NCBI GenBank assembly: GCA_001899635.1
Contig: MKVQ01000037.1
Location: 1 to 64,000, forward strand
Reading direction: 5' to 3'
From: Myxococcales bacterium 68-20
GTDB lineage: Bacteria; Myxococcota_A; Polyangia; Polyangiales; Polyangiaceae
DNA length: 64,000 bases
The translations under genes were made by a program, and so were the position numbers. Positions 1 to 64,000 of the stretch are shown piece after piece. The notes beneath the pieces were generated by a model. The model had not been told where the DNA came from, did no database searches, and worked only from the letters and a program-made list of their open reading frames with translations. Within the stretch, counting starts at the first letter, position 1. Each line of letters begins with the position of its first letter.

Positions 1-7
1 CTCATCT

Positions 8-184
8 CGCGACTCGCACCGCGCTACGCGCGCACCGAGCCGCGCCGGACTCATCCCGTGGCTCGCACGGCGCTACGCACGCACCGAGCCGCGCGGGACT
101 CATCCCGTGGCTCACACGGCGCTAGCACGCACCGAGCCGCGCGGGACTCATCCCGTGGCTCGCACGGCGCTACGCGCGCACCGA
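8..184. repeat. Tandem repeat, about 48-bp unit, about 4 copies
   Basis: A unit containing the core gcaccgagccgcgc recurs at about 32, 81 and 128 (spacings 49 and 47), with a diverged partial copy reaching about 184. Each unit also carries ggactcatcccgtggct. The last copy runs into the 3' end of the minus-strand TetR gene, so that gene's stop codon (TAG, cta at 170-172) lies inside a repeat unit. The repeat may continue left of the window. No unique spacers lie between copies, so this is not a CRISPR. Confidence 0.85.
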
Positions 185-841
185 TCGCCAAATGCGCTCG
201 GGAACGAGCCGTGCGGCATCGGCGAGATCGATGCCGGGAGCGCCGGCGAGCCAGCGGCGCGCGATTTCGGCGACAGGGCCGATGATGAGCATCTCGAGGA
301 GCGGCTCCGGCAATGCGACGATGGCGCCGGAGCGGACGTGTGGCCTCAGCGCGCCGACGATGCGCTCGAGCCGGGGCGCCTTGTCGGCGACGATCGCGGC
401 CGCGTGGGCGGGCAGGAACCGCTCCGACGGAGCCGCGTGGATGAAGCGCGCCATGCTGCTCTCACGTTCGGTGAACGCGAGGTAGGCGCGCACGATCGAG
501 AAGATCGCTGCGCGGGGCGACGACGACGCCTCCACGGCGTCGCCGATCGTGTCGAGGAGTGCCGCCATCGAGCGGCTGTACAGCGCGGCGGAGAGACCAT
601 CCATGCTGCCGAAGTGGTGGTACAGACTGCCGAGGCTGATCCCGCTCTCGGCGACGACCGCGTGCACCGTGTAGCCGCCCGTGCTCCGATGCTGCTCGAA
701 CACTGTGAGGGCAGCGTCGAGCAGACGGCCTCGAGTGTCGCGCGCTCGCTCGAGACGAGGCTCGTCGACCCTCGCCCCCGAACGGCGAGCGCCGGGTCGA
801 TCCGCTCTACTCGCCTGCTTTGCTCGCATCGCCGGCGGCAT
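170..841 (-). CDS. TetR/AcrR family transcriptional regulator
   Basis: A 223-residue protein with a typical TetR layout: an Arg-rich N-terminal extension (about 1-33), a helix-turn-helix domain at about 37-90 with the recognition region SLGSLYHHF and the following GLSAALYS helix, then a variable helical ligand-binding/dimerisation domain. The likely role is a ligand-released repressor. It overlaps the end of the upstream short-chain dehydrogenase by 35 bp in the same direction, so the two are probably co-transcribed and the dehydrogenase promoter is its likely target. ATG at 841 is used; an in-frame ATG at 829 is an alternative. Family assignment is firm; ligand and targets are unknown. Confidence 0.88.
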   Translation of the reverse strand: MPPAMRAKQASRADRPGARRSGARVDEPRLERARDTRGRLLDAALTVFEQHRSTGGYTVHAVVAESGISLGSLYHHFGSMDGLSAALYSRSMAALLDTIGDAVEASSSPRAAIFSIVRAYLAFTERESSMARFIHAAPSERFLPAHAAAIVADKAPRLERIVGALRPHVRSGAIVALPEPLLEMLIIGPVAEIARRWLAGAPGIDLADAARLVPERIWRSVRA

Positions 842-1685
842 GATGCGCCTTCGGGGTAAGCCCGCACAAGGCCTCGGCCTGAGCCCAGAGGCGAGCGGCG
901 AGCGCGCGGTCGCGCGCGACCCCGGCGAGCGGCGTCTCCTTGTCGAGATCGAAGTACCGGCCGGTGACGCCCGCTAGCGTCGGATCGAGCGCGAGGCGGA
1001 CGACTGGCCGCGCCCCCTGCTCCGGCGTCTTCCAGAGTTGCTTCACGCCGCGAAGGAGGACGCCGAGTAGTCCCGACCGATCGCCGAGCCCGGTGCGGAT
1101 CACACCGGGATGCACCGCGTTGACCGTGACGCCACGCGGCTCGAAGCGCTCGGCGAAGCGCTCGAGCAGGAGGAGGTTGCACAGCTTCGTCGTCGCGTAG
1201 GTGCGGATCGCGTGGAAGTCGTCGCCACGTGCGGTCCCTTCGAGGTCGACGCGCCCCTTGACGTAGAGCCCCGCGCTCACCTGGACGATGCGCGCAGTTG
1301 CGCCTTCGCCGCCGAGCGCTCTCTCGAGCAGGTGGTTCAGGAGGAACGGCGCCAGGTGATTGACCGCGAACGCGCGCTCGATGCCGTCGTCGCCGCGCTC
1401 GAGGCGGCTCGGCCACACCCCCGCGTTGTGGACCAGCACGTCAATCCGTGGACACGCATCGAGGACCGAGCGGGCGGCCATGCGCGTCGTCCTCGGAGTC
1501 GAGAGGTCCCCGGGGACGAGCCGAACGTCACCGAAACCGGAGAGCTCACGCTCGGCGCGGAGGCCCGCTTCGCCGTTGCGAGCGACGAGAAAGACGCGGC
1601 TCCCCCGCTCTGCGAGCTCACGCGCGACAGCGAAGCCGATACCGCGGTTGGCGCCGGTCACCACGGCTGACAGTTGCTTCTTCAT
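807..1685 (-). CDS. Short-chain dehydrogenase/reductase (retinol dehydrogenase-like SDR)
   Basis: This 292-residue protein has the classical SDR pattern: the dinucleotide-binding TGANRGIG motif at residues 10-17, HNAG at about 87-90, the NHLAPFLL stretch typical of RDH11/WWOX-like SDRs, catalytic Ser about 137 (VSAG) and Y163-x3-K167 (YATTK). It should be a cytosolic NAD(P)H-dependent oxidoreductase acting on a carbonyl or alcohol, possibly a lipid or aldehyde; the substrate cannot be read from sequence. It is the first gene of a two-gene unit with the TetR gene, which starts inside its 3' end. An AT-rich palindrome lies about 37 bp upstream of its start, suggesting repression by the co-encoded TetR protein (inference). 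Confidence 0.9.
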   Translation of the reverse strand: MKKQLSAVVTGANRGIGFAVARELAERGSRVFLVARNGEAGLRAERELSGFGDVRLVPGDLSTPRTTRMAARSVLDACPRIDVLVHNAGVWPSRLERGDDGIERAFAVNHLAPFLLNHLLERALGGEGATARIVQVSAGLYVKGRVDLEGTARGDDFHAIRTYATTKLCNLLLLERFAERFEPRGVTVNAVHPGVIRTGLGDRSGLLGVLLRGVKQLWKTPEQGARPVVRLALDPTLAGVTGRYFDLDKETPLAGVARDRALAARLWAQAEALCGLTPKAHHAAGDASKAGE

Positions 1686-1721
1686 CGAGACGACAACGTA
1701 ACCTCGGCCATAACAAAGTTC

Positions 1722-1736
1722 TAGAATATTGTTCTA
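1722..1736. promoter_or_regulatory. Candidate TetR operator upstream of the SDR-TetR unit
   Basis: The AT-rich island around 1711-1741 contains the inverted repeat TAGAA-tattg-TTCTA and a direct repeat of GTTCTA (1719 and 1731). It stands out sharply from the GC-rich surroundings and lies 37-51 bp upstream of the SDR start, where a promoter or operator is expected. Assignment to the co-encoded TetR protein is inference from position and symmetry. Confidence 0.45.
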
Positions 1737-1919
1737 CAACACCAACGGCTCCCGGCTCGCTCCACGCGTGGCCGTGGTCTCCGAACCAGAGGTCAGTGAC
1801 GACGTCATCCGCTACGCGCGGTCCACTCCGACCACGCATCACGGATCGTGCCCCGCATCCGCTCCCATGCCGAATCGGGACCGCACACGGAACTCGTGCC
1901 GCGGAACGCGGTCCTGAAG

Positions 1920-2465
1920 CCCGCACCGATTCGAGACAGCCCTCGTCGAGCGGCACCGTCGGAGCCTGAGTCCCGAATCGCGTTCTGAGGCCCGCACCGA
2001 TTAGAGACCGCCCTCGTCGAGCGGCACCGACGGAGCCTGTGCGCTCCGACGCCCCTGACTCCGCGTCGGCTCCAGAAGCCCGCACCGATTCGAGACAGCC
2101 CTCGTCGAGCGGCACCGTCGGAGCCTGTGCGCTCCGACGCCCCTGACTCCCGCGTCGGCTCCAGAAGCCCGCACCGATTCGAGACAGCCCTCGTCGAGCG
2201 GCACCGACGGATCATGAGCGCTCCGACGCCCCAGAGTGCCTGTCGGGTCCTGAAGCCCGTGCCGAATCGATCGGCGCCGCAGGAGGCCTGTGCCTCCGAC
2301 GCCCACTGAGTCCCATGTCGGGTCCTCGAGCCCGCGCCGAATCGAGACGTCCCTCGTCGAGGATCGGCACCGCGGGGTCCTGTGCCTCCGATGCCCACTG
2401 AGTCCCATGTCGGGTCCTCGAGCCCGCACCGAATCGAGACGTCCCTCGTCGAGGATCGGCACCGC
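1920..2465. repeat. Degenerate tandem repeat, about 70-92 bp spacing, 7 copies
   Basis: A core beginning ccgcaccgattcgagac and continuing into ccctcgtcgag recurs at about 1921, 1992, 2080, 2169, 2257, 2332 and 2424, with spacings 71, 88, 89, 88, 75 and 92. The first four copies share one subtype (cggcaccg after the core) and the last two another (gatcggcaccgcggggtcctg). The repeats fill the middle of a 1.2-kb gap (1737-2904) between the SDR/TetR unit and the deacetylase gene. I see no gene in the rest of that gap; open frames there are compositional. No gene or spacer structure supports a CRISPR. Confidence 0.85.
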
Positions 2466-2904
2466 GGGGTCCTGTGCGCTCCATCGCCCGCTGAGTCCGG
2501 CATCGGATCATCATTCGAGATCCGCACACGGAGGCCCGCCGGCCATGGCCCCGCGCACGACGGGTCCGGGAGCAGCGAGGCTGGAACCGCGCCGCCCCGC
2601 GGTAGGTTCGGTCGGACCGCGGCTCCGACGACCGTGCGCCCGCGACTGTGCGCCCGCGACCGTGCCCCCGCGGGATGCACCGCCCGGGTTTCGAGTCCCG
2701 CATCGACATGCCCGCGATCGGCCGTGGTGCCCCATCCTCCTCGGGCTTACGGGCGACGGGACTGGCAGAGGCGACGCGGGGACCGTCCGCCCGCGGTGGA
2801 GGAGACGGATCGGACGATGGTGATACCGGTGGCACTGACGGCTCGGCGGCAGGCGCTCATCGCCCCGTGCGTGCGCGAGAGGATACGGCTACGCTCCGTC
2901 GACG

Positions 2905-4935
2905 ATGGACGCTTCCTCGTCGTCAGCTTCGTTTCGCCGGCTCACCGCCGTTTGTCTCGGGATTGCGACGGGGCTAGTCATGCTCGGCGCTTGCGGGCAA
3001 GAGCGTGCCGAGCCCCGACCTCTCTCCGGAGAGACGCTCGGTAAGTCCTCGCAGGAGCTGCGCGCCGAGTCGTACGACTACGTCGGTAGCAGCACCATGG
3101 GCGCGAAACAGCTCGCGCTCACGTTCGACGACGGCCCGGGCACGCGGACGTCGGAGCTCTCGACGTACCTGAAGAACGAGAACATCCGGGCCGTGTTCTT
3201 CGTCAACGGCGCCTGCATCGAGCCCACCTCGCTGCCGAACGACAGCTGTGGGGCTCCTACGGCGAACGCGAAGACGATCCTCGCGCAGCTCGCGGCGGAC
3301 GGACACCTGGTCGCCAACCACACGACGACCCATCGCAACATCACGACCATTCCGACGAACCAACGCGTCCAGGAGCTCTCCGAGACGGATGCGCTCATCG
3401 TGGCCCACGGCAAGACGCCCTGGAACCGGTCCCTCTTCCGCGCGCCGTTCGGAGCGTGGGCCTCGTCGGTCCACACCACCCTGAGCGCTTCGACGATGAG
3501 GCACTATGTGGGGCCGATCTACTGGGATATCGGTGGATACAGCGATCGTTACCCGAATGCCGCTGCCGACTGGGCGTGCTTCCAGGGAGATCTCAAACAG
3601 GGCAGCGTCCTCGTCCACTCTGCGCCGGGGGATCCGCTCCCCGACGGCTACGCGACCACGAGGGAGTGCGGCGACGCCTACCGCGCCGAGATCGACGCCG
3701 TAAGGAGCGGCATCGTCTTGATGCACGATCCGGCAAGCGGATCGACCGGCAGCACCGTCGACATGGTGAAGTACCTCGTCCCGCTCCTGAAGGCCGACGG
3801 GTACACGTTCGTCCGCGCCGACGAGGTCCCGCGCATCGCCGCCGATTTCCCCGCCTGTGCCGGCACCGGCTGCGTCACCTGCTCCGGGGCGGCAGCGAAT
3901 CAGTGCACGAGCTGCGCGGCGGGTCGTTACCTGTCAGGTGGGACCTGCCTCGCGTGCAGCACTTGCGCAGCCGGGACGTACCAGTCCGCCGCCTGCACCG
4001 CGACGACGGACACCGTCTGCCCCGCCTGCGACGCCTCGTGCACGACGTGCAGCGGAGCCGGCACTGCCGCATGCACGAGCTGCGCCCCCGACCGCTACCT
4101 CGCCGGCGGCAGCTGCCTCGCATGCAGCACGTGCGCGGCCGGGTCCTATCCGTCGGCCGCATGCACCGCTACGACGAACACCGTCTGCGCGGCGTGCGAC
4201 GCCTCGTGCACGACGTGCAGCGGAGCCGGCACTGCCGCATGCACGAGCTGCCCGGCGGGGAGCTACCTCTCGGGAGGCAGCTGCCTCGCGTGCAGCTCGT
4301 GCGCGGCGGGCACCTATCCGAGCGCGGCATGCACCGCGACCACCAACACCGTCTGCTCAGCCTGCCACGCCAGCTGCTCGGTGTGCTCCGGCCCCGACGC
4401 ATCGCAATGCGGCGCGTGCCCGACCGGCTTCTACCTCGACAACGGGACCTGCCAGGCCTGCACCGTCTGCCCCGCGGGCAGCCGCACCGCTACGGCGTGC
4501 ACACCGAACGCGAACACGGTCTGCGCGCCGTGCGCGGCCGGCACGGCTTCGAGCGTGCCGGGCTCCGAGACGTGCACCGCCTGCGCACCGGGCACCTACG
4601 CCTCCGACCCCGGCGCCGCGACCTGCAAGAGCTGCGGGAGCTGCGACGACGGCGACCCATGCACCACGGACACCTGCTCGCCCACGACCGGGTGCACGCA
4701 TGCGCCGATCGCAGGGTGCGGGGGCTCGTCGGGCTCGTCGGGCACGTCCGGCTCGCCGGGCGGCCCCCTCGACGGAGGCACGTCGAGCGGCGCCTCGCCG
4801 GACGACGACCAATCGGGCTGCCAGGTCGGCCGAACCTCTCGCACGCCATCCCGACCCTGGGCGGCGCTCGGCGCGATCGGCGCGCTGGGGCTCGCGCTCG
4901 TTCGACGTCGCCGCGGTCGTGAATCGATCATGTGA
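2905..4935 (+). CDS. Lipoprotein polysaccharide deacetylase (NodB) with Cys-rich repeat region and MYXO-CTERM-like tail
   Basis: This 676-residue secreted protein combines several modules. Residues 1-30 are a lipoprotein signal with lipobox LGAC (Cys30). A NodB homology domain (about 65-310) has the catalytic Asp pair in TFDDGP (73-78), the metal-binding H139-x3-H143 pair (NHTTTH) and FRAPFG; such enzymes (carbohydrate esterase 4) remove N- or O-acetyl groups from glycans. Residues about 315-600 form four to six furin/TNFR-like Cys-rich repeats of the type C-x2-C-x-A-G-x-Y. A Gly/Ser linker follows, then a Cys-containing segment, a hydrophobic helix and RRRR at the C-terminus, resembling MYXO-CTERM. 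Having both a lipobox and a C-terminal sorting tail is odd. It has no operon partner. Confidence 0.85.
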   Translation: MDASSSSASFRRLTAVCLGIATGLVMLGACGQERAEPRPLSGETLGKSSQELRAESYDYVGSSTMGAKQLALTFDDGPGTRTSELSTYLKNENIRAVFFVNGACIEPTSLPNDSCGAPTANAKTILAQLAADGHLVANHTTTHRNITTIPTNQRVQELSETDALIVAHGKTPWNRSLFRAPFGAWASSVHTTLSASTMRHYVGPIYWDIGGYSDRYPNAAADWACFQGDLKQGSVLVHSAPGDPLPDGYATTRECGDAYRAEIDAVRSGIVLMHDPASGSTGSTVDMVKYLVPLLKADGYTFVRADEVPRIAADFPACAGTGCVTCSGAAANQCTSCAAGRYLSGGTCLACSTCAAGTYQSAACTATTDTVCPACDASCTTCSGAGTAACTSCAPDRYLAGGSCLACSTCAAGSYPSAACTATTNTVCAACDASCTTCSGAGTAACTSCPAGSYLSGGSCLACSSCAAGTYPSAACTATTNTVCSACHASCSVCSGPDASQCGACPTGFYLDNGTCQACTVCPAGSRTATACTPNANTVCAPCAAGTASSVPGSETCTACAPGTYASDPGAATCKSCGSCDDGDPCTTDTCSPTTGCTHAPIAGCGGSSGSSGTSGSPGGPLDGGTSSGASPDDDQSGCQVGRTSRTPSRPWAALGAIGALGLALVRRRRGRESIM

Positions 4936-5034
4936 TGTGCGGCTCTCCCGACCGGGACTGGCGCGCTTGCGCCCGCCTACGCGACTCCATCCGCTCGACA
5001 CGTGCACCGAGAATCGGCGCACCACTCCTGACGC

Positions 5035-5290
5035 GAGCGAGACGGACGAACCGAGCATCATCACGCACACGCGCCTGACGAGCGCGAGACACCGCGAATC
5101 GAGCAACGTCGCGAGTCCGCTCCTCACCGAGCGAGACGGACGAACCGAGCACCATCGCGCACACGCGCCTGACGAGCGCGAGACACCGCAATCGAGCAAC
5201 GTCGCGAGTCCGCTCCTCACCGAGCGAGACGGACGAACCGAGCACCATCACGCGCACGCGCCTGACGAGCGCGAGACACGACCAACCGAG
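5035..5290. repeat. Tandem repeat, 93-94 bp unit, about 2.7 copies
   Basis: The string gacggacgaaccgagca starts at 5041, 5135 and 5228 (spacings 94 and 93), followed each time by catcacgc/gcacacgcgcctgacgagcgcgagaca-type sequence. The units are nearly identical. They fill most of the 572-bp gap (4936-5507) between the deacetylase gene and the DUF899 gene; nothing else recognisable is seen in the gap. Confidence 0.85.
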
Positions 5291-5507
5291 CACCGTCGTG
5301 TCGCCCCATCCCGACTCATCTGCTCGATGCCGCGCGCCGCGCGATCGATGCCGACACACTCGCGCCACGCGTTCGACGCCGACGCGAGACGCGGGTGAAG
5401 ACGACGTCAGTCATTTGGCGTCGTTCGATCCTCGCGCAGGGCGCCGGAGGCGCGGCGAGCCGCGGGAGGCTTGTGCTCGCCGACAGGCAACCTAAGCTGA
5501 CGCCATC

Positions 5508-6179
5508 ATGGGTCTCCGCTTTCCGAACGAGCCCGACGACTATCGCCGCGCGCGCAACGAGCTTCTCGAGGCCGAGAAGCGGCTCCGCCGCCAGATCGAG
5601 GAGGTCGCCGAGCTTCGCCGCAAGCTTCCGCTGGGCGGCAAGGTGCCCGAAGACTACGTCTTCGACGAGGCGGCGGGCGCCAAGACGCGGCTGTCGGAGC
5701 TCTTCGGCGACAAGAAGACCCTCGTGCTCTACAGCTTCATGTACGGGCCTCCGATGGAGCGGCCCTGCCCGAGCTGCACGTCGATCGTCGACGGTCTCGA
5801 CGGCCAGGCCGTGCACATCCGACAGCGCGCGGCGTTCGCCGTCGTGATGCGAGCGACGCTCGAGAAGGCCCACGCCGTCGCGGAGGCGCGCGGTTGGCGC
5901 CATCATCGCGTCATCTCGTCTGCGAACAACAGCTTCAACCGCGACTACTTCGCCGAGCGTGAGGGCGGCGGCCAGAACCCGCTCATGCACGTGTTCACGA
6001 AGAGCGCGAGCGGCGACATCCACCACTTCTGGTCGAGCGAGCTGCTCTTCGTCGAGCCGGAGCCGAACCAGGATCCGCGGCACGTCGATCTGATGTGGCC
6101 GCTCTGGAACATCCTCGACCTGACCCCGGAGGGGCGCGGCGAGTTCTACCCACGCCTCTCGTACGACCAGCCCAAGTAG
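5508..6179 (+). CDS. DUF899 family thioredoxin-like protein
   Basis: A 223-residue protein typical of DUF899: an N-terminal charged helix (YRRARNELLEAEKRLRRQ) followed by RRKLPLGG, then a thioredoxin-like fold with the conserved CPSC motif at about residue 84-87 in MERPCPSCTSIVDGLDG. Family members are predicted cytosolic redox proteins; no reaction is established. ATG at 5508 follows a TG-rich stretch without a strong Shine-Dalgarno site. It stands alone, convergent with the PBP1C gene. The fold is inferred from the family; specific function is unknown. Confidence 0.85.
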   Translation: MGLRFPNEPDDYRRARNELLEAEKRLRRQIEEVAELRRKLPLGGKVPEDYVFDEAAGAKTRLSELFGDKKTLVLYSFMYGPPMERPCPSCTSIVDGLDGQAVHIRQRAAFAVVMRATLEKAHAVAEARGWRHHRVISSANNSFNRDYFAEREGGGQNPLMHVFTKSASGDIHHFWSSELLFVEPEPNQDPRHVDLMWPLWNILDLTPEGRGEFYPRLSYDQPK

Positions 6180-6229
6180 CGGACCGAACCACCAACGGCG
6201 GCGCCTTGCGCCCCTCGGCCCGGGCGCGG

Positions 6230-6445
6230 AAGCCAACGGTACGCGGGCACGCACGCTCCTCGCGCGCTCCGCTCGGAAGGCCTCGGCCCGGCGCGCCGGC
6301 AGCGCCGCGTCCGGCGAGCCGCCCGTCGACGAAGCGGGCGACCATCGACGAAGCGGGCGCGCGCGTCGACCTCGAGCGGGATCGCCTGCGCAGACCTCGG
6401 GTGCCCCCGATCGACGAGGAGGCGTGCGCCGTCGTGCGGGGAGCC
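6230..6445 (-). pseudogene. Decayed duplicate of the PBP1C C-terminal region
   Basis: The stretch 6289-6440 is a near copy of 6561-6708, the last part of the adjacent PBP1C gene, with a few indels; weaker similarity extends to about 6230. On the minus strand it encodes APASSMVA-x-FVDGRLAG like the live gene, but the frame is soon lost and no start is present. It looks like a local tandem duplication of the gene's 3' end, now non-coding. Confidence 0.75.
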
Positions 6446-6470
6446 AGTGCTCGGCTCACCGGTGCGTCGC

Positions 6471-8957
6471 TCACTCGACCAAGATGCTCACGGGCTCGCT
6501 CCGGTGACCGTCGGCTTCAGCGACGATGGCATGCTCACCGCGCTCGAGCGCCCAGTAGACCGGCGCGCCGGCAGCGCCGCGTCCGGCGAGCCGCCCGTCG
6601 ACGAAGAGGGCGACCATCGACGAAGCGGGCGCGTCGACCTTGAGCGGGATCGCCTGCGCAGACCGCGGGCGATCCGGATCGACGAGGAAGCGCGCTCCGT
6701 CGTGCGGGTAGCGGATCGCGACGTCCGGACGGAGGCCCGCGCCCCCCTCGCCCGCGCGGAGGGGACCACATAGCGGCGAGGACGAGGTCGGCGCGTCCGC
6801 CCGACCGGCGGCGTGCGCCCACGAGGCGAATGGCCCGTCGAACCGCTCGAACGTGCGCTCCGCCACGAAGCGCGGCGGGCACGACGGCGTCGCGCGGAGC
6901 CCATTCCGGGTGTCGATCTTCATCGTCTCGTGCATCCCGCACGGAGCGAGAACGCGTCCCTTCGGAATGATCTCGTCCACGACGTGCTTGCATCCCGCTC
7001 CGGGAGCGCCTCCCGAGAGCGCGCACACGTGCACGCGCTCCACACCTGCGACGTCGCGCTCGGGCGCATGCGCAGGCTCGCTCGTCACACGCCGCATGGC
7101 CGCCGACATCGCCGCCGCGAAGAGCGGCGCGGCGCCGGTGATGCCGCTCACCTTCGTCATCGGTCGGCCGTCGAAGTTGCCGACCCACACACCGACCGTC
7201 ACCTCACGCGTGAAGCCGACCGTCCAGTTGTCGCGGTACCCCTTCGACGTGCCGGTCTTGGCGGCCACCTCGAACGGAAGATCGAGCGCGGAGCTCTCGC
7301 CGAACGCGGCCACGCGCGCGCTCCTGTCGCGGAGCATGTCCGCCAGCATCGCGGCGACCGGCTCCGGCATCACGCGCCGCTCGTCGACCGCGGCGGGCGC
7401 AGGGAGGCTCACGTCGGCCGCCGCCCGAACGACGCGGAGCGGACGATGAACACCTCCACGGGCGATCGCGGCGTAGGCGCCGACGAGATCGTAGAGGCGC
7501 ACCTCGCCGTCCCCGAGCGCGAGCGCGGGACCGTAGAACTCGGCCGTCTCACCGAGCGTGCGGAAGCCAACCTCGCGCAGACGCTCGAGCACGCGACCGA
7601 CGCCGACCTCGTTCGCCGCGAAGACGGCGGGGACGTTGTAGGAGTTTGCGAGCGCCTCGCGGAGCCGGACGGGGCCGTGGAAGCGCTCGTCGTAGTTGCG
7701 CGGGGAGTATCTACCGCCCGGCGTCATGAGATGGAGCTCGACGTCGGGCAGCACCGTGGCCGGAGTCCAGCCGAGGTCCTCCATCCCGAGGCCGTAGACG
7801 AACGGCTTGAGCGTCGAGCCCGGCTGCCTCCGCGCGCGCACGCCGTCGTTCTTTCCGCCGTTCGCATCGTCCTCCCATCGCGGCGAGCCGACGTACGCGA
7901 GGACGTCCCCCGTGGCGTTGTCGACGACGAGGACGCTCGCCGCCGTCACGTTGCGCTTCGCGAGCGGCCGGAGCACGTCTCCGGCTGCGCTCTCGACCTC
8001 GCGCTGGAGCCCGCGGTCGATCATGGTCTCGACGCGTGCCGTCTTCCCGCGAAGCGCGGGCACCGCCGGATCGAGCGTTCCGGCGAGGAGCGCGTCGACG
8101 AGATGCGGCGCGCCGAAGCCGCCCTTGCCGATGCGGAGCGTGAGCGGCTCGGCCTTGGCGCGGGCATGCTCCTCGCGATCGATCATGCGTGCGGCCAGCA
8201 TGCGGTCGAGGACGCGATCGCGCCTGACGAGCACGCGATCCGGACGGCGGACGAGCGAGTAGTAGCTCGGACCGCGCGGGATGCCGGCGAGCGTCGCCGC
8301 CTCGGCCACCGAGAGCTCGCGCGGCGGCTTGTCGAAGAAGTACCGGCTCGCGGCGCCGATCCCGCGGACGCCGTCGCCGAACGGCGCGCGGTTCAGGTAG
8401 TGCTCGAGGATCTGCCGCTTCGAGAGCGACATCTCGATCCGCGTCGCCATCGCCATCTCGCCGAGCTTCCCGCGGAACGTCCGCGGATGGGGAGACGCGA
8501 GACGGGCGAGCTGCATCGTGATCGTCGAGGCGCCCGACACGACGCGACCGGCGCGGAGCGACGTCACGATCGCGCGCACCGTCGCGGCCGGATCCACGCC
8601 GACGTGCTCGTCGAAGCGCCGGTCCTCGGCCGCGAGGACGGCATGGACCACGGCCTCGCCGACGTCGTCGATCGGCACCCAGACCGCACGAGCGGCGTCA
8701 TCGTCCGAGCGGACCTCGCGCAGGAGCTCCCCCTCGCGATCGAGGAAGCGGATCGACGCGCCGTACCTCGCGCCCTCGCGGAGCGCCGCCGGCAGCGGCG
8801 TGAACGCGGCCCCGACGAAGAGCCACAGGATCCCCGCGAGCATCATCGCCCCGAGCGCGCGGCAGCCGCGGACGAACCGGCAATCCGCCGGGCGATTCAT
8901 CCTCGCCTCGAGCGCACGCCAGCCGCTGACGACGCGGGAGTCCGCGAGGCGGCTCAT
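6471..8957 (-). CDS. pbpC: Penicillin-binding protein 1C (bifunctional peptidoglycan synthase)
   Basis: From the ATG at 8957 this is 828 residues. A single membrane anchor (about 35-51) precedes a GT51 glycosyltransferase with catalytic Glu about 111 (EDRRFDEH) and GASTITMQLARL. The transpeptidase domain has S381-x2-K (STLK), SYN at about 439-441 and KTGT at about 567-570. A C-terminal Ig-like BiPBP_C domain closes the protein, so all class A PBP1C modules are present. It acts in the periplasm, polymerising and cross-linking lipid II. An upstream in-frame start at 9020 exists, but 8957 gives an ATGA overlap with the alpha-2-macroglobulin gene, so I prefer it. The pairing matches the yfhM-pbpC pair of enterobacteria, suggesting translational coupling. 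Confidence 0.93.
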   Translation of the reverse strand: MSRLADSRVVSGWRALEARMNRPADCRFVRGCRALGAMMLAGILWLFVGAAFTPLPAALREGARYGASIRFLDREGELLREVRSDDDAARAVWVPIDDVGEAVVHAVLAAEDRRFDEHVGVDPAATVRAIVTSLRAGRVVSGASTITMQLARLASPHPRTFRGKLGEMAMATRIEMSLSKRQILEHYLNRAPFGDGVRGIGAASRYFFDKPPRELSVAEAATLAGIPRGPSYYSLVRRPDRVLVRRDRVLDRMLAARMIDREEHARAKAEPLTLRIGKGGFGAPHLVDALLAGTLDPAVPALRGKTARVETMIDRGLQREVESAAGDVLRPLAKRNVTAASVLVVDNATGDVLAYVGSPRWEDDANGGKNDGVRARRQPGSTLKPFVYGLGMEDLGWTPATVLPDVELHLMTPGGRYSPRNYDERFHGPVRLREALANSYNVPAVFAANEVGVGRVLERLREVGFRTLGETAEFYGPALALGDGEVRLYDLVGAYAAIARGGVHRPLRVVRAAADVSLPAPAAVDERRVMPEPVAAMLADMLRDRSARVAAFGESSALDLPFEVAAKTGTSKGYRDNWTVGFTREVTVGVWVGNFDGRPMTKVSGITGAAPLFAAAMSAAMRRVTSEPAHAPERDVAGVERVHVCALSGGAPGAGCKHVVDEIIPKGRVLAPCGMHETMKIDTRNGLRATPSCPPRFVAERTFERFDGPFASWAHAAGRADAPTSSSPLCGPLRAGEGGAGLRPDVAIRYPHDGARFLVDPDRPRSAQAIPLKVDAPASSMVALFVDGRLAGRGAAGAPVYWALERGEHAIVAEADGHRSEPVSILVE

Positions 8958-11900
8958 TTCGTCTTCACCTCGAACACGCCCGCGGCCGTCCGCCCGAACG
9001 TCTCCGGTTCGTACATGCACTCCACTCGCGTCGGCGGGACCACGAAGCGGCCCGGCGTCGTCGCGCGCGCGAGGTAGCGGTAGTGGTACATGCCCGCGGC
9101 CATCCGATCGACGAACGTGAGCACCCGGTCGTCGTGCATCTCGCGGTGGTACCAGGAGCGCTGGAACGTGCTTCCAACCGCGCGCGCGTCGATGTCGCGA
9201 GCGTCGTCGATGTCGACCTGATCCCCCTCCTCTCCGGGCTCGGTGACGGCAAGGTCGCGCGCCGTGGTCGCGAGGTTCGCCTGCACTGCCTCGAGCCCTG
9301 CAGGCAGCGGATCGTCGATGATGACCTGCTCGCGCGGATCGGGCGTGACGACCATGAGGTCGACGAGGACGAGGTCGCTCGCGTCGGCGGTCGTTGCCGA
9401 CGACGCCGGGATCGACCGCAACGCATCGGAGAGCGCCTCCGGCCTCACCGAGCGAATGAGCTTCTTCACGAAGAAGCCACGGTCGATCGGCGTGGTCGGC
9501 AGGTCTGTCCGCGCATAGCGGAGACGCGCCTCGTAGAAGAGCTTCCCCTTCCCGTTGACCTGGAACGCGAGGTTCTGGCCGCTCCGGCCGAAGATCTTCG
9601 CCGCGCCGAAGCTCGCCGACTGCGCCTTCACGCTACGGCCGTGGAAGGCTGCCTTCATCACCTCCTGGTCACCGAAGAAGACGCTCGCGTCGAAGTCGGG
9701 CGGCTCCGTCTCCTGGGCCTTGCGGTAGTCATCGAGCGCAAGGAGCGCCCAGGCGTTCTCCTGGGTCGATCGCCAGGCGCCGCCGCGACGCGCGGCGAGC
9801 AGGCCCTTCGCGAGCCGCCCCGCGAGGGGATGTTTCGGCTCGACGGTCACGAGCGCCCGGAGGACGATCGCCGTCGTGCGGTTCTCCGAGTCGAGCAGCG
9901 GAGCGTAGCGATCGCCGAGGTTCTCCGCGATGGTCGCCCCCGCCGGCGTGATCCGGACGTGGGCCTCGGCGTCGCGAACGAGCTCCTTCGCGTCCTCGGG
10001 GCGCATCTTCGTCAACGTCATCGCGTGCGCGAGCAGCGCCCTCGCGAAGAGCGGCATCTTCTCGCGTCGCGCGAACAGCCGGGACGCATAGCCGGCGTCG
10101 GCTTGGCCCGTCATCGCGAGGACGTCGAGGACGAACGCCTGCTGCGAGAGCATCACGTCGTCGTCACCACACTCCCACCGCTCGGCGCGGGGCCGCTCCT
10201 TCTTGGGCGTGCCGGACGGCTCCTGGAGACCACACGCGGCGAGCCCGTCGCGGAGCCATCGCGTAGCGCTCTCCGTCGCCGCCGCCGGCACCGGCCGCCC
10301 CCGCTCCTTCGCGAGGTGGAGGCCCCACAGCGAGTAGGCCGTGAGCCAGGTGTCCCCCCGCGGCGAGTCGGGCCAGTACCCGAACGCGCCGTCGGGGCGC
10401 TGCGCCTTGAGGATCTTCACGATCGCGTCGTCCGCGATGGCGTTCGTATTGGCCGGCAGCTTCACGCCGTAGTCGCGTGCGAGGTCGACGAGCGCGACGA
10501 GCGGCACCAGCTTGCTCGTGAGCTGCTCAGTGCAACCGTACGGGTAGTCCAGCAGCGCCTCGACGCCGCCTTCGAGGCCAACGAGCGCAGTGGAGGCGAC
10601 GCGGAGATCGATCCCTCCGATGTCCGACCGCATGGCCGAGAGATCGCCGAGCTGCTCGGCGATGGCCTTCTCCGTCTCGCCGTAGAGCGCGACTGCCTCG
10701 AGGCTGAGCGGCGCGGAGACGTCGCGCTTCACAATGACGTCGTCGCGCGCTTCTCCCGCGGCCCGCGCGTGGAACGAGAGCTCGGCCTTGCCGACGGAGG
10801 GTGCCCCGATCGCCCAACGGACCTCCACCGAGCCGTTCGCCGGGAGAGCGACCTTTTGCGTGGCCTCGCCCGTGACGACGACGCCCTTTGCATCGAGCTT
10901 CACCTCGACGGTCTGCGCAGGGAGGTTCTTCGACGTGAGGATGACGCCAGCGTTGATAGCGTCGCCCGCGCGGAGGAACCGCGGGAGCGCGGGCCGCGCC
11001 ATGAGCGGCCGGCTCGTCACGATCGATTCCTGACCGAAGCCGAAGCGATCGGACTCCGACGTCGCGACCGCCATGAGGCGGAACGTCGTCAGCGAGTCGG
11101 GGAGCTTGAAGCGCAGGTGCGCCTTGCCGTCGGGGCCGGTGAGGACCGACGGCTGGAAGAACGCCGTCGTGCGGAAGTCCTGTCGCGTGGAGAGGCCCTC
11201 GCCGCCGCCACCACCCTCGTCGCCCTTGTCCTCGCCGGGCCCTCGTCCCAGTCGGAGGATGCGCGCGAGGTTGTCGCGCGACTCGATCGGCGCAACGCTG
11301 AGGCTCCGGCGCGCCGCGAAGACGGGCAGCGGGTCGGGCGTCTTGTAGCCGGTGAGCATGAGAACGCCCTCGTCGACGGCGTAGAAGGCGACGTCCGCGT
11401 GCACGCCCTTGCCGGCGCGGTCGGTCACGACGAGATCGACATCGACCTCGTCGCCCGGGCGATGGTCCTTCTTCGACGGCTTCACGTCGACCTTCAAGCG
11501 GCGCCCCTCGGGGTTGACGCTGATCTCCGCCCAGCCGATGCGGAAGCTCGGTCCGCCGACGTCCGCGCCCTTGCCCTTTTTCGCGTCCGCGGGAGGAGGT
11601 GGCGCGGAGCGCCCCTTCACGAGCTGGACGGAGACGAAGACGTTCGGCCACATCTCCGCGGTGACGGGGATGCTGAACACCGGCATCGATCCGCGCACGG
11701 TGACACGCTCCTCGCGGGAGATCCCCTGTCGCTCGACGGTGACGAGCGCCTCGGCCTCCTTGAACGGGCTCTTGACGAGCACCTTCGCGACGTCGCCGAC
11801 CTCGTACGACTCCTTGTCCGTCACCAGCTCGAGGCGTGGCCCGTCGTACACCGGCCAGGCGACGCGCGCAGAGTCTCCGCTGACGTAGACGCCGTAGCTC

Positions 11901-14803
11901 GACGCGACGGGGTTCCCGCGCTTGTCGGCGGCGCGGGCGCGGACGATGTAGAAGCCTGCTTCCGTCGGCCGGAGATCGCACCCGGCGACGTCCGCCGTCG
12001 TCTTCGCCTCGCAGGTGGCGACCACCTTGTCGATCGCGCGCGACTCGTAGTGGAGACCGTCCTCGCCGGTCGCCTCGGTCGCGGTCGCCCACGTGCGCGC
12101 GAGGAGATCGACGCTCACGCTCACTCCGACGCGCCGCGCGCCCGACGGCTCGACCGCGGCGACGGTGGCGCGGATCGGCGCGTTCGCGGCGACGAACATC
12201 TCCTTCGGCTGCTGGAGCGCGACGTAGAACTCCGCAGGGTGGACGAGCGTGGTCGCCTGGCTCGCGATGGTCTGCCGGGAGAGGTCCTCGATCTCCGCCT
12301 CGAAGCTCACGTTCTCGGGGGCCTCTTGCTTCGGTAGCGTCAGCCCGACCGCGGCCTCGAACGTGCCCTTCTCACTGAGCGCCCCGTCGCCCCCCTGGAG
12401 CTTCCCTCCACGCGCCGACCAGTCGGCGAGCGCCCACCGGTAGGCCGAGTCGTCCACGACGAATCCGTCGGTCTTCGGCGGTGCGAAGGACGTCTGGCTC
12501 CGCGTCACCGTGTAGCGCACCTTCCCGCCGCTCATCGGCGCGCCGAAGAGGTAGTCGCCACGTACGGTGAAGGCCGCCTTGTCACCACGGATGAACGACG
12601 GCTGACTCGGATCGACCGACACCTTGAACTCGGCGGGGCGGTAGGCGGCGACCTCGACCGCAGCGGCGGCGGCGGTTGGCTCCCACGACTCCTTGCGCGG
12701 CTCGCCTTCGGCGATCGCCTCGAGCTGGATGCGCCCGAGCCGCGAGGTGGCCGGGATCGGGATGTCGACCGCGAGCTCGCCGAACACGCCGAGCTTTGCT
12801 TTGTGCTCGAACATCGTCCCGCCCTCCGGATCGTAGGCACGCAGGGTCATCTCGCGCCCGCGCGGCGTCTCCATCCCCTTCAGCTGGTTCCGGCGGAAGA
12901 CGCCCTTCACGCGGATGGTCTCGCCGGCCTTGTAGATGCCGCGATCGGTGAAGAGCATCCCGAAGACGGGCATCTTCGCAGCGAGATCGAGGTACGGCAT
13001 CTCGGCGCGCGAGACGATGTCGCCCGCCTCGCGGTAGGTCCAGTCGTCGCCGGACCGCGCGAAGAGGACGAGACGCTCGTCGATGTTCCCGTCCGGCTTG
13101 ACCGGCTGGAAGCGATCCGCCGGAAGCATCGCGATGCCGCGCCCGTCCGTCGGAACGGCGAGGAGCTCGCGGCCCCCGTCCTCCCGCACCGCGACGGTCG
13201 CGCCGCTGACCGGCTTCCCGTCGGAGAGACGCGAGACGAGGACGAGGCTCCCGAAGCGCGAGAGCTTGGCGCTGATCGCGAGGTCGGTGACGGTAGCGTG
13301 GCGCGTATCGAGCATCGGCCGCCGGCCCGGGACGGGGCGCGACGTCGCCACGAACATGAGCCCCTTGCCCTTCGGTCCGAGGAGGGCATCGGTGCTCACG
13401 TTCTTGATCGCGGCGACGTTCTTCGCGGCGCCGAGGCTGACGTCCTCGCGCTTGGCGCCCGGAAGCGACTTCAAGAGCTCGTACCGCTCCTCGCCGCGTC
13501 GCGGGCGAAGCAGCTTCATGAGCCCGAGCTCGTCGGTCACCCCCGAGACGAGCTCGAACTTGTCGACGTTGAGCGAGGACACCGGCACCGTGCGCCCTTT
13601 CGCCTTCGCGGCCTCGAATACGGTGCCCGCGAGCCCGATATTGACGCTGGGCGACTCGTCGTCGGTGGTCAGGGCGACGGCGTGCTCGCGCGGGAGGACC
13701 TGCCCGTACTGATCCTTCAGCCCCGGTGTGACGACGACGCGGAAGGTCCGCGCCGGACCGAGGTCGACCGGGATGCTGGCCCACTGGACCTTCTCGCTGT
13801 CGTCCCTTCCCTTCCCCCAGCGGATCGGCGCCGGCGGGTCGAGCCGCACGTGCGCCTTGAGGTCCCCGAAGGACACGGGGTTCGACAGCTCGATGTAGAC
13901 GCCGCCGTGCGGAGCGCAGATCTTCCGCTCGGTCCTGGAGCAGGAGACCTCCGAGACGGCGAGCGGGCCGTAGGTGCGCACCGTGGCCTCGCGCGCCTCG
14001 CCGCTCGGGAGCGGCCCTTCGAGACCGCGGAGATTGGCGGCGACCGAGACGACGATCGGCGCGTCGAGCGGCAGCGGGGCCTTCGGTGTGAGCTTCACGA
14101 GCATCGGCACGTCCGGCTTCGGGCGGGACGCGCTGAACGAGATCGACGTCTTGCCCCCGAACGCGGTCATCTTCGTCGCCCGCTCGACCTCCTTCGGGTC
14201 GACGGGCTGGTTGAACCGCAGCTCGAACGCCTGCTTCGGCTCGAGGTGCGTCGCGCCGTCACCGGGGGAGAAGTGCACCACCCGTGGCCGCGCCGTCGTG
14301 AACGAGAACGAGTAGTCCGCGCCGAGCGTCGAGCCGTCGAGCGCCTTCGTCGCGCCGGGGACCGTGACGACGTACTCGGTCGCGCGCGGCAGCGGCTTGT
14401 CGGACGCGAAGATGAGCGCGCTCGTTCCGAGCCAGCGCCACTTGCCCGCAGGCGCGCCGCCTCCTCCCGCGATCGCGATCCTGGCGGGAGGCGCCGTCTC
14501 TTCTGTCCCGTTTGCCTCGTTCGTCTCGCTCGTACCGGAGGAATCGCTCGCGAGCTCGAGGGGCCGCATCGGCCGGTTGAAGACGATCGAGACCTCGGTC
14601 GGATCGACGGTCTCGCCCTTCGGTCCGGCAAAGACGACTCCGAACGCCGCGCTCGACGTCGTCCCCGAGACCTCCGCGGCGCCCAGGCCGAGCGTGCGCT
14701 GCGGCGTCACGCTCGGGGCGCGTGCGCCGGGGAAGCACGCGGCGACCGCGACGACGAAGGCCATGGCGAGCACGCGGCGGGCGGAGGCGAGACGGCGATC
14801 CAT
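8954..14803 (-). CDS. Bacterial alpha-2-macroglobulin lipoprotein (YfhM/MagD-type, thioester-containing)
   Basis: A protein of 1,949 residues from the ATG at 14803, chosen because it starts a lipoprotein signal (MDRRLASARRVLAM...VAAC). It shows an N-terminal Ig-like (BIG/MG1) region, repeated MG domains, a bait region and the reactive thioester motif Cys1424-Thr-Glu-Gln (YGCTEQ), followed by the alpha-helical thioester domain and a C-terminal MG10-like domain. Bacterial A2Ms are periplasmic broad protease traps that covalently capture attacking proteases. It overlaps pbpC by ATGA; family knowledge links A2M and PBP1C as envelope repair and defence partners. Length is slightly above the E. coli homologue. 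An upstream in-frame start (15037) would remove the signal peptide from the N-terminus and is rejected. Confidence 0.93.
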   Translation of the reverse strand: MDRRLASARRVLAMAFVVAVAACFPGARAPSVTPQRTLGLGAAEVSGTTSSAAFGVVFAGPKGETVDPTEVSIVFNRPMRPLELASDSSGTSETNEANGTEETAPPARIAIAGGGGAPAGKWRWLGTSALIFASDKPLPRATEYVVTVPGATKALDGSTLGADYSFSFTTARPRVVHFSPGDGATHLEPKQAFELRFNQPVDPKEVERATKMTAFGGKTSISFSASRPKPDVPMLVKLTPKAPLPLDAPIVVSVAANLRGLEGPLPSGEAREATVRTYGPLAVSEVSCSRTERKICAPHGGVYIELSNPVSFGDLKAHVRLDPPAPIRWGKGRDDSEKVQWASIPVDLGPARTFRVVVTPGLKDQYGQVLPREHAVALTTDDESPSVNIGLAGTVFEAAKAKGRTVPVSSLNVDKFELVSGVTDELGLMKLLRPRRGEERYELLKSLPGAKREDVSLGAAKNVAAIKNVSTDALLGPKGKGLMFVATSRPVPGRRPMLDTRHATVTDLAISAKLSRFGSLVLVSRLSDGKPVSGATVAVREDGGRELLAVPTDGRGIAMLPADRFQPVKPDGNIDERLVLFARSGDDWTYREAGDIVSRAEMPYLDLAAKMPVFGMLFTDRGIYKAGETIRVKGVFRRNQLKGMETPRGREMTLRAYDPEGGTMFEHKAKLGVFGELAVDIPIPATSRLGRIQLEAIAEGEPRKESWEPTAAAAAVEVAAYRPAEFKVSVDPSQPSFIRGDKAAFTVRGDYLFGAPMSGGKVRYTVTRSQTSFAPPKTDGFVVDDSAYRWALADWSARGGKLQGGDGALSEKGTFEAAVGLTLPKQEAPENVSFEAEIEDLSRQTIASQATTLVHPAEFYVALQQPKEMFVAANAPIRATVAAVEPSGARRVGVSVSVDLLARTWATATEATGEDGLHYESRAIDKVVATCEAKTTADVAGCDLRPTEAGFYIVRARAADKRGNPVASSYGVYVSGDSARVAWPVYDGPRLELVTDKESYEVGDVAKVLVKSPFKEAEALVTVERQGISREERVTVRGSMPVFSIPVTAEMWPNVFVSVQLVKGRSAPPPPADAKKGKGADVGGPSFRIGWAEISVNPEGRRLKVDVKPSKKDHRPGDEVDVDLVVTDRAGKGVHADVAFYAVDEGVLMLTGYKTPDPLPVFAARRSLSVAPIESRDNLARILRLGRGPGEDKGDEGGGGGEGLSTRQDFRTTAFFQPSVLTGPDGKAHLRFKLPDSLTTFRLMAVATSESDRFGFGQESIVTSRPLMARPALPRFLRAGDAINAGVILTSKNLPAQTVEVKLDAKGVVVTGEATQKVALPANGSVEVRWAIGAPSVGKAELSFHARAAGEARDDVIVKRDVSAPLSLEAVALYGETEKAIAEQLGDLSAMRSDIGGIDLRVASTALVGLEGGVEALLDYPYGCTEQLTSKLVPLVALVDLARDYGVKLPANTNAIADDAIVKILKAQRPDGAFGYWPDSPRGDTWLTAYSLWGLHLAKERGRPVPAAATESATRWLRDGLAACGLQEPSGTPKKERPRAERWECGDDDVMLSQQAFVLDVLAMTGQADAGYASRLFARREKMPLFARALLAHAMTLTKMRPEDAKELVRDAEAHVRITPAGATIAENLGDRYAPLLDSENRTTAIVLRALVTVEPKHPLAGRLAKGLLAARRGGAWRSTQENAWALLALDDYRKAQETEPPDFDASVFFGDQEVMKAAFHGRSVKAQSASFGAAKIFGRSGQNLAFQVNGKGKLFYEARLRYARTDLPTTPIDRGFFVKKLIRSVRPEALSDALRSIPASSATTADASDLVLVDLMVVTPDPREQVIIDDPLPAGLEAVQANLATTARDLAVTEPGEEGDQVDIDDARDIDARAVGSTFQRSWYHREMHDDRVLTFVDRMAAGMYHYRYLARATTPGRFVVPPTRVECMYEPETFGRTAAGVFEVKTK

Positions 14804-14957
14804 CGGATGCGCTCTACCAAGGACCGTGCCGGTCGCGGCGCTCGTTTTCCCTCCGACGGATCCGCGTATTCGAGATGCCCGCACCGGCCCCCTCGCGGCC
14901 GCACCGACACCACGCGTGTCCGTCCGGACGCAGCCCCGGCTCCGGCCGCACGGGCGA

Positions 14958-15377
14958 TCACGTCGCCGGCCTCTCGATGCCGGGAGCGCGGTGGACCTCC
15001 CGACGCTCGCCGGTGACCGCCCACACGACGAAGCCACCGAACACCACCGCGATGAGCGCCCATGCCCGCATCACGCCATGCCCTTGCTCCGCCCACCACT
15101 CGATGAAGTTGCGAGCTCCCTGCACCCCGCCGACCGGTGTGACGAGCCCGGCGAGGAAGGCGAAGACGCCGAGCACCCGGAGGCCAAGCGGGCTTCGCGA
15201 GCTCGGCGCCACCCGGATGAACACGAGCCCGATCGCCATGCGGAAGAGCGCAACGAGGTAGAGCCCGACCGGAGTCACCGTGTATCGAGCGATGATCAGG
15301 TACGTGTCGGGCACGATGAAGCCGAGCACGCCGAGCACCAGCACCAGGAGACCGACGAGCAGCGCTAGCGTCCTCAT
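14958..15377 (-). CDS. Small multi-pass inner-membrane protein of unknown function
   Basis: A 139-residue protein with about four hydrophobic segments: residues 1-20, about 34-55, about 65-85 and about 103-122, ending in a charged tail (TGERREVHR). A purine-rich GGAGGAGG stretch precedes the ATG at 15377 closely. It lies 154 bp upstream of the alpha-2-macroglobulin gene in the same direction and divergent from the MFS gene. I do not recognise a named family; it is a predicted integral membrane protein only. Confidence 0.7.
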   Translation of the reverse strand: MRTLALLVGLLVLVLGVLGFIVPDTYLIIARYTVTPVGLYLVALFRMAIGLVFIRVAPSSRSPLGLRVLGVFAFLAGLVTPVGGVQGARNFIEWWAEQGHGVMRAWALIAVVFGGFVVWAVTGERREVHRAPGIERPAT

Positions 15378-15565
15378 GCCTCCTCCTCTTCCTTTTCCTT
15401 CGCGTGCTCCGTAACTTGCATCGCAACGTTCGCAACGTGCGTGCCCGGCGCGGCTCTGCTCTCTCTCGAGCGCCGAGCTCGCTCGCGACCGTCGTGCTCT
15501 TCCTCTCCAGAACGGGACAAGGACGTCGCTCGAATCGGTACCGTCGGTCTTCGTCGAGGTCGCTC

Positions 15566-16807
15566 ATGAGATCGCTCGCCCGCGCGTTCGCTTCGCGCAA
15601 CTACCGCCTCTTCTTTGGCGGGCAGGTCGTCTCGCTCATCGGCACCTGGATGCAGTCCGTTGCACAGGCGTGGCTCGTCTACCGGTTGACGGGCTCGGTC
15701 GCGCTGCTCGGGCTCATCGGCTTCTGCAACCAGATCCCCATCTTCTTCCTCGCGCCCGTCGGTGGAGCGCTCGCCGATCGGCTTCCCCGGCGGAAGATCC
15801 TCGTCGGCACCCAGGTCGCGTCGATGCTCCTCGCGTTCATCCTCGCCGGACTGACGCTCGACGAGCTCGTCACCACGGTGGAGCTCCTCGTCCTCGCGAC
15901 CCTCCTCGGCGCCGTCAACGCGATCGACCTGCCGACCCGACAGGCGTTCGTCATCGAGCTGGTCGGCAGCGAGAACCAGATGAACGCCATCGCGCTGAAC
16001 TCGTCCGTGGTGAATGCCGCGCGCGTCCTCGGCCCCGCGCTGGCCGGCCTCCTGGTCGCGGTCATCGGCGAAGGCTGGTGCTTCTTCCTCAACGGTGTGT
16101 CGTTCCTCGGCGTCATCGCGGGGCTGCTCGCGATGCGCGGCCTCCCCGCGCCGCCGGAGCGGCCCGCACAATCGCCGCTCCGTCACGTCGCCGAAGGGTT
16201 CCGCTTCGTCCTGACGAGGGCGCCGCTTCGCGTGCTGATCCTGCTGCTCGGCACCGTGAGCCTCTGCGGAATGCCGTACGTCGTGCTCATGCCCGTGTTC
16301 GCGGACCACGTACTCGGGGGAGGCGCGCGCGAGTTCGGCATCCTCATGGCCTCGGCGGGCTTCGGCGCCCTCTCAGCTGCGCTCACACTCGCGAACCGAC
16401 GCGAGCTCAAGGGTCTCCTGGCCAGGTGGACCATGCCCGGTTCGGTGGGGTTCGGCGCGGCGCTGATCGCGTTCTCCTGGTCGCGAAACATCCTGCTCTC
16501 GTGCGTGCTCCTGTGCCTCGCTGGCTTCACGATGATGATGCAGACGGCTTCGACGAACACGCTCCTCCAGGCGATGTCGCCGAACGCGCTTCGTGGTCGC
16601 ACGATGGCGGTCTACGCGATGATGTTCATGGGCCTGGCGCCGGTCGGCTCCCTCATCGCGGGCCTCGTCGCCGAGCGGATCGGCGTGCCGGCGACCCTCA
16701 CCGCAGGCGGCGCCATCTGCATGGCGGCCGGGCTCGCCTTCCGCCTCCGGCTTCCGTCGCTCGTCCCGAAGACACACGAGCTCGTCCGCCTCGCCGCGGC
16801 CTCGTGA
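15566..16807 (+). CDS. MFS transporter, EntS/MFS_3-type exporter
   Basis: A 413-residue, roughly 12-helix transporter of the Major Facilitator Superfamily. The N-terminus FASRNYRLFFGGQ, the Asp in GTWMQSVAQAWLVYRLTGS and the loop ADRLPRRKI are characteristic of the MFS_3/EntS-like group, whose known members export siderophores such as enterobactin or other small molecules by proton antiport. The ATG at 15566 is preferred over 15404 because it begins directly at the conserved N-terminus and has GAGGT 6 bp upstream. The gene is monocistronic and divergent from the small membrane protein. The substrate is unknown. Confidence 0.88.
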   Translation: MRSLARAFASRNYRLFFGGQVVSLIGTWMQSVAQAWLVYRLTGSVALLGLIGFCNQIPIFFLAPVGGALADRLPRRKILVGTQVASMLLAFILAGLTLDELVTTVELLVLATLLGAVNAIDLPTRQAFVIELVGSENQMNAIALNSSVVNAARVLGPALAGLLVAVIGEGWCFFLNGVSFLGVIAGLLAMRGLPAPPERPAQSPLRHVAEGFRFVLTRAPLRVLILLLGTVSLCGMPYVVLMPVFADHVLGGGAREFGILMASAGFGALSAALTLANRRELKGLLARWTMPGSVGFGAALIAFSWSRNILLSCVLLCLAGFTMMMQTASTNTLLQAMSPNALRGRTMAVYAMMFMGLAPVGSLIAGLVAERIGVPATLTAGGAICMAAGLAFRLRLPSLVPKTHELVRLAAAS

Positions 16808-16968
16808 GCGGTGAGCGGTCGCGCGGGTAGCGTCCCGGCACCGCGAGGCGCTCCGACCTCAGCAGAGCGCCCTCAGCCCGACAGGACGGACGATACAAAA
16901 GAGTTGCAGTTCGAACGGTGCAAGAGCTTGCCACGCCCCTGGCTTGCGATTAGGAAAACGCGCCCCCC

Positions 16969-18852
16969 ATGCAGCTAAGAAACGTGGCGATCGTCGCTCA
17001 CGTCGACCACGGTAAAACGACCCTCGTCGACCACATGCTCAAGCAGGCCGGTACGTTCCGCGAGAACGAGGCCGTCGCCGAACGCGTCATGGATTCGAAC
17101 GATCTCGAGCGCGAGCGCGGGATCACGATCCTCGCGAAGAACACGAGCGTTCGCTGGAAGACGAAGAGCGGCGAGATCATCAAGATCAACGTCGTCGACA
17201 CTCCAGGCCACTCCGACTTCGGCGGAGAGGTCGAGCGCACGCTCATGATGGCCGACGGCGCCATCCTGCTCGTCGACTCGGCCGAAGGGCCCCTGCCGCA
17301 GACGCGCTTCGTCCTCACGAAGTGCCTCGAGCTCGGGTTCCCGGTCATCGTCGTCATCAACAAGATCGACCGCCAGGACGCCCGCCCGAACGACGTCCTG
17401 AACGAGGTGTTCGACCTCTTCGTCGACCTCGAGGCATCGGACGCGCAGACGGACTTCCCAGTCCTCTACGCGATCGGACGCGACGGCATCGCAAAGACGT
17501 CGCTCGACGATCCGTCGACGAACCTCCAACCGCTGTTCGACACGATCCTCGCGAAGGTCCCGCCGCCGAAGGGCGACCCGACCGCGCCGCTCCAGATCGT
17601 CGTCAACAACATCGACCACGACGAGTACGTCGGCCGCCTCGCCATCGGGCGCGTGGCCGCCGGCACGATCAAGGCGAACCAGCCGGTCGGCGTCCTGAAG
17701 GACGGCTCGAAGGCGAAGGCCCAGATCAAGGTACTGAACACCTTCGAGGGCCTCAAGCGCACGGTCACTACCGAGGCGCAGGTCGGAGAAATCATCGCGA
17801 TCGCGGGCATCGAGGACATCGACGTCGGCGACACGATCACGGATCTCTCCGAGGGCTGGGAGAACCGCGCCCTGCCCCGCATCGTCGTCGAGCAGCCGAC
17901 GATCAAGATGCGGGTCGGCGTCAACACCTCGCCGCTCGCCGGCAAGTGCAAGCAGTCGAAGTTCCTCACGAGCCGCCAGCTCCGCGAACGCCTCCTTCGC
18001 GAGACGCGCCGGAACCTCGCGCTCAAGTTCGAGGACACCGACTCCCCCGACACGTTCACGGTCCTCGGCCGCGGCGAGCTCCAGCTCGGCATCCTCGTCG
18101 AGACGATGCGCCGCGAAGGCTACGAGATGCAGCTCGGTAACCCCGAGGTCATCACGAAGGAGATCGACGGCGTCCCGCACGAGCCCTACGAGCTCTGCGT
18201 CATCGACGTGCCTGATGCGTTCATCGGCACCGTCACCGAGCGCCTCGGCCAGCGCCGCGGCCGCATGACCAAGATGGCGAACCACGGCCACGGCCGCGCC
18301 CGCCTCGAGTTCCGCGTGCCGAGCCGCGCCCTCATCGGCTTCCGTGGCGAGTTCCTCACCTCCACGCGCGGCACCGGCCTCCTCACGACCGTCTTCGACG
18401 GTTGGGAGCCCTGGGGCGGCGCGATGGCGAAGCGGCAGCTCGGCGCCATCGTCTGCGACCGCGCCGGCGTCGCCACGCCCTATGCGATGAACCATCTCCA
18501 GGCCCGCGGCGAGTTCTTCATCTCGCCGGGCGTCGAGGTCTACGAAGGCATGATCGTGGGCGAGCACAACCGCCCGAGCGACGCCGACTGCAACCTCATC
18601 AAGGAGAAGAAGCAGACGAACGTGCGCAACCACGGCAAGGACGACAACGTCATGCTCGCGGTGCCGCGTACGCTCAACATCGAGACCGCGATGGAGTGGA
18701 TCGACGCCGACGAGCTCGTCGAGGTCACCCCCGACGCCGTCCGCGTGCGCAAGCAGATCCTCTCGATCAACAAGCGCCCGCGCCGCTCCGAGGCGATCGA
18801 AGAGGCCGGATCGCGCGGGATCTCGAACGTCCCCGCCGCGATGGAAGACTGA
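16969..18852 (+). CDS. typA: Ribosome-binding GTPase TypA/BipA
   Basis: A 627-residue translational GTPase of the TypA/BipA family, of the usual length. G1 is AHVDHGKT (10-17), the switch I region has RERGITI, G3 is DTPGH, G4 NKID. It is followed by a beta-barrel domain II, EF-G-like domains III and V and the TypA-specific C-terminal domain ([14 protein letters not shown]). It assists 50S ribosome assembly and stress or cold adaptation in the cytosol. The ATG at 16969 starts exactly at the family N-terminus, although the preceding bases are C-rich without a clear Shine-Dalgarno site. A strong hairpin with a T-run follows the stop codon. Confidence 0.97.
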
Positions 18853-18909
18853 CCGCATCGAGGGCGAGGGCGGCACCTCGTCCTCGCCTTCCAGCTCCAA
18901 GCAGCGCCC

Positions 18910-18947
18910 CGCGCTCGCTCGTACACACGAGCGAGCGCGCGTGTTTT
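18910..18947 (+). terminator. Intrinsic terminator downstream of typA
   Basis: Perfect 13-bp stem cgcgctcgctcgt (18910-18922) and acgagcgagcgcg (18927-18939), four-base loop acac, followed by cgtgtttt. It sits 57 bp after the typA stop codon and is the clearest Rho-independent terminator in the window. Confidence 0.85.
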
Positions 18948-18996
18948 GTCGGCAAGCGTGATACCGATCGGCCGCCCGGACGGCGGCCGGACCGCC

Positions 18997-19042
18997 TGCG
19001 CAGGGTGCGCATCGCCCTTGCGCAACATGCGCAGCCTGCGCA
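18997..19042. repeat. Cluster of five TGCGCA palindromes
   Basis: TGCGCA starts at 18997, 19006, 19019, 19028 and 19037 (spacings 9, 13, 9, 9). The cluster lies in the 391-bp gap between typA and the next lipoprotein gene, about 200 bp upstream of that gene's start. It could be a protein-binding array or a local repeat expansion. Apart from this and the terminator I see nothing else in the gap. Confidence 0.6.
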
Positions 19043-19243
19043 ACGCGCGCGGCGCGCCGGGGTCGAAAGCGACCGTCGAGCGCGGAAATGCCGCCTCCTT
19101 GTGCGCTTTCTGCGGCTGGTCCGCTCGTTGCTCGAAGGAACGGCACGTCCGGCATCTGCAGGCGCACCGGGGCGCGCTCTTCACCGAGCACTCCGCCCTC
19201 GTCGTCCGCGCAGTCGGTCCGCGCAACAACGAAAGGCTTCCTA

Positions 19244-20665
19244 GTGAACTTCAAGTCCTCCGCTCTTGCTCTTGCTCTTGGTGCGCTCTCGAGCGCGTTC
19301 GCCGTCGCAGCTTGTGAGGCCGACACGGGCTCGGGCCCCGGCGACCTGCCCGACAGCGGTACGCCGGGGACAGACGCGGCACCGGCGATCGACTGCCCTG
19401 CTCCGACCGCAGGGCCCACGAAGCACAAGGACGACGTGGAGGGCGACACCGTCTGGACGGCCGCCGGCAGCCCGCACATCGTCGAGAACGACGTCAACGT
19501 TCGCAACGGCGCGAAGCTCACGATCGAGCCGTGCGCAGAGGTTCGTCTCGCCAAGGGGACGCACATCAACGTCGCCTACCCGTCGACGCCCAACACCGGC
19601 ACGCTGATCGCCGAGGGCACGGCGACCAAGCCGATCAAGTTCACCGGGCTCGACGGCGCGCGCTGGGCCAGCGTCCACGTGAACGCGCCGGGCACCGCGC
19701 GCTTCGCGTACGCGACCTTCGAGGGCGGCGGCGGAGGTGACTTCGAGCAGGGGGGGACGCTCGTGGTCCGCGGCGACAACGCGATGCCGGCAAAGGCGGT
19801 CGTGTTCGTCGACCACGTCACGATCGAGAAGTCCCTCGGCACCGGCGTGTGGATGGCGAACCGCTCGATGTTCATGACCGGCTCGAAGGAGCTCACGATC
19901 ACGACGTCCGGCAGTGACGAGAACCCATACCCGATCGAGATCACCGAGCACGCGATCGACACGCTTCCGACCGGAAGCTACACGGGCAACAAGAAGGACG
20001 AGATCCTCATCGCGTCGGTCGGTGGCGGCCCTGCCGGTAGCGGCCTCGTCGTCGACGCGACCCTCCACGAGCTCGGCGTGCCGTACCACATCGGAGACAG
20101 CAAGCTCGACAGCTTCGTGATCGGCGGCAGTGAAGACGGCTCGGTCGCGACGCTCACCATCGAGCCCGGCGTCGTCATGCGCTTCGAGCCGGAGACGGCC
20201 TTCAAGGTGCAGACCTTGACGACCGACAAGCCGTCGACCGCCGCGGTGCGCGCGATCGGCACCGCCGACAAGCCGATCGTCTTCACCTCGGCCTCGCCGA
20301 CGCCGAAGGCGGGCGACTGGCGCGGCCTCTGGTTCGGAGGCATCGCGCAGGCGACGAACGCGTTCGAGCATGTCCGCGTCGAGTACGCGGGCTTCGACTG
20401 CAGCTGCAGCCTCAACACCTGCAGCCTCGGCGTGACCGAGCACGAGGCAGCGGTCATCTTCACCGCTCCCCCGCCGAGCGTCTTCATCAAGAACTCGGTC
20501 TTCAAGGAGATCACCGGCCATGGGATCGTCCAGGGCTTCGATGGGGCGCTCCTCAACTTCCGCCCGACGAACACCTTCGAGAACGTGAGCGGCTGCATCC
20601 AGACCCATCCGCGCAACGTCGACAGCACGTGCCCCACTCCCCGACCGATGTGCGACGGCCTCTGA
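19244..20665 (+). CDS. Predicted lipoprotein with right-handed beta-helix-like repeats
   Basis: The best start is GTG at 19244: it has GAAAGG 7 bp upstream and gives a compact lipoprotein signal (NFKSSALALALGA..., lipobox VAAC at about residues 21-24). The mature 450-residue protein has an Asp/Gly/Pro-rich linker and then regularly spaced strands such as GAKLTIEPCAEVRLAKGTHI and GTLIAEGTATKPIKFTG. This pattern, a value then G-T-x-x-K-P-I-x-F-T, is seen in parallel beta-helix (pectate-lyase-like) proteins of myxobacteria. The location should be the outer or inner membrane surface. No catalytic residues are apparent; the fold is an inference and function is unknown. Confidence 0.75.
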   Translation: MNFKSSALALALGALSSAFAVAACEADTGSGPGDLPDSGTPGTDAAPAIDCPAPTAGPTKHKDDVEGDTVWTAAGSPHIVENDVNVRNGAKLTIEPCAEVRLAKGTHINVAYPSTPNTGTLIAEGTATKPIKFTGLDGARWASVHVNAPGTARFAYATFEGGGGGDFEQGGTLVVRGDNAMPAKAVVFVDHVTIEKSLGTGVWMANRSMFMTGSKELTITTSGSDENPYPIEITEHAIDTLPTGSYTGNKKDEILIASVGGGPAGSGLVVDATLHELGVPYHIGDSKLDSFVIGGSEDGSVATLTIEPGVVMRFEPETAFKVQTLTTDKPSTAAVRAIGTADKPIVFTSASPTPKAGDWRGLWFGGIAQATNAFEHVRVEYAGFDCSCSLNTCSLGVTEHEAAVIFTAPPPSVFIKNSVFKEITGHGIVQGFDGALLNFRPTNTFENVSGCIQTHPRNVDSTCPTPRPMCDGL

Positions 20666-20668
20666 GGA

Positions 20669-20688
20669 GCCTCGCGATCGCGTGAGGC
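20669..20688. terminator. Hairpin between convergent genes
   Basis: An 8-bp stem with one G-T pair, gcctcgcg/cgtgaggc, loop atcg, starting 4 bp after the lipoprotein gene stop codon and facing the convergent glycosyltransferase gene. There is no T-run, so it may act as a transcript 3'-end stabiliser rather than an intrinsic terminator. Confidence 0.4.
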
Positions 20689-20774
20689 GCTATGCGCGCG
20701 ATGAGCTCGATGCACGAGCCCATCGCGCGCGGGGCCACATTCTCGGCTGGGTCCGCGACCAGGAGGGGGCGTGC

Positions 20775-22106
20775 TCAGCCGACGGCGAGGCCGGACGCCT
20801 CGAGGATCTGATTCTGGATCCGGCGCGCCTGGCGGGCGCCGTCGAAGTCCTGCTCGACCCGCAGGCGCCCCGCGCGTCCCTGCGCAGCGCGGAGCTCCGG
20901 ATCGCGGAGGTAACGGAGCATCTCCTGCGCGAGCGCGTCCGAGTCGCCGGCGCGGACGAGCGTGCCGGTCGTCCCGCCCTGAAGCATCTCGGAAACGCCG
21001 CCGACGTCGAAGGCGATGACGGGCTTGCTCAGCGCCATCGCCTCGATGACCGCGCGGGGCAGCGGGTCGGCATACACGCTCGGCACGACGGCGACGTCGA
21101 AGTCGGCCGCGTACGGCTTGATGTCGGCGCAGAAGCCGAGGAAACGGAACTTGTCGTCGAGGCCGAGCGTGGAGACGAGCGCGCGGCACTCGCCGAGGTG
21201 GTCGGGGCGGATGTCCTCCGGCGTATCGCCGAGGACGGCGAAGAACGCGCGACGCCGCTCCTCCTCGCTCATCGCGGCGAGCGCGATGCGAGCCGCGTGG
21301 ATCATCTCGACGTAGCCCTTGCGCGGGAGGATCCGGCCCTGGCTCCCGAAGACGACCGCGTCGGGCGGCAGCCCGAGCTCCGTCTTGAGGCGCGGGGTGA
21401 TCCCGCTCGCGTCGAACTCCTCGGTGTCGAGCGCGTTGTGAATGACGCGCACCTTCTCCGGGCAGTGCGGGAAGAGCCCCGCCGACGCCTTCGACACGCA
21501 GACGATCCGAGCGACCCCTTGGCTCGCCGCGAGCCGATCGTGGAGCCCTCGAACCGCCTTCGGGAGCGACGTGTAGCGGACGTGCCAGAGCACCGGCACT
21601 CCGCTCGTCTTCGCGAGGAGCCCGCCGGCGAAGTCGGCGTTCGTCCCGTTGCAATAGACGAGGTCGAACTGGCCGCGGCGGATCAGCCTCGTCAGGCGCG
21701 CCATCGCGCGACCGGCGCGCAGCACGTTGACGGCGGCGCGAGCCCCGCGGACGTACGGAGGCGCCTCGAAGTCCTCGCGCACCATCGGCCGGTCGAACGG
21801 CTCGATCGGGTTCTCGACGAGATCGGGCTCGAAGAGCAGGTCCTCGGTCACGCCACGGCTCGAGTAGAGCTCGCTGATGACGCCGGGGCGCGGAAGCACG
21901 ACCGCCCGATGGATCACGGACGGGTCGAGGAACCGGAGGATGTAGAAGAGGCTCCGGCCCGGCCCGCCGTTCCGAGCGGTGTCGTTGATGAAGAGGACGC
22001 GGGCCTTCCGGCGCGCCGCGAGCAGCGGGATACTGCTGTCGTCGGCACGCGGCGTCGGAGATTGCCCGGACGCAGGATGGGGATTTTCGCGCTGCGCCAA
22101 CGACAT
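20775..22106 (-). CDS. GT4-family glycosyltransferase
   Basis: A 443-residue GT-B fold glycosyltransferase. The N-terminal half carries a Gly-rich acceptor region (NDTARNGGPGRSLFYILRFL) and a run of Rossmann strands. The C-terminal half has the GT4 nucleotide-sugar site with SQGRILPRKGY and the E-x7-E type segment VIEAMALSKPVIAFD. It likely transfers a sugar from a nucleotide donor onto a lipid-linked oligosaccharide at the cytosolic membrane face. It is divergent from the deacetylase-flippase-GT operon across an 81-bp gap, so the four genes probably form one surface-polysaccharide locus. Sugar specificity cannot be read. Confidence 0.9.
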   Translation of the reverse strand: MSLAQRENPHPASGQSPTPRADDSSIPLLAARRKARVLFINDTARNGGPGRSLFYILRFLDPSVIHRAVVLPRPGVISELYSSRGVTEDLLFEPDLVENPIEPFDRPMVREDFEAPPYVRGARAAVNVLRAGRAMARLTRLIRRGQFDLVYCNGTNADFAGGLLAKTSGVPVLWHVRYTSLPKAVRGLHDRLAASQGVARIVCVSKASAGLFPHCPEKVRVIHNALDTEEFDASGITPRLKTELGLPPDAVVFGSQGRILPRKGYVEMIHAARIALAAMSEEERRRAFFAVLGDTPEDIRPDHLGECRALVSTLGLDDKFRFLGFCADIKPYAADFDVAVVPSVYADPLPRAVIEAMALSKPVIAFDVGGVSEMLQGGTTGTLVRAGDSDALAQEMLRYLRDPELRAAQGRAGRLRVEQDFDGARQARRIQNQILEASGLAVG

Positions 22107-22187
22107 GGGAGCAGTCCGTTACACCAGGCCGGTCGCCCCGGCAAATGAGGGTTTTGGGGGACGGTCTCTCGGGCTAGAAGGCCCCAC
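22107..22187. promoter_or_regulatory. Shared divergent promoter region of the polysaccharide locus
   Basis: This 81-bp gap separates two divergently transcribed polysaccharide genes, so both promoters or a shared control site must lie here or inside the gene starts. I see no convincing -35/-10 pair. The call rests on gene arrangement only. Confidence 0.3.
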
Positions 22188-23120
22188 ATGAGCCGGGCCT
22201 ACCTCTGCGTGTCGATCGACACGGAGTGCGACAAGGGTCCGGCGTGGCGATCGCGGCGTCCACTGTCGTTCGAGGGCGTCCACGTCGGTATCGTCGAGCG
22301 CCTCCAGCCGCTGTTTACGTCGTTCGGCGCAAAGCCGACCTATCTGGTCTCGGCAGAGGTCTTTCGTGACGAGCGCGCCACGGAAGAGCTCCGCAAGCTC
22401 GACGGGTCCTGCGAGCTCGGCACCCATCTCCACGGCGAGTACGCCGAGCCGAGCGCATGGCTGCCGGAGGTGACGCTCGACTTCCAGCGGGACTACGACC
22501 CCGACCTCGAGAAGCGGAAGCTCACCAGCTTGACGGATCAGTTCATTCGGGCGTTCGAGTTCCAGCCGCTCTCGTTCCGCGCCGGACGTTTCGGGATCGG
22601 CCACCGGACGATCGGCTTTCTCGAGGAGCTGGGGTATTCCGTGGAGTCGAGCGTGACCCCACACGTCGACTGGTCCTCTGCCGGCTCGCCGGGTCTCTCG
22701 TTCGCGGGAGCGCCGACGCAGCCCTACCATCCCGATCCCGCCGACCCAGCGCGGCCGGGCGAGTCGGGTGTCCTCGAGATCCCGATCACGATCCGCCCTC
22801 GGCTCTGGCAGCGGCTCCCCGGTATCGGCAAGCACCTCGAGCCTCGCTGGCTACGACCGACATGGATGACCGCCGAGGCCCTCGCGGAGCTCGTGGAAGA
22901 CGAGATCGCCGACGCGCGGCGCGCTGCGCCCGGGCGGCCCGTGATCCTGCACGCCATGCTTCACGCGGCCGAGGTCGTCCCGGCGATGACCCCCTACGCG
23001 CCGTTCGAGGCGGACGCCCGGCGCATCCTCGATCGAGTGCACGCGCTCCTCGAGCTCGCCCAGCGTGAGGCGATCGCCGTCGTCGGCCTCGGTGACGTGC
23101 CGGAGATCCTGCAAACGTGA
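22188..23120 (+). CDS. Polysaccharide deacetylase-like (NodB-fold) protein
   Basis: A 310-residue protein resembling the polysaccharide deacetylase superfamily: a first motif SIDTECD in place of TFDDG, a His motif in ELGTHLHGE, the Arg motif FRAGRFG, and a C-terminal HAMLHA containing the last conserved His. There is no signal peptide, so it probably acts in the cytosol, as other atypical NodB-fold proteins in exopolysaccharide clusters do. The stop codon overlaps the GTG start of the flippase gene (GTGA at 23117-23120), so it is translationally coupled. Deacetylation of a sugar intermediate is inferred, not shown. Confidence 0.82.
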   Translation: MSRAYLCVSIDTECDKGPAWRSRRPLSFEGVHVGIVERLQPLFTSFGAKPTYLVSAEVFRDERATEELRKLDGSCELGTHLHGEYAEPSAWLPEVTLDFQRDYDPDLEKRKLTSLTDQFIRAFEFQPLSFRAGRFGIGHRTIGFLEELGYSVESSVTPHVDWSSAGSPGLSFAGAPTQPYHPDPADPARPGESGVLEIPITIRPRLWQRLPGIGKHLEPRWLRPTWMTAEALAELVEDEIADARRAAPGRPVILHAMLHAAEVVPAMTPYAPFEADARRILDRVHALLELAQREAIAVVGLGDVPEILQT

Positions 23121-24523
23121 CCGCACAAGCAACGACGTCGACGACACCGGATCCGAGCACACCCCCGACGCCGGGGGGGCCGGCGCCGAAGAAGCGCGGG
23201 ATCGCGAGGACGACGCTCCTCGTCCTCCCCGCGCAGATCGGCTTCCGCGCGCTCGAGGCGACCCTCCCGCTGCTCTACGCGTACTGGTTCGGACGCGGCG
23301 ACGCGACCGACGTCTACTACTTCGCCTGGGCCGTCTTCGCGTTCGCGGGCTCGCTCGTCTTCTCGATGCACCAGGACTCGTCGCTCGTCCCGATCCTCGC
23401 CGAGGAGCGGCTCCTGCGACCTGCAGGCCTGGCGCGTCTCCGTGGCTCGCTCCTCGCACACACCTGGCTGGTCGGCGGCCTCATCTCGCTCGTCGTCGGC
23501 GCGGGCGCGCTCGCCTGGTTCCGCATCCGTTACGAGGATCCGTCGTTCGGCGTCGCCTCGCGGATGGTGCCTTCCTTCTGCCTCTACCTCGTCGCGATGA
23601 GCACGCGGACGTTCTTCAGCACGCTTTGCGTGGTCGAGCGTCAGTTCTTCATCCAGCCGATCGCGAGCTTCCTCGGCATGCTCGTCAACGTGGGCATCCT
23701 CGCGTCGACGCACAGCACGGCGGGGATCGTGTTCGTGCCGGTGGCATCACTCGCCGGCGAGATCGTCGCGACGTGCGTGCTCGCCAGCTTCGCGATCCGC
23801 GCGCTCGGGATCCGGATCCAGCTCTGCTTCGACCGCCCGCCGGCACTGCTCGCGTTCGCGCGCCTCGCCTCCTCCGAGGTCGGCGGCGGGGCGGTCACGC
23901 GCGTGAACCCGGTCGTCGCCCAGCTCATGGCCGGCCTCACCGCGGTCGCCGGCGGCGGCACGATGCTCCGTTACACCGGGGATGTCGCAACGCTGCCGAC
24001 GTCCCTCCTCCAGGCGGCCCTCCTCCCCGTCTTGTTGAGCCACCTCGCGGACGACTATGCGCGACGCGACCTCGCCACCATCCGTCGCACCGTCACACGT
24101 GCGCTCGCGAGCGTGTGCGGCCTCCTCCTCGCCGCGTCCATCCTCCTCTACCTCGTCCGGCGCCCCTTGCTCCGCCTCGTGTTCCTCCATGGACAGATGG
24201 ACGAGGCCGGCGTGGATCGGATGGCGGACCTCCTCCCGTACCACCTCGTCGGGCTCGCGCCGTTCGGAGCGCTCCTCGTCCTCGCGCGCGCGCACGTCGC
24301 GACGAAGAACGGCTCGATCATGATCTCGATGGGGATCCTCAACGCGAGCACGAACCTGATCTGCAACCTGGTCATGCTCCGAGTCCTCGGCCTCGAGGGC
24401 CTCGCGCTGGCGACCTCGCTGGTGAGCATCGTGGTCGCCATCGTGTTCTGGTTCCGCTTCCAGAAGCGGATGGCCGTGCTCGAAGCGGAGGCGCGCGCGC
24501 CGGCCGCCGAGAGGCCGACGTGA
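23117..24523 (+). CDS. MurJ/Wzx-type lipid-linked oligosaccharide flippase
   Basis: A 468-residue polytopic membrane protein with about 12-14 hydrophobic helices, starting with a short Thr/Pro-rich cytosolic tail. Segments such as EATLPLLYAYWFGRGDATDVYYFAWAVF match the MviN/MurJ branch of the MOP exporter superfamily, which moves undecaprenyl-linked glycans across the inner membrane. The GTG start at 23117 is set by the GTGA overlap with the deacetylase gene; its own stop overlaps the next GTG at 24520. Context (two glycosyltransferases and a deacetylase-like gene) argues for export of a surface polysaccharide unit rather than lipid II, but housekeeping MurJ is not excluded. Confidence 0.82.
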   Translation: MTAQATTSTTPDPSTPPTPGGPAPKKRGIARTTLLVLPAQIGFRALEATLPLLYAYWFGRGDATDVYYFAWAVFAFAGSLVFSMHQDSSLVPILAEERLLRPAGLARLRGSLLAHTWLVGGLISLVVGAGALAWFRIRYEDPSFGVASRMVPSFCLYLVAMSTRTFFSTLCVVERQFFIQPIASFLGMLVNVGILASTHSTAGIVFVPVASLAGEIVATCVLASFAIRALGIRIQLCFDRPPALLAFARLASSEVGGGAVTRVNPVVAQLMAGLTAVAGGGTMLRYTGDVATLPTSLLQAALLPVLLSHLADDYARRDLATIRRTVTRALASVCGLLLAASILLYLVRRPLLRLVFLHGQMDEAGVDRMADLLPYHLVGLAPFGALLVLARAHVATKNGSIMISMGILNASTNLICNLVMLRVLGLEGLALATSLVSIVVAIVFWFRFQKRMAVLEAEARAPAAERPT

Positions 24524-25638
24524 CGGTCGTCCACGTCGTCGCCGCCGGGGAGATCGGCGGCGCGGAGCGGATGCTGGTCGACCTCGCATCGGCGAGCGCC
24601 ACGACCAAGCGCCCCCACTCCGTCGCGCTCTTCACCCCGAGCGACGCGCTCCGCGCGCTCTTTCGCGACGCCGGTCTCGACGTCGACGATCGCGGCCCGG
24701 TCCGCGAAGGTCCGCTCCCCTATCTCGCGAGCAGCCTCGGACCGAGCGACGTCCGCTGGCTCACGAGCGTCCTCGAGCGGCGTCGCGCCACGATCGTCCA
24801 TCTCCACACGTTCGCCTCGCAGGTCCTCGGCACGCGCGCGGCCCGGCGCGCGAACGCTCGCGTCGTCCGCACCGAGCACTCGACGCGCGTCTACGACGAC
24901 CCGAGCTGCTGGCCTTTCTCGCGCTGGTCGCTCACCCGCGCGGACGCGGTCGTGTTCATCAGCGAGCACGTCCGCAAGGTCGCGCGCGCGCGCGCCGGGA
25001 GCATGCTCGACACCGGCTCGAAGGCGAGCATCGTCTACAACGGCGTCGACACGACGCGGTTCGCGCCGCGCCCCGAGACGGACGCCGCGAACGAGAGGCA
25101 GCGCGCCGAACGCGTGCGCTTCATCGCGCTCGGCCGCCTCGATCGACGCAAGGGGCTCGATCGCGCGCTCGACGCGCTCGTCGCCGTCCCCGAAGCGGAG
25201 CTCGACATCGTCGGCGACGGCGCGGAGCGGGGGGCGCTCGAGGCGCTCGCGACGTCGCTCGGCGTTCGCGATCGCGTCCGCTTCGCCGGACACGCCAGCG
25301 ACGTCCGCGACGCGATCGCGGCGGCGGACATCGCGCTCTCGAGCGCGCGCGAGGAAGGCCTCGGCGTGGCGCTGCTCGAGGCGATGGCGATGGGTCGCCC
25401 GGTCGTTGCGCTGCCGACGGGTGGTGTCCCCGAGATCGTCCGCGACGGCGAGACCGGCTGGCTCGCGGCGACGGCTTCATCCGGTGAGCTCGCGCGCGCG
25501 ATGCGAGCCGCGATCGACGTCCCGCTCGAGGAGCGGCGACGCCGAGGCGCAGCGGCGCGCGCGCGCGTACTGGAGACGTTCTCCGTCGACGCGATGTGCG
25601 CCGGCTACGAGGCGATCTACACGCGCCTGGCACCGTGA
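24520..25638 (+). CDS. GT4-family glycosyltransferase
   Basis: A 372-residue GT-B glycosyltransferase. The N-terminus VVHVVAAGEIGGAERMLVDL is the typical GT4 acceptor-domain start, with a glycine-rich loop. The C-terminal domain has ALGRLDRRKGLDRAL and the E-x7-E region in EEGLGVALLEAMAMGRPV, followed by GGVPEIV. The frame stays open far upstream, but GTG at 24520 is the real start: it sits at the conserved N-terminus and overlaps the flippase stop (GTGA). It is the last gene of the three-gene polysaccharide operon and probably extends a lipid-linked glycan. Donor and acceptor are unknown. Confidence 0.9.
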   Translation: MTVVHVVAAGEIGGAERMLVDLASASATTKRPHSVALFTPSDALRALFRDAGLDVDDRGPVREGPLPYLASSLGPSDVRWLTSVLERRRATIVHLHTFASQVLGTRAARRANARVVRTEHSTRVYDDPSCWPFSRWSLTRADAVVFISEHVRKVARARAGSMLDTGSKASIVYNGVDTTRFAPRPETDAANERQRAERVRFIALGRLDRRKGLDRALDALVAVPEAELDIVGDGAERGALEALATSLGVRDRVRFAGHASDVRDAIAAADIALSSAREEGLGVALLEAMAMGRPVVALPTGGVPEIVRDGETGWLAATASSGELARAMRAAIDVPLEERRRRGAAARARVLETFSVDAMCAGYEAIYTRLAP

Positions 25639-25792
25639 GCCTGCGGCCCGTCGCCCGAATCACGCGCCCGCCGCATGGGGAGGCAACGTGATTCGGTGGC
25701 GATGACGGACCGTTCTCGGCGCGCTCGGGATCCAAGCCCGCGATTGCAGGATCAGCGCGCGTGGCGTTCGGTCACGAGCGAGACGGTTCGCC

Positions 25793-25822
25793 CCGAGGCC
25801 GTTTTGTTTTCCCCGGCCTCGG
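25793..25822. terminator. Hairpin between convergent glycosyltransferase and beta-propeller genes
   Basis: Perfect 8-bp stem ccgaggcc/ggcctcgg with a T-rich 14-base loop, in the 213-bp gap between two convergent genes. On either strand there is no T-run directly after the stem. It is a plausible bidirectional 3'-end structure. Confidence 0.4.
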
Positions 25823-25851
25823 AGGAAACTGTGGAGCGGTCGGCCGCGCGA

Positions 25852-27021
25852 TCAGCGGACGCCGGCGCAGCGGGTGGGCAGGACGTAGAGCGTGCCGTCG
25901 ACGTTGCCGATGCCGCGCTCGGTCGTGATGTAGGCCGTCTTGTTGTCGGCGCCGCCGAACGCGATGCCGGTCGGCTTGCTGTCCGGGAACGGGATCTCGC
26001 CCCACTTCTTGCCCGCGGGCGAGACGATCTCGATGAGCCCCTCGGTGGCGTCGTCGACGTTCTCGGCGATCCAGAGATTGCCGGCGATGTCGACGGCGAT
26101 CCCGGTCGGGTTGTTCGCCGGCACGAACGCGAAGTCCGCCGCGTACGTCGCGGCGCCGTTGGCGTCGACCGTGTACTTCCTGATCGTCCTCTGGTCGAAG
26201 AGGCCGACGTAGAGCGTCGTCCCGTCCTTGGTGAGGGCGATACCGTCGGCACGGTTGGCGAGGCCGCCGTTGAAGGTCGTGATGGTGGTCACGCCACCAT
26301 CCGGCGCCATGCGGTAGACGCCGGTGCTGGGCCCCCCGGCCTGCCAGTTGGGATCGGTGAAGTAGATGAAGCCCTTGCTGGACGCGACGGCGTCGTTGGG
26401 GCTGTTCGCCGGCCCGCCATCGAACCCGGTCGGAGAGCCGCCATCGACCAGCATGCGGAGGATGCCGCCGCCACCACCGGTCTCGCGCGCGAGCGTCGTG
26501 TAGATGAAGTTGTCCACGTGTGCGTTGCCGATCGGCAGGTTGCCCTCGCCCGTGGCGCGCAGCACGACACGCGCGCCGCCGTCGGGTCCGTTGCGGACGA
26601 TCCTCTGCGCCGTGACCTCGGAGTAGACGATCGCGCCCGCGTCGGTGCCGTCGTCGATGAACTGCGGCCCGTCGAGGAACAGCCCCGTCGCGATCGCCTT
26701 GAGAGAAGCGAACGGGATGACGACGCCAGCGTCGGGGCTCCCGCCGTCGGCGGTGAGCGGGTTGCCGAGGCACTCGAGCACCACCCCGCCGTCGTCCCCC
26801 GCATCGCCCGCGTCGCCAGCGTCGCCGTTCCCCGAGTCGATCTTGCCGCCGGAGTCGACGGGCGAGCTGCTGTCTTCCTCGTCCTTGGTGCCGCCCCCGT
26901 CCGTCCCCGCGTCTTCTTCGGACAGCGGCGGCGACGGATCATCGCTGCTGCATGCGTAGGCGTAGCAAGCGACGGGCAGCACGGTCATGAAGAGGGCCAG
27001 GCGGCGGCGGAAAAACGACAT
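25852..27021 (-). CDS. Lipoprotein with SMP-30/NHL-type beta-propeller
   Basis: A 389-residue predicted lipoprotein. The ATG at 27021 is preferred because GGAGGA lies 7 bp upstream; it starts a signal ending in a Cys (YAYACSSDD). An Asp/Gly/Ser-rich linker (about 25-70) leads to a propeller with repeated strand patterns such as VDNFIYTTLARE, GFIYFTDPNW, LYVGLFDQRTIRKY, GNLWIAENVDD and NKTAYITTERG, typical of SMP-30/gluconolactonase/NHL domains. Family members bind sugars or lactones or act as scaffolds; catalytic acid residues cannot be assigned here. It should be membrane-anchored and facing the periplasm or surface. Function is unknown. Confidence 0.8.
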   Translation of the reverse strand: MSFFRRRLALFMTVLPVACYAYACSSDDPSPPLSEEDAGTDGGGTKDEEDSSSPVDSGGKIDSGNGDAGDAGDAGDDGGVVLECLGNPLTADGGSPDAGVVIPFASLKAIATGLFLDGPQFIDDGTDAGAIVYSEVTAQRIVRNGPDGGARVVLRATGEGNLPIGNAHVDNFIYTTLARETGGGGGILRMLVDGGSPTGFDGGPANSPNDAVASSKGFIYFTDPNWQAGGPSTGVYRMAPDGGVTTITTFNGGLANRADGIALTKDGTTLYVGLFDQRTIRKYTVDANGAATYAADFAFVPANNPTGIAVDIAGNLWIAENVDDATEGLIEIVSPAGKKWGEIPFPDSKPTGIAFGGADNKTAYITTERGIGNVDGTLYVLPTRCAGVR

Positions 27022-27069
27022 GAACAAGTCCTCCAGCAAAGCGAACGGGGCTCTCCCGAACCGGCGATT

Positions 27070-28389
27070 CTAAACCTCTCCGCCCCACGGGCGAAAGTCG
27101 CGTGTGGAACCCAGCATGCCGCGGGCGACCGCATCCATCAGGGCGGCGAAGGCCGCATCGTCGAAGCCGGCGCCGCTCGTCAGCCAGTCGACGTGGCGGG
27201 TGTCGGCGCCCTTCACCGGCGCTCTGCCCCCCGTTCGTGCCGCGGCTTCGACCTTCGCCTCGGCCGCGAGCTCCTCGCCCTGCATCGCCCGCTCGTCGGA
27301 CCTGCGAACGGTCCGACCGAGCAATCCGGCCAAGAAGCCCCGCCGCCCCGCCCGCTCCGGCGACGGAAAATGACCGAGCACGTCGAGGTGATCGGCGACG
27401 CCCGCCCATACGACCGTCCCCCACGCCTGCGATCGGACCGGGACGACGCCATCGTTCGCCCGGAGCGACGGCAACCTCCCGAAGGCGCGCTCGAGCACCG
27501 CGAGCGCCTCCGGCTCCGTCGTCGTGCACGGATAGCGCTCGTCGACCCGCGAGGTGATCCCGTAGAGCGTCGTGAACAGCGTCGAGGAGACCGCCCGCCA
27601 GGGGCTGAACATCGCGCGCGCGAGCTTGCGCGCCGTCGGCGGCGGCGCCTTCGCGCACGTCGACTGATAGACGACCCCCGGACGGTCCTCGACCCCCGAC
27701 TGGAAGAGGTCCATCGCCTCCGGGGTGAGCTGGATGACCGCGCCCTGGTCTTTCGTGATCGCGTCGAGGTAGTCGCGCACCTCGCGGCTCGACGCCGGCT
27801 CGAGCGCCTTCAGCAACGCTTCGGTCGTTCGGTCGAGGATGGTGAGCTCCATCCCGAGGATCGCGCGATCGAGCTGCCCGATCGCCACGACGAGCGCGCT
27901 CGCAGCAGCGAGCGGCGGCGCGCCGAGCGAGAGCGCGATGAACGTGAGCGCGCTGACGGCGTACAGCATCCGCTGGCCGCTGACGGTCGCGAAGAAGCCC
28001 GCGAGCGGCGTGCCGTAGTGCGGCGTGCTCATCGTCGTGATGCTGGACAGACGGGAGAGCCAGGCGAGCCGAGCGCGGTCGATCGGCAGCCGAGCGCTGG
28101 GAGAGGCAACGAGCCGCGCGTCGAGGCCGCCCGTCGAATGGCCGAGGATGTGGATCGGCCCGCTCGGGCCTCGATCGTCCCCCGCGGTCGCGGCGATGAG
28201 CTCCGCGAGCCGGACCGCACGGCGCCGGATCGAGGCCGTGGGCGCGACGTCGACGACGTGCATCTCGAGCTCCTCGCCCGCCGCGGCGAAGCGCTCGCCG
28301 AGCGCACGCTCGACATGCGCGAAGTAGTCGTACGTCGCGAGCTTGCCGAAGCCGAACATCCCCGGGGTGAGATAGAGGCGGTGGCGCAC
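27070..28389 (-). CDS. Alpha/beta-hydrolase, lipase-like
   Basis: A 439-residue hydrolase from GTG at 28389, where the first beta-strand begins (RHRLYLTPGMFGFG). The nucleophile elbow is GHSTGG (Ser in ILGHSTGGLDARL) with an oxyanion-like start TPGMFGFG, as in triacylglycerol lipases and PGAP1-like esterases. A long helical insertion follows (about 200-300), then a His-containing C-terminal part (ADHLDVLGHF) that may supply the catalytic His. It is likely a cytosolic or peripheral esterase; no signal peptide. The frame extends upstream to 28818, but that part is opposite a Rieske remnant and is non-coding. It follows the propeller gene region in the same direction without clear coupling. Confidence 0.82.
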   Translation of the reverse strand: MRHRLYLTPGMFGFGKLATYDYFAHVERALGERFAAAGEELEMHVVDVAPTASIRRRAVRLAELIAATAGDDRGPSGPIHILGHSTGGLDARLVASPSARLPIDRARLAWLSRLSSITTMSTPHYGTPLAGFFATVSGQRMLYAVSALTFIALSLGAPPLAAASALVVAIGQLDRAILGMELTILDRTTEALLKALEPASSREVRDYLDAITKDQGAVIQLTPEAMDLFQSGVEDRPGVVYQSTCAKAPPPTARKLARAMFSPWRAVSSTLFTTLYGITSRVDERYPCTTTEPEALAVLERAFGRLPSLRANDGVVPVRSQAWGTVVWAGVADHLDVLGHFPSPERAGRRGFLAGLLGRTVRRSDERAMQGEELAAEAKVEAAARTGGRAPVKGADTRHVDWLTSGAGFDDAAFAALMDAVARGMLGSTRDFRPWGGEV

Positions 28390-28509
28390 GCGGGCATTTT
28401 GCCTAGCACGGTCGCTCGCTCGATGGCGAGGGTACGGACGGACGACGCGCAACCGCGCTCCGTTGACCGCGCTCCGCCCACGGCCTGGGCAGGCCGCAGC
28501 AGAGTCGCC

Positions 28510-29035
28510 ATGCCGTCCCGCCTCCCGCCCTTCGAGCCCGACGTCCGCGTCGCGCCTCGACGCTGCCGGCGTTCGCGTACACCGACGCGGCGATCCTCGC
28601 CGCCGAGCGCGATCGGATCTTTCGCCGGACGTGGCAGCCGATCGGTCAGGCGAGTGACGTCGCGGTGCCGGCTCGTATCTGACCGGCGAGGTCGACGGCG
28701 CGCCGGTCGTCGTCACGCGCGACGCGGACGGCCACCGGCACGGCTTCCACAACGTATGCCGCCACCGCGCGGGGCCGGTCGCGATCGGCAAGGGCGCGCG
28801 CAAGTCGCTCACGTGCAAGTACCACGGCTGGACGTATGCGCTCGACGGCCGGCTGGTGACGACGCCCGAGCTCGGTGACGTGAAGGACTTCGACGAGAGC
28901 TGCCACGGGCTCAGACCGGTCCAGCGCGGGCTCGCTTCGGGGGCGTACGAGGCCGGACGCTTCTCCGCCCTCCGGGAGAACGGGGTCCACCACTTCCGGG
29001 CGCTCGTTCCCGAGCACCGGACGCGTCCACGCTGA
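28510..29035 (+). pseudogene. Rieske [2Fe-2S] oxygenase alpha-subunit remnant, frameshifted and truncated
   Basis: Reading frames must be switched twice to recover one protein. The start (MPSRLPPFEPDVRVA) is joined by a frameshift near 28557 to STLPAFAYTDAAILAAERD and RTWQPIGQASDV, then by a second shift near 28671 to GSYLTGEVDGAPVVVTR. The final frame (28691-29035) holds a complete Rieske motif: CRHRAG, then 16 residues later C-x2-H in TCKYHGW, and a TPELGDVKDFD tail as in ring-hydroxylating oxygenases. It stops at 29033-29035, before any mononuclear-iron catalytic domain. This is a decayed gene, or sequencing indels plus truncation. Intact relatives would be expected at about 350-450 residues. 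Confidence 0.8.
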
Positions 29036-29442
29036 GCGGTCGCTTGCGGGCTCCCGCCCTCGCATCCGCCGCTCCACGCGCACTCCGCGAATCGTTCTAC
29101 CTAGCCGCTTCGTCCACCGCCTCGAACCGTCCGGCGAGCGTGCCGGGCGACGCTCGCCGCCCGATCCATGGGGAAATTGGCGCACTTAGGCGCACCTCAA
29201 ACCCCTTTGAGGTCCAACATTAGCTGCGACCTGTAACCGCCTGGGATCATTCACTTTGCCCCGGCATAGAGAGCGCCCTTACAGTGTCTAAGTAGAGGCA
29301 GCCTCACACATTTTTTCCGTCTCAGTGCAGTTTGGAGTCGACCTCGGCTCCTGGGGCAGCGTATTCCCATGGTCGCGCGTAGCTCGGTACGCGCCCCCCG
29401 GGAGAGAATCTTCCCCCCGGGGAACCTGCCGGAGGTCGAGAA
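29036..29442 (+). other. Gene-free, relatively AT-rich interval upstream of the SUMF1 lipoprotein
   Basis: This 407-bp interval contains a perfect 8-bp stem-loop acctcaaa-cccc-tttgaggt (29194-29213), short poly-T and A/T-rich runs near 29300-29320, and a GGAGGT ribosome site (29431-29436) ahead of the ATG at 29443. It is notably less GC-rich than its flanks. It probably carries the promoter and leader of the SUMF1 gene; no RNA gene is recognised. Confidence 0.45.
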
Positions 29443-30393
29443 GTGATGCAGGACTACCGCCCGGCTTGGCTTATTGCAGGCTTCGGAGCTGGCCTCACGG
29501 CGTTCATCGCCGTCAGCGGCTGCACGCAAATCGGAGCCGTACGTTCGGAGCTGATCAAGAACAGCCCGATGGCAGCGCGGGTCCTCGGCGACCACGCTTC
29601 AGCTTCAGAACGCGCTACGAGCACGAGCGATTCCGTCCAGCTCACATCGGCAGCCTTTCCGCGCCTGGCCTTCGCCTCGGTCGAGTCGATCGTGGATGAG
29701 CTCGACGAGGCCGATCGCCCCCTCCCCATGAACGGGCTCTGCCCGGCCAACATGGCGAGCATCGACGACCGCTTCTGCGTCGACAAGTACGAGGCCTCGC
29801 TCGTCGAGGTGCTCCCCGACGGCGACGAGCGCCCCTACCCGTTCTACATGCCGGTCGACGGCCACAACGTCCGCGCGGTCAGCATGCCGGGCGTCTACCC
29901 GCAGGGCTACATCAGCGGGCGCGAGGCCGCCAAGGCGTGCAAGGCCTCCGGCAAGCGTCTCTGCAAGCCGCAGGAGTGGAAGACGGCCTGCAAGGGGCCG
30001 GAGAAGCTCCAGTACGGCTACGACAACAAGCGGAGCACCGGCACGTGCAACGACAACGGCCGGAGCCCGATCGGCTTCTACTTCATGGCGGAGATCCGGA
30101 ACGGCACCGCGTTCTCCTCGCCGAAGATCATGAACGACCCGCAGCTGAACCAGCTGCCGGGCACCCTCGCCGAGACCGGCTCGCACGAGGGCTGCACGAA
30201 CGAGTACGGCGTCTACGACATGGTCGGCAACATCCACGAGTGGGTGGATGATCCCGGCGGCTCGTTCCAGGGCGGCTACTACCTCGATGTCGAGAAGCTC
30301 GGCGAAGGCTGCGGCTACCGCGCCGACGCGCACGAGAACTGGTACCACGACTACTCGACCGGCTTCCGCTGCTGCGCGGACGTCGCCCAGTAG
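29443..30393 (+). CDS. SUMF1/FGE-domain lipoprotein
   Basis: A 316-residue protein. The signal ends in a lipobox VSGC (Cys27), after which about 70 residues of linker lead to a formylglycine-generating-enzyme-like (SUMF1) domain from about 97 to the end. Landmarks are FCVDKYEASL, VSGREAAKACKASGKRLCKPQEWKTAC-type spacing, YGVYDMVGNIHEWVDD, GGSFQGGYY and the terminal GFRCC. The pair of catalytic cysteines of true FGE (C-x4-C after GGS) is not seen, so it is probably a binding or sensory FGE-fold protein, as is common in myxobacteria. A GGAGGT ribosome site lies 6 bp upstream of the ATG. It is followed 87 bp later by the SGNH lipoprotein gene. Confidence 0.87.
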   Translation: MMQDYRPAWLIAGFGAGLTAFIAVSGCTQIGAVRSELIKNSPMAARVLGDHASASERATSTSDSVQLTSAAFPRLAFASVESIVDELDEADRPLPMNGLCPANMASIDDRFCVDKYEASLVEVLPDGDERPYPFYMPVDGHNVRAVSMPGVYPQGYISGREAAKACKASGKRLCKPQEWKTACKGPEKLQYGYDNKRSTGTCNDNGRSPIGFYFMAEIRNGTAFSSPKIMNDPQLNQLPGTLAETGSHEGCTNEYGVYDMVGNIHEWVDDPGGSFQGGYYLDVEKLGEGCGYRADAHENWYHDYSTGFRCCADVAQ

Positions 30394-30480
30394 AGAAACC
30401 GAAACGCGCCGCGACTCGACGCGACAGCTGCTCGCGACAGGGCTCGACCGATCGCAAACCCTCTGTCATAACCGGCCGCC

Positions 30481-31224
30481 ATGGCTCGACCGGTGACGAT
30501 CGTTGCGCTCGCGGGGCTCCTGTCGCTCGCGGCCTGCTCACGGAACGAGCCACCGGCACCACCCATGCCGAAGGAGTCGTCGAGCGCGGCGACGCTCTCC
30601 GGCGCGGTGTCCGTGCCGGCGGAGGAGGACTCGGGCGCAAGAGCAGACGCGGACGGCGCGCCGGAGGATCCCGGAGCGCCGAAGGACGCGAAAGGCCCTC
30701 GCTCGCTCGCTGGAAAGAAGGTCCTCCACGTCGGCGACTCGATGGTCGGCGGCCGCTTCGGGCTCACGCGCGCGTTCGAGTCGAAGCTCTCCGCCGAGGG
30801 CGCGAAGATCGTCCGCCACACGACGGTCAGCGAGACACTCTCGAGCTTCGACAAGACACCGACGCTGAAGGACCTGATCCGGACGCACGATCCGGACATC
30901 GTCGTCATCACGCTGGGGGCCAACGACGCGAACGTCCCTCACCCCGAGGTCTACGCGCACAACATCGAGAACGTCGTGAAGCGCGTCGGCGATCGCGAGT
31001 GCTGGTGGATCGGTCCGCCGAGCGTGAAGACGCCTGCTGGCGCGCCCGGCCCGAGCGGTCCGGACATGGGAGTCGTCTCCGTCATCCGCGACCACGCGGG
31101 AAAGTGCCGCTTCTTCGACTCGAGCAAGCTCGATCTCGAGCGCGCCTCCGACGGCATCCATCCGAACGACCGCGGCGCCGCCAAGTGGGCCAGCGCGTTC
31201 TGGGAAGTCTTTCGCGCGCCCTGA
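30481..31224 (+). CDS. SGNH/GDSL-hydrolase lipoprotein
   Basis: A 247-residue protein with a lipoprotein signal (LLSLAAC, Cys19), an Ala/Pro/Asp-rich linker to about residue 78, and an SGNH hydrolase domain: block I HVGDSMVGG (Ser nucleophile), block III ITLGANDAN (oxyanion Asn), and block V SDGIHPND with catalytic Asp and His. It should be an envelope-located esterase, possibly acting on acetylated glycans or peptidoglycan; the substrate is unknown. ATG at 30481 fits the signal peptide directly. It probably forms a pair with the upstream SUMF1 lipoprotein. Confidence 0.88.
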   Translation: MARPVTIVALAGLLSLAACSRNEPPAPPMPKESSSAATLSGAVSVPAEEDSGARADADGAPEDPGAPKDAKGPRSLAGKKVLHVGDSMVGGRFGLTRAFESKLSAEGAKIVRHTTVSETLSSFDKTPTLKDLIRTHDPDIVVITLGANDANVPHPEVYAHNIENVVKRVGDRECWWIGPPSVKTPAGAPGPSGPDMGVVSVIRDHAGKCRFFDSSKLDLERASDGIHPNDRGAAKWASAFWEVFRAP

Positions 31225-31322
31225 GGAGCCGCACGCGCCGTTCATCGGCGGCATCGCAAGGAGCGAAGAACGGCCGGACGTAAAAGCTGCAAGATGCAGC
31301 CATCGGGTCCGTCCCTCGCCCA

Positions 31323-31526
31323 CCTGCACCCGGCCTAGGAGCGTGGAGCGCGGATCTGCCGCGTGCGAACCTGCACGCGGCCTAGGAGCGTGGAGCGCGG
31401 ATCTGCCGCGTGCGAACCTGCACCCGGCCTAGGAGCGTGGAGCGCGGATGTGCCGCGTGCGAACCTGCACGCGGCCTAGGAGCGTGGAGCGCGGATGTGC
31501 CGCGTGCGAACCTGCACGCGGCCTAG
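31323..31526. repeat. 47-bp tandem repeat, four full copies plus a fifth partial, ending in a kinase stop codon
   Basis: The string cctgcac starts at 31323, 31370, 31417, 31464 and 31511, exactly 47 bp apart. Units alternate small variants (cccgg/cgcgg and atctg/atgtg). The last, partial copy ends in cctag, and its cta (31523-31525) is the complement of the TAG stop of the minus-strand kinase gene. The repeat fills the gap between two convergent genes. No unique spacers are present. Confidence 0.93.
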
Positions 31527-34126
31527 AACTTGTCGCTCACCGCGATTTCGCCGCCGCACGGGACGTCGATCGACTGCGGCTTGCCCGAGCTGCCGAGGCG
31601 CACGATGTGCGGCCCGCACTTGACCGTGACCTGCTGCGGCGTCTGCCCCAACGTCTTCTCGTCGACGAAGATCCGCCGGCCGGGCACGGTCCCCGTCGTC
31701 GTCACGATACCCATGCCCTCGGGGATGTCTCCCCGCGGCGCCGCACCTTCTGCGCTCTCCGCCAGCCTCGCAGAAGGCGCGGTGCTCGCGGACGACGCGC
31801 TGGCGGGCGGCGAGGCGCTTGCGGTCGCCACGACTCCCGCGACCGACGCGTCGGCGGATGGCGCCGGGTTCGCGGAGGGCGCAGCGCTCGCGATCGCCGT
31901 CGCGAGCGGCGCAGAGGCCGAAGCCAACGTGACCGCCGTCGCCGACGGAAGCGACGCGACCGCCGTCGCCGGCGAGGCGCCGCTCTCGTCGGCTTGGTTC
32001 GCGTTGCTCGCCTGGTAGCGGACGTACCCGACGACACCGGCACCCCCGGCTACGACCGCGAAGACGAGGACGGCGACGATGGCCCCGACACTCCGTCGGG
32101 TCGTCGATGGCATCGGTGGGACCAACGTCGGCTGCCCGGAGTCCCGCGCAGGCCAGGCGGGCTCGCCTGAGGAAGGGTGGCCCGGGAGCGCCGGGGGCAC
32201 CGGCGTCCGGTACGCCGCCGGTGGAACGTAGGGCGCCATGCGCCCCGTCGTCGTCGTGTTCGCCGCCCCTCCACCGCGAGCTGTCGGCGCGTCCTGGGGC
32301 TTCGTGCCCTCCGGCCGCTTCTCCATCGCGAGCGTGTGGGTCTGCAGAGGAAGCGGCGGCGGTCCGACCGGCATCGGCGGCGGCGGAGGCGCGAGCTCCG
32401 GTGGGGGCACGACCGTCGGCGCCTCGGCTTTCTCCACGAGCTCGCGCACGGTCGCGCCGAAGTCCTGCGCAGACGGCGGCGCGGGCTGGAGCGGCGGCGG
32501 GGCCGCGGGGAACTGACCGATGCCGCGCACGGGATCGAGCGGGGTCGCGTCGGGCGCACCATCGGGCCGGCTCGGCGGCTCCGTCTGGAGGATCGACGGC
32601 GGCATCGAGCTCGGTTGTTCGCGGAGGACCGCGTCGATGGCGTCCGTCAGCGCCATCCCCCGATGGATCCCGTCCGGTGGCTCGACGAGCGAATCGAAGA
32701 GCGACAGCGTCGCCGTCGAAGGCCCTTCGCTCGTCATCGGCGGATCGGGCACGGCGTTCGCGAGCCGCATCGACGCGCTCGGCCGCCTCGGAGGCTCCGG
32801 GGCAGCCGCGCTTGCAGGCAGCGCGGTACGGCTCGGGACCTTGGGCGGTATCGGCGACGCGTCGCTCCCGGGCGTCGTCCGTGGGAGCGCCGTCTGGCTC
32901 GGATTCTTCGGCGGACCGTCGGCGGCCGCACGCGCCGCTGTCATCCGTGGGACGCTCGGGGGAAGCGGCGGCGGAACGGCCTTCGGCGAGCCCCTTCTGC
33001 CCGACGATCCCGCTGCTGGAGGCACCGCCCCCGGAGGGTTCGCCGGCGGCGCAACGGCGGCTTGGAGGGTCTCGGTGGCTTTCCCCCCGACGAGCTGTGC
33101 GGGCACTCCGGCCACCGCCACCGTCGCCGCCGCCATCGAGGGCTGCGAGCCGGTCCGCACGACATTCAGCGCAGAGACGAGCCGCTCGCGCCCTTCGTCG
33201 GTGCGTACGACCGCGGTGAGGACGGCGACCATCTCCTCGGCCGTGATCGTGCGTCGTTCGGCGCGAGGCTCCAGCGCTCGCTTGACGGCGTCGCGCACGG
33301 TCCGATCGAGGTCGGGTCGGATCGTGTCGAGCCCGACGAGGCGCGGCTCGGCCATCGCTCGGAGCGCCTCGACCTCGGGGAGCGCGCCGCGCTGGAAGGC
33401 ACGTCGCTTCGTGAGCAGCTCCCAGAGGATGATGCCGCCCGCGTAGACGTCGGCACGAGGCGAGATCGCTTCGCCGGTCACCTGCTCGGGTGCCATGTAC
33501 CCGTAGGTGCCCTTGATCATCCCGGCGACGCTCTGATGGCTCAGGCCGGTGACCTTGGCCACGCCGAAGTCAGCGAGCTTCACGTGGCCGTCCCACGGCA
33601 CGAGCACGTTGGAGGGGTTGACGTCGCGATGAATCACCGGCGCGATGGCCCCCGACTCGTCGACCGCGGAATGCGCCGCCGCGAGCGCATCGAAGATCCG
33701 CGCCGCGACGTAGATGGCAGCGCGATCGTCGAGCTCGCGACCGATCCCCTTCAGCATCGTGCGCAGCCGCGTGAGCGGAGGACCGTCGATGTGCTCGAGG
33801 ACCATGCAGAGCTGGCCCTCCCTCCCCGCCTGCCGCGCTGGTGCGCCCGACTCCGAAACGGGGACCGCGAAGAAGTCGAAGAGCCGAACGATCGATGGAT
33901 GCGAGAGGCGCGCATAGGCGGACGCTTCGCGTGCGAACATGCGGGCGAACTCGTCGTCGCCTCGGAACTGCGAGAGAAGCAGCTTCAGGACGACGGTGCG
34001 CTCGAAGCCGAGCGGCCCCTCCGCCTTCGCGAGCAACACGTCGCTGGTTCCCCCGGTCGCCAGCCTACGAACGACCCGGTACCCTCCAATGCGCTCGACC
34101 GTGGTGTCGGCTTTCGTCACCGGCAA
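31523..34126 (-). CDS. Membrane Ser/Thr protein kinase with proline-rich region and PEGA-like tail
   Basis: About 867 residues. An N-terminal Hanks-type kinase domain (about 12-290) has a modified Gly loop (LATGGTSDV), catalytic Lys in VVLKLL, HRDVNPSN, LADFG and MAPEQVTGEA. The catalytic loop has Asn where most kinases have Lys (HRDLKP), close to the HRDVSP form common in myxobacteria. Residues about 330-680 are a Pro/Ala-rich linker, followed by one transmembrane helix (about 690-712) and an external Ala/Ser-rich segment ending in a PEGA-like domain (GRRIFVDEKTLGQTPQ). It should phosphorylate cytosolic targets in response to envelope signals. TTG at 34126 or GTG at 34120 are both possible starts. 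Confidence 0.88.
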   Translation of the reverse strand: MPVTKADTTVERIGGYRVVRRLATGGTSDVLLAKAEGPLGFERTVVLKLLLSQFRGDDEFARMFAREASAYARLSHPSIVRLFDFFAVPVSESGAPARQAGREGQLCMVLEHIDGPPLTRLRTMLKGIGRELDDRAAIYVAARIFDALAAAHSAVDESGAIAPVIHRDVNPSNVLVPWDGHVKLADFGVAKVTGLSHQSVAGMIKGTYGYMAPEQVTGEAISPRADVYAGGIILWELLTKRRAFQRGALPEVEALRAMAEPRLVGLDTIRPDLDRTVRDAVKRALEPRAERRTITAEEMVAVLTAVVRTDEGRERLVSALNVVRTGSQPSMAAATVAVAGVPAQLVGGKATETLQAAVAPPANPPGAVPPAAGSSGRRGSPKAVPPPLPPSVPRMTAARAAADGPPKNPSQTALPRTTPGSDASPIPPKVPSRTALPASAAAPEPPRRPSASMRLANAVPDPPMTSEGPSTATLSLFDSLVEPPDGIHRGMALTDAIDAVLREQPSSMPPSILQTEPPSRPDGAPDATPLDPVRGIGQFPAAPPPLQPAPPSAQDFGATVRELVEKAEAPTVVPPPELAPPPPPMPVGPPPLPLQTHTLAMEKRPEGTKPQDAPTARGGGAANTTTTGRMAPYVPPAAYRTPVPPALPGHPSSGEPAWPARDSGQPTLVPPMPSTTRRSVGAIVAVLVFAVVAGGAGVVGYVRYQASNANQADESGASPATAVASLPSATAVTLASASAPLATAIASAAPSANPAPSADASVAGVVATASASPPASASSASTAPSARLAESAEGAAPRGDIPEGMGIVTTTGTVPGRRIFVDEKTLGQTPQQVTVKCGPHIVRLGSSGKPQSIDVPCGGEIAVSDKF

Positions 34127-34245
34127 CCTTCAGCGTATCGCAATCCACGCACCGAGGACGAGAGCTTGCGGCAAGCTCGGGGTCGGTTGCACCAGACCGC
34201 GAGCAGGAACGGGAACGGGACGTGCTCCAGAGCCGGCTCGCAGGA

Positions 34246-34785
34246 CTACGCCTGCTCCTGTCGCTGTCCGAGGTCGGACTGGACTTCGTCGAGGAGCTCG
34301 TTGGCGCGGCCCTCCTCGATACCGAGCCCCTCGGCCAGATCGTTCAGGGTCTCGTTCTCCTCGTCGGCGATCGCGTTGTCTGCGAAGGCGATCGCCGCAG
34401 CGAGCACAAAGGCGACCTCGGCACGCGGGCGGTCGTCGCGCAGTCGGGCGACGACATCCTGCATCCGCGCCGGGCGCCCCTGGTCGGCGACGTTCTTCCC
34501 GGCAGCGTCGAGCATCGACTCCATGTGCGCCGTCCGGATCGTGTCCCCGGAGAGGTTGCGGAGGGCGCCCTTCAGGACCTCGCGCTCCTCGTTGCCGATC
34601 TTTCCGTCGGCGCTCATCATCAGGTACATCGCTTCGCAGAGCGGACCGTACTCCGCGAGGATGCCCATGAGCTCCACGGCATCGGCGGACATGCTCGGGT
34701 CCGCCGCCACCATCGACGGGCGCTGCCCGCGTTGCTGGAGTTGATCCCGAAGGCGAGCGAGCGTGGAGTTCGAGAGCCAGATCAT
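34246..34785 (-). CDS. TerB-like (tellurite resistance TerB family) protein
   Basis: A 179-residue alpha-helical protein. The ATG at 34785 starts MIWLSNSTLARLRDQ. The family core has two related acidic helical halves: MSADGKIGNEEREVLKGALRN (about 57-77) and FADNAIADEENETLNDLAEGL (about 134-154), each with the D-G/A-x-I-x-x-E-E pattern of TerB/DjlA N-terminal domains, which bind metal or act as signalling modules. No signal or membrane segment. It lies between a kinase gene and the SNF2 gene in the same direction; function here is unknown. Confidence 0.8.
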   Translation of the reverse strand: MIWLSNSTLARLRDQLQQRGQRPSMVAADPSMSADAVELMGILAEYGPLCEAMYLMMSADGKIGNEEREVLKGALRNLSGDTIRTAHMESMLDAAGKNVADQGRPARMQDVVARLRDDRPRAEVAFVLAAAIAFADNAIADEENETLNDLAEGLGIEEGRANELLDEVQSDLGQRQEQA

Positions 34786-34812
34786 CTGGGTCGAGCTTAA
34801 CCGCGGCGGCTC

Positions 34813-34866
34813 CTCCACGCCAGACGCAGCGGAAGGCGTCGCCCCGGCGCGTCTGGAGTCGTGGAG
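34813..34866 (-). terminator. Interrupted hairpin between SNF2 and TerB genes
   Basis: Arms ctccac+ccagacgc (34813-34827) pair with gcgtctgg+gtggag (34849-34866) with small internal loops, followed by three copies of gtggagtc-type 8-mers. It sits after the SNF2 stop. No T-run; it could be a terminator or a processing or stability element. Confidence 0.35.
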
Positions 34867-34901
34867 TCGTGGAGTCGTGGGAATGGGGAGCGAAGCGCGG
34901 C

Positions 34902-37900
34902 TCAGTCGAAGCGGAACAGCTCTTCGAGGTCGCCCTTCGTGAGCTTCTTCGCGCCGCCGACGTCCTCGCTGAGGACCGCGCCGACGAGCTCGCGCTTCTT
35001 GCCGCCGAGCTCGAGGATCTTCTCCTCGATCGTCCCCTTCGCGATCAGACGGTAGGTCGTGACGACCTTCGTCTGACCGATGCGGTGAGCGCGGTCGGTC
35101 GCCTGATCCTCGACCGCCGGGTTCCACCACGGGTCGAAGTGGATGACGGTGTCGGCCGCCGTGAGGTTGAGGCCGGATCCACCCGCCTTGAGCGAGATGA
35201 GGAACACCGGCGGGCCGTCCTCGCGCTGGAAGTTCTCGACGCGCGCGTGACGATCCTTCGTCGAGCCGTCGAGGTACTCGTACGCGACGCCGTCCTCCTC
35301 CATCGCGTTCCGGATGAGGGTGAGCATGCTGACGAACTGGCTGAAGACGAGCACGCGGTGACCGCCTTCGACCGACGTCTGGATGAGCTCGCGGAGCGCG
35401 ACGAGCTTGCCCGAGTCCACGTCGCCGAACTCGCGCGGAAGGCCGAGCAGGCGCGGGTCGCACGCCGCCTGACGGAGGCGCGTGAGGCCGGCGAGGATCT
35501 GGATGTGGCTCTTCGCCATTCCCTGACGCTCGACCTCGCCCATGACCTGCGCGCGGACCTCCTTGAGGACGGCGCCGTAGAGCGAGGACTGCTCGCCGGT
35601 GAGCTCGCAGAACTGGTCGCTCTCGATCTTCTCGGGCAGATCCTTCGCAACCTCCGCCTTCGTGCGGCGCAGGATGAACGGGTGGATCGTCGCCCGGAGA
35701 CGGGAGGCGGCCTTGGCGTCGCCGTTGTCGATCGGACGCCCGTAGCGCTCCTCGAACTTGTCGAGCGGACCGAGGAGGCCCGGGCTCACGAAGTCGAAGA
35801 TCGACCAGATCTCGGAGAGCCGGTTCTCGATCGGCGTGCCGGTGAGCGCGAGACGGCGGAGCGCCTTGAGCCGCTTCGCCGCGCGGGCCGTGGCGCTGAG
35901 CGGGTTCTTGATGTTCTGCGCTTCGTCGAGGATCGCGTAGGTGAGATCGAGCTTCGCGAGGAGCTCCTCGTCGCGCCGGAGGAGCGCGTAGCTCGTGATG
36001 ACGACGTCGGCGTCCTCGAGCTCGTCGGTGCGCTCCTTGCGCTCGCTGCCGTGCCACACCATGTGGTTCAGCGACGGTGCGAACTTGTCGAGCTCGCGCT
36101 CCCAGTTCGTAACGACGCTGGTGGGGGCGACGATGAGCGCCTTGAACTTCTTCTTCCCGTCGGCCTTCGCGTCCTTCTCGATTGCGCTCTTGACCGAGAG
36201 CATGAGCGCGATGGTCTGGACCGTCTTACCGAGACCCATGTCGTCGGCGAGGATGCCGCCCGACGCGATGTCATGCAGGAAGTGGAGCCACTGGAAGCCC
36301 TGCTCCTGGTACGGACGGAGCTGCGCCTTCAGGTTCCGCGGCTTCTTGACGACCTTGATTTCGTCGACATCGTGGAGCTTCTTGAAGAGGTCCTTCGCGC
36401 CGTCCGAGACGTGCGCCTTGCCGACCTGATCGAGCAGCTCCTGGATGCGACCGGCTTGAGAGAGTGGGAGCTTGCCGCCTTGTGCGCCGCTCGTCGCGAG
36501 GATCTCGGCCTGACGGAGGAGGACGGCCTTCACCTTCTCGGGATCGAGCTTCGCGAACGAGCCGTCGGAGAGGCGGACGTAGCGGCGGCCCTCGGCGAGG
36601 CAGCGCGCGAGCTCGTCCTGCGTGACGGCGATGCCGTCCGATTCGAACGTGAGCCGGAGCGAGAGCCAGTCGACGCCACTCGAAACGCGCGCGTTCGCCT
36701 GGAGCGACGTCGAGCGCACCTGCACGTCGACGAGGTCGTCCGGGATGAAGAGGTCCCAGTCCTCGGGGAGCGCACCGACGGCTTCGGTCCAGAACTGGAG
36801 CGCGTCGTCGCCGCGCGCGAGGAAGACCTGCCCGTCCTCGTCGGCCTTGAGTCCGAGCGCGCGGAGCTTGCTCGTCGCCTCCTGCTGGGCGGCGATGTCG
36901 CAACGGATGACCGTTGCGCGCTTGTCGGCGCGGACGCGTCGGGGCCCACGTCCGAGCTCCTCGTCGTCGTCGCCGCTGGTGACCTTGGGCGCCTTGACGA
37001 TGACCGGCGGGGTCATGCCGTCGGCGCGGACGTCGATCTCGACGTCCTCGTACGCGGCGCGAAGCGATACGCGGGCCTCGGTCAGCGTGCCGCCGGCGCG
37101 AAGCCGGAAGGTAGGCGGAATGTCGACGACATCGGCGACCTGCGAGAGATCGGGGAGCTCGGCGCCGACCTCGAGCGCGACGCGCGGGAGGCCCTGCGCG
37201 ATGAGCACCGGGAGGTTGTCGATCGACTCGGAGATCACCGGCGCGCGCATGAGCCGCCGGATGGCTCCCGGCGAGACGCGGCGATCGAGCGGGCGGGCCC
37301 AGCCCTCCTGCGCGTCGACGTGCCAGCCCGGGCTGCCTTCGAACCAGCCGCCCTGGTTGGTGGTGAACTTGCGCGGGTCGCCGGCGCGCTGGAACGCCGC
37401 CTTCACGAGCACCTGCTGGCCGTCCTGGCTCAGCTCGAGGTCGAAGCGCGGACGGACCGGCTCGTCGCCGAACCGGAGCTCCATCATCTGCGGTTCGAGG
37501 ATGACGCGGCGGCCCTTGAGGAACGGAAGGAGCTCGGCGGCGTCCTCGCCTCGGACCTCGACGCCCACGCGGCGCGGGCCGTCGGACTCGTGGCGCGCGA
37601 GCACGCGGAGCGCGTCGCGGTCGGCGGTCGGCCTCTGCGCCTGGAACGCGAGGAGCGCGGTCGCCGAGAGCGGCGTGCGCGCGTCGGGATCGAGAATCGA
37701 GACCGTCAGCGCCGATGGGCGCACCTGCATGCGGTACTCGATCGTCTTCGGCGCCGGCGGCATCGGCTCGGCGATCCACGCGTCGACCCCCGTCGCGCCG
37801 CGCCCGCCTCCCTCGACGGTGAACCCAGGACGGGCGCTCGAGACGCCCATCCCGGGCGCGACGCCGGCCCGCTGCGCGGCGAGCTTTCGTGCGCGCCGTC

Positions 37901-38345
37901 GAGCGCGGCGGCTGCTGCCGGCGGTGGCCATCTCGAGCTCGGCGCCCGCGGCGGTTGCCCCGCTTGCCCCGCCTACCCCGCTGGTGTGGAGCGTCGAGCC
38001 AGCCCCGTTCTGGGCCGGGTCAGGTCGGGGCTGCTTGGGTCGCACCTGATCCCGCAGGGCGATGAGCAGCGCCGCCACGTGCTTGCAATGCCCGTTGATC
38101 TTCGGGAAAGCAGGGCACGAGCAGTCCGAGTTGAAGCCCGTCGGCGTCACCTGGAGCTTGACGGCATACGGCTCGGGCTCCGTGCCTCGGACGGCGCCAC
38201 GAGCGGAGATCTCCTCCATCTGGACGTCCGAGACCGCCTGCCGCCGTACGTAATCGTAGCCACGAAGAAAGGCACGCGCGCCCAGCAGACGGCGCAGTGC
38301 GCGGTCGTTGAGCTGGCTCAGCGCTTCCGTGAACGGGGTCGACAA
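34902..38345 (-). CDS. SNF2-family DNA translocase/helicase with N-terminal SWIM zinc finger
   Basis: A 1,147-residue protein. Residues about 70-95 form a SWIM zinc finger (C-S-C-x-n-C-K-H in DCSCPAFPKINGHCKH). A large central region (about 100-610) matches bacterial SNF2-associated sequence. The C-terminal ATPase has Walker A DDMGLGKT, DEAQ in LDEAQNIKN, SAT-like LTGTPIENR and helicase motifs V/VI (GLNLTAAD, RAHRIGQTK). It should be a cytosolic ATP-driven DNA translocase; bacterial relatives act in stress, DNA repair or transcription recycling. Start TTG at 38345 gives the family N-terminus (FTEALSQLNDRALRRLLG). The cellular role is unknown. Confidence 0.9.
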   Translation of the reverse strand: MSTPFTEALSQLNDRALRRLLGARAFLRGYDYVRRQAVSDVQMEEISARGAVRGTEPEPYAVKLQVTPTGFNSDCSCPAFPKINGHCKHVAALLIALRDQVRPKQPRPDPAQNGAGSTLHTSGVGGASGATAAGAELEMATAGSSRRARRRARKLAAQRAGVAPGMGVSSARPGFTVEGGGRGATGVDAWIAEPMPPAPKTIEYRMQVRPSALTVSILDPDARTPLSATALLAFQAQRPTADRDALRVLARHESDGPRRVGVEVRGEDAAELLPFLKGRRVILEPQMMELRFGDEPVRPRFDLELSQDGQQVLVKAAFQRAGDPRKFTTNQGGWFEGSPGWHVDAQEGWARPLDRRVSPGAIRRLMRAPVISESIDNLPVLIAQGLPRVALEVGAELPDLSQVADVVDIPPTFRLRAGGTLTEARVSLRAAYEDVEIDVRADGMTPPVIVKAPKVTSGDDDEELGRGPRRVRADKRATVIRCDIAAQQEATSKLRALGLKADEDGQVFLARGDDALQFWTEAVGALPEDWDLFIPDDLVDVQVRSTSLQANARVSSGVDWLSLRLTFESDGIAVTQDELARCLAEGRRYVRLSDGSFAKLDPEKVKAVLLRQAEILATSGAQGGKLPLSQAGRIQELLDQVGKAHVSDGAKDLFKKLHDVDEIKVVKKPRNLKAQLRPYQEQGFQWLHFLHDIASGGILADDMGLGKTVQTIALMLSVKSAIEKDAKADGKKKFKALIVAPTSVVTNWERELDKFAPSLNHMVWHGSERKERTDELEDADVVITSYALLRRDEELLAKLDLTYAILDEAQNIKNPLSATARAAKRLKALRRLALTGTPIENRLSEIWSIFDFVSPGLLGPLDKFEERYGRPIDNGDAKAASRLRATIHPFILRRTKAEVAKDLPEKIESDQFCELTGEQSSLYGAVLKEVRAQVMGEVERQGMAKSHIQILAGLTRLRQAACDPRLLGLPREFGDVDSGKLVALRELIQTSVEGGHRVLVFSQFVSMLTLIRNAMEEDGVAYEYLDGSTKDRHARVENFQREDGPPVFLISLKAGGSGLNLTAADTVIHFDPWWNPAVEDQATDRAHRIGQTKVVTTYRLIAKGTIEEKILELGGKKRELVGAVLSEDVGGAKKLTKGDLEELFRFD

Positions 38346-38616
38346 TCGCGCGGGTCACGCCGAAGGGGCGCGCCTTTCCTTCTGCCTTCCGGCAGGGGCG
38401 AGGGCTGATGAGGTCTGGGCGGGGTACTCGCCGTAACGTCGCGTCGCGCAACGTTGCGAGGATCCCGGCCCCACCGATGATGAAAGGCGATTACCACCGC
38501 CCTGGGGTGAGAGCAACATGTGTTCGCAGGGGCTCAGGTCGAAGGAGGCGGGGCCTTCCGGGGTCGAGCCGGGGTGCGCTGCCCTCGGGCCCAGCGCCGC
38601 CTCCGGTGCAGGTCGG

Positions 38617-39783
38617 TCAGGGGCAAGTGTAGAGGTCGGGGGTGACGTTGCCCTTCGAACAGGCGGTGTTCTCCGCTGGCTCCGTTCGTTCTTCACCGAC
38701 CATCGCCTGCTCGGCCGTGAACGTGATCGTGGTCGAGACCGCGTCGCACGCGCCGTCTTCGAAGTCGAGGGCGCTCGTGCGGTTGATGTCGACCGCCTCG
38801 CAGAGCATCTTCTTCACCGTCGTGAAGAGCGGCGAAGTGCAGAGCCTGGCGTCCGGGTCCGGATCGTTCGGAGCGTTGAAGGTGCCCGTCGCCTCGAGGA
38901 GCTCGGTCACGGGGATTCGGCCGCCGAGCATGGCGTTGAGGGTCCAGTTGCCCGCCGCGGTCTTCTCGAGCACACCCGCCGTGACCGGGGATCCGATGGA
39001 GAGCGTCGCGGTTCCGAAGAACATCGTGATCGGCAGGTCGCTGCGGAACACGAGCGTTCCGTTGTTCACGTAACCGCTGCCCTGGACGAGCGGCTCCTTC
39101 GAGGTCGGCTTGACGTACTCGAGCGAGTACGTCCAGAGGTCCCTCCCGCACCAGCCGGGCGGCGAGTGCTGGCCGCCGGTGGAGGTGCCGCAGCCGCTGC
39201 CGTCGACGATGCCGTGCGAGAGCATCACGCCGACCGAGATCTGGCGGTCGTTCGGCTTGCCGTTGTAGCCCTTGACGTAGAGGAGCAGCCCGCGCCTTCC
39301 GCTCGTGACGCCCTTGGTCGCCGAGTCCCCCGGCGAGAAGCCCGTCGGTACGAACTGCTCGAAGAGAGACGCGCCTCGGTTGTCGATCCCAGCGTCTCCG
39401 TCGCAGTCCTTCAGCTTCGGCGTGCACGACGACTTGCCTTCCGCGGCGGTGCCCGGGCGCTTGTCGCAGGTGCAGACCCCGTCGAGATCGAAGCCGCGGT
39501 AGCCGTTTGCATCCTTGGCGATCACGTCGACCGTTCGGAAGGCGAGGTAGAACGGCGGTAGCTCGGTGTCGCGATCGTCGTCCTTCTCAGGCTCCGGCGG
39601 GGGGACCGCGTGATTGCACGGGTCGACGGCCGCGTCGGGGTCGCCGTTCGGCGCGTCCGAGACCGAGCCGTCGGTCCCGACTCGATCGACCTTCTCGACG
39701 GGCTCGATCCCCGCGACGACCTGGCACGCGACGATCGCGAGCCCCGCCGTGAGCGTCGTGACGAATGCCGATCGCTTCCGCAT
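38617..39783 (-). CDS. Predicted lipoprotein of unknown function
   Basis: A 388-residue protein. The ATG at 39783 starts a lipoprotein signal with lipobox IVAC (Cys20), then VAGIEPVEKV, an Asp/Gly-rich linker and a large domain with several Cys residues and beta-rich stretches (FYLAFRTVDVIAKDANGYRGFDLDGVC, WTYSLEYVKPTSKEPLVQGS). It looks like a myxobacterial surface lipoprotein; I do not recognise a named family. Its start overlaps the stop of the upstream PEGA-type gene by one base (TGATG at 39781-39785), so the two are translationally coupled. Confidence 0.75.
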   Translation of the reverse strand: MRKRSAFVTTLTAGLAIVACQVVAGIEPVEKVDRVGTDGSVSDAPNGDPDAAVDPCNHAVPPPEPEKDDDRDTELPPFYLAFRTVDVIAKDANGYRGFDLDGVCTCDKRPGTAAEGKSSCTPKLKDCDGDAGIDNRGASLFEQFVPTGFSPGDSATKGVTSGRRGLLLYVKGYNGKPNDRQISVGVMLSHGIVDGSGCGTSTGGQHSPPGWCGRDLWTYSLEYVKPTSKEPLVQGSGYVNNGTLVFRSDLPITMFFGTATLSIGSPVTAGVLEKTAAGNWTLNAMLGGRIPVTELLEATGTFNAPNDPDPDARLCTSPLFTTVKKMLCEAVDINRTSALDFEDGACDAVSTTITFTAEQAMVGEERTEPAENTACSKGNVTPDLYTCP

Positions 39784-40877
39784 CACCAACTCACAACGAG
39801 CGAGCCACCGCCCGGACGAGGAGAAATCCGCGCGCTCACTGCCGGCTTCTCGGTGGGACCAGCGCTGAGGAACATGTAGCCGCCGACTGCTGCCGCGATG
39901 AGGCCGATCGGCAGCGCCACGTTGGCGACGTTCGCGAAGAGCAACGCGCGATCGGTCGTGTCGTCGGCCGCCCTCGCCTCGTTCGACCCCGCGAAGCACG
40001 GTGACGGACAGGCCTTCGCCGCATCGCCGTCGTTCGTGAGCGCGAGCACGCCGAAGACGCCGCCCGCGGCCATCGTCGCAACGCCGATCGCGCCGACGAC
40101 GATCCCGCTGGTCTTGCGTGACCGGTTCGCCGCGTACTCTTCGTCCTTCATGCGATCCGCGTCCGGAGCGATCGCCGCCGCCGGAGCGGCCACGGGCTCG
40201 TTCTCGAGCTGCGGAACGGTCACCGATACGACGGCGCCTGCATCGTCGACGGACACCTGCATCACTGCCGGCTTCTTGCCGGGCGCGCTCGCCTCGACGG
40301 TGCGCGTCCCCGGATCGACGGCCACGCCGGACCAGAGCGGCTCGCCCTTCGCCTCCCCGTCGACCTTGACGACGAGCCCCTCCACTTTCGCGTCCGCGGG
40401 GACGACGATCTTGATGCGCGCGAGCTTCGGCTCCAGCTTGGAGGCGCGCTCGCGTGCGAGCTTCACGCGGTCCTCGCGATTGGCGGCCCGCGCCTGCTGC
40501 TCGACTGCGCGGAACTCGCCCCACGCGGACGCGGTCCTGCCGATGTTCTCATGGCAGATCGCCAGATTGAGGAGCGTGCCCATCTGCGGATCGAGCCTCT
40601 GGCTCTCCTCGAGCAGCGGACAGGCCTCATGGTCCTTCTTTGCCGCCATGAGCCCCTTCGCCCGCCGGAAGAGCTCTTCGGCGTCGGTCAGCTTGTCGGC
40701 GTGAGCCACGCCGGTCACAGACCCACTCGCCAGCCAGAAGGCACAGGCGAGCCCCGCGACGCGCCAGGCGCGCCACGTCCAGGGGGCCCGGCGCTCACCC
40801 AGGCCTCGCGGACCTCGGTGGACACCGTCCAGCAGAGCCGGACTTCGGTAACGAAGGTGCATCCTCGATACCCGCAC
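39783..40877 (-). CDS. Secreted/membrane TPR-PEGA-type protein
   Basis: Up to 364 residues. A signal peptide (WRVAGLACAFWLASGSVTGVAHA, cleaved at about residue 60) is followed by a tetratricopeptide-like helical region (LTDAEELFRRAKGLMAAKKDHEACPLLEESQRLDPQ), a PEGA-like beta domain (about 170-235: GLVVKVDGEAKGEPLWSGVAVDPG), and two C-terminal transmembrane helices (about 258-280 and 315-338). It is a common Polyangiales type of cell-envelope protein found near Ser/Thr kinases. ATG starts at 40877 or 40862 both lie before the signal. It overlaps the downstream lipoprotein gene (TGATG), and the kinase gene upstream ends 40 bp before it. Confidence 0.78.
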   Translation of the reverse strand: MRVSRMHLRYRSPALLDGVHRGPRGLGERRAPWTWRAWRVAGLACAFWLASGSVTGVAHADKLTDAEELFRRAKGLMAAKKDHEACPLLEESQRLDPQMGTLLNLAICHENIGRTASAWGEFRAVEQQARAANREDRVKLARERASKLEPKLARIKIVVPADAKVEGLVVKVDGEAKGEPLWSGVAVDPGTRTVEASAPGKKPAVMQVSVDDAGAVVSVTVPQLENEPVAAPAAAIAPDADRMKDEEYAANRSRKTSGIVVGAIGVATMAAGGVFGVLALTNDGDAAKACPSPCFAGSNEARAADDTTDRALLFANVANVALPIGLIAAAVGGYMFLSAGPTEKPAVSARISPRPGGGSLVVSW

Positions 40878-40917
40878 TCCAGCGTAGCAAGTGCCGCCGC
40901 CGCCGGGGGTAGTTTCG

Positions 40918-42681
40918 TCAGAAGCGGTCGTTCGTCGGGTCCGGCGCCTTGTTCGACGTCGCGGTCGCGGTGCTCGGAGGGGTCTTCACTCCGTGCTTCA
41001 CGGTCTTTTTCCCGGCCGTCGAGACGGTCGGCTTCGTGCTCGCGACCGGCGCGGTCGACTCCGAAGGCGCGTCGGAGACCGCCGCGCTCGGCGCCGCGGA
41101 CACCGATCCCGGCGGAGGCGTCGTGGCCGACAGCGCCACCGATGCGACCTCGGGCGGGCTCGAGGTCGGAACGCTCGGCCCCTGACGCGTCCCGAAATAG
41201 GCCCCTACCCCGCCGACGATGAGGAGCAGCGCGACGCCGAGGCCGATGCCGATCCCCGTGAACACACCCCGGCCGGAATGAAGCGGCGGGGCCGCGGCGG
41301 AGAGGTCGATCCCGGTGCTGCCGAAGCTGACCCCCGACGCGCGCGCGTCGTGCGGGACGCCGGGCTGCCAGCCGGACGGCGGCGCCGGCGGGACGCCGAT
41401 CGGCATCGACGTCGAGATCGGCTGCGGCGGCATCGCGAGGGGAGCGAGGTTCGGATGCGACGTCTGCGGGAGCTTCGGTCCCGTCGTCGTGGAGGGATCG
41501 CCTGAAGGCTGCTGCCCGCTCCCCCTCGTCCCGAGCCGCTGGATGCGCTCGACGAGGTTGTGCGTCTCCACGTTCGGGGTGGCGAACGGCGCGAGGCGAC
41601 AGGCGAGCTCGACGACGGACTGGACGCGCTGCTTCGGGTCCTTTTGGAGGCACGCGAGCAAGAGCGCTTCGAGCTCCGGGGGGAGATTCGGCGCGAACGC
41701 GTGAGGGAAGAACGGCGGATCGGCGACGATCGACGCGAGGAGGCCGGCGACGTTGTCGGCCGCGAACGGGAGCTTGCCCGTGAGAAGCTCGAAGAGCCCG
41801 ACACCGAGCGACCAGATATCGCTTCGGTGATCGACGTGCTTTGCGCTCCGGATCTGCTCCGGGGACATGTACGTCGGCGAGCCGAACACCGCCTGGGTCT
41901 CGGTGAGGTTCGGGTCGACGACGCCCTCCTGGCCCATCGCCTTCGAGATGCCGAAGTCGAGGACCTTCACGAGCGTGGTGCCGTCCGCTCGCTGTGTGAC
42001 GAAGAAGTTCGACGGCTTCAGATCGCGATGGACGACGCCGACGGCATGCGCGCTCGCGACGGCTTCGCAGACCTGGAGCATGAGGTCGGCCGCGCGCGAC
42101 GGGTACATCGGCCCTTCTGCACGAAGGATCGCGGCGAGGTCGCGGCCGACCAGGTACTCCATCACGATGTACGGCGAGCCGCTGTCCTCGAGCGTGCCGG
42201 CATCGAGCACGCGTACGACGTGCTCGCTCTTGATCTTGATGATCGCGCGCGCCTCGCGAGCGAAGCGCTCGGAGTGCACCTTGTCGCCGGCGGCCTTCGG
42301 ACGGAGGAGCTTGATCGCGACGAGCTCGCCGAGCGCCTCGTGGCGGGCGGCGACGACGAGCCCCATCCCTCCGGAGCCGATCAGCCGCTCGACGATGTAC
42401 TTGCCGATGCGGTCGCCGAGCTTCGGCAGAGAATGAGCGGCGGCGAGATCGGCCACGCGGGTCTCCCCCGTTCCAACGCGCCCCGCGTTGATGATGTCCG
42501 TGTCGGCGGTGATCACCGCCGCGGGCGGTACCGAGATCGGCTTCTCGTTCCGAGCCGATGGTGGCGGCGGCGGCCGCGCTGGAGGCACCGGCGGCGGCCG
42601 CGCGGGCGTCGCCCTGACAGCCGGCCGAGGCGCCTTTGGCGCCAGCGCGGCTGGCATCGCCTTCTTCTCGGACTCCGCCAC
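40918..42681 (-). CDS. Membrane Ser/Thr protein kinase (Hanks type)
   Basis: A 587-residue protein starting at GTG 42681. After a Pro-rich leader (about 1-85), the kinase domain (about 90-365) has the Gly loop IGSGGMGLV, VAIKLL, HRDLKPSN, LDFGISK, an SPEQI activation segment and DIWSLGVGLFELL. A Pro/Gln-rich linker and one transmembrane helix (about 500-524) precede a short Ser/Thr/Pro external tail. All catalytic residues are canonical, unlike the first kinase. It heads the envelope gene pair downstream (PEGA-type and lipoprotein), which may be its output or sensor partners. Phosphorylation substrates are unknown. Confidence 0.9.
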   Translation of the reverse strand: MAESEKKAMPAALAPKAPRPAVRATPARPPPVPPARPPPPPSARNEKPISVPPAAVITADTDIINAGRVGTGETRVADLAAAHSLPKLGDRIGKYIVERLIGSGGMGLVVAARHEALGELVAIKLLRPKAAGDKVHSERFAREARAIIKIKSEHVVRVLDAGTLEDSGSPYIVMEYLVGRDLAAILRAEGPMYPSRAADLMLQVCEAVASAHAVGVVHRDLKPSNFFVTQRADGTTLVKVLDFGISKAMGQEGVVDPNLTETQAVFGSPTYMSPEQIRSAKHVDHRSDIWSLGVGLFELLTGKLPFAADNVAGLLASIVADPPFFPHAFAPNLPPELEALLLACLQKDPKQRVQSVVELACRLAPFATPNVETHNLVERIQRLGTRGSGQQPSGDPSTTTGPKLPQTSHPNLAPLAMPPQPISTSMPIGVPPAPPSGWQPGVPHDARASGVSFGSTGIDLSAAAPPLHSGRGVFTGIGIGLGVALLLIVGGVGAYFGTRQGPSVPTSSPPEVASVALSATTPPPGSVSAAPSAAVSDAPSESTAPVASTKPTVSTAGKKTVKHGVKTPPSTATATSNKAPDPTNDRF

Positions 42682-42903
42682 GTCGTGGATGATAGCGCCC
42701 TACCTTGGCCGGGGTCGAGATGACGAGCGAGGCGACGTTCGCCGCGGAAGCCTGGGCCCACTCTGTAGTCAAACGCATCGCGCCGCGGGACCAAGGCCCG
42801 CCTTCGCGGCGATCGGAGTACTGCGACGGTGCACGAGCCCACGATTTTCAGCGCATCTCGCGCTGCGTGAGGGTCGGGCGCGCGGATTGCACGGCGGGCC
42901 GAT

Positions 42904-42956
42904 ACCGAGCGCCAACCTGAAATCGACCCGCGACCGAGCGCCAACCTGAAATCGAC
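42904..42956. repeat. 24-bp direct repeat in the gap after the second kinase
   Basis: The 24-bp sequence starting accgagcgccaacctgaa occurs at 42904 and again at 42933, 29 bp apart and identical. It lies in the 334-bp gap 42682-43015 between the kinase and DoxD-DoxA genes. I see no gene in this gap; the rest looks like ordinary intergenic sequence. Confidence 0.8.
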
Positions 42957-43015
42957 GCGACGAAGTCCCCGCGCGCCCTCGGACGCTCGAAGGGCGTCCG
43001 CTCGCAGGCCGAACG

Positions 43016-44053
43016 TCAGCTCTGCAGAGGTCCCAGGTCGACGACGCGGGACCACCGCGCGCCGCTCACGTCTTCGAGCTCGATGCGGTAGGTGCCGGGC
43101 GGAAGAGCAGGCTCGTCGCCCGTCGTGGAGAGCGTGACGGTCGCACGTCCGCCGAGCGGCACCACTAGACCGTGCGGGCCCGAGCGAACCTGCACGAGCC
43201 AGCGGTTCGAGATCTGCGCCGGAGGAAGCGCCGCGAGCGCCGCCGAGTCGTAGTGGCGAACGAGCCCTCCCTCGGCATCGAACACGCGGAGGTCGACGAC
43301 GAAGGCACCGTAGGTCTCGGGGCCGACGGGCCGCTCGAGCGTGAGCACCATCTCGCCATCGACGCTCAGACGCGCATCGAGCACGTCGACGCGCGGGCGC
43401 ACGGAGTCGTTGTGGAGCGTGCCCCAGAGCCCACCGTAGAAGATCTGGTTCGTGGCGAGCGTCACCACTACGGCGAAGCCGGTGAGCGCCCCCACGGTGA
43501 TCCGCGACGGGCTGGGACGAGGGTCGGCCATCCAGCGCAGCCACCGGCGCTCGAACAGCCCGGGGCGAGCGCGCACGAGCCACGCGTCGAGCGAGAAGGC
43601 GCCCGCGCCCCCGAGGATGACCGTCGCGCCTCCGGCGATGCCGAGCGCACCGATCTGCCATTCGTCCAGGCACGTGGGCCCGAGCCATCCGGAGCCGAAG
43701 AGGATCCCCGCCGAGAGCATCAGCGTCCCCAGCGCAGCGAGCCGAGCTCCGAGACCGACGATGAGCGCGAGCCCAACGAGCGCCTCGATGATCGTGAACG
43801 CCCACAGAAACGCATGCAGCGCAGCGGGACGATCGAGGAGCGCCGCGATCATGTGATCCACGCCGAGGATCGAGCCCGGCATGAACTGATTGAATTTCTC
43901 GCCCACGTAGCCCGGCGCGCCGGGGACGAGCTTCTCCGCGTCGAGCAGGACGCGACGATGGAACGCGGAGAAGAACATCCAACCCGTCACGAGGCGGATG
44001 GGCAGGAGCACGAACGACGGCTGGAGCGACTTCGGACGCGCGACGACTTCCAT
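43016..44053 (-). CDS. DoxD-DoxA fusion, thiosulfate:quinone oxidoreductase-like membrane protein
   Basis: A 345-residue protein starting at ATG 44053. The N-terminal half (about 15-170) is a DoxD/DoxX-type domain with four to five transmembrane helices ([15 protein letters not shown], then [15 protein letters not shown]). After a Pro/Arg linker and one more helix ([19 protein letters not shown]), the C-terminal half (about 205-345) resembles the extracytoplasmic DoxA domain. In Acidianus, separate DoxD and DoxA subunits form thiosulfate:quinone oxidoreductase; fused forms occur in bacteria. This suggests sulfur compound oxidation feeding the quinone pool. Its start overlaps the stop of the ArsR-rhodanese gene (TGATG). 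Activity is inferred; a DoxX-family protein of other function is the alternative. Confidence 0.75.
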
Positions 44054-44700
44054 CACGCCGCTCCGACGTCGAGACCGCGTCCGCTCGCAAGCCATTCGGG
44101 GACGCCGAAGCGCAGGCGCTCGGCGCGAAGCCCCGCTTCACGCAGTGTGAGGGTCCCGCGTCGCGCGTTGGGGCAGTATTTTCCGCGGCAGTAGACGAGG
44201 AGGCGTCGCGCGCGCGGAAGCTCCGACAGCCGCTCCTCCAGGCTGGAGAGCGGAACGGAGGTCGCCCCGGGTAGATGGCCCACCTCGAACTCGTTCGCCG
44301 GCCGGAGATCGACGAGCACCGCACGACGAGGACCGACGCACGCCTCGAGCTCGTCGACCGTCACCTCGGAGCTGCTCTCGTCGTTGCCCTCCTGCTCGAT
44401 GAGACGGAGGGCGGGCACGAGCGCTTCACCTGCCTCCCGCAGCGCGAGGAACAGACGAAGGCCGCTCTCGCGGTTGGCACCTTGGAACACGTGCTTGCCT
44501 TGCTTCCGCGCCGTGACCAAACCCGCGGCGCGAAGCGCCTTCATGTGAGCGGCCGTGTTCGCCTCGCTCTCCCCGAGGAGCGCGGCGAGCTGGTCGATCG
44601 ACTTTTCTCCCTGGAAGAGGAGGTTCAGCGCGCGGAGGCGCGTCGGGCTGGAGAGGCTGGCGGCGACGCGAGCCAGCTCGGCGTAGAGGTCGTCGTTCAC
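44053..44700 (-). CDS. ArsR-family repressor fused to a rhodanese domain
   Basis: A 215-residue fusion from GTG 44700 (TTG 44706 adds two residues). Residues about 5-95 form an ArsR winged helix ([31 protein letters not shown]; wing KQGKHVFQ). Residues about 112-205 form a rhodanese domain with the active loop C171-R-G-K-Y-C176 and [17 protein letters not shown]. Rhodaneses carry a persulfide on the first Cys; here a second Cys in the loop would allow a polysulfide bridge, so the protein probably senses sulfane sulfur. The stop codon overlaps the DoxD-DoxA start (TGATG), so regulator and oxidoreductase form one unit. Function inferred from fusion and neighbour. Confidence 0.85.
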
Positions 44701-44701
44701 A

Positions 44702-44735
44702 GACAATCATTCAAATAGATTTTTGATCGTTTGTC
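44702..44735. promoter_or_regulatory. Operator-like palindrome at the ArsR-rhodanese start
   Basis: Two 15-base arms, 44702-44716 (gacaatcattcaaat) and 44721-44735 (ttttgatcgtttgtc), are complementary at 11 of 15 positions around the 4-base centre agat. The region is AT-rich in a GC-rich setting and immediately precedes the regulator's start, as expected for autoregulation by an ArsR-type protein. There is no experimental support. Confidence 0.55.
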
Positions 44736-44898
44736 CATGATCGCGTACGCACGAGCTCGCCGAGCCCGCGCGAGACGCGTCCCCGCCGGTCCTCGAGGCA
44801 CAGACGTCCTCGCGCGCTCGCGAGCGGCCCGTCCGCCCGTCAGGGCGCGAGACGCGATCCGCTCCGGTCCACCTGGAGCGCCTGCGTTCGGTCGCGCC

Positions 44899-46857
44899 TC
44901 AGCGCGCGGCCTCGGCGAGCTCCGCTTCGAGCGCTTCCCACTCGGCGAGGAGCGCGTCGATCTTCGGGCCGAGCGCCTTCTCTTCGTCTTCCAGCTTCGC
45001 GACGTCGGCGGGCGCCGTCTTCTCGTAGTAGCCGGCCTCGCACCACTTCGCGTGGATCTCGGCCTTGCGCGCCTCGGCGGCCTCGATCGCCGCAACGACC
45101 TGATCGCGCTTCGCCGGGAGCTGCTTCAGGCGGTTCGCCCGCTTCTTCTGCTCCTCCCACGAGAGCGCGGAGGCCGCCGGGCCTTCGGCCTTCGCGCCCC
45201 CGTCGCCGGCCTTCTCGACCTTCGATGCCTTCTCGCGCTTCGCCTTCAGCACGACGGTGTCGGCGTCGAGGTGGTCGTCGCCGCAGCGCTCGAGATACTC
45301 GTCGTAGGTCCCGGGGAAGTCGCGGAAGCCCTGCGGCGTCACCTCGAGGATGCGCGTCGCGAGCGCGGACACGAAGGCGCGATCGTGCGAGACGAAGACG
45401 AGCGTCCCGTCGTCGAACGTGCGAAGCGCTTCGATCAGCGCTTCGATCGCCTCGAGGTCGAGGTGGTTCGTCGGCTCGTCGAGCACGAGCACGTTCGGCT
45501 TCTCCACCATGATCCGGCAGAAGACGAGACGCGCGGCTTCTCCGCCGGAGAGCGCACTCACCTTCTTCTTCACGTCGTCGCCGGAGAAGAGGACGCGCCC
45601 GAGTTGCCCCCGGACGTAGCTCGTCTCCGCCTTCGGGACGGCGTTCCAGATCACGTCGATCGGGGTCGCGTCCGGATCGACGAGCGTCTCGTGGTGGTCC
45701 TGGGCGAAGTAGCCGACGCGAGTCTCGTGACCCCACTTCACCGTGCCGGCATCGGCGGCGAGGTTCCCCGTCGCGATCTTGAGGAGCGTCGACTTGCCGA
45801 GGCCGTTCGAGCCGATGATCGCGACGCGCTCGCCGCGCCGCACGACGACGGAGACGTCGGTGAGGACCTGCTTCGGGCCGTAGGCCTTCGAGACCTTCTC
45901 GATCTCGAGAACGTCCCGCCCGCTCTTCCGCTCGGGCTCGAACGCGAACAGCGGCGCGCGCCGGGACGAGGCCTCGAGCTCCTCGACCTCGATCTTCTCG
46001 ATCTGCTTGAGCCGGCTCTGCGCCTGGCGGGCCTTGGTCGCCTTCGCCCCGAAGCGCTCGACCCAGGCCTTCTTCTCCGCGATCGTCGCCTCGGCCCGCG
46101 CGATCTCGGCCTCCTTGCGCTCGCGGATCGCGACCTTCTCGCGCGCGAAGGCGGAGTAGTTGCCCGGATAGAGCGAGATCGTTCCGTAGTCGACGTCGAG
46201 GATGTGCGAGGCGACGTTGTCGAGGAAGCGCTGGTCGTGGGAGATGACGATCGCGCAGCCCTGGTACGCGGCGAGGAACTTCTCGAGCCACCGGATCGAG
46301 AGGATGTCGAGGTGGTTCGTCGGCTCGTCGAGGAGGAGCACGTCCGGGCCGCCAAGGAGCACCTGCGCGAGGAGGACGCGGAGCTTGAACCCGCCGGAGA
46401 GCGTCGCGAGCGGCTGGCGATGCGACGCGACCGGGATCCCGAGGCCCTCGAGGATCGCGCTCGCGCGGGCCTCGAGCGTGTAGCCGTCGTGGGCACGGAT
46501 GAGGTCCTCGAGCTCGACGAGCCGCGCCGGATCGGGCGCATCGCTCGCCGCGAGGGCGCGCTGCTCCTCGAAGGCGCGCGTCACGAGCTCGTCACCGGCC
46601 ATCGCGACGTCGAGGATCGCGTCCTCGTCGCGCATGAAGCGGTCCTGACGGAGCACGCCGATCCGAGCGCCCTTCGAGATCGTGACGCTCCCCTCGGACG
46701 CGGCCTCGTCGCCGGCGACGATCTCGAGGAACGTCGTCTTGCCGGACCCGTTCGCCCCGACGAGGCCGTAGCGCGAGCCCGAGACGAGCTTGAGCGATAC
46801 GCCCTCGAAGAGCGTCCGCGCACCGTATGCCTTGCCGAGGTCGATGACGCCGATCAT
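44899..46857 (-). CDS. ABC-F family ATPase
   Basis: A 652-residue soluble protein with two ABC ATPase domains and no membrane segment. Domain 1: Walker A GANGSGKTT, signature LSGGFKLRV, Walker B LLLDEPTNHLD. Domain 2: GSNGLGKST, LSGGEAARLV and LVLDEPTNHLD. A linker with a helical arm (about 240-285) lies between them and a C-terminal coiled coil (about 560-645, rich in Lys/Glu) follows. ABC-F proteins bind the ribosomal E site and relieve stalled or antibiotic-bound ribosomes. The C-terminal coil resembles Uup, while the arm resembles YbiT; I cannot fix the subfamily. ATG at 46857. Monocistronic as far as can be seen. Confidence 0.93.
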   Translation of the reverse strand: MIGVIDLGKAYGARTLFEGVSLKLVSGSRYGLVGANGSGKTTFLEIVAGDEAASEGSVTISKGARIGVLRQDRFMRDEDAILDVAMAGDELVTRAFEEQRALAASDAPDPARLVELEDLIRAHDGYTLEARASAILEGLGIPVASHRQPLATLSGGFKLRVLLAQVLLGGPDVLLLDEPTNHLDILSIRWLEKFLAAYQGCAIVISHDQRFLDNVASHILDVDYGTISLYPGNYSAFAREKVAIRERKEAEIARAEATIAEKKAWVERFGAKATKARQAQSRLKQIEKIEVEELEASSRRAPLFAFEPERKSGRDVLEIEKVSKAYGPKQVLTDVSVVVRRGERVAIIGSNGLGKSTLLKIATGNLAADAGTVKWGHETRVGYFAQDHHETLVDPDATPIDVIWNAVPKAETSYVRGQLGRVLFSGDDVKKKVSALSGGEAARLVFCRIMVEKPNVLVLDEPTNHLDLEAIEALIEALRTFDDGTLVFVSHDRAFVSALATRILEVTPQGFRDFPGTYDEYLERCGDDHLDADTVVLKAKREKASKVEKAGDGGAKAEGPAASALSWEEQKKRANRLKQLPAKRDQVVAAIEAAEARKAEIHAKWCEAGYYEKTAPADVAKLEDEEKALGPKIDALLAEWEALEAELAEAAR

Positions 46858-46949
46858 GCGAGCGCGTCACCCTAGCGCATTCGCCGCGCACGAGAAGAGC
46901 TCGAGCGCGCCTCCCTCGATCCCTTCTGCGCTGCCCTTCTCTGACCGGC

Positions 46950-47360
46950 TCAGCTCGCGCCGCGCGCCACCGCGCGGCCGAGGTGGTCGAGGGCGCCGGC
47001 GACCGTCGTGGCGAGCGCACAGACGGGCTCCTCCCCCGCCGCCTCGTAGACGAGGTAGTCGTGCGCGATCACGTCGTAGCGCGCGAGGTGCCTCACGTGC
47101 CTGACGACGCAACCGTCGCCGAGGTCGAGCGCGGCCACGAGAATCACGCGCTCCGTGCGCTCGAGCGGCTTTCCGAACCGCGCCATCACGGCAGCGAGCG
47201 CTCCGTCCGGAAGCGTGAACGAGCCCGCGCCGGACATGATGCCGAGCGTCCCGTCCTGCGCGACGAGGAAGACAGGGTCGAGGCCACCGTCGGAACGCGT
47301 CGTCTCGTGGATCTTCAGCGTGCGAGAAACCTCGTCCCGATCCCGTTCGTCCGGCGCCAT
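46950..47360 (-). CDS. Conserved-type hypothetical protein
   Basis: A 136-residue protein from ATG 47360; upstream in-frame extension has biased composition and is rejected. It shows alternating beta/helix character (FLVAQDGTLGIMSGAGSFTLPDGALAAVM, RVILVAALDLGDGCVVRHVRHL) and no signal or membrane segment. I recognise no family. It sits 92 bp before the ABC-F gene in the same direction and 129 bp after the IgGFc operon in the same direction, with no clear coupling to either. Confidence 0.6.
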   Translation of the reverse strand: MAPDERDRDEVSRTLKIHETTRSDGGLDPVFLVAQDGTLGIMSGAGSFTLPDGALAAVMARFGKPLERTERVILVAALDLGDGCVVRHVRHLARYDVIAHDYLVYEAAGEEPVCALATTVAGALDHLGRAVARGAS

Positions 47361-47490
47361 GGCGGTGGAGTTTGAGCAGAACATCGGGAGGGACGGAAGA
47401 GCATGGCCTCGTCGTTCCCTTCCCGCTTCGAGCGGACGCCCCGCCACGCCCTCGATCATTCGATGGTGCGACGGGACGAGAGGAGCTCCG

Positions 47491-49344
47491 TCACTTGACC
47501 GCTGCGAGCGGCGTCTCGACGAGCTTCCGCTGGGCCGATCCGCCCGGGTAGGCGTAGCTGGCGTACTGGTCCCAGCCCCACAACGTCGCGGTGAACGCCC
47601 CATCGCTCTTCATCCGCTGCAGGCCCTTCTGGCACACGCTCGTGCCGAAGGAATCACCGGAGCCGCCCCGGCGCGAGAGGTTGACTCGGACGAACTCGTA
47701 CTCGCCTCTCGTTCCGATGGGCCGGAATCCGGTGAGGTTGCCGGCGCACTCGAGCCAGACATCCTTGAACTGACCGCCCGTCTTCGCCCGCACGACGACG
47801 AGCGAGGTCTCCGCGTACGTCGGGTCGGCGAAGAAGCTGTATGAGCTCAGGTATTGGCGTGCCGGGACGATGTTCACGAACTCCGGATCACCCTGCCCTC
47901 CGTAGGACTTCGCATTGCGGAAGTCTCCGTTCCCTCCGGTCATGTGAGCGGAGAGGTAGATCGGATGCTCGACGTCCTGCGTGCGGACGACGAACGCATC
48001 CCCCGTCCCGGAGTGGAACGTCACGATCTCGCCGGCGTTCATCGTCGTAGGTGCCCCCGGAGGGACCGCGGGGTCGTAGTCGAGCCGCGTGCCGTCCCGC
48101 GCAGCGACGATGCGATAGGGCACCAGCTCGTGCTCGTTCCCTGCACGCGGCCGGTAGGCCACGCCGACGTATTCGGATCCCCACTGCTCGAACGCGGGAA
48201 TCTGCTGCCCGAGGATATCGCAGGCGGTGGCCGTCGTCGGAATGTCCGCACAAGAATGGCCACCGAAGACCGTCGTCGGCTTGGTCGAAGAGACGATGCT
48301 CCCCGAGAGCTCCTCGTCCTGGACGAATTGCAGGTGTTGGCCTCTGTCCAGCTTGTACGTTAGCGGATGCCGCGCCCGACCGCCTTTGAGGATGTCCCCG
48401 TTCTGGACGTCGCGCGTCGGAACGATCGTCACTTCGGTGTCGTCTTCGGAGGCGACGATCTGAGCGCCGGGGCCCCCTGAGGCCCCCGCTTCCCAGCCAT
48501 TGACGATCATGTGCTCCTTCGCCCACGTCGCGACGGGCAGCAGGAGAGTCGCCGAGGGAGCAAAGCCCGAGGCGCCACCGAACGGGTACATCGCGGTGAG
48601 CGCCACCGGGACGTTCGTCTTCATTCGGAACGACGAGCCGATCCCGGTGCCGCCCGTCAGGCGGTTGGCCAACATGCCAGGGACCACTCCGCTCGGACAA
48701 GCGACGTAGTTGATGGTCCACGAAGGTGTGCGAGGCATGTCCGGTGAGGCATCGGAGAGGAAGAGGATCACGCTCTCCCCGGGGGCGATCGGCCCGCTGT
48801 GCGGGAACAGCTCCTCGCTGCCCGGCTCCGTCCGAAACATCGCCTTCGAGATGTCGAGCGACTTACCTTCGAGCTCGATCACGACGTCGGCGGGTTGAAT
48901 CGACGTGTTGACGATGAACGTCGCATAACAAGACGGGGGCAAGGTCTTGGTGTACTGCGGCGGCTGGAAATAGAACTCGCAGCCGTTCGAGCTCCGATCC
49001 GCTGCCGCCGCCTCGCAGGGCGCCTGGCATGCCCCGGCCCCGCATGCGAGCGTGGGCCCGCACGTCTCGACGACCGCTCCCGAACAGGCCTCGATCACCG
49101 AGCGTCCGTCGAGCGAGCACTGGAGGCGGCAGTCCGGAGCGTCCACGGCGGCGGCAGCGTCGGAGGCGACCTCGAAGCTCCGCTCCTTGCCGTCGAACGC
49201 GTCCCTGTCATTCCCGCATGCGCCGATGCACGCGGCACAGACGGAGAGCCCGACGAGGGCGGCGACCAATCCGCCACCGAAATCCCACTTCGGCGAAGGA
49301 CCGGAGCTCGTCTGCGGGTGGCTCCTACGTCGCGAGCGATTCAT
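47491..49344 (-). CDS. IgGFc-binding-domain lipoprotein, last gene of the ECF operon
   Basis: A 617-residue protein starting at ATG 49344. The Arg-rich N-terminus leads to a hydrophobic segment and a Cys-containing lipobox-like end (CAACIGACGNDRD, about residues 36-48). A short Cys-rich region (CRLQCSLDG to GAGACQAPC) precedes a large IgGFc-binding-type domain (about 120-600) with FYFQPPQY, FGGASGFAPSATLLLPVATW, PTTVFGGHSCADIPT and the terminal WDQYASYAYPGG. In animals this domain occurs in mucin-like FCGBP; in myxobacteria its role is unknown but points to adhesion or a surface assembly. The ATG overlaps the RCC1 gene stop (ATGA). Confidence 0.85.
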   Translation of the reverse strand: MNRSRRRSHPQTSSGPSPKWDFGGGLVAALVGLSVCAACIGACGNDRDAFDGKERSFEVASDAAAAVDAPDCRLQCSLDGRSVIEACSGAVVETCGPTLACGAGACQAPCEAAAADRSSNGCEFYFQPPQYTKTLPPSCYATFIVNTSIQPADVVIELEGKSLDISKAMFRTEPGSEELFPHSGPIAPGESVILFLSDASPDMPRTPSWTINYVACPSGVVPGMLANRLTGGTGIGSSFRMKTNVPVALTAMYPFGGASGFAPSATLLLPVATWAKEHMIVNGWEAGASGGPGAQIVASEDDTEVTIVPTRDVQNGDILKGGRARHPLTYKLDRGQHLQFVQDEELSGSIVSSTKPTTVFGGHSCADIPTTATACDILGQQIPAFEQWGSEYVGVAYRPRAGNEHELVPYRIVAARDGTRLDYDPAVPPGAPTTMNAGEIVTFHSGTGDAFVVRTQDVEHPIYLSAHMTGGNGDFRNAKSYGGQGDPEFVNIVPARQYLSSYSFFADPTYAETSLVVVRAKTGGQFKDVWLECAGNLTGFRPIGTRGEYEFVRVNLSRRGGSGDSFGTSVCQKGLQRMKSDGAFTATLWGWDQYASYAYPGGSAQRKLVETPLAAVK

Positions 49345-50738
49345 GGCAGCACCACTTCCTGCGGTACCAGGCTCGGCACTCGCATCTTTCCATTGCCGAG
49401 TTGTCCGTAATAGTTCGCCCCCCAGCAAAACACTTTGCCGTTCGTCAGGAGCGCGCAGGTGGTGTCCGCCGTGGTCTTCACCTCGGCCGCGGGCTCGGGA
49501 AGGCCCTCGACCTTCACGGCTTCGAACGCGTACTCCTTCGTCCCGTCGCCAGCCTGGCCGCTCGCGTTGTTGCCCCAGCAGTACACGGAGCCGGACGCTC
49601 CCACGGCGCACCACCGCTGCGGTTGCACGATCGAGTCGCCGAGCTCGGCGACGAACATGCTGCGCGTCGTGGCAATCCGAACGATCGGCTCAGGGGCCAC
49701 GACCGGCGTCGGAAGGGCGCGAACGTAGATCGGAGAGGCGATCGCCTGGCCCCAGCAGTAGCCGATGCCAGCGACCGTCGCACAGGCCGTGTCGCTGGTC
49801 ATGTCGATCGACGAGATCCCGCCGAGGGCGATCGGCAAGGGCTGCGGATCGGGCGAGAGCGACGAGACGCGCGCGAGCGGAGGATTCGCTCCCCAGCTCA
49901 ACGTCACTCCGTCCTCACGGATCACGAAGACGGCCTTGCCGACGGCGATGTCGCGTATCGGCGCGCCGGACGGGACGCCGATCGCTCGCGGCGGGAGAAC
50001 CGAGAACGAAGCGGCGACGTCGAACGGCGCGACCACGCCGGAGGTGTTCCGGCCCCAGCAGAGAACGCCGTCGTCGACGACTGCGCACCCGACGTCGCTT
50101 CCCATCCCCACGCGCGTCGCCGGCGGCAGCGCGAGCTTCAGCGGCGTGCGCTCGGTGGTCGCCGCGCCGGCATCGTTACGGAGGAACGGCCCCGTCCCCC
50201 AGCACCACACGGCCCCGCTCGTGTCGAGCGCACACGTGTGATCGAGCTGGGCGACATCCGACAGCCCGACGACGCGCTCCGCGATGGCGCTGTCTGCCGT
50301 GCCGGCGTCACTACCACGCCCCAGCTGTCCGGCCGCGTTCGCGCCCCAGCACGCCACCGTGCCGTCGTCGAGAAGTACGCAGTACCCCTGGCTGCGATCG
50401 AAGTCGGTGGGCGCTCGCGTCGTCACGAGCGACTTGGCGCACGGAGCGGATGCACAGACGACCGGCAACGGACCTCCGTCGAACGGCGCCGCGTCACGCA
50501 CCGGCACGGGAGAAGCGTCGGCCGCTCCGCCATCGAGCACCGCGGCGTCCTCGGTCGTCGCCGACGCCTCCCACCCCGCGTCGCCCGGCTCGCTCTCTCT
50601 CGTGTCGTCGTCACTCGAGCAGCTCGCGACTGCACCGCCCGTCGCGCAGGCGGTCATGAGCAATACCGCGGCGGATGAATACCGCCCGATCGCTGAACTA
50701 CGATCAAGGAGTCGTCTTGTGGAGCGCATAGCGAACAC
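49341..50738 (-). CDS. RCC1-repeat lipoprotein
   Basis: Up to 465 residues. A hydrophobic N-terminus ends at a Cys (AVASCSSDDD), making a lipoprotein likely, followed by an Asp/Ser-rich linker and a seven-bladed RCC1-like propeller. Repeats of C-W-G-x-N-x-x-G-Q-x-G are visible: ACWGANAAGQLGRG, YCWGNNASGQAGDG and FCWGANYYGQLGNG. It should be an envelope-displayed protein-interaction scaffold. The stop overlaps the next ATG (ATGA). Its ATG at 50738 overlaps the upstream lipoprotein gene by 35 bp; a downstream start (about 50708, TTG) would remove most of the overlap, so the exact start is uncertain. Confidence 0.85.
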   Translation of the reverse strand: MFAMRSTRRLLDRSSAIGRYSSAAVLLMTACATGGAVASCSSDDDTRESEPGDAGWEASATTEDAAVLDGGAADASPVPVRDAAPFDGGPLPVVCASAPCAKSLVTTRAPTDFDRSQGYCVLLDDGTVACWGANAAGQLGRGSDAGTADSAIAERVVGLSDVAQLDHTCALDTSGAVWCWGTGPFLRNDAGAATTERTPLKLALPPATRVGMGSDVGCAVVDDGVLCWGRNTSGVVAPFDVAASFSVLPPRAIGVPSGAPIRDIAVGKAVFVIREDGVTLSWGANPPLARVSSLSPDPQPLPIALGGISSIDMTSDTACATVAGIGYCWGQAIASPIYVRALPTPVVAPEPIVRIATTRSMFVAELGDSIVQPQRWCAVGASGSVYCWGNNASGQAGDGTKEYAFEAVKVEGLPEPAAEVKTTADTTCALLTNGKVFCWGANYYGQLGNGKMRVPSLVPQEVVLP

Positions 50739-52011
50739 CGATCGCCCAGAGGTTGGTATTGGACGTGCCGCGAACTTGGTATATCGGCCGACCGAGCGGC
50801 GCCCCGGTCAGCGAGACCGTCGACACTTCGTACGCACCGCCGTCGAAGACGCCGGTGCCGCGAAGCACCACGCCCATTCCCCCCAGCCACAGGTTGCCTC
50901 CCTCGACCGAGAGCGAGTTCAACCCGGCGGAAGCGGCCGTCGTCGGGACTGGAGCGAGGGCAACCGAGTAGCTGTCCTCGTCCGCCGAGATCCTGACCAC
51001 GTCCCGAGCCCCCTTGAGAGCGACGAGCTCGTTCGGCGCCAGCGCTTGAATGTCCGTCAGCCAGCCGTCGATTCCTCCGATCAGCGGAACCCCCGCTCGC
51101 GCGGTGCACGGCATGTTGAAGCTCCCGATCGCGCCGTCCGCGACGCGCTTGTAACCGGCGGCGGTCTTGCGCACGAGGATCGCGCAGCCGGCGAAGGATC
51201 CGGCGCGTCCCCCGGAGAACCAGACGTCGTCGGCGCTCGTCCCGGCTGCGCCGAGGATGTGAAGCTGCTCCATCGGACCGCTGGTATCGGAGGCGACGTA
51301 CTCCGCGACCCACTCCGGCGCGCCGCCGTCGAGGCTGGTCCAGTGGAAGATCGTGTTCTTGAACCAAGCGTAGACGTCGTCGCGGCTCGTCCCCCACACC
51401 CCGAGCGCGGGGTAACGCGAGCCGTTGTTGAGCCTCCAGTACGACGGGTTTCCGTCGTCGGGATCGACGCTGGTGCTGCTGTTCGCGAGCCGGTGGCGTG
51501 TCCACGACCAAGCCGTCGCGGGCGGCACGGGGCGCGTTCCGTGAACGACGTAGCCGGGAGAGACGCCGTAGTAGAGCTCGTTCTCGTTCGGCATCCAGAG
51601 CTTGCCGACGAACCGGCCGAGCCCCGACTCGTTCTGGGTGCCGTCGTCGATGTACCTCCACTTGGCCTCGGCGTCGGTCCACTCGAGGACCTTCACACCG
51701 AGTGTCGGGCTCTCGGCGACCGACAAGGCACGTCCGGACAGCGGCCAGATGTCCTTCATCAGGAGATCCGGGTCGGGGAGCGACGTCACGCACCACCCCG
51801 CCTGGCTGCACTTCGGCCCGTCGACGACCGCCGCTTCCTCGGCCGCGTCGGCTTCGAGCGTGCCGCCGTCCGGGATCACGGTCTCGCCTCCGTCCGCATC
51901 GGGCCGCGGTGTCGTCTCGTCTTTGTCGTCGCCCGACGCCGCGCAAGCAACGGCCGCGAGGGCGAGGGCGAGGGCGACCGGTCCGAAAGCGAGGATGAAC
52001 GAAGCCCTCAT
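50704..52011 (-). CDS. Propeller-type lipoprotein of the ECF operon
   Basis: A 435-residue protein from ATG 52011. A lipoprotein signal (LALALAAVAC, Cys about 23) and an Asp/Glu-rich linker precede a beta-propeller-like domain with loosely spaced repeats such as GTSRDDVYAWF, GTSADDVWFSGGRAG and GGNLWLGGMGVVLRGTG. It is similar in plan to the upstream lipoprotein gene product but clearly diverged; the two could be ancient paralogues. Probably a surface-facing binding protein. ATGA overlap with the upstream gene, so translation is coupled. No catalytic motif seen. Confidence 0.78.
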   Translation of the reverse strand: MRASFILAFGPVALALALAAVACAASGDDKDETTPRPDADGGETVIPDGGTLEADAAEEAAVVDGPKCSQAGWCVTSLPDPDLLMKDIWPLSGRALSVAESPTLGVKVLEWTDAEAKWRYIDDGTQNESGLGRFVGKLWMPNENELYYGVSPGYVVHGTRPVPPATAWSWTRHRLANSSTSVDPDDGNPSYWRLNNGSRYPALGVWGTSRDDVYAWFKNTIFHWTSLDGGAPEWVAEYVASDTSGPMEQLHILGAAGTSADDVWFSGGRAGSFAGCAILVRKTAAGYKRVADGAIGSFNMPCTARAGVPLIGGIDGWLTDIQALAPNELVALKGARDVVRISADEDSYSVALAPVPTTAASAGLNSLSVEGGNLWLGGMGVVLRGTGVFDGGAYEVSTVSLTGAPLGRPIYQVRGTSNTNLWAIGVRYALHKTTP

Positions 52012-53210
52012 GGCTTTCCTCCAAGCGAGAGAATCACGCCTTTGCCACCGATCCAGACGTGGCCCGGTGCGGCCACCCAGACGGTCGTGAGGTTGGGCCG
52101 ATCGTTGCCGAGCCCGGCGACCTTCACGCGAGACCAGCTCTTGCCGTCGTAGTGAAGGACGACCCCCGCATCGCCGACGGCCCAAACATCGGAAGACGAC
52201 GAGCCCCAGACCGCGTTGAGATCCACGTTCGTCGGGACACCGGAGACGATCTCCCAGAGGGAGGGATCCCCGGTGTAGTGGCGAATCACTCCCGTTGCGC
52301 CGACGGACCACGCGTCGGTCGCGGACGCTGCCCAGACGCCGTTGAGCGCATTCCAGGTCTGGCTGTTGAACGCCTTGGCGCTCGGCGCGGCGCTCTCGGC
52401 GTTCGAGACGCGGATCGTCGTTCCCGCCGGCCCCACCGCCCAGAGCTCGTTGGCCGATTCCCCGTGGATCCCGTAGACCTGACCGCACCCGAGGGTCGAG
52501 CAGACGCTCGCCGGTATGCCGGTGCCGCCCTCGAACGCCGTCGGCGACGATTGCCGGATGCGCCAGAGGCCGCCGACCCCGAACGAGTTCGTGCCCTTCG
52601 TGGCGCACCAGAGCCACTCCGAGCCCGGCGCTGCCCATGCGGACAAGAGCAAGGCCGTCGTGGGGAGCTGCCCGGGGGGATACGTCGGGGACACGACCGT
52701 CCACCCACCATCGGAGGGTCCGGCGCCGCCATCGGGGATCTCGACACCGCGCGCGTAGACGTACTTGAGCACTCCGAGCGAGACCTCGGAGGAGTCGCGC
52801 AGCCAGAGGGCTCGCATCGTCTCGTAGCTGCCGGGATCCGAGACGGACCACGACGTACCGTCGAAGTGGGCGAGCGCACCGACTGCCCCGGCGGCCCAGA
52901 TGTCGCTCGCGGAACGGCCGCGAATGACGTTGATCGACGTCCGAGGGTCGAGCGCCCCGCCTGGCCTGTTCGGATCGAACGGCCCGTTCGGGCAGAGAAC
53001 GTCCGCCGTGCACGTCTCGGGGAAGTACTCGCAGTCGGCACACGGGCCCGCGTCGACCTCACCCGCCTCGGCGTCGAGCCCGCCGTCGTCTGGAGCTGCC
53101 GCGTCGGGGACGCGAGACTCGCGAGGAGGCTCCTCGTAGGAATCGAGGACCGCGCTCGCCGACGTGCACGCCGTGACCCCCAGAGCGAAGAGCAGCCAAC
53201 CCAATTTCAT
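52008..53210 (-). CDS. W-x-V-G-repeat beta-propeller lipoprotein of the ECF operon
   Basis: A 400-residue protein from ATG 53210. The signal ends at a lipobox VTAC (Cys about 15), then an Asp/Ala/Glu-rich linker with several Cys. The domain has clear propeller repeats built on D-x-W-x-x-G-x-x-G-x-x-x-H-Y-D-G-x-S-W: SDIWAAGAVGALAHFDG, NELWAVGPAGT, TDAWSVGATGVIRHYTG, SDVWAVGDAGVVLHYDG and HVWIGGKGVI. Such repeats occur in secreted myxobacterial proteins of unknown role. Both ends overlap neighbours by ATGA, so it is locked into the operon. The upstream in-frame extension (to 53315) is rejected. Confidence 0.82.
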   Translation of the reverse strand: MKLGWLLFALGVTACTSASAVLDSYEEPPRESRVPDAAAPDDGGLDAEAGEVDAGPCADCEYFPETCTADVLCPNGPFDPNRPGGALDPRTSINVIRGRSASDIWAAGAVGALAHFDGTSWSVSDPGSYETMRALWLRDSSEVSLGVLKYVYARGVEIPDGGAGPSDGGWTVVSPTYPPGQLPTTALLLSAWAAPGSEWLWCATKGTNSFGVGGLWRIRQSSPTAFEGGTGIPASVCSTLGCGQVYGIHGESANELWAVGPAGTTIRVSNAESAAPSAKAFNSQTWNALNGVWAASATDAWSVGATGVIRHYTGDPSLWEIVSGVPTNVDLNAVWGSSSSDVWAVGDAGVVLHYDGKSWSRVKVAGLGNDRPNLTTVWVAAPGHVWIGGKGVILSLGGKP

Positions 53211-54436
53211 CGCGCGACCTCTCCCGCGTCTCGGCCCTCGGTGGCGCACGGCTCGACCACACACTCGCCGCCGACGCACGCCTGCCCCGCAATCGCATCG
53301 CAGACTCGGCCGCACGCCCCGCAGTTCGCGGGATCGCTATTGGCGTTCACCTCACAGCCGTCGGCCTCGTTCCCGTTGCAATCGGCCCAGCCCTTGATGC
53401 ACTCCAGGTTGCACATGCCGTACGAGCAGATGCCGACGCTGTTCGGTCCAACGCTCGACCGGCACGGGATACCGCACGCGCCGCAGTTCTTCCGATCCGT
53501 GGCGAGGTCCGCACACTCGCCCTTGCAGACGTTGCCGACGCATTGGGTGGCGCAGAACGTCTTGCCCGCGGGGCACATGCACTGGGGAGTACCGCTGAGG
53601 TCGAGCCTGCACTCCTGCCCCGCCCCGCACGCGTTCCCGCAGCCGCCGCAGTGCTCGGCCGAGAGGAAGTCGGCTTCGCACCCATTGAGCTTGTCGCCGT
53701 CGCAATTACCGAAATTCGGGCGACACTTCAGCGCCCCACACTGGCCGTCGAAGCACCCGTAATAGGTATTCGCGTATTGAACTCCCCCGTCACCGTTGGG
53801 ATCACAGACCCTGCCGCAGGCGCCGCAATTGGAGTCATCGCTCCTCGCCTTGACGCAACGGAGCGTGGGCGTCGTGCAGAGCAAGTCGTCACCCTTGCAG
53901 CCGCATCCGACGTCGCCGACGATCGGCGAGCGCTGCACGCACGGCTTGGCCTGGTCCGCACACTTGTTCCCGCACGCGCCGCAGTGCTCGTTGTTCGTCG
54001 GGGTGGTCTCACAACCGTTGTCGGGGACGCCATCGCAGTCGAGCGACACGGGCTGGGACTTGCACTGCAGCATGCAGCGGCCCTCGACGCACTCGTAGTA
54101 CTCGCGACTGGTCTCCGACGGACATACGGCGCCGCATGCGCCGCAGTTGTTCCGATCCGTCAGCAAGTCCACGTCGCACAGGAACGGCGAGCTCGGGCAG
54201 GTCGTGCGTCCCGCCGGGCACTTGTTCGAGGGACAGTACGCGGTGAGCTCGACTGCGGCCTCGGGGGCCTCGGCGTCGGGAGGAGCGACGAAGGTCGGCG
54301 TGTCGTCGTCGCCGTCGGCCGAGAGCGAGTCACCGAGCACTCGCTCGCCGCGTGAACAGCTCGCGGCGCCCGCGGTGAGCACGACGATCCCGAGGAGCAA
54401 TCGTCCGAAGACACGGTGCGGCTTCGTCGACCTCAT
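53207..54436 (-). CDS. Cys-rich lipoprotein with N-C-G-A-C-G repeats
   Basis: A 409-residue protein from ATG 54436. A lipoprotein signal (GAASC, Cys about 27) is followed by an Asp/Pro-rich linker and a domain of at least six short Cys-rich repeats with the pattern N-C-G-A-C-G-x2-C (NNCGACGAVC, EHCGACGNKC, SNCGACGRVC, EHCGGCGNAC, KNCGACGIPC, ANCGACGRVC), each with C-x-x-G-x-C partners. Many disulfides are expected, so it functions outside the cytosol, probably as a rigid stalk or adhesion module. ATGA overlaps tie it to genes on both sides. Confidence 0.85.
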   Translation of the reverse strand: MRSTKPHRVFGRLLLGIVVLTAGAASCSRGERVLGDSLSADGDDDTPTFVAPPDAEAPEAAVELTAYCPSNKCPAGRTTCPSSPFLCDVDLLTDRNNCGACGAVCPSETSREYYECVEGRCMLQCKSQPVSLDCDGVPDNGCETTPTNNEHCGACGNKCADQAKPCVQRSPIVGDVGCGCKGDDLLCTTPTLRCVKARSDDSNCGACGRVCDPNGDGGVQYANTYYGCFDGQCGALKCRPNFGNCDGDKLNGCEADFLSAEHCGGCGNACGAGQECRLDLSGTPQCMCPAGKTFCATQCVGNVCKGECADLATDRKNCGACGIPCRSSVGPNSVGICSYGMCNLECIKGWADCNGNEADGCEVNANSDPANCGACGRVCDAIAGQACVGGECVVEPCATEGRDAGEVAR

Positions 54437-55206
54437 TGCGAGCTCTCCTGCGACTCGAGCGAACGAACGATGCCCTCGACCCGCCGGCTGTAGAGCTCGG
54501 CAGGATGGGTGCTCAAGAAGGCTTCACCCAGCCTCCGTGCCTCGGCGACGTCGCCGGCCTTGGCGAGCGCGGAGACGCGCAACACCGTCGCCTCCTCCCT
54601 GAACGCCGGCTCCGGGTAACGTCGCTTGTACTCGTCGAGCACCGTGAGAGCGGCGCGAGGATCACCTTGGCGGAGCCGCGTCCGCGCGGAGTCGATGAAC
54701 GCCATCTGCTCGCCGAGCGAGACCTCGTCCAAGACAGGCTTCTTCGCGACGGAGCGCGCGGGCGGGGCCGCCGAGGGCACAGCCACCGGAACCGAGGGCA
54801 AGTCGTCGGCGGTGACGACGGGGACGGCCGCGACCGTGCCGGCAGGCGACGGCGCCGGCGGCGCCTCGAGACGATCCGCCCCGTCGCCCACGCTCACCGG
54901 GACGGCTTTCGACACGTCATGGGGCTCGCCCACCGGGCCCGACGAACGCGATGAGACGTAGTCGAAGGCACCGACCGATGCAGCCGCGAGCGCGAGCACG
55001 CCGAGCCCCTTCGCCAGCGGGAGCTTCCATCCCGGCATTGCGGCGGGAGGCGCTGCCTCGGTCGGGGCAATTGCGGTGCCCCACTGAACGAGCGCCCGAA
55101 ACTTCTCTTCGGGCATCTCGTCGGCGGCGGCAGACGCGAGGAGGCGCTGTTCGATCTCCGTGCCGCCTGCGTCTCGAAGACGGGTCATGTGTTTCTCGGA
55201 GCTCAT
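54433..55206 (-). CDS. Single-pass membrane protein, putative anti-sigma factor with TPR-like periplasmic domain
   Basis: A 257-residue protein from ATG 55206. An N-terminal cytosolic part (about 1-63), one transmembrane helix (about 65-85, LAKGLGVLALAAASVGAF), a Pro/Ala/Ser-rich periplasmic linker and a TPR-like C-terminal domain (about 175-250: FIDSARTRLRQGDPRAALTVLDEYKRRYPEPAFREE). It follows the ECF gene by an ATGA overlap, the usual place of an anti-sigma factor, and has the right topology. The His-x3-C-x2-C zinc motif of classical ZAS anti-sigma factors is absent. Assignment as anti-sigma is inference from position and topology. Confidence 0.7.
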   Translation of the reverse strand: MSSEKHMTRLRDAGGTEIEQRLLASAAADEMPEEKFRALVQWGTAIAPTEAAPPAAMPGWKLPLAKGLGVLALAAASVGAFDYVSSRSSGPVGEPHDVSKAVPVSVGDGADRLEAPPAPSPAGTVAAVPVVTADDLPSVPVAVPSAAPPARSVAKKPVLDEVSLGEQMAFIDSARTRLRQGDPRAALTVLDEYKRRYPEPAFREEATVLRVSALAKAGDVAEARRLGEAFLSTHPAELYSRRVEGIVRSLESQESSQ

Positions 55207-55820
55207 GTCTGTTTCACCTTGCGTGCGGCCAGCTGACGGAATTCTTCGCGCGCGCGGCGCAGTCGCGATGCTGCGGTTCCAACCGGGATGCCCACGTATT
55301 CGGCGATCCGAGGCGCGCTCAGCTCCTCGAACTCGTGGAGGACGAAGACCACGCGGAGGTCGTCGGGCATCTCGTCGAGGATCTCGTCGAGCAGCCGGCG
55401 CGCGTAGCGGCGGTCCAGGAGATCGTCCGCGGTCGGAGCGGGATCCGAGAGCGCCTGCACGTCGTCGTCCTCGAGCGGCCGCTCCGGCTTGCGGGCCAGA
55501 CGCCGCCGCGCGTGAGCGCTGACGTTCAGCGCGGTGCGGAAGAGGAAGGCCTTCTCCGCGCCGGGCTGGATCTCGTGGAGACGTTCGGCAGCGACGAGGA
55601 AGACCTGCTGGATCGCGTCGTCGAGCGAGGCCTCGGGCACCCCCAACCTGCGGAGGGACTGCCAGAGGAAGCGCCCGTGCGCCTCCACGAGCGCACGGAA
55701 CCTCATCGTGTCAGCCGAGCGCCGAGCGCCGAGAGGCCGCGGCTCGTCCGCTGCTGCGGGCAGCGCAAGGACCGGTAACAGCGAGCTTTCACCGCGCACC
55801 CTGCAGAATTCCCGGGGCAC
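55203..55820 (-). CDS. ECF RNA polymerase sigma factor heading the surface operon
   Basis: A protein of 205 residues from ATG 55820, or 167 from ATG 55706, where sigma region 2 begins (RFRALVEAHGRFLWQSLRRLGV). Region 2 continues with SLDDAIQQVFLVAAERLHEI and the -10-binding helix; region 4 is at the C-terminus (MPDDLRVVFVLHEFEELSAPRIAEYVGIPVGT...SRLRRARE). No regions 1 or 3, as expected for the ECF group. It probably drives its own operon and possibly the upstream outer-membrane-type gene. Its stop overlaps the next ATG (ATGA). The longer start leaves only 18 bp to the upstream gene. Confidence 0.9.
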   Translation of the reverse strand: MPREFCRVRGESSLLPVLALPAAADEPRPLGARRSADTMRFRALVEAHGRFLWQSLRRLGVPEASLDDAIQQVFLVAAERLHEIQPGAEKAFLFRTALNVSAHARRRLARKPERPLEDDDVQALSDPAPTADDLLDRRYARRLLDEILDEMPDDLRVVFVLHEFEELSAPRIAEYVGIPVGTAASRLRRAREEFRQLAARKVKQT

Positions 55821-55838
55821 CTGCCATCGATCACCGAT

Positions 55839-56855
55839 TCAGTCGAAATGCAGCACGGGGCCGATCCCGACCCACGTGACGACGGCCGGCGTGGCGAACA
55901 TGAGGACGTTGGGGCGGAGCACCAGCTCGTCGCTCACGAAGGGCGCGAGGCCCCCTGCTTCGGCTTCGATTCCGAGCGTGCGCGACAAATTCCAGGCGGC
56001 GTTCACCGCGAGGCCCGCGCCCGCCCACGGCGCCGAATAGCTGAGCGGATTGCGCGCCTGAGTCGCCGATGCCGTGAACGCGCCGCCGTCGACCAGCCCG
56101 CAGAGAGAAAGCGCGAGCGTTGTGACGGGCCGCAGACACAGCTGAGCTCGCAAGAGGAGCCACGTGAGCTCCGCCTCGCCCACGCTGCGCGCCACCGTGC
56201 GTCGCCAGGTGGCCGCTTCGAGGCGGAACGAGAGTCGCCCCGCCAGATTCGGCGGGCGGACCTCGGAGTAGATGCCGACTCCGGTCGCGAGACCATCGAC
56301 GTGCGCGAGGATGCCACGAGCGCCCATCGAGGTCTCGATGCGCGGCCGCTCGTCTCGACGGAGCGGAGGCCGCGGCCGCCGACGCCGCGGCGGGGCTGTG
56401 CTCGGGTAGCTCTCGGGCTCGGGGACCAGCGAGGGCGCGGTCGAGCGCTCGTCGTCGGGCTCCGGCGCGCTGCTCTCGAGCGCTCCCTCTTCCAAGGCCA
56501 GGACGAGGGCAAGTGCGAGCGCGGACGTCACCTCCTCGCACGTTCGCCCGACGACGCCGCGGGGTGGCAGCATCTCGCCGCGCGACGTGCGCAACGTGAG
56601 GTCGCCCCTCACCACCCCGTCCACCTTCCACGCGCGAACGAAGAGCACCGGCGTCTCGTCCGTCGCCGGACCGAGAGAGAGCTCGCTCGTGCGCGACGTC
56701 ACCTCGGCCCAGAACTTCTCCTCGTCGGTGCACGAAGCCGGGGCCTCGACCACGACATGGACTGGAATGGTCGGGCTCTCCGCGCGCGCCTCGGCAGCGA
56801 ACATCACCGAGGCGACGACGAGCCCGGCCGGCGCCACGATGCGTCCGAGCGCCAT
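55839..56855 (-). CDS. Secreted/outer-membrane-type protein upstream of the ECF gene
   Basis: A 338-residue protein from ATG 56855, chosen because it starts a clean signal peptide (MALGRIVAPAGLVVASVM, cleaved after AEARA); in-frame ATGs at 56900, 56906 and 56933 are alternatives. A short N-terminal domain (VHVVVEAPASCTDEEKFWAEV) and a Pro/Arg/Glu-rich linker (about 120-175) are followed by beta-strand-like alternating segments (LAGRLSFRLEAATW, GLAVNAAWNLSRTLGIEAEAGGL) suggesting an outer-membrane barrel-like end with a terminal aromatic residue region. It lies 18 bp upstream of the ECF gene in the same direction and may be co-transcribed with the operon. Family unknown. Confidence 0.65.
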   Translation of the reverse strand: MALGRIVAPAGLVVASVMFAAEARAESPTIPVHVVVEAPASCTDEEKFWAEVTSRTSELSLGPATDETPVLFVRAWKVDGVVRGDLTLRTSRGEMLPPRGVVGRTCEEVTSALALALVLALEEGALESSAPEPDDERSTAPSLVPEPESYPSTAPPRRRRPRPPLRRDERPRIETSMGARGILAHVDGLATGVGIYSEVRPPNLAGRLSFRLEAATWRRTVARSVGEAELTWLLLRAQLCLRPVTTLALSLCGLVDGGAFTASATQARNPLSYSAPWAGAGLAVNAAWNLSRTLGIEAEAGGLAPFVSDELVLRPNVLMFATPAVVTWVGIGPVLHFD

Positions 56856-56906
56856 GCGCACGAGCGTCGGGAAAGACGGTGCGCGGGCGCTCGGGATCAT
56901 GCACAT

Positions 56907-57230
56907 CGGACGTTGGTTGCGATACCGCCGCACGCAGCGAAGGCACGACGAGGCGGCAGCGGCAGCTCCCGATAGGGACGGAGAACCTCGTGCGCTCGAG
57001 AGGCAGCGACGTCTCCTCGGAGAGGATGAAGCCTGGGTATGGGAGACTCAGGATAGCGGAAGCGAGCGGCAACTTCATCGTGCCGAGGCGCTCGACGCCG
57101 GGCACCGCCCGATGCTCGTCCGAAGCGGCAAGCTCTTCCGCACCTGCTCGACCGGGGAGGCCTCGGCGATCACGTCGCCCGCGTCACTGCCGATGCGCTT
57201 CCCCTGACCGCGGGCAGCCCGCGATGACGC
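56907..57230. other. Gene-free interval
   Basis: A 324-bp stretch between the outer-membrane-type gene and the ASCH-domain gene. Open frames here have only compositional bias; I see no signal, motif, hairpin or repeat that stands out. The promoter of the ECF-linked genes may lie near 56907-57000, but no convincing elements are visible. Confidence 0.5.
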
Positions 57231-57845
57231 TCACTGCTTCTTCCGGCCCTTCGCCCCGCGCGCGGCGAGGTACGCCCGGCCGCGTGGCGAGAGCTCGTAG
57301 CCGACCTCGAAGCTCTGCGTCAGCCCCAGCTTCTTCAGCTTGCGCACGTCGACCTTGAACGGGAGCGTCTCGCGCCCGAGCTTCGCGGCGAGCTGCGAGG
57401 CGGCGACGCGCGGGTGCTTCTCGATGAGCGCGAGCGTCTTCTTCGTCCACGGCTCGTCCGCGTCCATCCGCGCGAGCTTCGCGGCGATCGCGGCGATGTC
57501 CGCGGGGCCGAGATCCGCCTCGAGGGCGATCTCGACACGATCGCCGTCGCCGCCATGGTGCAGCTCGATCCGAAACACCGAGGCGTCCTCGTCGAGCGCT
57601 TCGTCGCGCGCCGTTCGGAGGTACTCGACGAGCTCGGCGCGCGTGCCGAAGCCCGAGCGCGTCGCGTCCGTCTCGGTGATGTCGCGCACCTTGACCCGAT
57701 CGACCCGATCGACCTCGAGAACCCCGATCGGATGGCAGCGGTAGCGCCCGCCGACCCGCACGTGCGGCTTGTCCCAGCGGCGAAAGGTGACGGTCACCGC
57801 ACCCGAGACGAGGCCTTCGTGAAAGCGCTTCTGGAACAGGAGCAC
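57231..57845 (-). CDS. ASCH-domain-like protein with C-terminal winged-helix-like region
   Basis: A 204-residue cytosolic protein starting at GTG 57845. The N-terminal part (about 1-60: VTVTFRRWDKPHVRVGGRYRCHPIGVLEVDRVDRV) resembles the ASCH/PUA-like RNA-binding fold. The middle is acidic, and the C-terminal part (about 130-195: TLALIEKHPRVAASQLAAKLGRETLPFKVDVRKLKKLGLT) looks like a winged helix, ending in a basic tail GAKGRKKQ. The combination suggests nucleic acid binding; no enzyme motif is seen. It is isolated, facing away from the acyl-CoA synthetase gene. Confidence 0.75.
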   Translation of the reverse strand: MLLFQKRFHEGLVSGAVTVTFRRWDKPHVRVGGRYRCHPIGVLEVDRVDRVKVRDITETDATRSGFGTRAELVEYLRTARDEALDEDASVFRIELHHGGDGDRVEIALEADLGPADIAAIAAKLARMDADEPWTKKTLALIEKHPRVAASQLAAKLGRETLPFKVDVRKLKKLGLTQSFEVGYELSPRGRAYLAARGAKGRKKQ

Positions 57846-58242
57846 GCAGCGGCCTCAGTCAGAGCCCGAGGAGGTGCTCGCCGACCGGCCACGTCGAGCG
57901 AGCGCATGCGGTGGGACGAAACGGCATCGCGGATGCGACCATCATCCAGAGCGGCTCGTCCGGCAAGCGGATTGCTCGTTTCGTGTCCTTCGTCCGGTCC
58001 CCCGCGGCCGGCCTCGTACGGCGATGGCGTCCGATGACCGCCGCGTCATTGCGTCCCGGCGTCGCAACAACGCGCCCTGCCCGGGCGTCTCGATTCGCTC
58101 GCGCTCTCCGCACCCATGACGACCCGCGCGCTGCCGCGCAGTGCCGCGAACGTCCCACCCGATGGAGCGAGGTCCTTCGTCGCTTGTGGCTCGCGGATCT
58201 CCGAGTCTACGCTTTCGCGAGCGAAGACCGAGCGAAGAGGCC
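57846..58242. other. Divergent intergenic interval
   Basis: A 397-bp gap between the ASCH-domain gene (minus) and the acyl-CoA synthetase-like gene (plus). It must hold both promoters. The plus-strand gene has GAAGAGG just upstream of its ATG. I see no RNA gene or repeat, and the small open frames look compositional. Confidence 0.5.
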
Positions 58243-59748
58243 ATGGGCGACCGCGTCCCCGACACCATCCCGCAGCTCCTGGAGTGGCGCGCCGCCCGCG
58301 CTGCTCCCGGAGCGCCGTGGCTTCGTTTCGAGGACGACACGTGGACGCTCCGCGATGTCCTCGGCGAGGTCGATCGCTTCGCGGTCGGCCTCGCCGATCG
58401 CGGCATCGTCCAAGGCGACACCATCGCCATCCTGCTCGGGAACCGCCCCGAGACCCTCTTCACGTGGTTCGCGGCGAACCGGCTCGGCGCGATCGCGATG
58501 CCGCTCAACCCGACCTACACTCCACACGAGCTCGCCGGCGTGCTCCGCCTGGCGTCGCCGCGCATCCTCGTGGTCGGCGACGAGCTGCGCAGCAGCTACA
58601 CCGACGACGTGAACGACGCGTCCCCGTCGACGAACGTCGTCTCACCGGCCGACCTCGCGCGCGCCGGATTCAACGCCCCGCGCGCTCCCGTCTTACCGGA
58701 CGATGTCGCCGTGCTCCTTGCGACGTCGGGAACGACCGGCGTCCCGAAGGCGGTGATGCAGACGCACCGCACGTACACGCTCACGGCCGAAGCGTTCCCC
58801 TGGTGGGTCGGCCTGACCGCAGCCGATCGGTTTCTCTGCCCGCTGCCGCTCTTCCACATCAATGCGCAGGCGTATTCGACGATGGGCTCCCTCGGGTGTG
58901 GTGCCGGGCTCGCGCTTCTTCCGCGCTTCTCCGCCTCGCGCTTCTGGGACGACGTGCGCCGCCACGGCGCCACGCACGTGAACGCCGTCGGCGCGATGCT
59001 CCACATCCTGCTCGCTGCCGAGCCGCGTCCGAGCGATCGCGAGCACACGCTCCGTAGCTGCTACTCCGCGCTCGCGCTCCCGGAGCACAAGCACCGCGCC
59101 TTCGAAGACCGCTTCGGCATCACGATGACCGTCGGCTACGGATTGTCGGAGACGACCTTCGGCACCGTGTGGCCGCACACGATCCATCCCCCGCCCTACG
59201 GGACGATGGGCATGCTCCGGCAGCATCCCCGGCTCGGCGTCATCAATCGCGGGCGCGTCGTCCGCGATGACGGCCTCGACGCGGGCGCTGGAGAGATCGG
59301 CGAGCTGTGGCTCTCGAGCCCGGCGATGATGCGAGGCTATCTGCTCGACCCCGAAGCGACGATGGCCGCGTTCGAAGGCCACTGGTTCCGCACCGGCGAC
59401 CTCGTGAAGCGCGATGCTTCCGGGATCTTCACGTTCGTCTCACGCAAGAAGGACGTACTGCGCCGGCGCGGCGAGAACGTCGCCGCCGGCGAGGTCGAGG
59501 CGGCGCTCGTCGCGCACGGCTCGCTTCTCGAGGCTGCCGTCATCGGCGTCCCCTCCTCGCTCGGCGAGGACGAGATCGTCGCGTTCGTAGTGCCGAAGCC
59601 GGGATCCGCGGTCGATCCGGAGGTCCTTCGAGCATTCGTCCGGGAGCGACTCGCCGACCACAAAGTGCCTGCACGTATCCATGTCCGGAGCTCGCTCCCC
59701 CGCACTGCAACGGAGCGGGTCGCGAAGCACCTCCTCAGCGAGACCTGA
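58243..59748 (+). CDS. AMP-binding acyl-CoA synthetase/ligase-like enzyme
   Basis: A 501-residue class I adenylate-forming enzyme from ATG 58243 (GAAGAGG upstream). Core motifs: the P-loop-like TSGTTGVPKAVMQTH, the aromatic A5 motif YGLSETTFGT, GELWLSSPAMMRGYL, the A7/A8 region HWFRTGDLVKRDASGIFTFVSRKKDVLRRRGENVAAGEVE, and a C-terminal A10-like PRTATERVAKHLL where the usual G-K-x-x-K is altered (T-E-R-V-A-K), with Lys retained. It should activate a carboxylate (fatty, aromatic or crotonobetaine-like acid) with ATP, then transfer it to CoA or a carrier. The substrate is unknown. The SctJ-like gene follows after 69 bp in the same direction. Confidence 0.88.
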   Translation: MGDRVPDTIPQLLEWRAARAAPGAPWLRFEDDTWTLRDVLGEVDRFAVGLADRGIVQGDTIAILLGNRPETLFTWFAANRLGAIAMPLNPTYTPHELAGVLRLASPRILVVGDELRSSYTDDVNDASPSTNVVSPADLARAGFNAPRAPVLPDDVAVLLATSGTTGVPKAVMQTHRTYTLTAEAFPWWVGLTAADRFLCPLPLFHINAQAYSTMGSLGCGAGLALLPRFSASRFWDDVRRHGATHVNAVGAMLHILLAAEPRPSDREHTLRSCYSALALPEHKHRAFEDRFGITMTVGYGLSETTFGTVWPHTIHPPPYGTMGMLRQHPRLGVINRGRVVRDDGLDAGAGEIGELWLSSPAMMRGYLLDPEATMAAFEGHWFRTGDLVKRDASGIFTFVSRKKDVLRRRGENVAAGEVEAALVAHGSLLEAAVIGVPSSLGEDEIVAFVVPKPGSAVDPEVLRAFVRERLADHKVPARIHVRSSLPRTATERVAKHLLSET

Positions 59749-59817
59749 GCGTCGCCGTCTCGGGGACTTTGCGCGCCTTCCCGGGCCCGAGCCAGGCCAG
59801 TTCCGAGGCGGTCCACG

Positions 59818-60702
59818 ATGGTATACAACCGGCGAATGGGGACCGTCCGCAGCCTTCGCTCCGCGCTCTCGGGGATCGCGCTCGTCGCGCTTGTCGCGTT
59901 TGCGTCAGGCTGCGCTGTCCCCGTGGCCGCCGCGCTCGACGAGACGGACGCCAACCGAGTCGTGGTCGCCCTCGACCAGTCGGGCATCGACGCCACAAAG
60001 GAGGCCGACCCGACGACCGAGGGAAAGTTCCGCGTCACCGTCGCACGCGACGACGTCGGCCGCGCGCTCGCGACGATGCGCGAGGAGGAGCTGCCGCGCC
60101 CGAAGACGCGAGGCGTGCTCGACGCCGCCGATCGCGGCCAGCTCGTTCCCAGCCAGGCGGCCGAGCACGCGCAGCTCGTCGCGGGCCTCGCCGGAGAGCT
60201 CGAGAAGACGCTCGGCGGTATCGACGGCGTCCTCGCCGCGCGCGTTCACCTGAACCTGCCTCCGCGCGAGCCGCTCCGCGACGGTCCTGGTCCGAAGGCG
60301 ACCGCGAGCGTGCTCGTCGAGCATCGCGGGACCACGCCTCCGCTCGCGCCCGAGTCGATCCAGCAGCTGGTGTCCGGCGGCGCTCCGGGCGTCACAGCCA
60401 CGGATGTGGCCGTCGTCTTCGTCCCGCGGACCGCCCGCGCGAATGCGGGTCGCACCGACCTCGCGCACGTCGGCCCGATCACGGTCGCGCGCGGCTCGAT
60501 GAACACGCTGAAGCTCGCGCTCGCCGGGCTGGCGGTCGTGGTCCTCGGGCTCGCCGCAGCAACGCTCGCGCTCTGGGCGAAGATCGGGCGCATGCGGCGT
60601 GACCGTGAGCTCGAGCTCGCCACCGCCTCCGCCACCGGCCGCCCGCAACCCGGACCGCGCTCGATCGCGACGAGCGCGCGCGGCCCCGGCCAGCCGATGT
60701 AA
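59818..60702 (+). CDS. Orphan SctJ/YscJ (PrgK-like) type III secretion ring lipoprotein
   Basis: A 294-residue protein. The signal ends in lipobox FASGC (Cys32). The periplasmic domain has the YscJ/FliF ring-building pattern: ANRVVVALDQSGIDATKEAD, the second motif VARDDVGRALATMREEELPRP, the VPSQAAEHAQLVAGLAGELEKTL helix and IDGVLAARVHLNLPP. A transmembrane helix (about 228-252) and a short basic cytosolic tail follow, as in SctJ. This is the inner ring (MS-ring) lipoprotein of type III secretion, but no other secretion gene is nearby. It sits 31 bp before mlaF. ATG at 59818 or 59836 is possible. FliF is excluded by length. Confidence 0.82.
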   Translation: MVYNRRMGTVRSLRSALSGIALVALVAFASGCAVPVAAALDETDANRVVVALDQSGIDATKEADPTTEGKFRVTVARDDVGRALATMREEELPRPKTRGVLDAADRGQLVPSQAAEHAQLVAGLAGELEKTLGGIDGVLAARVHLNLPPREPLRDGPGPKATASVLVEHRGTTPPLAPESIQQLVSGGAPGVTATDVAVVFVPRTARANAGRTDLAHVGPITVARGSMNTLKLALAGLAVVVLGLAAATLALWAKIGRMRRDRELELATASATGRPQPGPRSIATSARGPGQPM

Positions 60703-60733
60703 GGTTGTCCGTCCGTCCGGCTAACGAACGCGC

Positions 60734-61489
60734 ATGATTTCGATCCAGTCCGTATCGAAGGCCTTCCGTCCCGCTGGAGGAGGCCCCCCGAACCAGGTCC
60801 TCGAGGGCGTGTCCCTCGATGTCCCCGCGTCGTGCCTCTACGGCCTCATCGGCCCGGGCGCCTCCGGCAAGAGCGTCCTCCTCAAGATGATCGTCGGACT
60901 GCTGAAGCCGGACGCCGGATCGATCCTGGTCGACGGCGCCGACGTCACGCAGGCCTCGGAGCTCGACCTCCAGAAGATGCGGCTGAAGTTCGGGATGCTC
61001 TTCCAGAACAACGCCCTCTTCGATCACATGACCGTCGGCGACAACATCGCCTTCCCGCTCCGCCGGCTGACGGACCTCCCGGAGGACCAGATCAAGTCAC
61101 GCGTGATGGAGCGACTCGCCCACGTGGCGCTGACCGGCTTCGAGGGCCGCCTGCCCGCCGGGCTCTCGGGCGGCCAGAAGAAGCGCGTCGGCGTCGCCCG
61201 AGCAACGATCACGAAGGCGCCGATCGTCCTCTACGACGAGCCCGCAGCCGGCCTCGATCCGGTCACCTCGCAGAAGATCTTCGAGCTCCTCCGCGAGGAG
61301 CAGCGGGCCTCGGGCGCCACCGTGATCATGGTGTCGAGCGATCTCGATCGACTCCTCACCGTCACCGATCGCGTCGGCATGATGTACCGCGGTCGGCTCA
61401 TCTTCGACGGGACGACTCACGAAGCGAAGACCAGCACCGAGCCGCGCGTCCGGCAGTTCGTGCATGGCCTGACCGAAGGGCCGCTCTGA
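60734..61489 (+). CDS. mlaF: MlaF-type ABC ATPase (phospholipid transport)
   Basis: A 251-residue ABC ATPase. Walker A GPGASGKS, Q-loop FQNNALFDHMTVGDN, signature LSGGQKKRVGVARA, Walker B VLYDEPAAGLDP and a His-loop region altered to VSSDL. The sequence type and neighbouring MlaE permeases identify the Mla/MCE-associated system that moves phospholipids between inner and outer membranes to keep outer-membrane asymmetry. It works on the cytosolic face with the MlaE permeases. A 31-bp gap to the SctJ-like gene suggests co-transcription. No MlaD, MlaB or MlaC gene is seen in the window. Confidence 0.9.
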   Translation: MISIQSVSKAFRPAGGGPPNQVLEGVSLDVPASCLYGLIGPGASGKSVLLKMIVGLLKPDAGSILVDGADVTQASELDLQKMRLKFGMLFQNNALFDHMTVGDNIAFPLRRLTDLPEDQIKSRVMERLAHVALTGFEGRLPAGLSGGQKKRVGVARATITKAPIVLYDEPAAGLDPVTSQKIFELLREEQRASGATVIMVSSDLDRLLTVTDRVGMMYRGRLIFDGTTHEAKTSTEPRVRQFVHGLTEGPL

Positions 61490-61517
61490 CCGCCGGCCGG
61501 ACGATCGAGGAGCACGG

Positions 61518-61856
61518 ATGCCCGGCGCCCAGGTGATCGAGCTCGTCCTCTCGTGGGTCGTCACGAGCACGCTCACGTTCGCCGTCGTGATCTTCGACGA
61601 ACGCCGCCTGAGCGAGGAGCGCCTCGAGCGCGCGTGGCCGCGCGCGAGCCGCGACCTCGCGCTCGTCTACTTCGGAGTGCTGGCGATCCCGTTCCACTTC
61701 GCCAGGACGCGGGGCACGTGGACGAGCGTCCGCGGCATCGGCGGACGCATCCTCGGCTTCGGTGCGGGGGTCGTCGTCGCGGCCGTCGTGCTGCTCTCGA
61801 GCGCCCTGTTGATCACGGCGCTCGCCTGGGTCCTCGGCCTCCCCGACGTCGACTGA
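61518..61856 (+). CDS. Small membrane protein inside the mla unit
   Basis: A 112-residue protein with an N-terminal hydrophobic segment (about 6-24), a middle amphipathic part with FARTRGTW, and a strong C-terminal membrane helix (about 78-105). ATG at 61518 lies 28 bp after mlaF, and the MlaE gene follows after 102 bp. No family recognised. Its place inside the unit suggests a role with the transporter, but this is only positional. Confidence 0.65.
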   Translation: MPGAQVIELVLSWVVTSTLTFAVVIFDERRLSEERLERAWPRASRDLALVYFGVLAIPFHFARTRGTWTSVRGIGGRILGFGAGVVVAAVVLLSSALLITALAWVLGLPDVD

Positions 61857-61958
61857 AGCGCTCGAGGTTCGCCGGCCGGATCGCGGGTCCTCCGAGTGTC
61901 GGCCGCGTAACGGATGGAGCACGGCGCCGATCCACGTGTATAGTTTCGCGCGCTGTCC

Positions 61959-62783
61959 ATGGCCGCGCAGACGACCAACCCATCCAAGGGGGGCGAACCC
62001 GGCGCCTTCGCGGCGTTCCTCGCGTCGATCGGCGGCGGGTTCCTCTCGGCGGCCCAGACCACCGGGGGCATGACGATCCTCCTCGCACGCATCCTCTCCC
62101 GCGTGCTCCGCATCAAGGTCGACGGGCGCGAGCTCTGGAAGAACCTATACAAGATGGCGGTGAAGTCGCTGCCGATCGTCGTCGTGACGGCGCTCTTCAC
62201 GGGCGCGATCATGGTCATCCAGGCAGCGACGATCGTGAAGCGCTATGGCGCCGAGGGCCTCCTCGGCTGGGGGGCGGGCTTCGGGACGCTCCGCGAGATC
62301 GCGCCGCTCCTCACGGCACTGATGATCTCGGGACGCGTTGGCGCCAACAACACGGCCGAGCTCGGGACCATGGTCGTCACCGAACAGCTCGACGCGCTCC
62401 GCGTCCTCGCGATCGACCCGATCAGCTTCCTCATCGCACCGCGCTTCATCGCGATCGTGAGCACCCTCTTCATGATGACGCTGTTCGCCGATGCCCTCGC
62501 GCTCCTCGGCGCGGCGTACACGGGCCAGGCGCTCCTCGGCGTCAGCCCGACCACCTTCTACAACGGGCTCACCGCCGGCCTCCTCGGCTTCGGCGACGTC
62601 GCGAACGGCCTGCTCAAGAGCGTCGTCTTCGGCCTCGTGATGGCGCTCGCCAGCTGTTACTTCGGCCTCTCCACCTCCGGCGGCGCGCCGGGCGTCGGCC
62701 GCGCCGTCAACGCGACCGTCGTGACGAGCGCGGCGGGCGTCTTCGTCCTCGACTACCTCGTGAGCTTCGCGCTGGGCGGCTGA
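61959..62783 (+). CDS. mlaE: MlaE-family phospholipid ABC permease (first copy)
   Basis: A 274-residue permease with five to six membrane helices and the MlaE core: VTALFTGAIMVIQAA, REIAPLLTALMISGRVGANNTAELGTMVVTEQLDALRVL and IDPISFLIAPR. The conserved helix-turn-helix-like MISGRVGANNTAELG is intact. It should form the inner-membrane channel of the Mla system with MlaF. It ends 4 bp before a second MlaE gene, so the two could assemble as a heterodimer rather than the usual homodimer. The N-terminus is somewhat long. Confidence 0.9.
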   Translation: MAAQTTNPSKGGEPGAFAAFLASIGGGFLSAAQTTGGMTILLARILSRVLRIKVDGRELWKNLYKMAVKSLPIVVVTALFTGAIMVIQAATIVKRYGAEGLLGWGAGFGTLREIAPLLTALMISGRVGANNTAELGTMVVTEQLDALRVLAIDPISFLIAPRFIAIVSTLFMMTLFADALALLGAAYTGQALLGVSPTTFYNGLTAGLLGFGDVANGLLKSVVFGLVMALASCYFGLSTSGGAPGVGRAVNATVVTSAAGVFVLDYLVSFALGG

Positions 62784-62787
62784 CGGC

Positions 62788-63612
62788 ATGAGCAACCAGG
62801 TCGGCACGCTCGAGAAGCAGGAGCACGAGGAGCTCGGACCGGTGGGGCTGCTCGGCGCCGCCGCGATCGATCTCTACATCGGCGGCCGCGAGCTCTACTC
62901 CGTCTTCGTCCGGACGCTCTTCTACACGTTCCGCGGACGGCGCGATAAGGGCGCCGTCCTGCACCAGATGTACGAGATCGGCAATCGCTCGGTCTTCTTC
63001 ATCTCGACGACGATGGGCTTCCTCGGAATGATCCTCGTCTACCAGTCGGGGCTCCAAGCCAAGCGCGTCGTCCCCGAGTTCACGATGCTCGGTGCGACCT
63101 ACCTCGAGCTGCTCGTCCGCGACTTCGCCGCGTCGCTCGGCGCGCTCATGCTCGCCACACGCGTCGGCGCCGGCATCGCAGCAGAGATCGGCTCGATGGT
63201 CGTGACCGAGCAGGTCGACGCGCTCCGCATGTGCGCCGCCGATCCGATCGATTTTCTCATCGTGCCGCGCTTCCTCGCCAGCATGGTGATGACCTTCTGC
63301 CTGATCATCTGGGCGGGGACGGTCGCCTTCGTCGCGGGCGGGCTCACCGCCTACGCCGCGTTCGACGTCCCGCTCCAGACCTTCTTCAACATGGCGCTCG
63401 TCGACGTGGGCGACCTCTCTATCGGCCTCGCCAAGTGCCTCGCCTACGGCGCCGCGATCCCGATCGTGAGCGGCTACTGCGGCCTCTCGACCTTCGGCGG
63501 CTCCGAGGGCGTCGGCTGGGCAACCACCCGCGCGGTCGTCAACACGTCGCTCGCGATCATCATCCTCAACTTCTTCATCTCGGGCGCCGGCTTCCTCATC
63601 TTCCCGGGCTGA
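62788..63612 (+). CDS. mlaE: MlaE-family phospholipid ABC permease (second copy)
   Basis: A second 274-residue MlaE permease with the same core (TTMGFLGMILVYQSG, ASLGALMLATRVGAGIAAEIGSMVVTEQVDALRMCAADPIDFLIVPRFL), clearly diverged from the first copy. ATG at 62788 is 4 bp after the previous stop. Adjacent paralogous permeases sharing one ATPase suggest a heteromeric transporter (inference). The downstream region immediately becomes a short tandem repeat. Confidence 0.9.
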   Translation: MSNQVGTLEKQEHEELGPVGLLGAAAIDLYIGGRELYSVFVRTLFYTFRGRRDKGAVLHQMYEIGNRSVFFISTTMGFLGMILVYQSGLQAKRVVPEFTMLGATYLELLVRDFAASLGALMLATRVGAGIAAEIGSMVVTEQVDALRMCAADPIDFLIVPRFLASMVMTFCLIIWAGTVAFVAGGLTAYAAFDVPLQTFFNMALVDVGDLSIGLAKCLAYGAAIPIVSGYCGLSTFGGSEGVGWATTRAVVNTSLAIIILNFFISGAGFLIFPG

Positions 63613-63616
63613 ACGC

Positions 63617-63704
63617 TTGAAGGCTCCTCCCACCTGAAGGCTCCTCATCGCCTGAAGGCTCCTCATCGCCTGAAGGCTCCTCATCGCCTGAAGGCTCCTC
63701 CGCG
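63617..63704. repeat. 18-bp tandem repeat directly after the second mlaE
   Basis: Unit ctgaaggctcctcatcgc occurs at 63634, 63652 and 63670 exactly, with diverged copies at 63617 and 63688. It starts 5 bp after the mlaE stop codon. A second short repeat, caacagctcccc, follows at 63706 and 63720. Apart from these and the inverted repeat at 63773, the last 388 bp of the window contain no recognisable gene. Confidence 0.9.
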
Positions 63705-63772
63705 ACAACAGCTCCCCGGCAACAGCTCCCCCCGCCGTCGGGGCCTGTGGTTCTCTGCTGGGCGGCGCCGGC

Positions 63773-63958
63773 GCTGGGGAGTCCTCACGCCCGCGTCGCC
63801 CGTGCCGGCTGTGAGCCCATTTCCGCGCGCGGCACGCGCCAGCGAGGCCGTATCCGATTGCAGACGTCCTTGCTCGGCGCGAGCCCGCGCGTGGCCAGGA
63901 GGTTCCGACTTGGGAGGGTGATCCTTGGCTCCTTCAGCGGGCGTGAGGACTCCCCAGC
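63773..63958. repeat. Perfect 22-bp inverted repeat, 142-bp spacer
   Basis: The left arm 63773-63794 (gctggggagtcctcacgccc, plus gc) is the exact reverse complement of the right arm 63937-63958. The arms enclose 142 bp with no open frame of interest. The arrangement resembles a MITE-like element or a long cruciform or terminator-type structure. No target-site duplication was confirmed; the right arm is followed closely by a tgaggact remnant at 63978. Confidence 0.8.
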
Positions 63959-64000
63959 CCCGACACCGCTATCCATTTGAGGACTTCCCGCGACGCTCCT

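Follow-up and report, generated by a model that had tools for sequence, protein, structure and literature searches.

An ArsR-rhodanese regulator paired with a DoxD-DoxA fusion in Myxococcota: a putative sulfane-sulfur-responsive operon

Overview

The 64,000-nucleotide stretch of Myxococcales bacterium 68-20 DNA analysed here (the window) carries, on its reverse strand, a gene for an ArsR-rhodanese fusion regulator that overlaps a gene for a membrane DoxD-DoxA fusion protein (DoxDA) resembling thiosulfate:quinone oxidoreductase (TQO). Our preferred reading, to which we assign a probability of approximately 0.7 from sequence comparison, is that the two constitute an autoregulated, sulfur-sensing operon in which the rhodanese loop acts as the sensor and DoxDA is the target. 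In the mechanism envisaged, a dimer of the regulator would bind a palindromic site overlapping the promoter and repress both genes; on the appearance of sulfane sulfur (persulfide, polysulfide or thiosulfate-derived) the rhodanese residue C171 would accept a sulfur atom, and C176, the sixth residue of the same loop, would close a polysulfide or disulfide bridge with it. The change induced by this bridge would loosen the DNA-binding domain and turn the operon on, and membrane-bound DoxDA would then remove reduced sulfur, with transfer of electrons to quinone. Sensing would be similar to that of SqrR and SoxR, but with the reacting cysteines in an enzyme-type domain instead of the DNA-binding domain.

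The ArsR-rhodanese fusion is itself already widespread, and what is new here is its pairing with DoxDA, together with sequence evidence pointing to a shared operator and to a loop-based cysteine pair. A wider proposition, for which we consider the balance to be even, is that ArsR-rhodanese proteins form a separate class of sulfane-sulfur sensor that crosses phyla, employing a rhodanese half-reaction, two loop cysteines as the switch and an ArsR domain that reads ATTCAA-N8-TTGAAT.

An overlapping gene pair

The regulator gene occupies positions 44053..44706 (-) and starts at either TTG 44706 or GTG 44700, giving a protein of 217 or 215 amino acids, respectively; residues are numbered here from the GTG, so that the loop cysteines are Cys171 and Cys176 (173 and 178 if counted from the TTG). 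Pfam identifies an ArsR-type helix-turn-helix (HTH_5; 44512..44649 (-), amino acids 18-63, E 1.9e-10, 40.9 bits against a cut-off of 22) and a rhodanese domain (PF00581; 44086..44358 (-), amino acids 115-205, E 9.7e-12, 45.7 bits against a cut-off of 22.2). The active loop, C171-R-G-K-Y-C176 (44173..44190 (-)), contains two invariant cysteines, the first of which, at the loop start, aligns with the active-site cysteine of other rhodaneses. The ArsR-rhodanese fusion with a two-cysteine loop that an earlier note on this DNA had described is thus present, with both domains in one open reading frame. The winged-helix HTH_5 match above its cut-off and a conserved palindrome at the gene start place the protein in the ArsR/SmtB family, and a full-length alignment over both domains, the CRGxxC loop and an upstream ATTCAA-N8-TTGAAT element further assign it to the ArsR-rhodanese fusion family.

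An AlphaFold model of the regulator, built from three sequences, has modest confidence (pLDDT 76, pTM 0.45), such that neither the domain arrangement nor the distance between the cysteines can be taken from it. It matches ArsR helix-turn-helix structures, the first and nearest being the Mycobacterium bovis Mb0332 fragment 1-100 (2kko, 3gw2), and also rhodanese domains, including that of the persulfide dioxygenase-rhodanese fusion 5ve5; no single structure among the matches shown covers both domains. The rhodanese fusions of persulfide dioxygenase (BpPRF, 5ve3-5ve5) and CoA-disulfide reductase (3icr) likewise join a rhodanese to a sulfur-metabolism partner, although that partner is an enzyme, whereas in the window regulator it is a DNA-binding domain.

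The DoxDA gene (43016..44053 (-)) follows directly: the regulator TGA and the ATG of DoxDA overlap by a single base, at 44053 (TGATG; sequence GCGTGATGGAA), which bears out the overlap that the earlier note had reported. On the same strand, an ABC-F-like ATPase gene ends 193 nt upstream of the pair and a protein-kinase gene starts approximately 330 nt downstream. No sulfur gene was recognised adjoining the pair, and the unit therefore seems to be two genes long. The earlier description of this unit as self-contained is drawn from the gene pair; the source genome contains, elsewhere, 16 other rhodanese domains as well as PDO-like and SQR-like genes.

Conservation of the pair across Myxococcota

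DoxA is rare in the order, occurring in 7 of 183 genomes, with one further example among 377 genomes sampled from the phylum. In five of these eight genomes (the window, G013 (L028), G073 (L050), G109 (L051) and G487 (L133), a relative at class level) DoxDA is immediately preceded by an ArsR-rhodanese gene, with stop and start codons that overlap by 1 or 4 bases; given the rarity of DoxA, this adjacency is not attributable to background. Three Polyangium genomes (L047-L049) contain DoxDA without an ArsR-rhodanese regulator, and G072 has a regulator of the paired clade without DoxDA, adjoined by a DsrE-like lipoprotein. In a tree with 28 other ArsR-rhodanese proteins, the paired regulators cluster with that of G072 in a single clade (99/97). 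In the DoxDA tree the four closest pairs group together, with the window and G109 inside, in an order compatible with the regulator tree; G487 is a long branch placed beside the Polyangium copies. These trees are most simply read as a single joining in an ancestor, after which the genes were inherited together and in places lost, although the DoxDA tree does not prove a single origin. Taken together, the data support the regulator and DoxDA as a conserved, co-inherited and, judging from the overlaps, translationally coupled unit.

Outside Myxococcota, no CRG-type ArsR-rhodanese gene was found beside DoxDA among the 80 loci listed (Bacteroidota, Mycolicibacillus), a set dominated by Chryseobacterium, with 332 weaker relatives beyond it. 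The Bacteroidota proteins, gut species included, are the nearest wide relatives, and the loci listed show neither an evident sulfur operon nor an ArsR-rhodanese neighbour.

Two loci deserve separate mention. At L136 (1136-3011) the regulator belongs to the paired clade but has no DoxDA; after it come a DsrE-like lipoprotein gene and an ECF-sigma-like gene, the second of which resembles a gene found behind DoxDA in the three Polyangium genomes. Sulfur modules seem, from this comparison, to exchange parts. In G013 the pair is closely preceded, on the same strand, by genes for cytochrome bd (Cyt_bd_oxida_I and II; L028 2796-5164), which would suit a DoxDA that passes electrons to quinone.

A putative operator at the regulator start

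A 34-bp imperfect palindrome, which the earlier note had pointed out at the start of the regulator, was located at exactly 44702..44735 (-); 12 of its 17 positions are complementary, it extends to the regulator start codon and an equivalent site is similarly placed in related loci. Within it lies the putative operator core GATCAA-N8-TTGAAT (44709..44728 (-)), which agrees at 10 of 12 positions with the family consensus ATTCAA-N8-TTGAAT. The palindrome is not significant by itself: allowing up to two mismatches, the core has one match in the window against 0.12 expected, 10 of 100 shuffles also contain a match, and an inverted-repeat finder run on the window does not list it. We judge it to be real on account of its conservation across loci, and not of its window statistics.

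Each of the five pairs has the 20-bp core in front of its regulator; the core recurs upstream of most other ArsR-rhodanese genes in the order, and is present in some homologues from Bacillota and Alphaproteobacteria, e.g. Lactiplantibacillus and Methylocystis. When the best core score (out of 12) was taken from the 100 nt upstream of each gene, at least 9 was reached by 18 of 23 ArsR-rhodanese genes, including 6/6 of the paired clade, and by 3 of 260 neighbouring control genes; the 23 genes had been picked by the CRG..C pattern, which does not bias their upstream DNA. These comparisons support the palindrome as a conserved site rightly placed for autoregulation, i.e. a putative operator.

In many loci the core is immediately preceded by TTGACT, and AATAGT/AATACT-like hexamers follow after 17 nt; so arranged, the site would fill the spacer of the promoter, where a repressor would be expected to act. 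In the four close pairs and G072 a TTGACA-like/ATTCAA-N8-TTGAAT element ends 2-8 nt before the start codon, and in G487 an element of the ATTCAA-N8-TTGAAT type ends 31 nt before it. For the window, the aligned upstream regions suggest a possible sigma-70-like promoter over the operator (44709..44737 (-)), comprising TGGACA (44737-44732), a 17-nt spacer and TTGAAT (44714-44709), the last of which is weak as a -10 element; a strict sigma-70 promoter scan of the window does not report it. This candidate promoter would possibly yield a leaderless or nearly leaderless transcript. It is because the palindrome both overlaps the possible promoter and reaches the start codon that the regulator may begin at either TTG 44706 or GTG 44700.

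Across the source genome, core sites with up to two mismatches number 18, against a control count of 2, and all have two mismatches. Ten were examined and no sulfur gene lies behind any promoter-placed site, for which reason we claim no wider regulon. Beside the G109 pair lies a divergent ArsR-like gene, and upstream of it there is a second palindrome (CTTTGACAAATGTTTTTGTCAAAG; L051 9950-10000).

Cysteines of the rhodanese loop

Cysteine conservation was assessed in relatives taken by match coordinates alone (33 loci), together with 11 plasmid hits, with no cysteine pattern imposed on their selection, since a pattern such as CR..C would make the assessment circular. C171 and C176 are present in 33/33 readable relatives from the order and in 11/11 plasmid relatives from other phyla, and these two residues of the C-R-G-x-x-C loop are the only cysteines common to all of them.

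The sulfane-sulfur sensors SqrR, BigR, SoxR, sHdrR, YgaV and HlyU (ArsR SSN cluster 4) are mostly repressors tied to sulfur genes, and ArsR sensors of this kind carry a cysteine pair in helices 2 and 5 whose bridging by sulfur leads to release of DNA (PMC10451225, PMC12423496, PMC10509353). The window regulator shares their ArsR fold; unlike them, it has its invariant pair in the fused rhodanese loop, and its helix-turn-helix, read from the sequence, contains no cysteine and hence no helix-2/helix-5 pair. Its score against the NCBIfam BigR model is 30.4, below the cut-off of 155. Fifteen of the 33 order homologues additionally possess a cysteine pair in the helix-turn-helix (LCQGPRT near position 28 and VC near position 80) that the window protein, like many others, lacks; these proteins, of CRGPYC type (L006, L009, L010, L013-L015, L138, L139, L142, L146-L149, L152 and L153), perhaps have in it a second, SqrR-like sensing site.

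Were the rhodanese simply an enzyme, delivering sulfur to a downstream acceptor or taking it from the DoxDA reaction, DNA binding would set the level of the operon and the loop would have no control over it. The intact catalytic loop would suit such a role, as would Acidithiobacillus ferrooxidans, in which a rhodanese gene adjoins doxDA (PMC2621215); there, however, the rhodanese is free and accompanied by a solute-binding protein, whereas here an ArsR-rhodanese regulator is coupled to DoxDA. This explanation appears decidedly improbable in view of the second loop cysteine, which is invariant in the family and has only one other counterpart at the sixth loop position among the 17 rhodanese domains of the source genome, and of the retention of the fusion across phyla along with its putative operator.

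Nature of the inducer

The neighbours of those ArsR-rhodanese genes in the order that are not beside DoxDA encode PDO-like MBL-fold proteins, MFS transporters (one of them rhodanese-fused), DsrE, an SQR/FCSD-like flavoprotein and a class-V aminotransferase resembling cysteine desulfurase. In other phyla the annotated neighbours are MBL-fold, DsrE, MFS, rhodanese and TauE proteins, and similar sulfur-type neighbours occur on plasmids of Azotobacter, Deinococcus, Rhodococcus, Acidiphilium and Methylocystis. From these sulfur genes and the chemistry of the loop cysteines, the inducer is most likely sulfane sulfur. The earlier note's reading of the pair as a unit that senses and oxidises sulfane sulfur, with a sensor that may draw sulfur from the substrate, is supported in part.

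The loop might alternatively serve as a disulfide or other redox switch that responds to peroxide, thiol oxidants or hypoxia and not to sulfane sulfur, with DoxDA as one of several respiratory targets. Two cysteines this near to each other can join in a simple disulfide, some ArsR-rhodanese homologues have thioredoxin genes at their flanks, cytochrome bd genes stand upstream of the G013 pair, and peroxide-sensing ArsR proteins with a dithiol are known (PMC10509353). Against this, all homologues have kept the catalytic cysteine of the rhodanese and most of the neighbours are persulfide or sulfide genes, and we regard a redox switch as unlikely.

That the regulator is a metal- or metalloid-sensing ArsR/SmtB repressor, with the rhodanese as an accessory, seems to us very improbable indeed. 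The helix-turn-helix only just passes the NCBIfam metalloregulator model NF033788 (59.9, cut-off 55), and a heavy-metal ATPase adjoins one Lactiplantibacillus homologue; yet, with no cysteine in the helix-turn-helix, there can be neither a C-V-C arsenic motif nor a cysteine-based metal site, helix 5 has no histidine to act as a ligand, and sulfur genes are the neighbours of ArsR-rhodanese genes elsewhere. The Lactiplantibacillus plasmid genes (L172, L175) have an ATTCAA-N8-TTGAAT-type site and yet adjoin thioredoxin or heavy-metal ATPase genes, which suggests that targets or inducers are different in Bacillota, and the inducer may differ between branches.

Relation to mycobacterial proteins and implications

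Mb0332, the closest structural match to the helix-turn-helix part, is presumably the equivalent of mycobacterial Rv0324, which we take to have the same ArsR-rhodanese domain order as the window regulator. If sensing by the rhodanese loop is correct, it would offer a testable mechanism for a large group of regulators whose sole annotation is 'metalloregulator ArsR', into which Rv0324 of M. tuberculosis, by its architecture, would presumably fall. Rv0324 itself has been reviewed as an ArsR-family protein affecting bedaquiline tolerance (PMC9480834), and the literature searched yielded neither a sulfur-sensing mechanism nor a DoxDA link for it. The search likewise returned no experimental study of an ArsR-rhodanese fusion, most subscription journals being outside its reach.

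Loop sensing would also mean that persulfides can be sensed in a second way, through reactive thiols located in a catalytic domain. If it proceeds by a rhodanese half-reaction, detection would be enzyme-catalysed and could be substrate-selective (e.g. thiosulfate versus polysulfide), and in the paired branch it would be wired straight to a TQO-like oxidase. The analysis yields a defined 20-bp candidate operator and a two-gene unit ready for use in reporters, as well as a regulatory reason to ask whether the poorly understood DoxDA of non-chemolithotrophs acts on thiosulfate.

The DoxDA protein

DoxDA contains a DoxD domain (PF04173; 43571..44005 (-), E 1.2e-37, 129.9 bits) and a DoxA domain (PF07680; 43049..43441 (-), E 1e-32, 113.2 bits), both above the curated Pfam cut-offs. 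The single cysteine of the DoxD domain, C128 in the motif G-x-TC-x-DEW, is invariant in 28/28 aligned DoxDA proteins, distant copies from Gluconobacter and a Salmonella plasmid included. Both domains are those of the TQO proteins DoxD and DoxA of Acidianus ambivalens and are fused, as in A. ferrooxidans DoxDA; unlike known TQO, however, the window protein falls below the NCBIfam TQO equivalog cut-offs (NF041179, 100.9 against 300; NF041178, 16.1 against 300). The TQO-like DoxD-DoxA fusion proposed in the earlier note is accordingly upheld in its domains and their fusion, but not at the level of equivalog assignment. No solved structure of a DoxDA relative was found by sequence.

Whether DoxDA is a TQO is a question separate from that of the sensor: the regulator might well sense sulfur whilst DoxDA has another membrane role, such as transport of a sulfur compound or a different quinone reaction. 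The missed equivalog cut-offs would be in keeping with this, as would the wide distribution of DoxDA in Bacteroidota, gut species among them, away from sulfur genes. Given that both TQO domains are complete and fused, and that the motif cysteine is preserved even in the distant Gluconobacter and Salmonella-plasmid copies, we consider such a role a lesser possibility, though one to be kept in mind, and a TQO-like, quinone-linked sulfur oxidase is the probable identity of the protein.

Two features of distant DoxDA loci may be added. DoxDA is preceded in most of the Bacteroidota loci (L058 5565-5942, L057 5515-5898 and similar) by a small cysteine-containing protein (FSPCxVRN...), probably exported, for which no function was found. 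Salmonella accounts for 13 of the 20 plasmid matches to DoxDA, and on a Salmonella conjugative plasmid (L178 3935-5023) the gene is flanked by transposase genes, far from known thiosulfate oxidisers.

Follow-up and report, generated by a model that had tools for sequence, protein, structure and literature searches.

An amplified family of eight-gene units, probably for surface signalling and built from two exchangeable cassettes, in a Labilithrix-related genome

In the SusC/SusD polysaccharide utilisation loci, Bacteroidota carry big paralogous families of surface lipoprotein operons per genome, controlled by sigma and anti-sigma factors; in Borrelia vlsE and the trypanosome VSG system, the coding sequence of a surface protein is swapped behind a fixed promoter and signal-peptide region. 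Here we describe a locus that recalls both—the first in belonging to a large paralogous family of sigma/anti-sigma-led surface lipoprotein operons, the second in that surface coding sequence is exchanged behind a constant signal-peptide region and putative promoter. Its Labilithrix-related genome (11.9 Mb) carries at least 100 such related copies, and literature searches found no published description of the eight-gene module that the locus represents. We argue that these copies probably form an amplified family of surface signalling units made from two exchangeable cassettes, with sensing and payload re-paired over evolution.

The window, the whole stretch of 64,000 nucleotides that was analysed, contains seven co-directional open reading frames on the minus strand, in the order reported by the first-pass annotation. 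These genes are real, but the conserved unit has eight, an upstream gene (omp, 55839..56933, minus strand) having been overlooked. The gene omp is the eighth module member, kept 5' of the sigma factor gene in most module copies and co-varying with ecf and tpr (r=0.72-0.77). Its product is predicted to be secreted and to consist of a periplasmic alpha/beta domain, a Pro-rich linker, and an 8-stranded outer-membrane beta-barrel; the barrel, modelled by AlphaFold2 with pLDDT mostly >90, resembles those of Ail, OmpX, and OmpA (Foldseek, E down to 5e-7). A Pfam search of omp gave no match whatever, and a profile match to monocarboxylate transporter 8 was set aside as most likely a Pro-rich low-complexity artefact.

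The ECF sigma factor gene (ecf, 55203..55706, minus strand), for which a start near ATG 55706 is more likely than the alternative GTG 55820, encodes sigma70 regions 2 and 4 but lacks region 3, the arrangement that defines ECF factors (Pfam Sigma70_r4_2 2e-14, r2 1e-6; TIGR02937, 72 bits against a cutoff of 42.9). Directly after it lies tpr (54433..55206, minus strand), whose product, a probable anti-sigma factor, has a cytoplasmic 3-helix N-terminus, a single transmembrane helix, and a periplasmic TPR domain (Pfam TPR_14 over cutoff; AlphaFold2 pLDDT ~98 for this domain). All families matched by this protein are of TPR type, with neither a FecR-type nor a known anti-sigma domain among them, and a fold search with its model returned generic TPR matches, none with E <0.001.

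Five lipoprotein genes follow on the same strand: cys (53207..54436), Cys-rich with Stig1-like repeats (Pfam); prA (52008..53210), a predicted Ycf48-like beta-propeller by profile match to structures 2xbg/5ojr (E=3e-6, positions 103-389); prB (50704..52011), a probable divergent beta-propeller with a weak Ycf48 match (E=0.016); rcc (49341..50729, start uncertain), an RCC1-repeat propeller (Pfam RCC1_2, 8e-26); and igg (47491..49344), an IgGFc_binding protein (PF17517, E=1e-103, 347 bits against a cutoff of 25.6, profile positions 1-297). The folds originally assigned to the locus are thus recovered by Pfam for the sigma-70 regions 2 and 4, TPR, Stig1-like, RCC1, and IgGFc_binding genes; the two proposed propellers have no Pfam family, and the Ycf48 profile supports prA, and prB weakly. 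The view of the locus as an ECF-led set of lipoproteins agrees with the family at large—the five surface families have a lipobox in 65-91% of their members, against 1-3% for the other three.

The ATGA overlaps described at five junctions are all present (55203-55206, 54433-54436, 53207-53210, 52008-52011, and 49341-49344), whereas the overlap of up to 35 bp proposed for the sixth depends on the start of rcc; it measures 26-35 bp from ATG 50729 or GTG 50738, and gives way to a 46-bp gap from ATG 50657. Coupling of this kind is not chance: when the paralogous copies were first called as operons, 63% (245/391) of their co-directional junctions had the -4 overlap, compared with 17% of nearby junctions outside the module. 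The junctions differ in this across copies: coupling is strong for ecf>tpr (86/112), cys>prA (101/120), prA>prB (101/114), and rcc>igg (67/112), whereas tpr>cys (29/101) and prB>rcc (26/112) show it weakly. Strict coupling had been taken as the mark of one fixed whole-operon system; this is not supported, since ecf and tpr have changed lipoprotein cassettes freely and the halves meet within cys, the third of the seven genes.

The genome holds at least 117 IgGFc genes, at least 122 adjacent ECF-TPR pairs, at least 101 complete five-gene surface blocks, and at least 150 homologues of ecf—lower bounds, as a limited number of candidates was scored—and module genes make up 9.1% of it. As the domains are common in Myxococcota, each copy might be an ordinary ECF-controlled lipoprotein operon assembled independently each time; however, all copies are homologous slot by slot and agree in gene order and gene length, and the other genera examined yielded no full-length prA or cys family. 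We count independent assembly as refuted, and give it next to no credence. Tandem duplication was likewise rejected as the source of the similarity, adjacent modules being no more alike than distant ones. Co-occurrence of the seven families in other genomes, proposed as a check at the outset, identifies a conserved unit limited to the genus: presence of the surface cassette is patchy within the genus, and none of the other genera examined yielded a full-length surface cassette. Members of the regulator family occur widely across the order and head other payloads too.

Comparison of 78 complete copies divides the module into two halves, each evolving as one unit: a regulator half (omp, ecf, tpr, and the signal peptide of cys) and a surface half (mature cys, prA, prB, rcc, and igg). 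Distance correlations are 0.68-0.77 within the regulator half, 0.85-0.95 within the surface half, and 0.10-0.17 between the two. The tight co-evolution of the five lipoprotein genes is as expected for one complex or co-functional set, and for these five genes the earlier suggestion of such a set is supported. In a 40-copy clade, 0 of 37 splits are common to the regulator and surface trees, whereas trees built from two parts of the surface half have 26 in common; the surface tree is rejected by the regulator data (deltaL 3667; SH p=0; AU p=0.029, from 2000 replicates only), whereas the tree of one surface part is not rejected by the data of the other (deltaL 40). The halves are re-paired almost at random, with a residual regulator-surface association in one clade (r=0.23, p=0.005).

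The cassette junction lies within cys (54272..54316, minus strand; codons ~41-55, linker PTFVAPPDA). In windowed co-variation, codons 1-45 of cys track the regulators and codons 51 onwards the surface genes; in 47 pairs of sister cassettes, homology begins a median of 160 bp into cys (IQR 136-192) and stops a median of -8 bp from the stop codon of igg, which we take as the cassette 3' end. A repeat, conserved DNA site, or recombination motif was sought at the cys junction and not found, the junction being conserved at the peptide level only (PxFxxxPDA). The genomes are drafts (with genes called by a home-made caller) and signal peptides evolve fast, so that chimeric assembly, saturation, or misalignment of the signal peptides might mimic re-pairing. 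However, sequence identity at the junction between copies is only ~35-55%, so assemblers cannot readily join copies by shared k-mers; the good correlation among regulators shows that their signal is unsaturated; and in the same sister pairs the signal peptide of cys is 27% identical, against 55-60% for those of prA, prB, rcc, and igg. An artefact therefore seems very unlikely.

A related species has both intact orthologues (L204, L208, and L220) and clear mosaics. In L211 the regulators match module 181 up to cys+133, and from cys+157 onwards the surface cassette shares 91.7% identity with module 94; in L162 the syntenic regulators of module 130 are retained, joined to a surface cassette of the module-129 type. 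In modules L164, L171, and L203 the regulator and surface halves are divergently arranged, and a single transcript is therefore not the rule in all modules.

Precise ends, copies scattered over unrelated loci, an uneven distribution within the genus, and the use of the same regulator family ahead of other payloads would also suit a selfish or mobile surface cassette that inserts behind resident ECF-TPR pairs with little host benefit. This seems quite unlikely to us: none of the eight module genes is a mobility gene, the junction has no conserved site motif, all eight genes are under purifying selection (dN/dS medians 0.20-0.45), and some modules are shared whole between species (86-91% nucleotide identity). 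The large paralogous surface repertoire, the 5' junction just after the signal peptide, and the precise 3' end could instead point to a diversity reservoir for immune or phage escape, with alternative coats of which one or a few are expressed at a time, and with swapping as antigenic variation, following a logic like that of vlsE or VSG expression sites. However, nearly every cassette has its own regulator—L201 alone is clearly without one—which leaves no silent archive; the surface genes have diverged widely among copies (~55-67% amino acid identity to the nearest neighbour), so exchange is slow; and at gene level the dN/dS medians do not point to diversifying selection. With silent cassettes not seen, antigenic variation was rejected as the main reading, and we consider an escape reservoir unlikely.

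Most likely, the modules work side by side in cell-surface signalling: each turns on the lipoprotein set that it encodes, and sensor and payload can be exchanged. The omp barrel and membrane TPR anti-sigma factor would hold back the ECF sigma factor until a signal comes from outside; the freed sigma factor would then transcribe its own operon from a promoter 5' of ecf, reading through to the five surface lipoproteins, which probably act jointly, perhaps as a complex, in binding something extracellular. The likeliest site of this putative sigma-dependent promoter is the omp-ecf intergenic region (55707..55838, minus strand), a weak assignment from base composition and words: A/T runs of 6 or more occur in 27/102 omp>ecf gaps and in 0-5 of any other gap type, and GTGATC lies 5' of ecf in 33 copies against 9.5 expected (here at 55829-55834). 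A search for a common sigma promoter motif with gapped words gave no single motif, only the A/T-rich tract and the partial GTGATC enrichment near the omp stop. The exchangeable cassettes are omp-ecf-tpr with the signal peptide of cys, and mature cys-prA-prB-rcc-igg; recombination in the low-complexity linker after the signal peptide has probably joined regulator cassettes, time and again, to different surface cassettes, so that sensing and payload are re-paired over evolution. That this amounts to combinatorial control, with ~100 sensor and ~100 surface-complex cassettes re-paired in frame at a standard point within the first gene of the payload, we put at about an even chance.

It is extreme for a single eight-gene signalling/surface module to fill ~9% of a genome with over 100 copies, and re-pairing at one intragenic point provides a natural experiment in rewiring signalling specificity and output. 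As regulator and payload have separate histories, sigma-promoter and sigma-anti-sigma specificity could be read from 100 natural replicates, and the cys junction is predicted to be usable for experimental payload swaps. Repeated re-pairing at one fixed point makes the family an unusual example of mix-and-match gene control, and one open to testing; if the combinatorial reading is true, single exchanges create new signal-to-surface couplings. The repertoire also poses a concrete question: what do these myxobacteria recognise?

Among known systems, the MXAN_6577-like Cys-rich (NF041328) and PF17517 proteins of Myxococcota have domains in common with the module; however, its cys product scores 76.2 bits against NF041328, below the curated cutoff of 100, and the IgGFc genes sampled from other genera lie outside such a module. 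Unlike SusC/SusD loci, the eight module genes include no SusC/SusD, TonB, or glycan enzymes, the payload architecture is identical in every copy, and the halves reassort at a fixed intragenic junction. Unlike vlsE and VSG, module payloads each come with their own sigma factor, there is no silent archive, the cassette is multi-gene, and exchange is slow. The likeness to FecA-FecR-FecI lies in an outer-membrane barrel, a single-pass membrane regulator, and an ECF sigma factor that are encoded together and co-evolve, with the sigma factor presumably driving the adjacent surface operon. In contrast to FecA, a 22-strand TonB-dependent receptor with a signalling domain, the module barrel is small, 8-stranded, and OmpX/Ail-like; the membrane protein carries TPRs, with no FecR/STN domain found in it; and the payload consists of five lipoproteins, in a module that is present in more than 100 copies and whose payloads are exchangeable.

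All seven open reading frames and the five ATGA overlaps described in the first-pass annotation are present in the window sequence, and family assignments give an ECF sigma factor (ecf), a TPR protein (tpr), a Stig1-like Cys-rich lipoprotein (cys), an RCC1 protein (rcc), and an IgGFc_binding protein (igg). The ECF gene more likely starts at ATG 55706; the RCC1 gene start in the window is uncertain. The annotation read both WxVG proteins as propellers. The first (prA) gives a Ycf48-like profile match, and the second (prB) is probably a divergent propeller; no Pfam family was found for either. An eighth gene, omp, directly precedes ecf in most copies (55839-56933 in the window) and encodes a secreted protein of ~340 aa that belongs to no Pfam or NCBIfam family. 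Its AlphaFold2 model shows a periplasmic alpha/beta domain, then a linker, then an 8-stranded barrel that matches those of Ail, OmpX, and OmpA. For the TPR protein, the model places three helices in the cytoplasm, followed by a TM region predicted with low confidence and a TPR domain predicted confidently. Of the members of the five payload families (cys to igg), 65-91% have a lipobox, versus 1-3% in the omp, ecf, and tpr families.

The genome that contains the window (11.9 Mb, 52 contigs, completeness 98.4, contamination 4.2) holds many copies of this module; the genomes used are drafts, and all copy counts are lower bounds. There are at least 128 matches to the TPR query and at least 150 to the ECF query, with at least 122 ECF-TPR pairs adjoining on one strand. 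We called genes at 120 of the 122 pairs and at 20 further places using a home-made codon-usage caller, which reproduced the window operon; some copies first counted without an ECF gene do carry one that the caller overlooked. The module genes repeat from copy to copy at near-constant lengths. Profiles built from complete copies label at least 117 IgGFc, 122 prA, and 125 cys genes; at least 101 five-gene surface blocks are complete, and module genes occupy at least 1.08 Mb, or 9.1% of the genome.

The module consists of two halves that evolve separately. Across 78 complete copies, pairwise identities correlate at 0.68-0.77 among omp, ecf, and tpr (the regulators) and at 0.85-0.95 among cys, prA, prB, rcc, and igg (the surface cassette), but at just 0.10-0.17 between the two sets, close to permutation maxima. 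Two slots of the same block point to the same nearest neighbour in 44-65% of cases; for slots of different blocks the figure is 3-8%. Copies with the most similar surface genes (78% aa) have unrelated regulators, and in the 52 pairs with surface identity of at least 0.60 the regulators are related in five (chance expectation 2.1). The largest surface clade (40 copies) shows no link (r = -0.03, p = 0.68); a smaller clade retains a weak one (r = 0.23, p = 0.005). Trees of the 40-copy clade share 0 of 37 splits between regulator and surface genes, 26 between two parts of the surface block, and 16 between ecf and tpr. Tested on the regulator alignment, the surface tree is rejected (deltaL 3667, SH p = 0, AU p = 0.029 with just 2000 AU replicates); within the surface block, one part does not reject the other's tree (deltaL 40, AU p = 0.07).

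The boundary lies inside cys. In 47 sister pairs, nucleotide alignments of surface cassettes start a median of 160 bp into cys (IQR 136-192) and end at the igg stop codon (median -8 bp from it). Homology runs on into another downstream gene in two listed sister pairs, each including copy M72; the sister pair M31/M72 (loci L129 and L093) also shows homology beyond the igg stop. An extra RCC1-type gene (~420-460 aa) lies immediately 3' of igg at L115, L129, L140, L159, and L143. Windowed co-variation along cys changes over within residues 41-60, where a linker carries a conserved PxFxxxPDA peptide. For the first 45 cys residues, identity is 0.47 among the closest regulator pairs but 0.27 among the closest surface pairs, against a background of 0.24. 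The signal peptides of prA, prB, rcc, and igg keep 0.55-0.60 identity in the closest surface pairs, so fast signal-peptide evolution is not the whole explanation. At the DNA level, the cys junction showed no conserved motif. The linker peptide (54272-54316 in the window, and its homologues) lies 15-30 residues past the lipobox Cys and has an invariant Asp; besides being the exchange junction, it could serve as a surface-export signal.

Relatives contain both intact and mosaic modules. In genomes G003 and G006, six loci (L169, L204, L208, L218, L220, L222) each correspond to one module of the window's genome as an intact orthologue, and L211 is a mosaic—its regulators match module 181, ending at cys+133, and from cys+157 onward its cassette shares 91.7% identity with module 94. 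The dS between this cassette and module 94 (0.14-0.24) is similar to that between the intact orthologues L220 and module 141 (0.17-0.21). A further locus, L162, has the regulators and upstream neighbour remnant of module 130, yet a module-129-type cassette. Directly upstream of this swapped module lies a 580-bp igg 3'-end remnant (L162:1593-2173) matching module 129, the tandem neighbour in the window's genome; it is a possible scar of exchange. At L164, L171, and L203 the regulators are divergent from the cys-prA-prB-rcc-igg block, so the block can be inverted relative to them. Median dN/dS between species is 0.20-0.45 across all eight genes, so the copies are maintained. First-look IgGFc matches number 144 in the window's genome, 47 in G003, 22 in G033, 17 in G006, and at most 13 in other relatives. 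Full-length cys was found in eight genomes of the window's genus and in 0 of 26 other relatives; full-length prA was found in five genomes of the genus, and among the matches listed other class members searched gave partial blades only. The TPR family is widespread across the order, and so it seems that a payload specific to this genus was added to a common regulator.

Within the window's genome, the TPR family also heads other, unrelated downstream genes. Seven same-family ECF-TPR pairs (L062, L071, L082, L103, L130, L133, L139) are followed by other, mostly unassignable genes, which we read as alternative payloads. L201 (C42:274705 onward, window's genome) is the sole surface cassette for which no omp, ecf, or tpr could be recognised in the 4 kb before it.

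Judging from this layout, barrel and TPR protein would together act as a sensor chain ending at the ECF sigma factor; the barrel's co-evolution with the sigma factor and the TPR protein is the pattern expected of a receptor. Of 102 omp-ecf gaps, 27 contain A/T-rich tracts, which are seen in few gaps of other types; this suggests a promoter between omp and ecf with read-through into the surface genes. A promoter inside the cassette would then be unnecessary, so that any payload joined in frame past the cys signal peptide would come under a new sensor. Ectopic crossing-over within the Ala/Asp/Gly/Pro-rich linker would be the simplest means of exchange. We found no published account of the module in the literature searched. 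Because it has neither a TonB-dependent receptor nor a FecR domain, it is not a member of the FecA-FecR-FecI class, nor, with no TonB-dependent receptor, of the sigma-controlled Sus loci; in its proposed mode of working, the module is like both.
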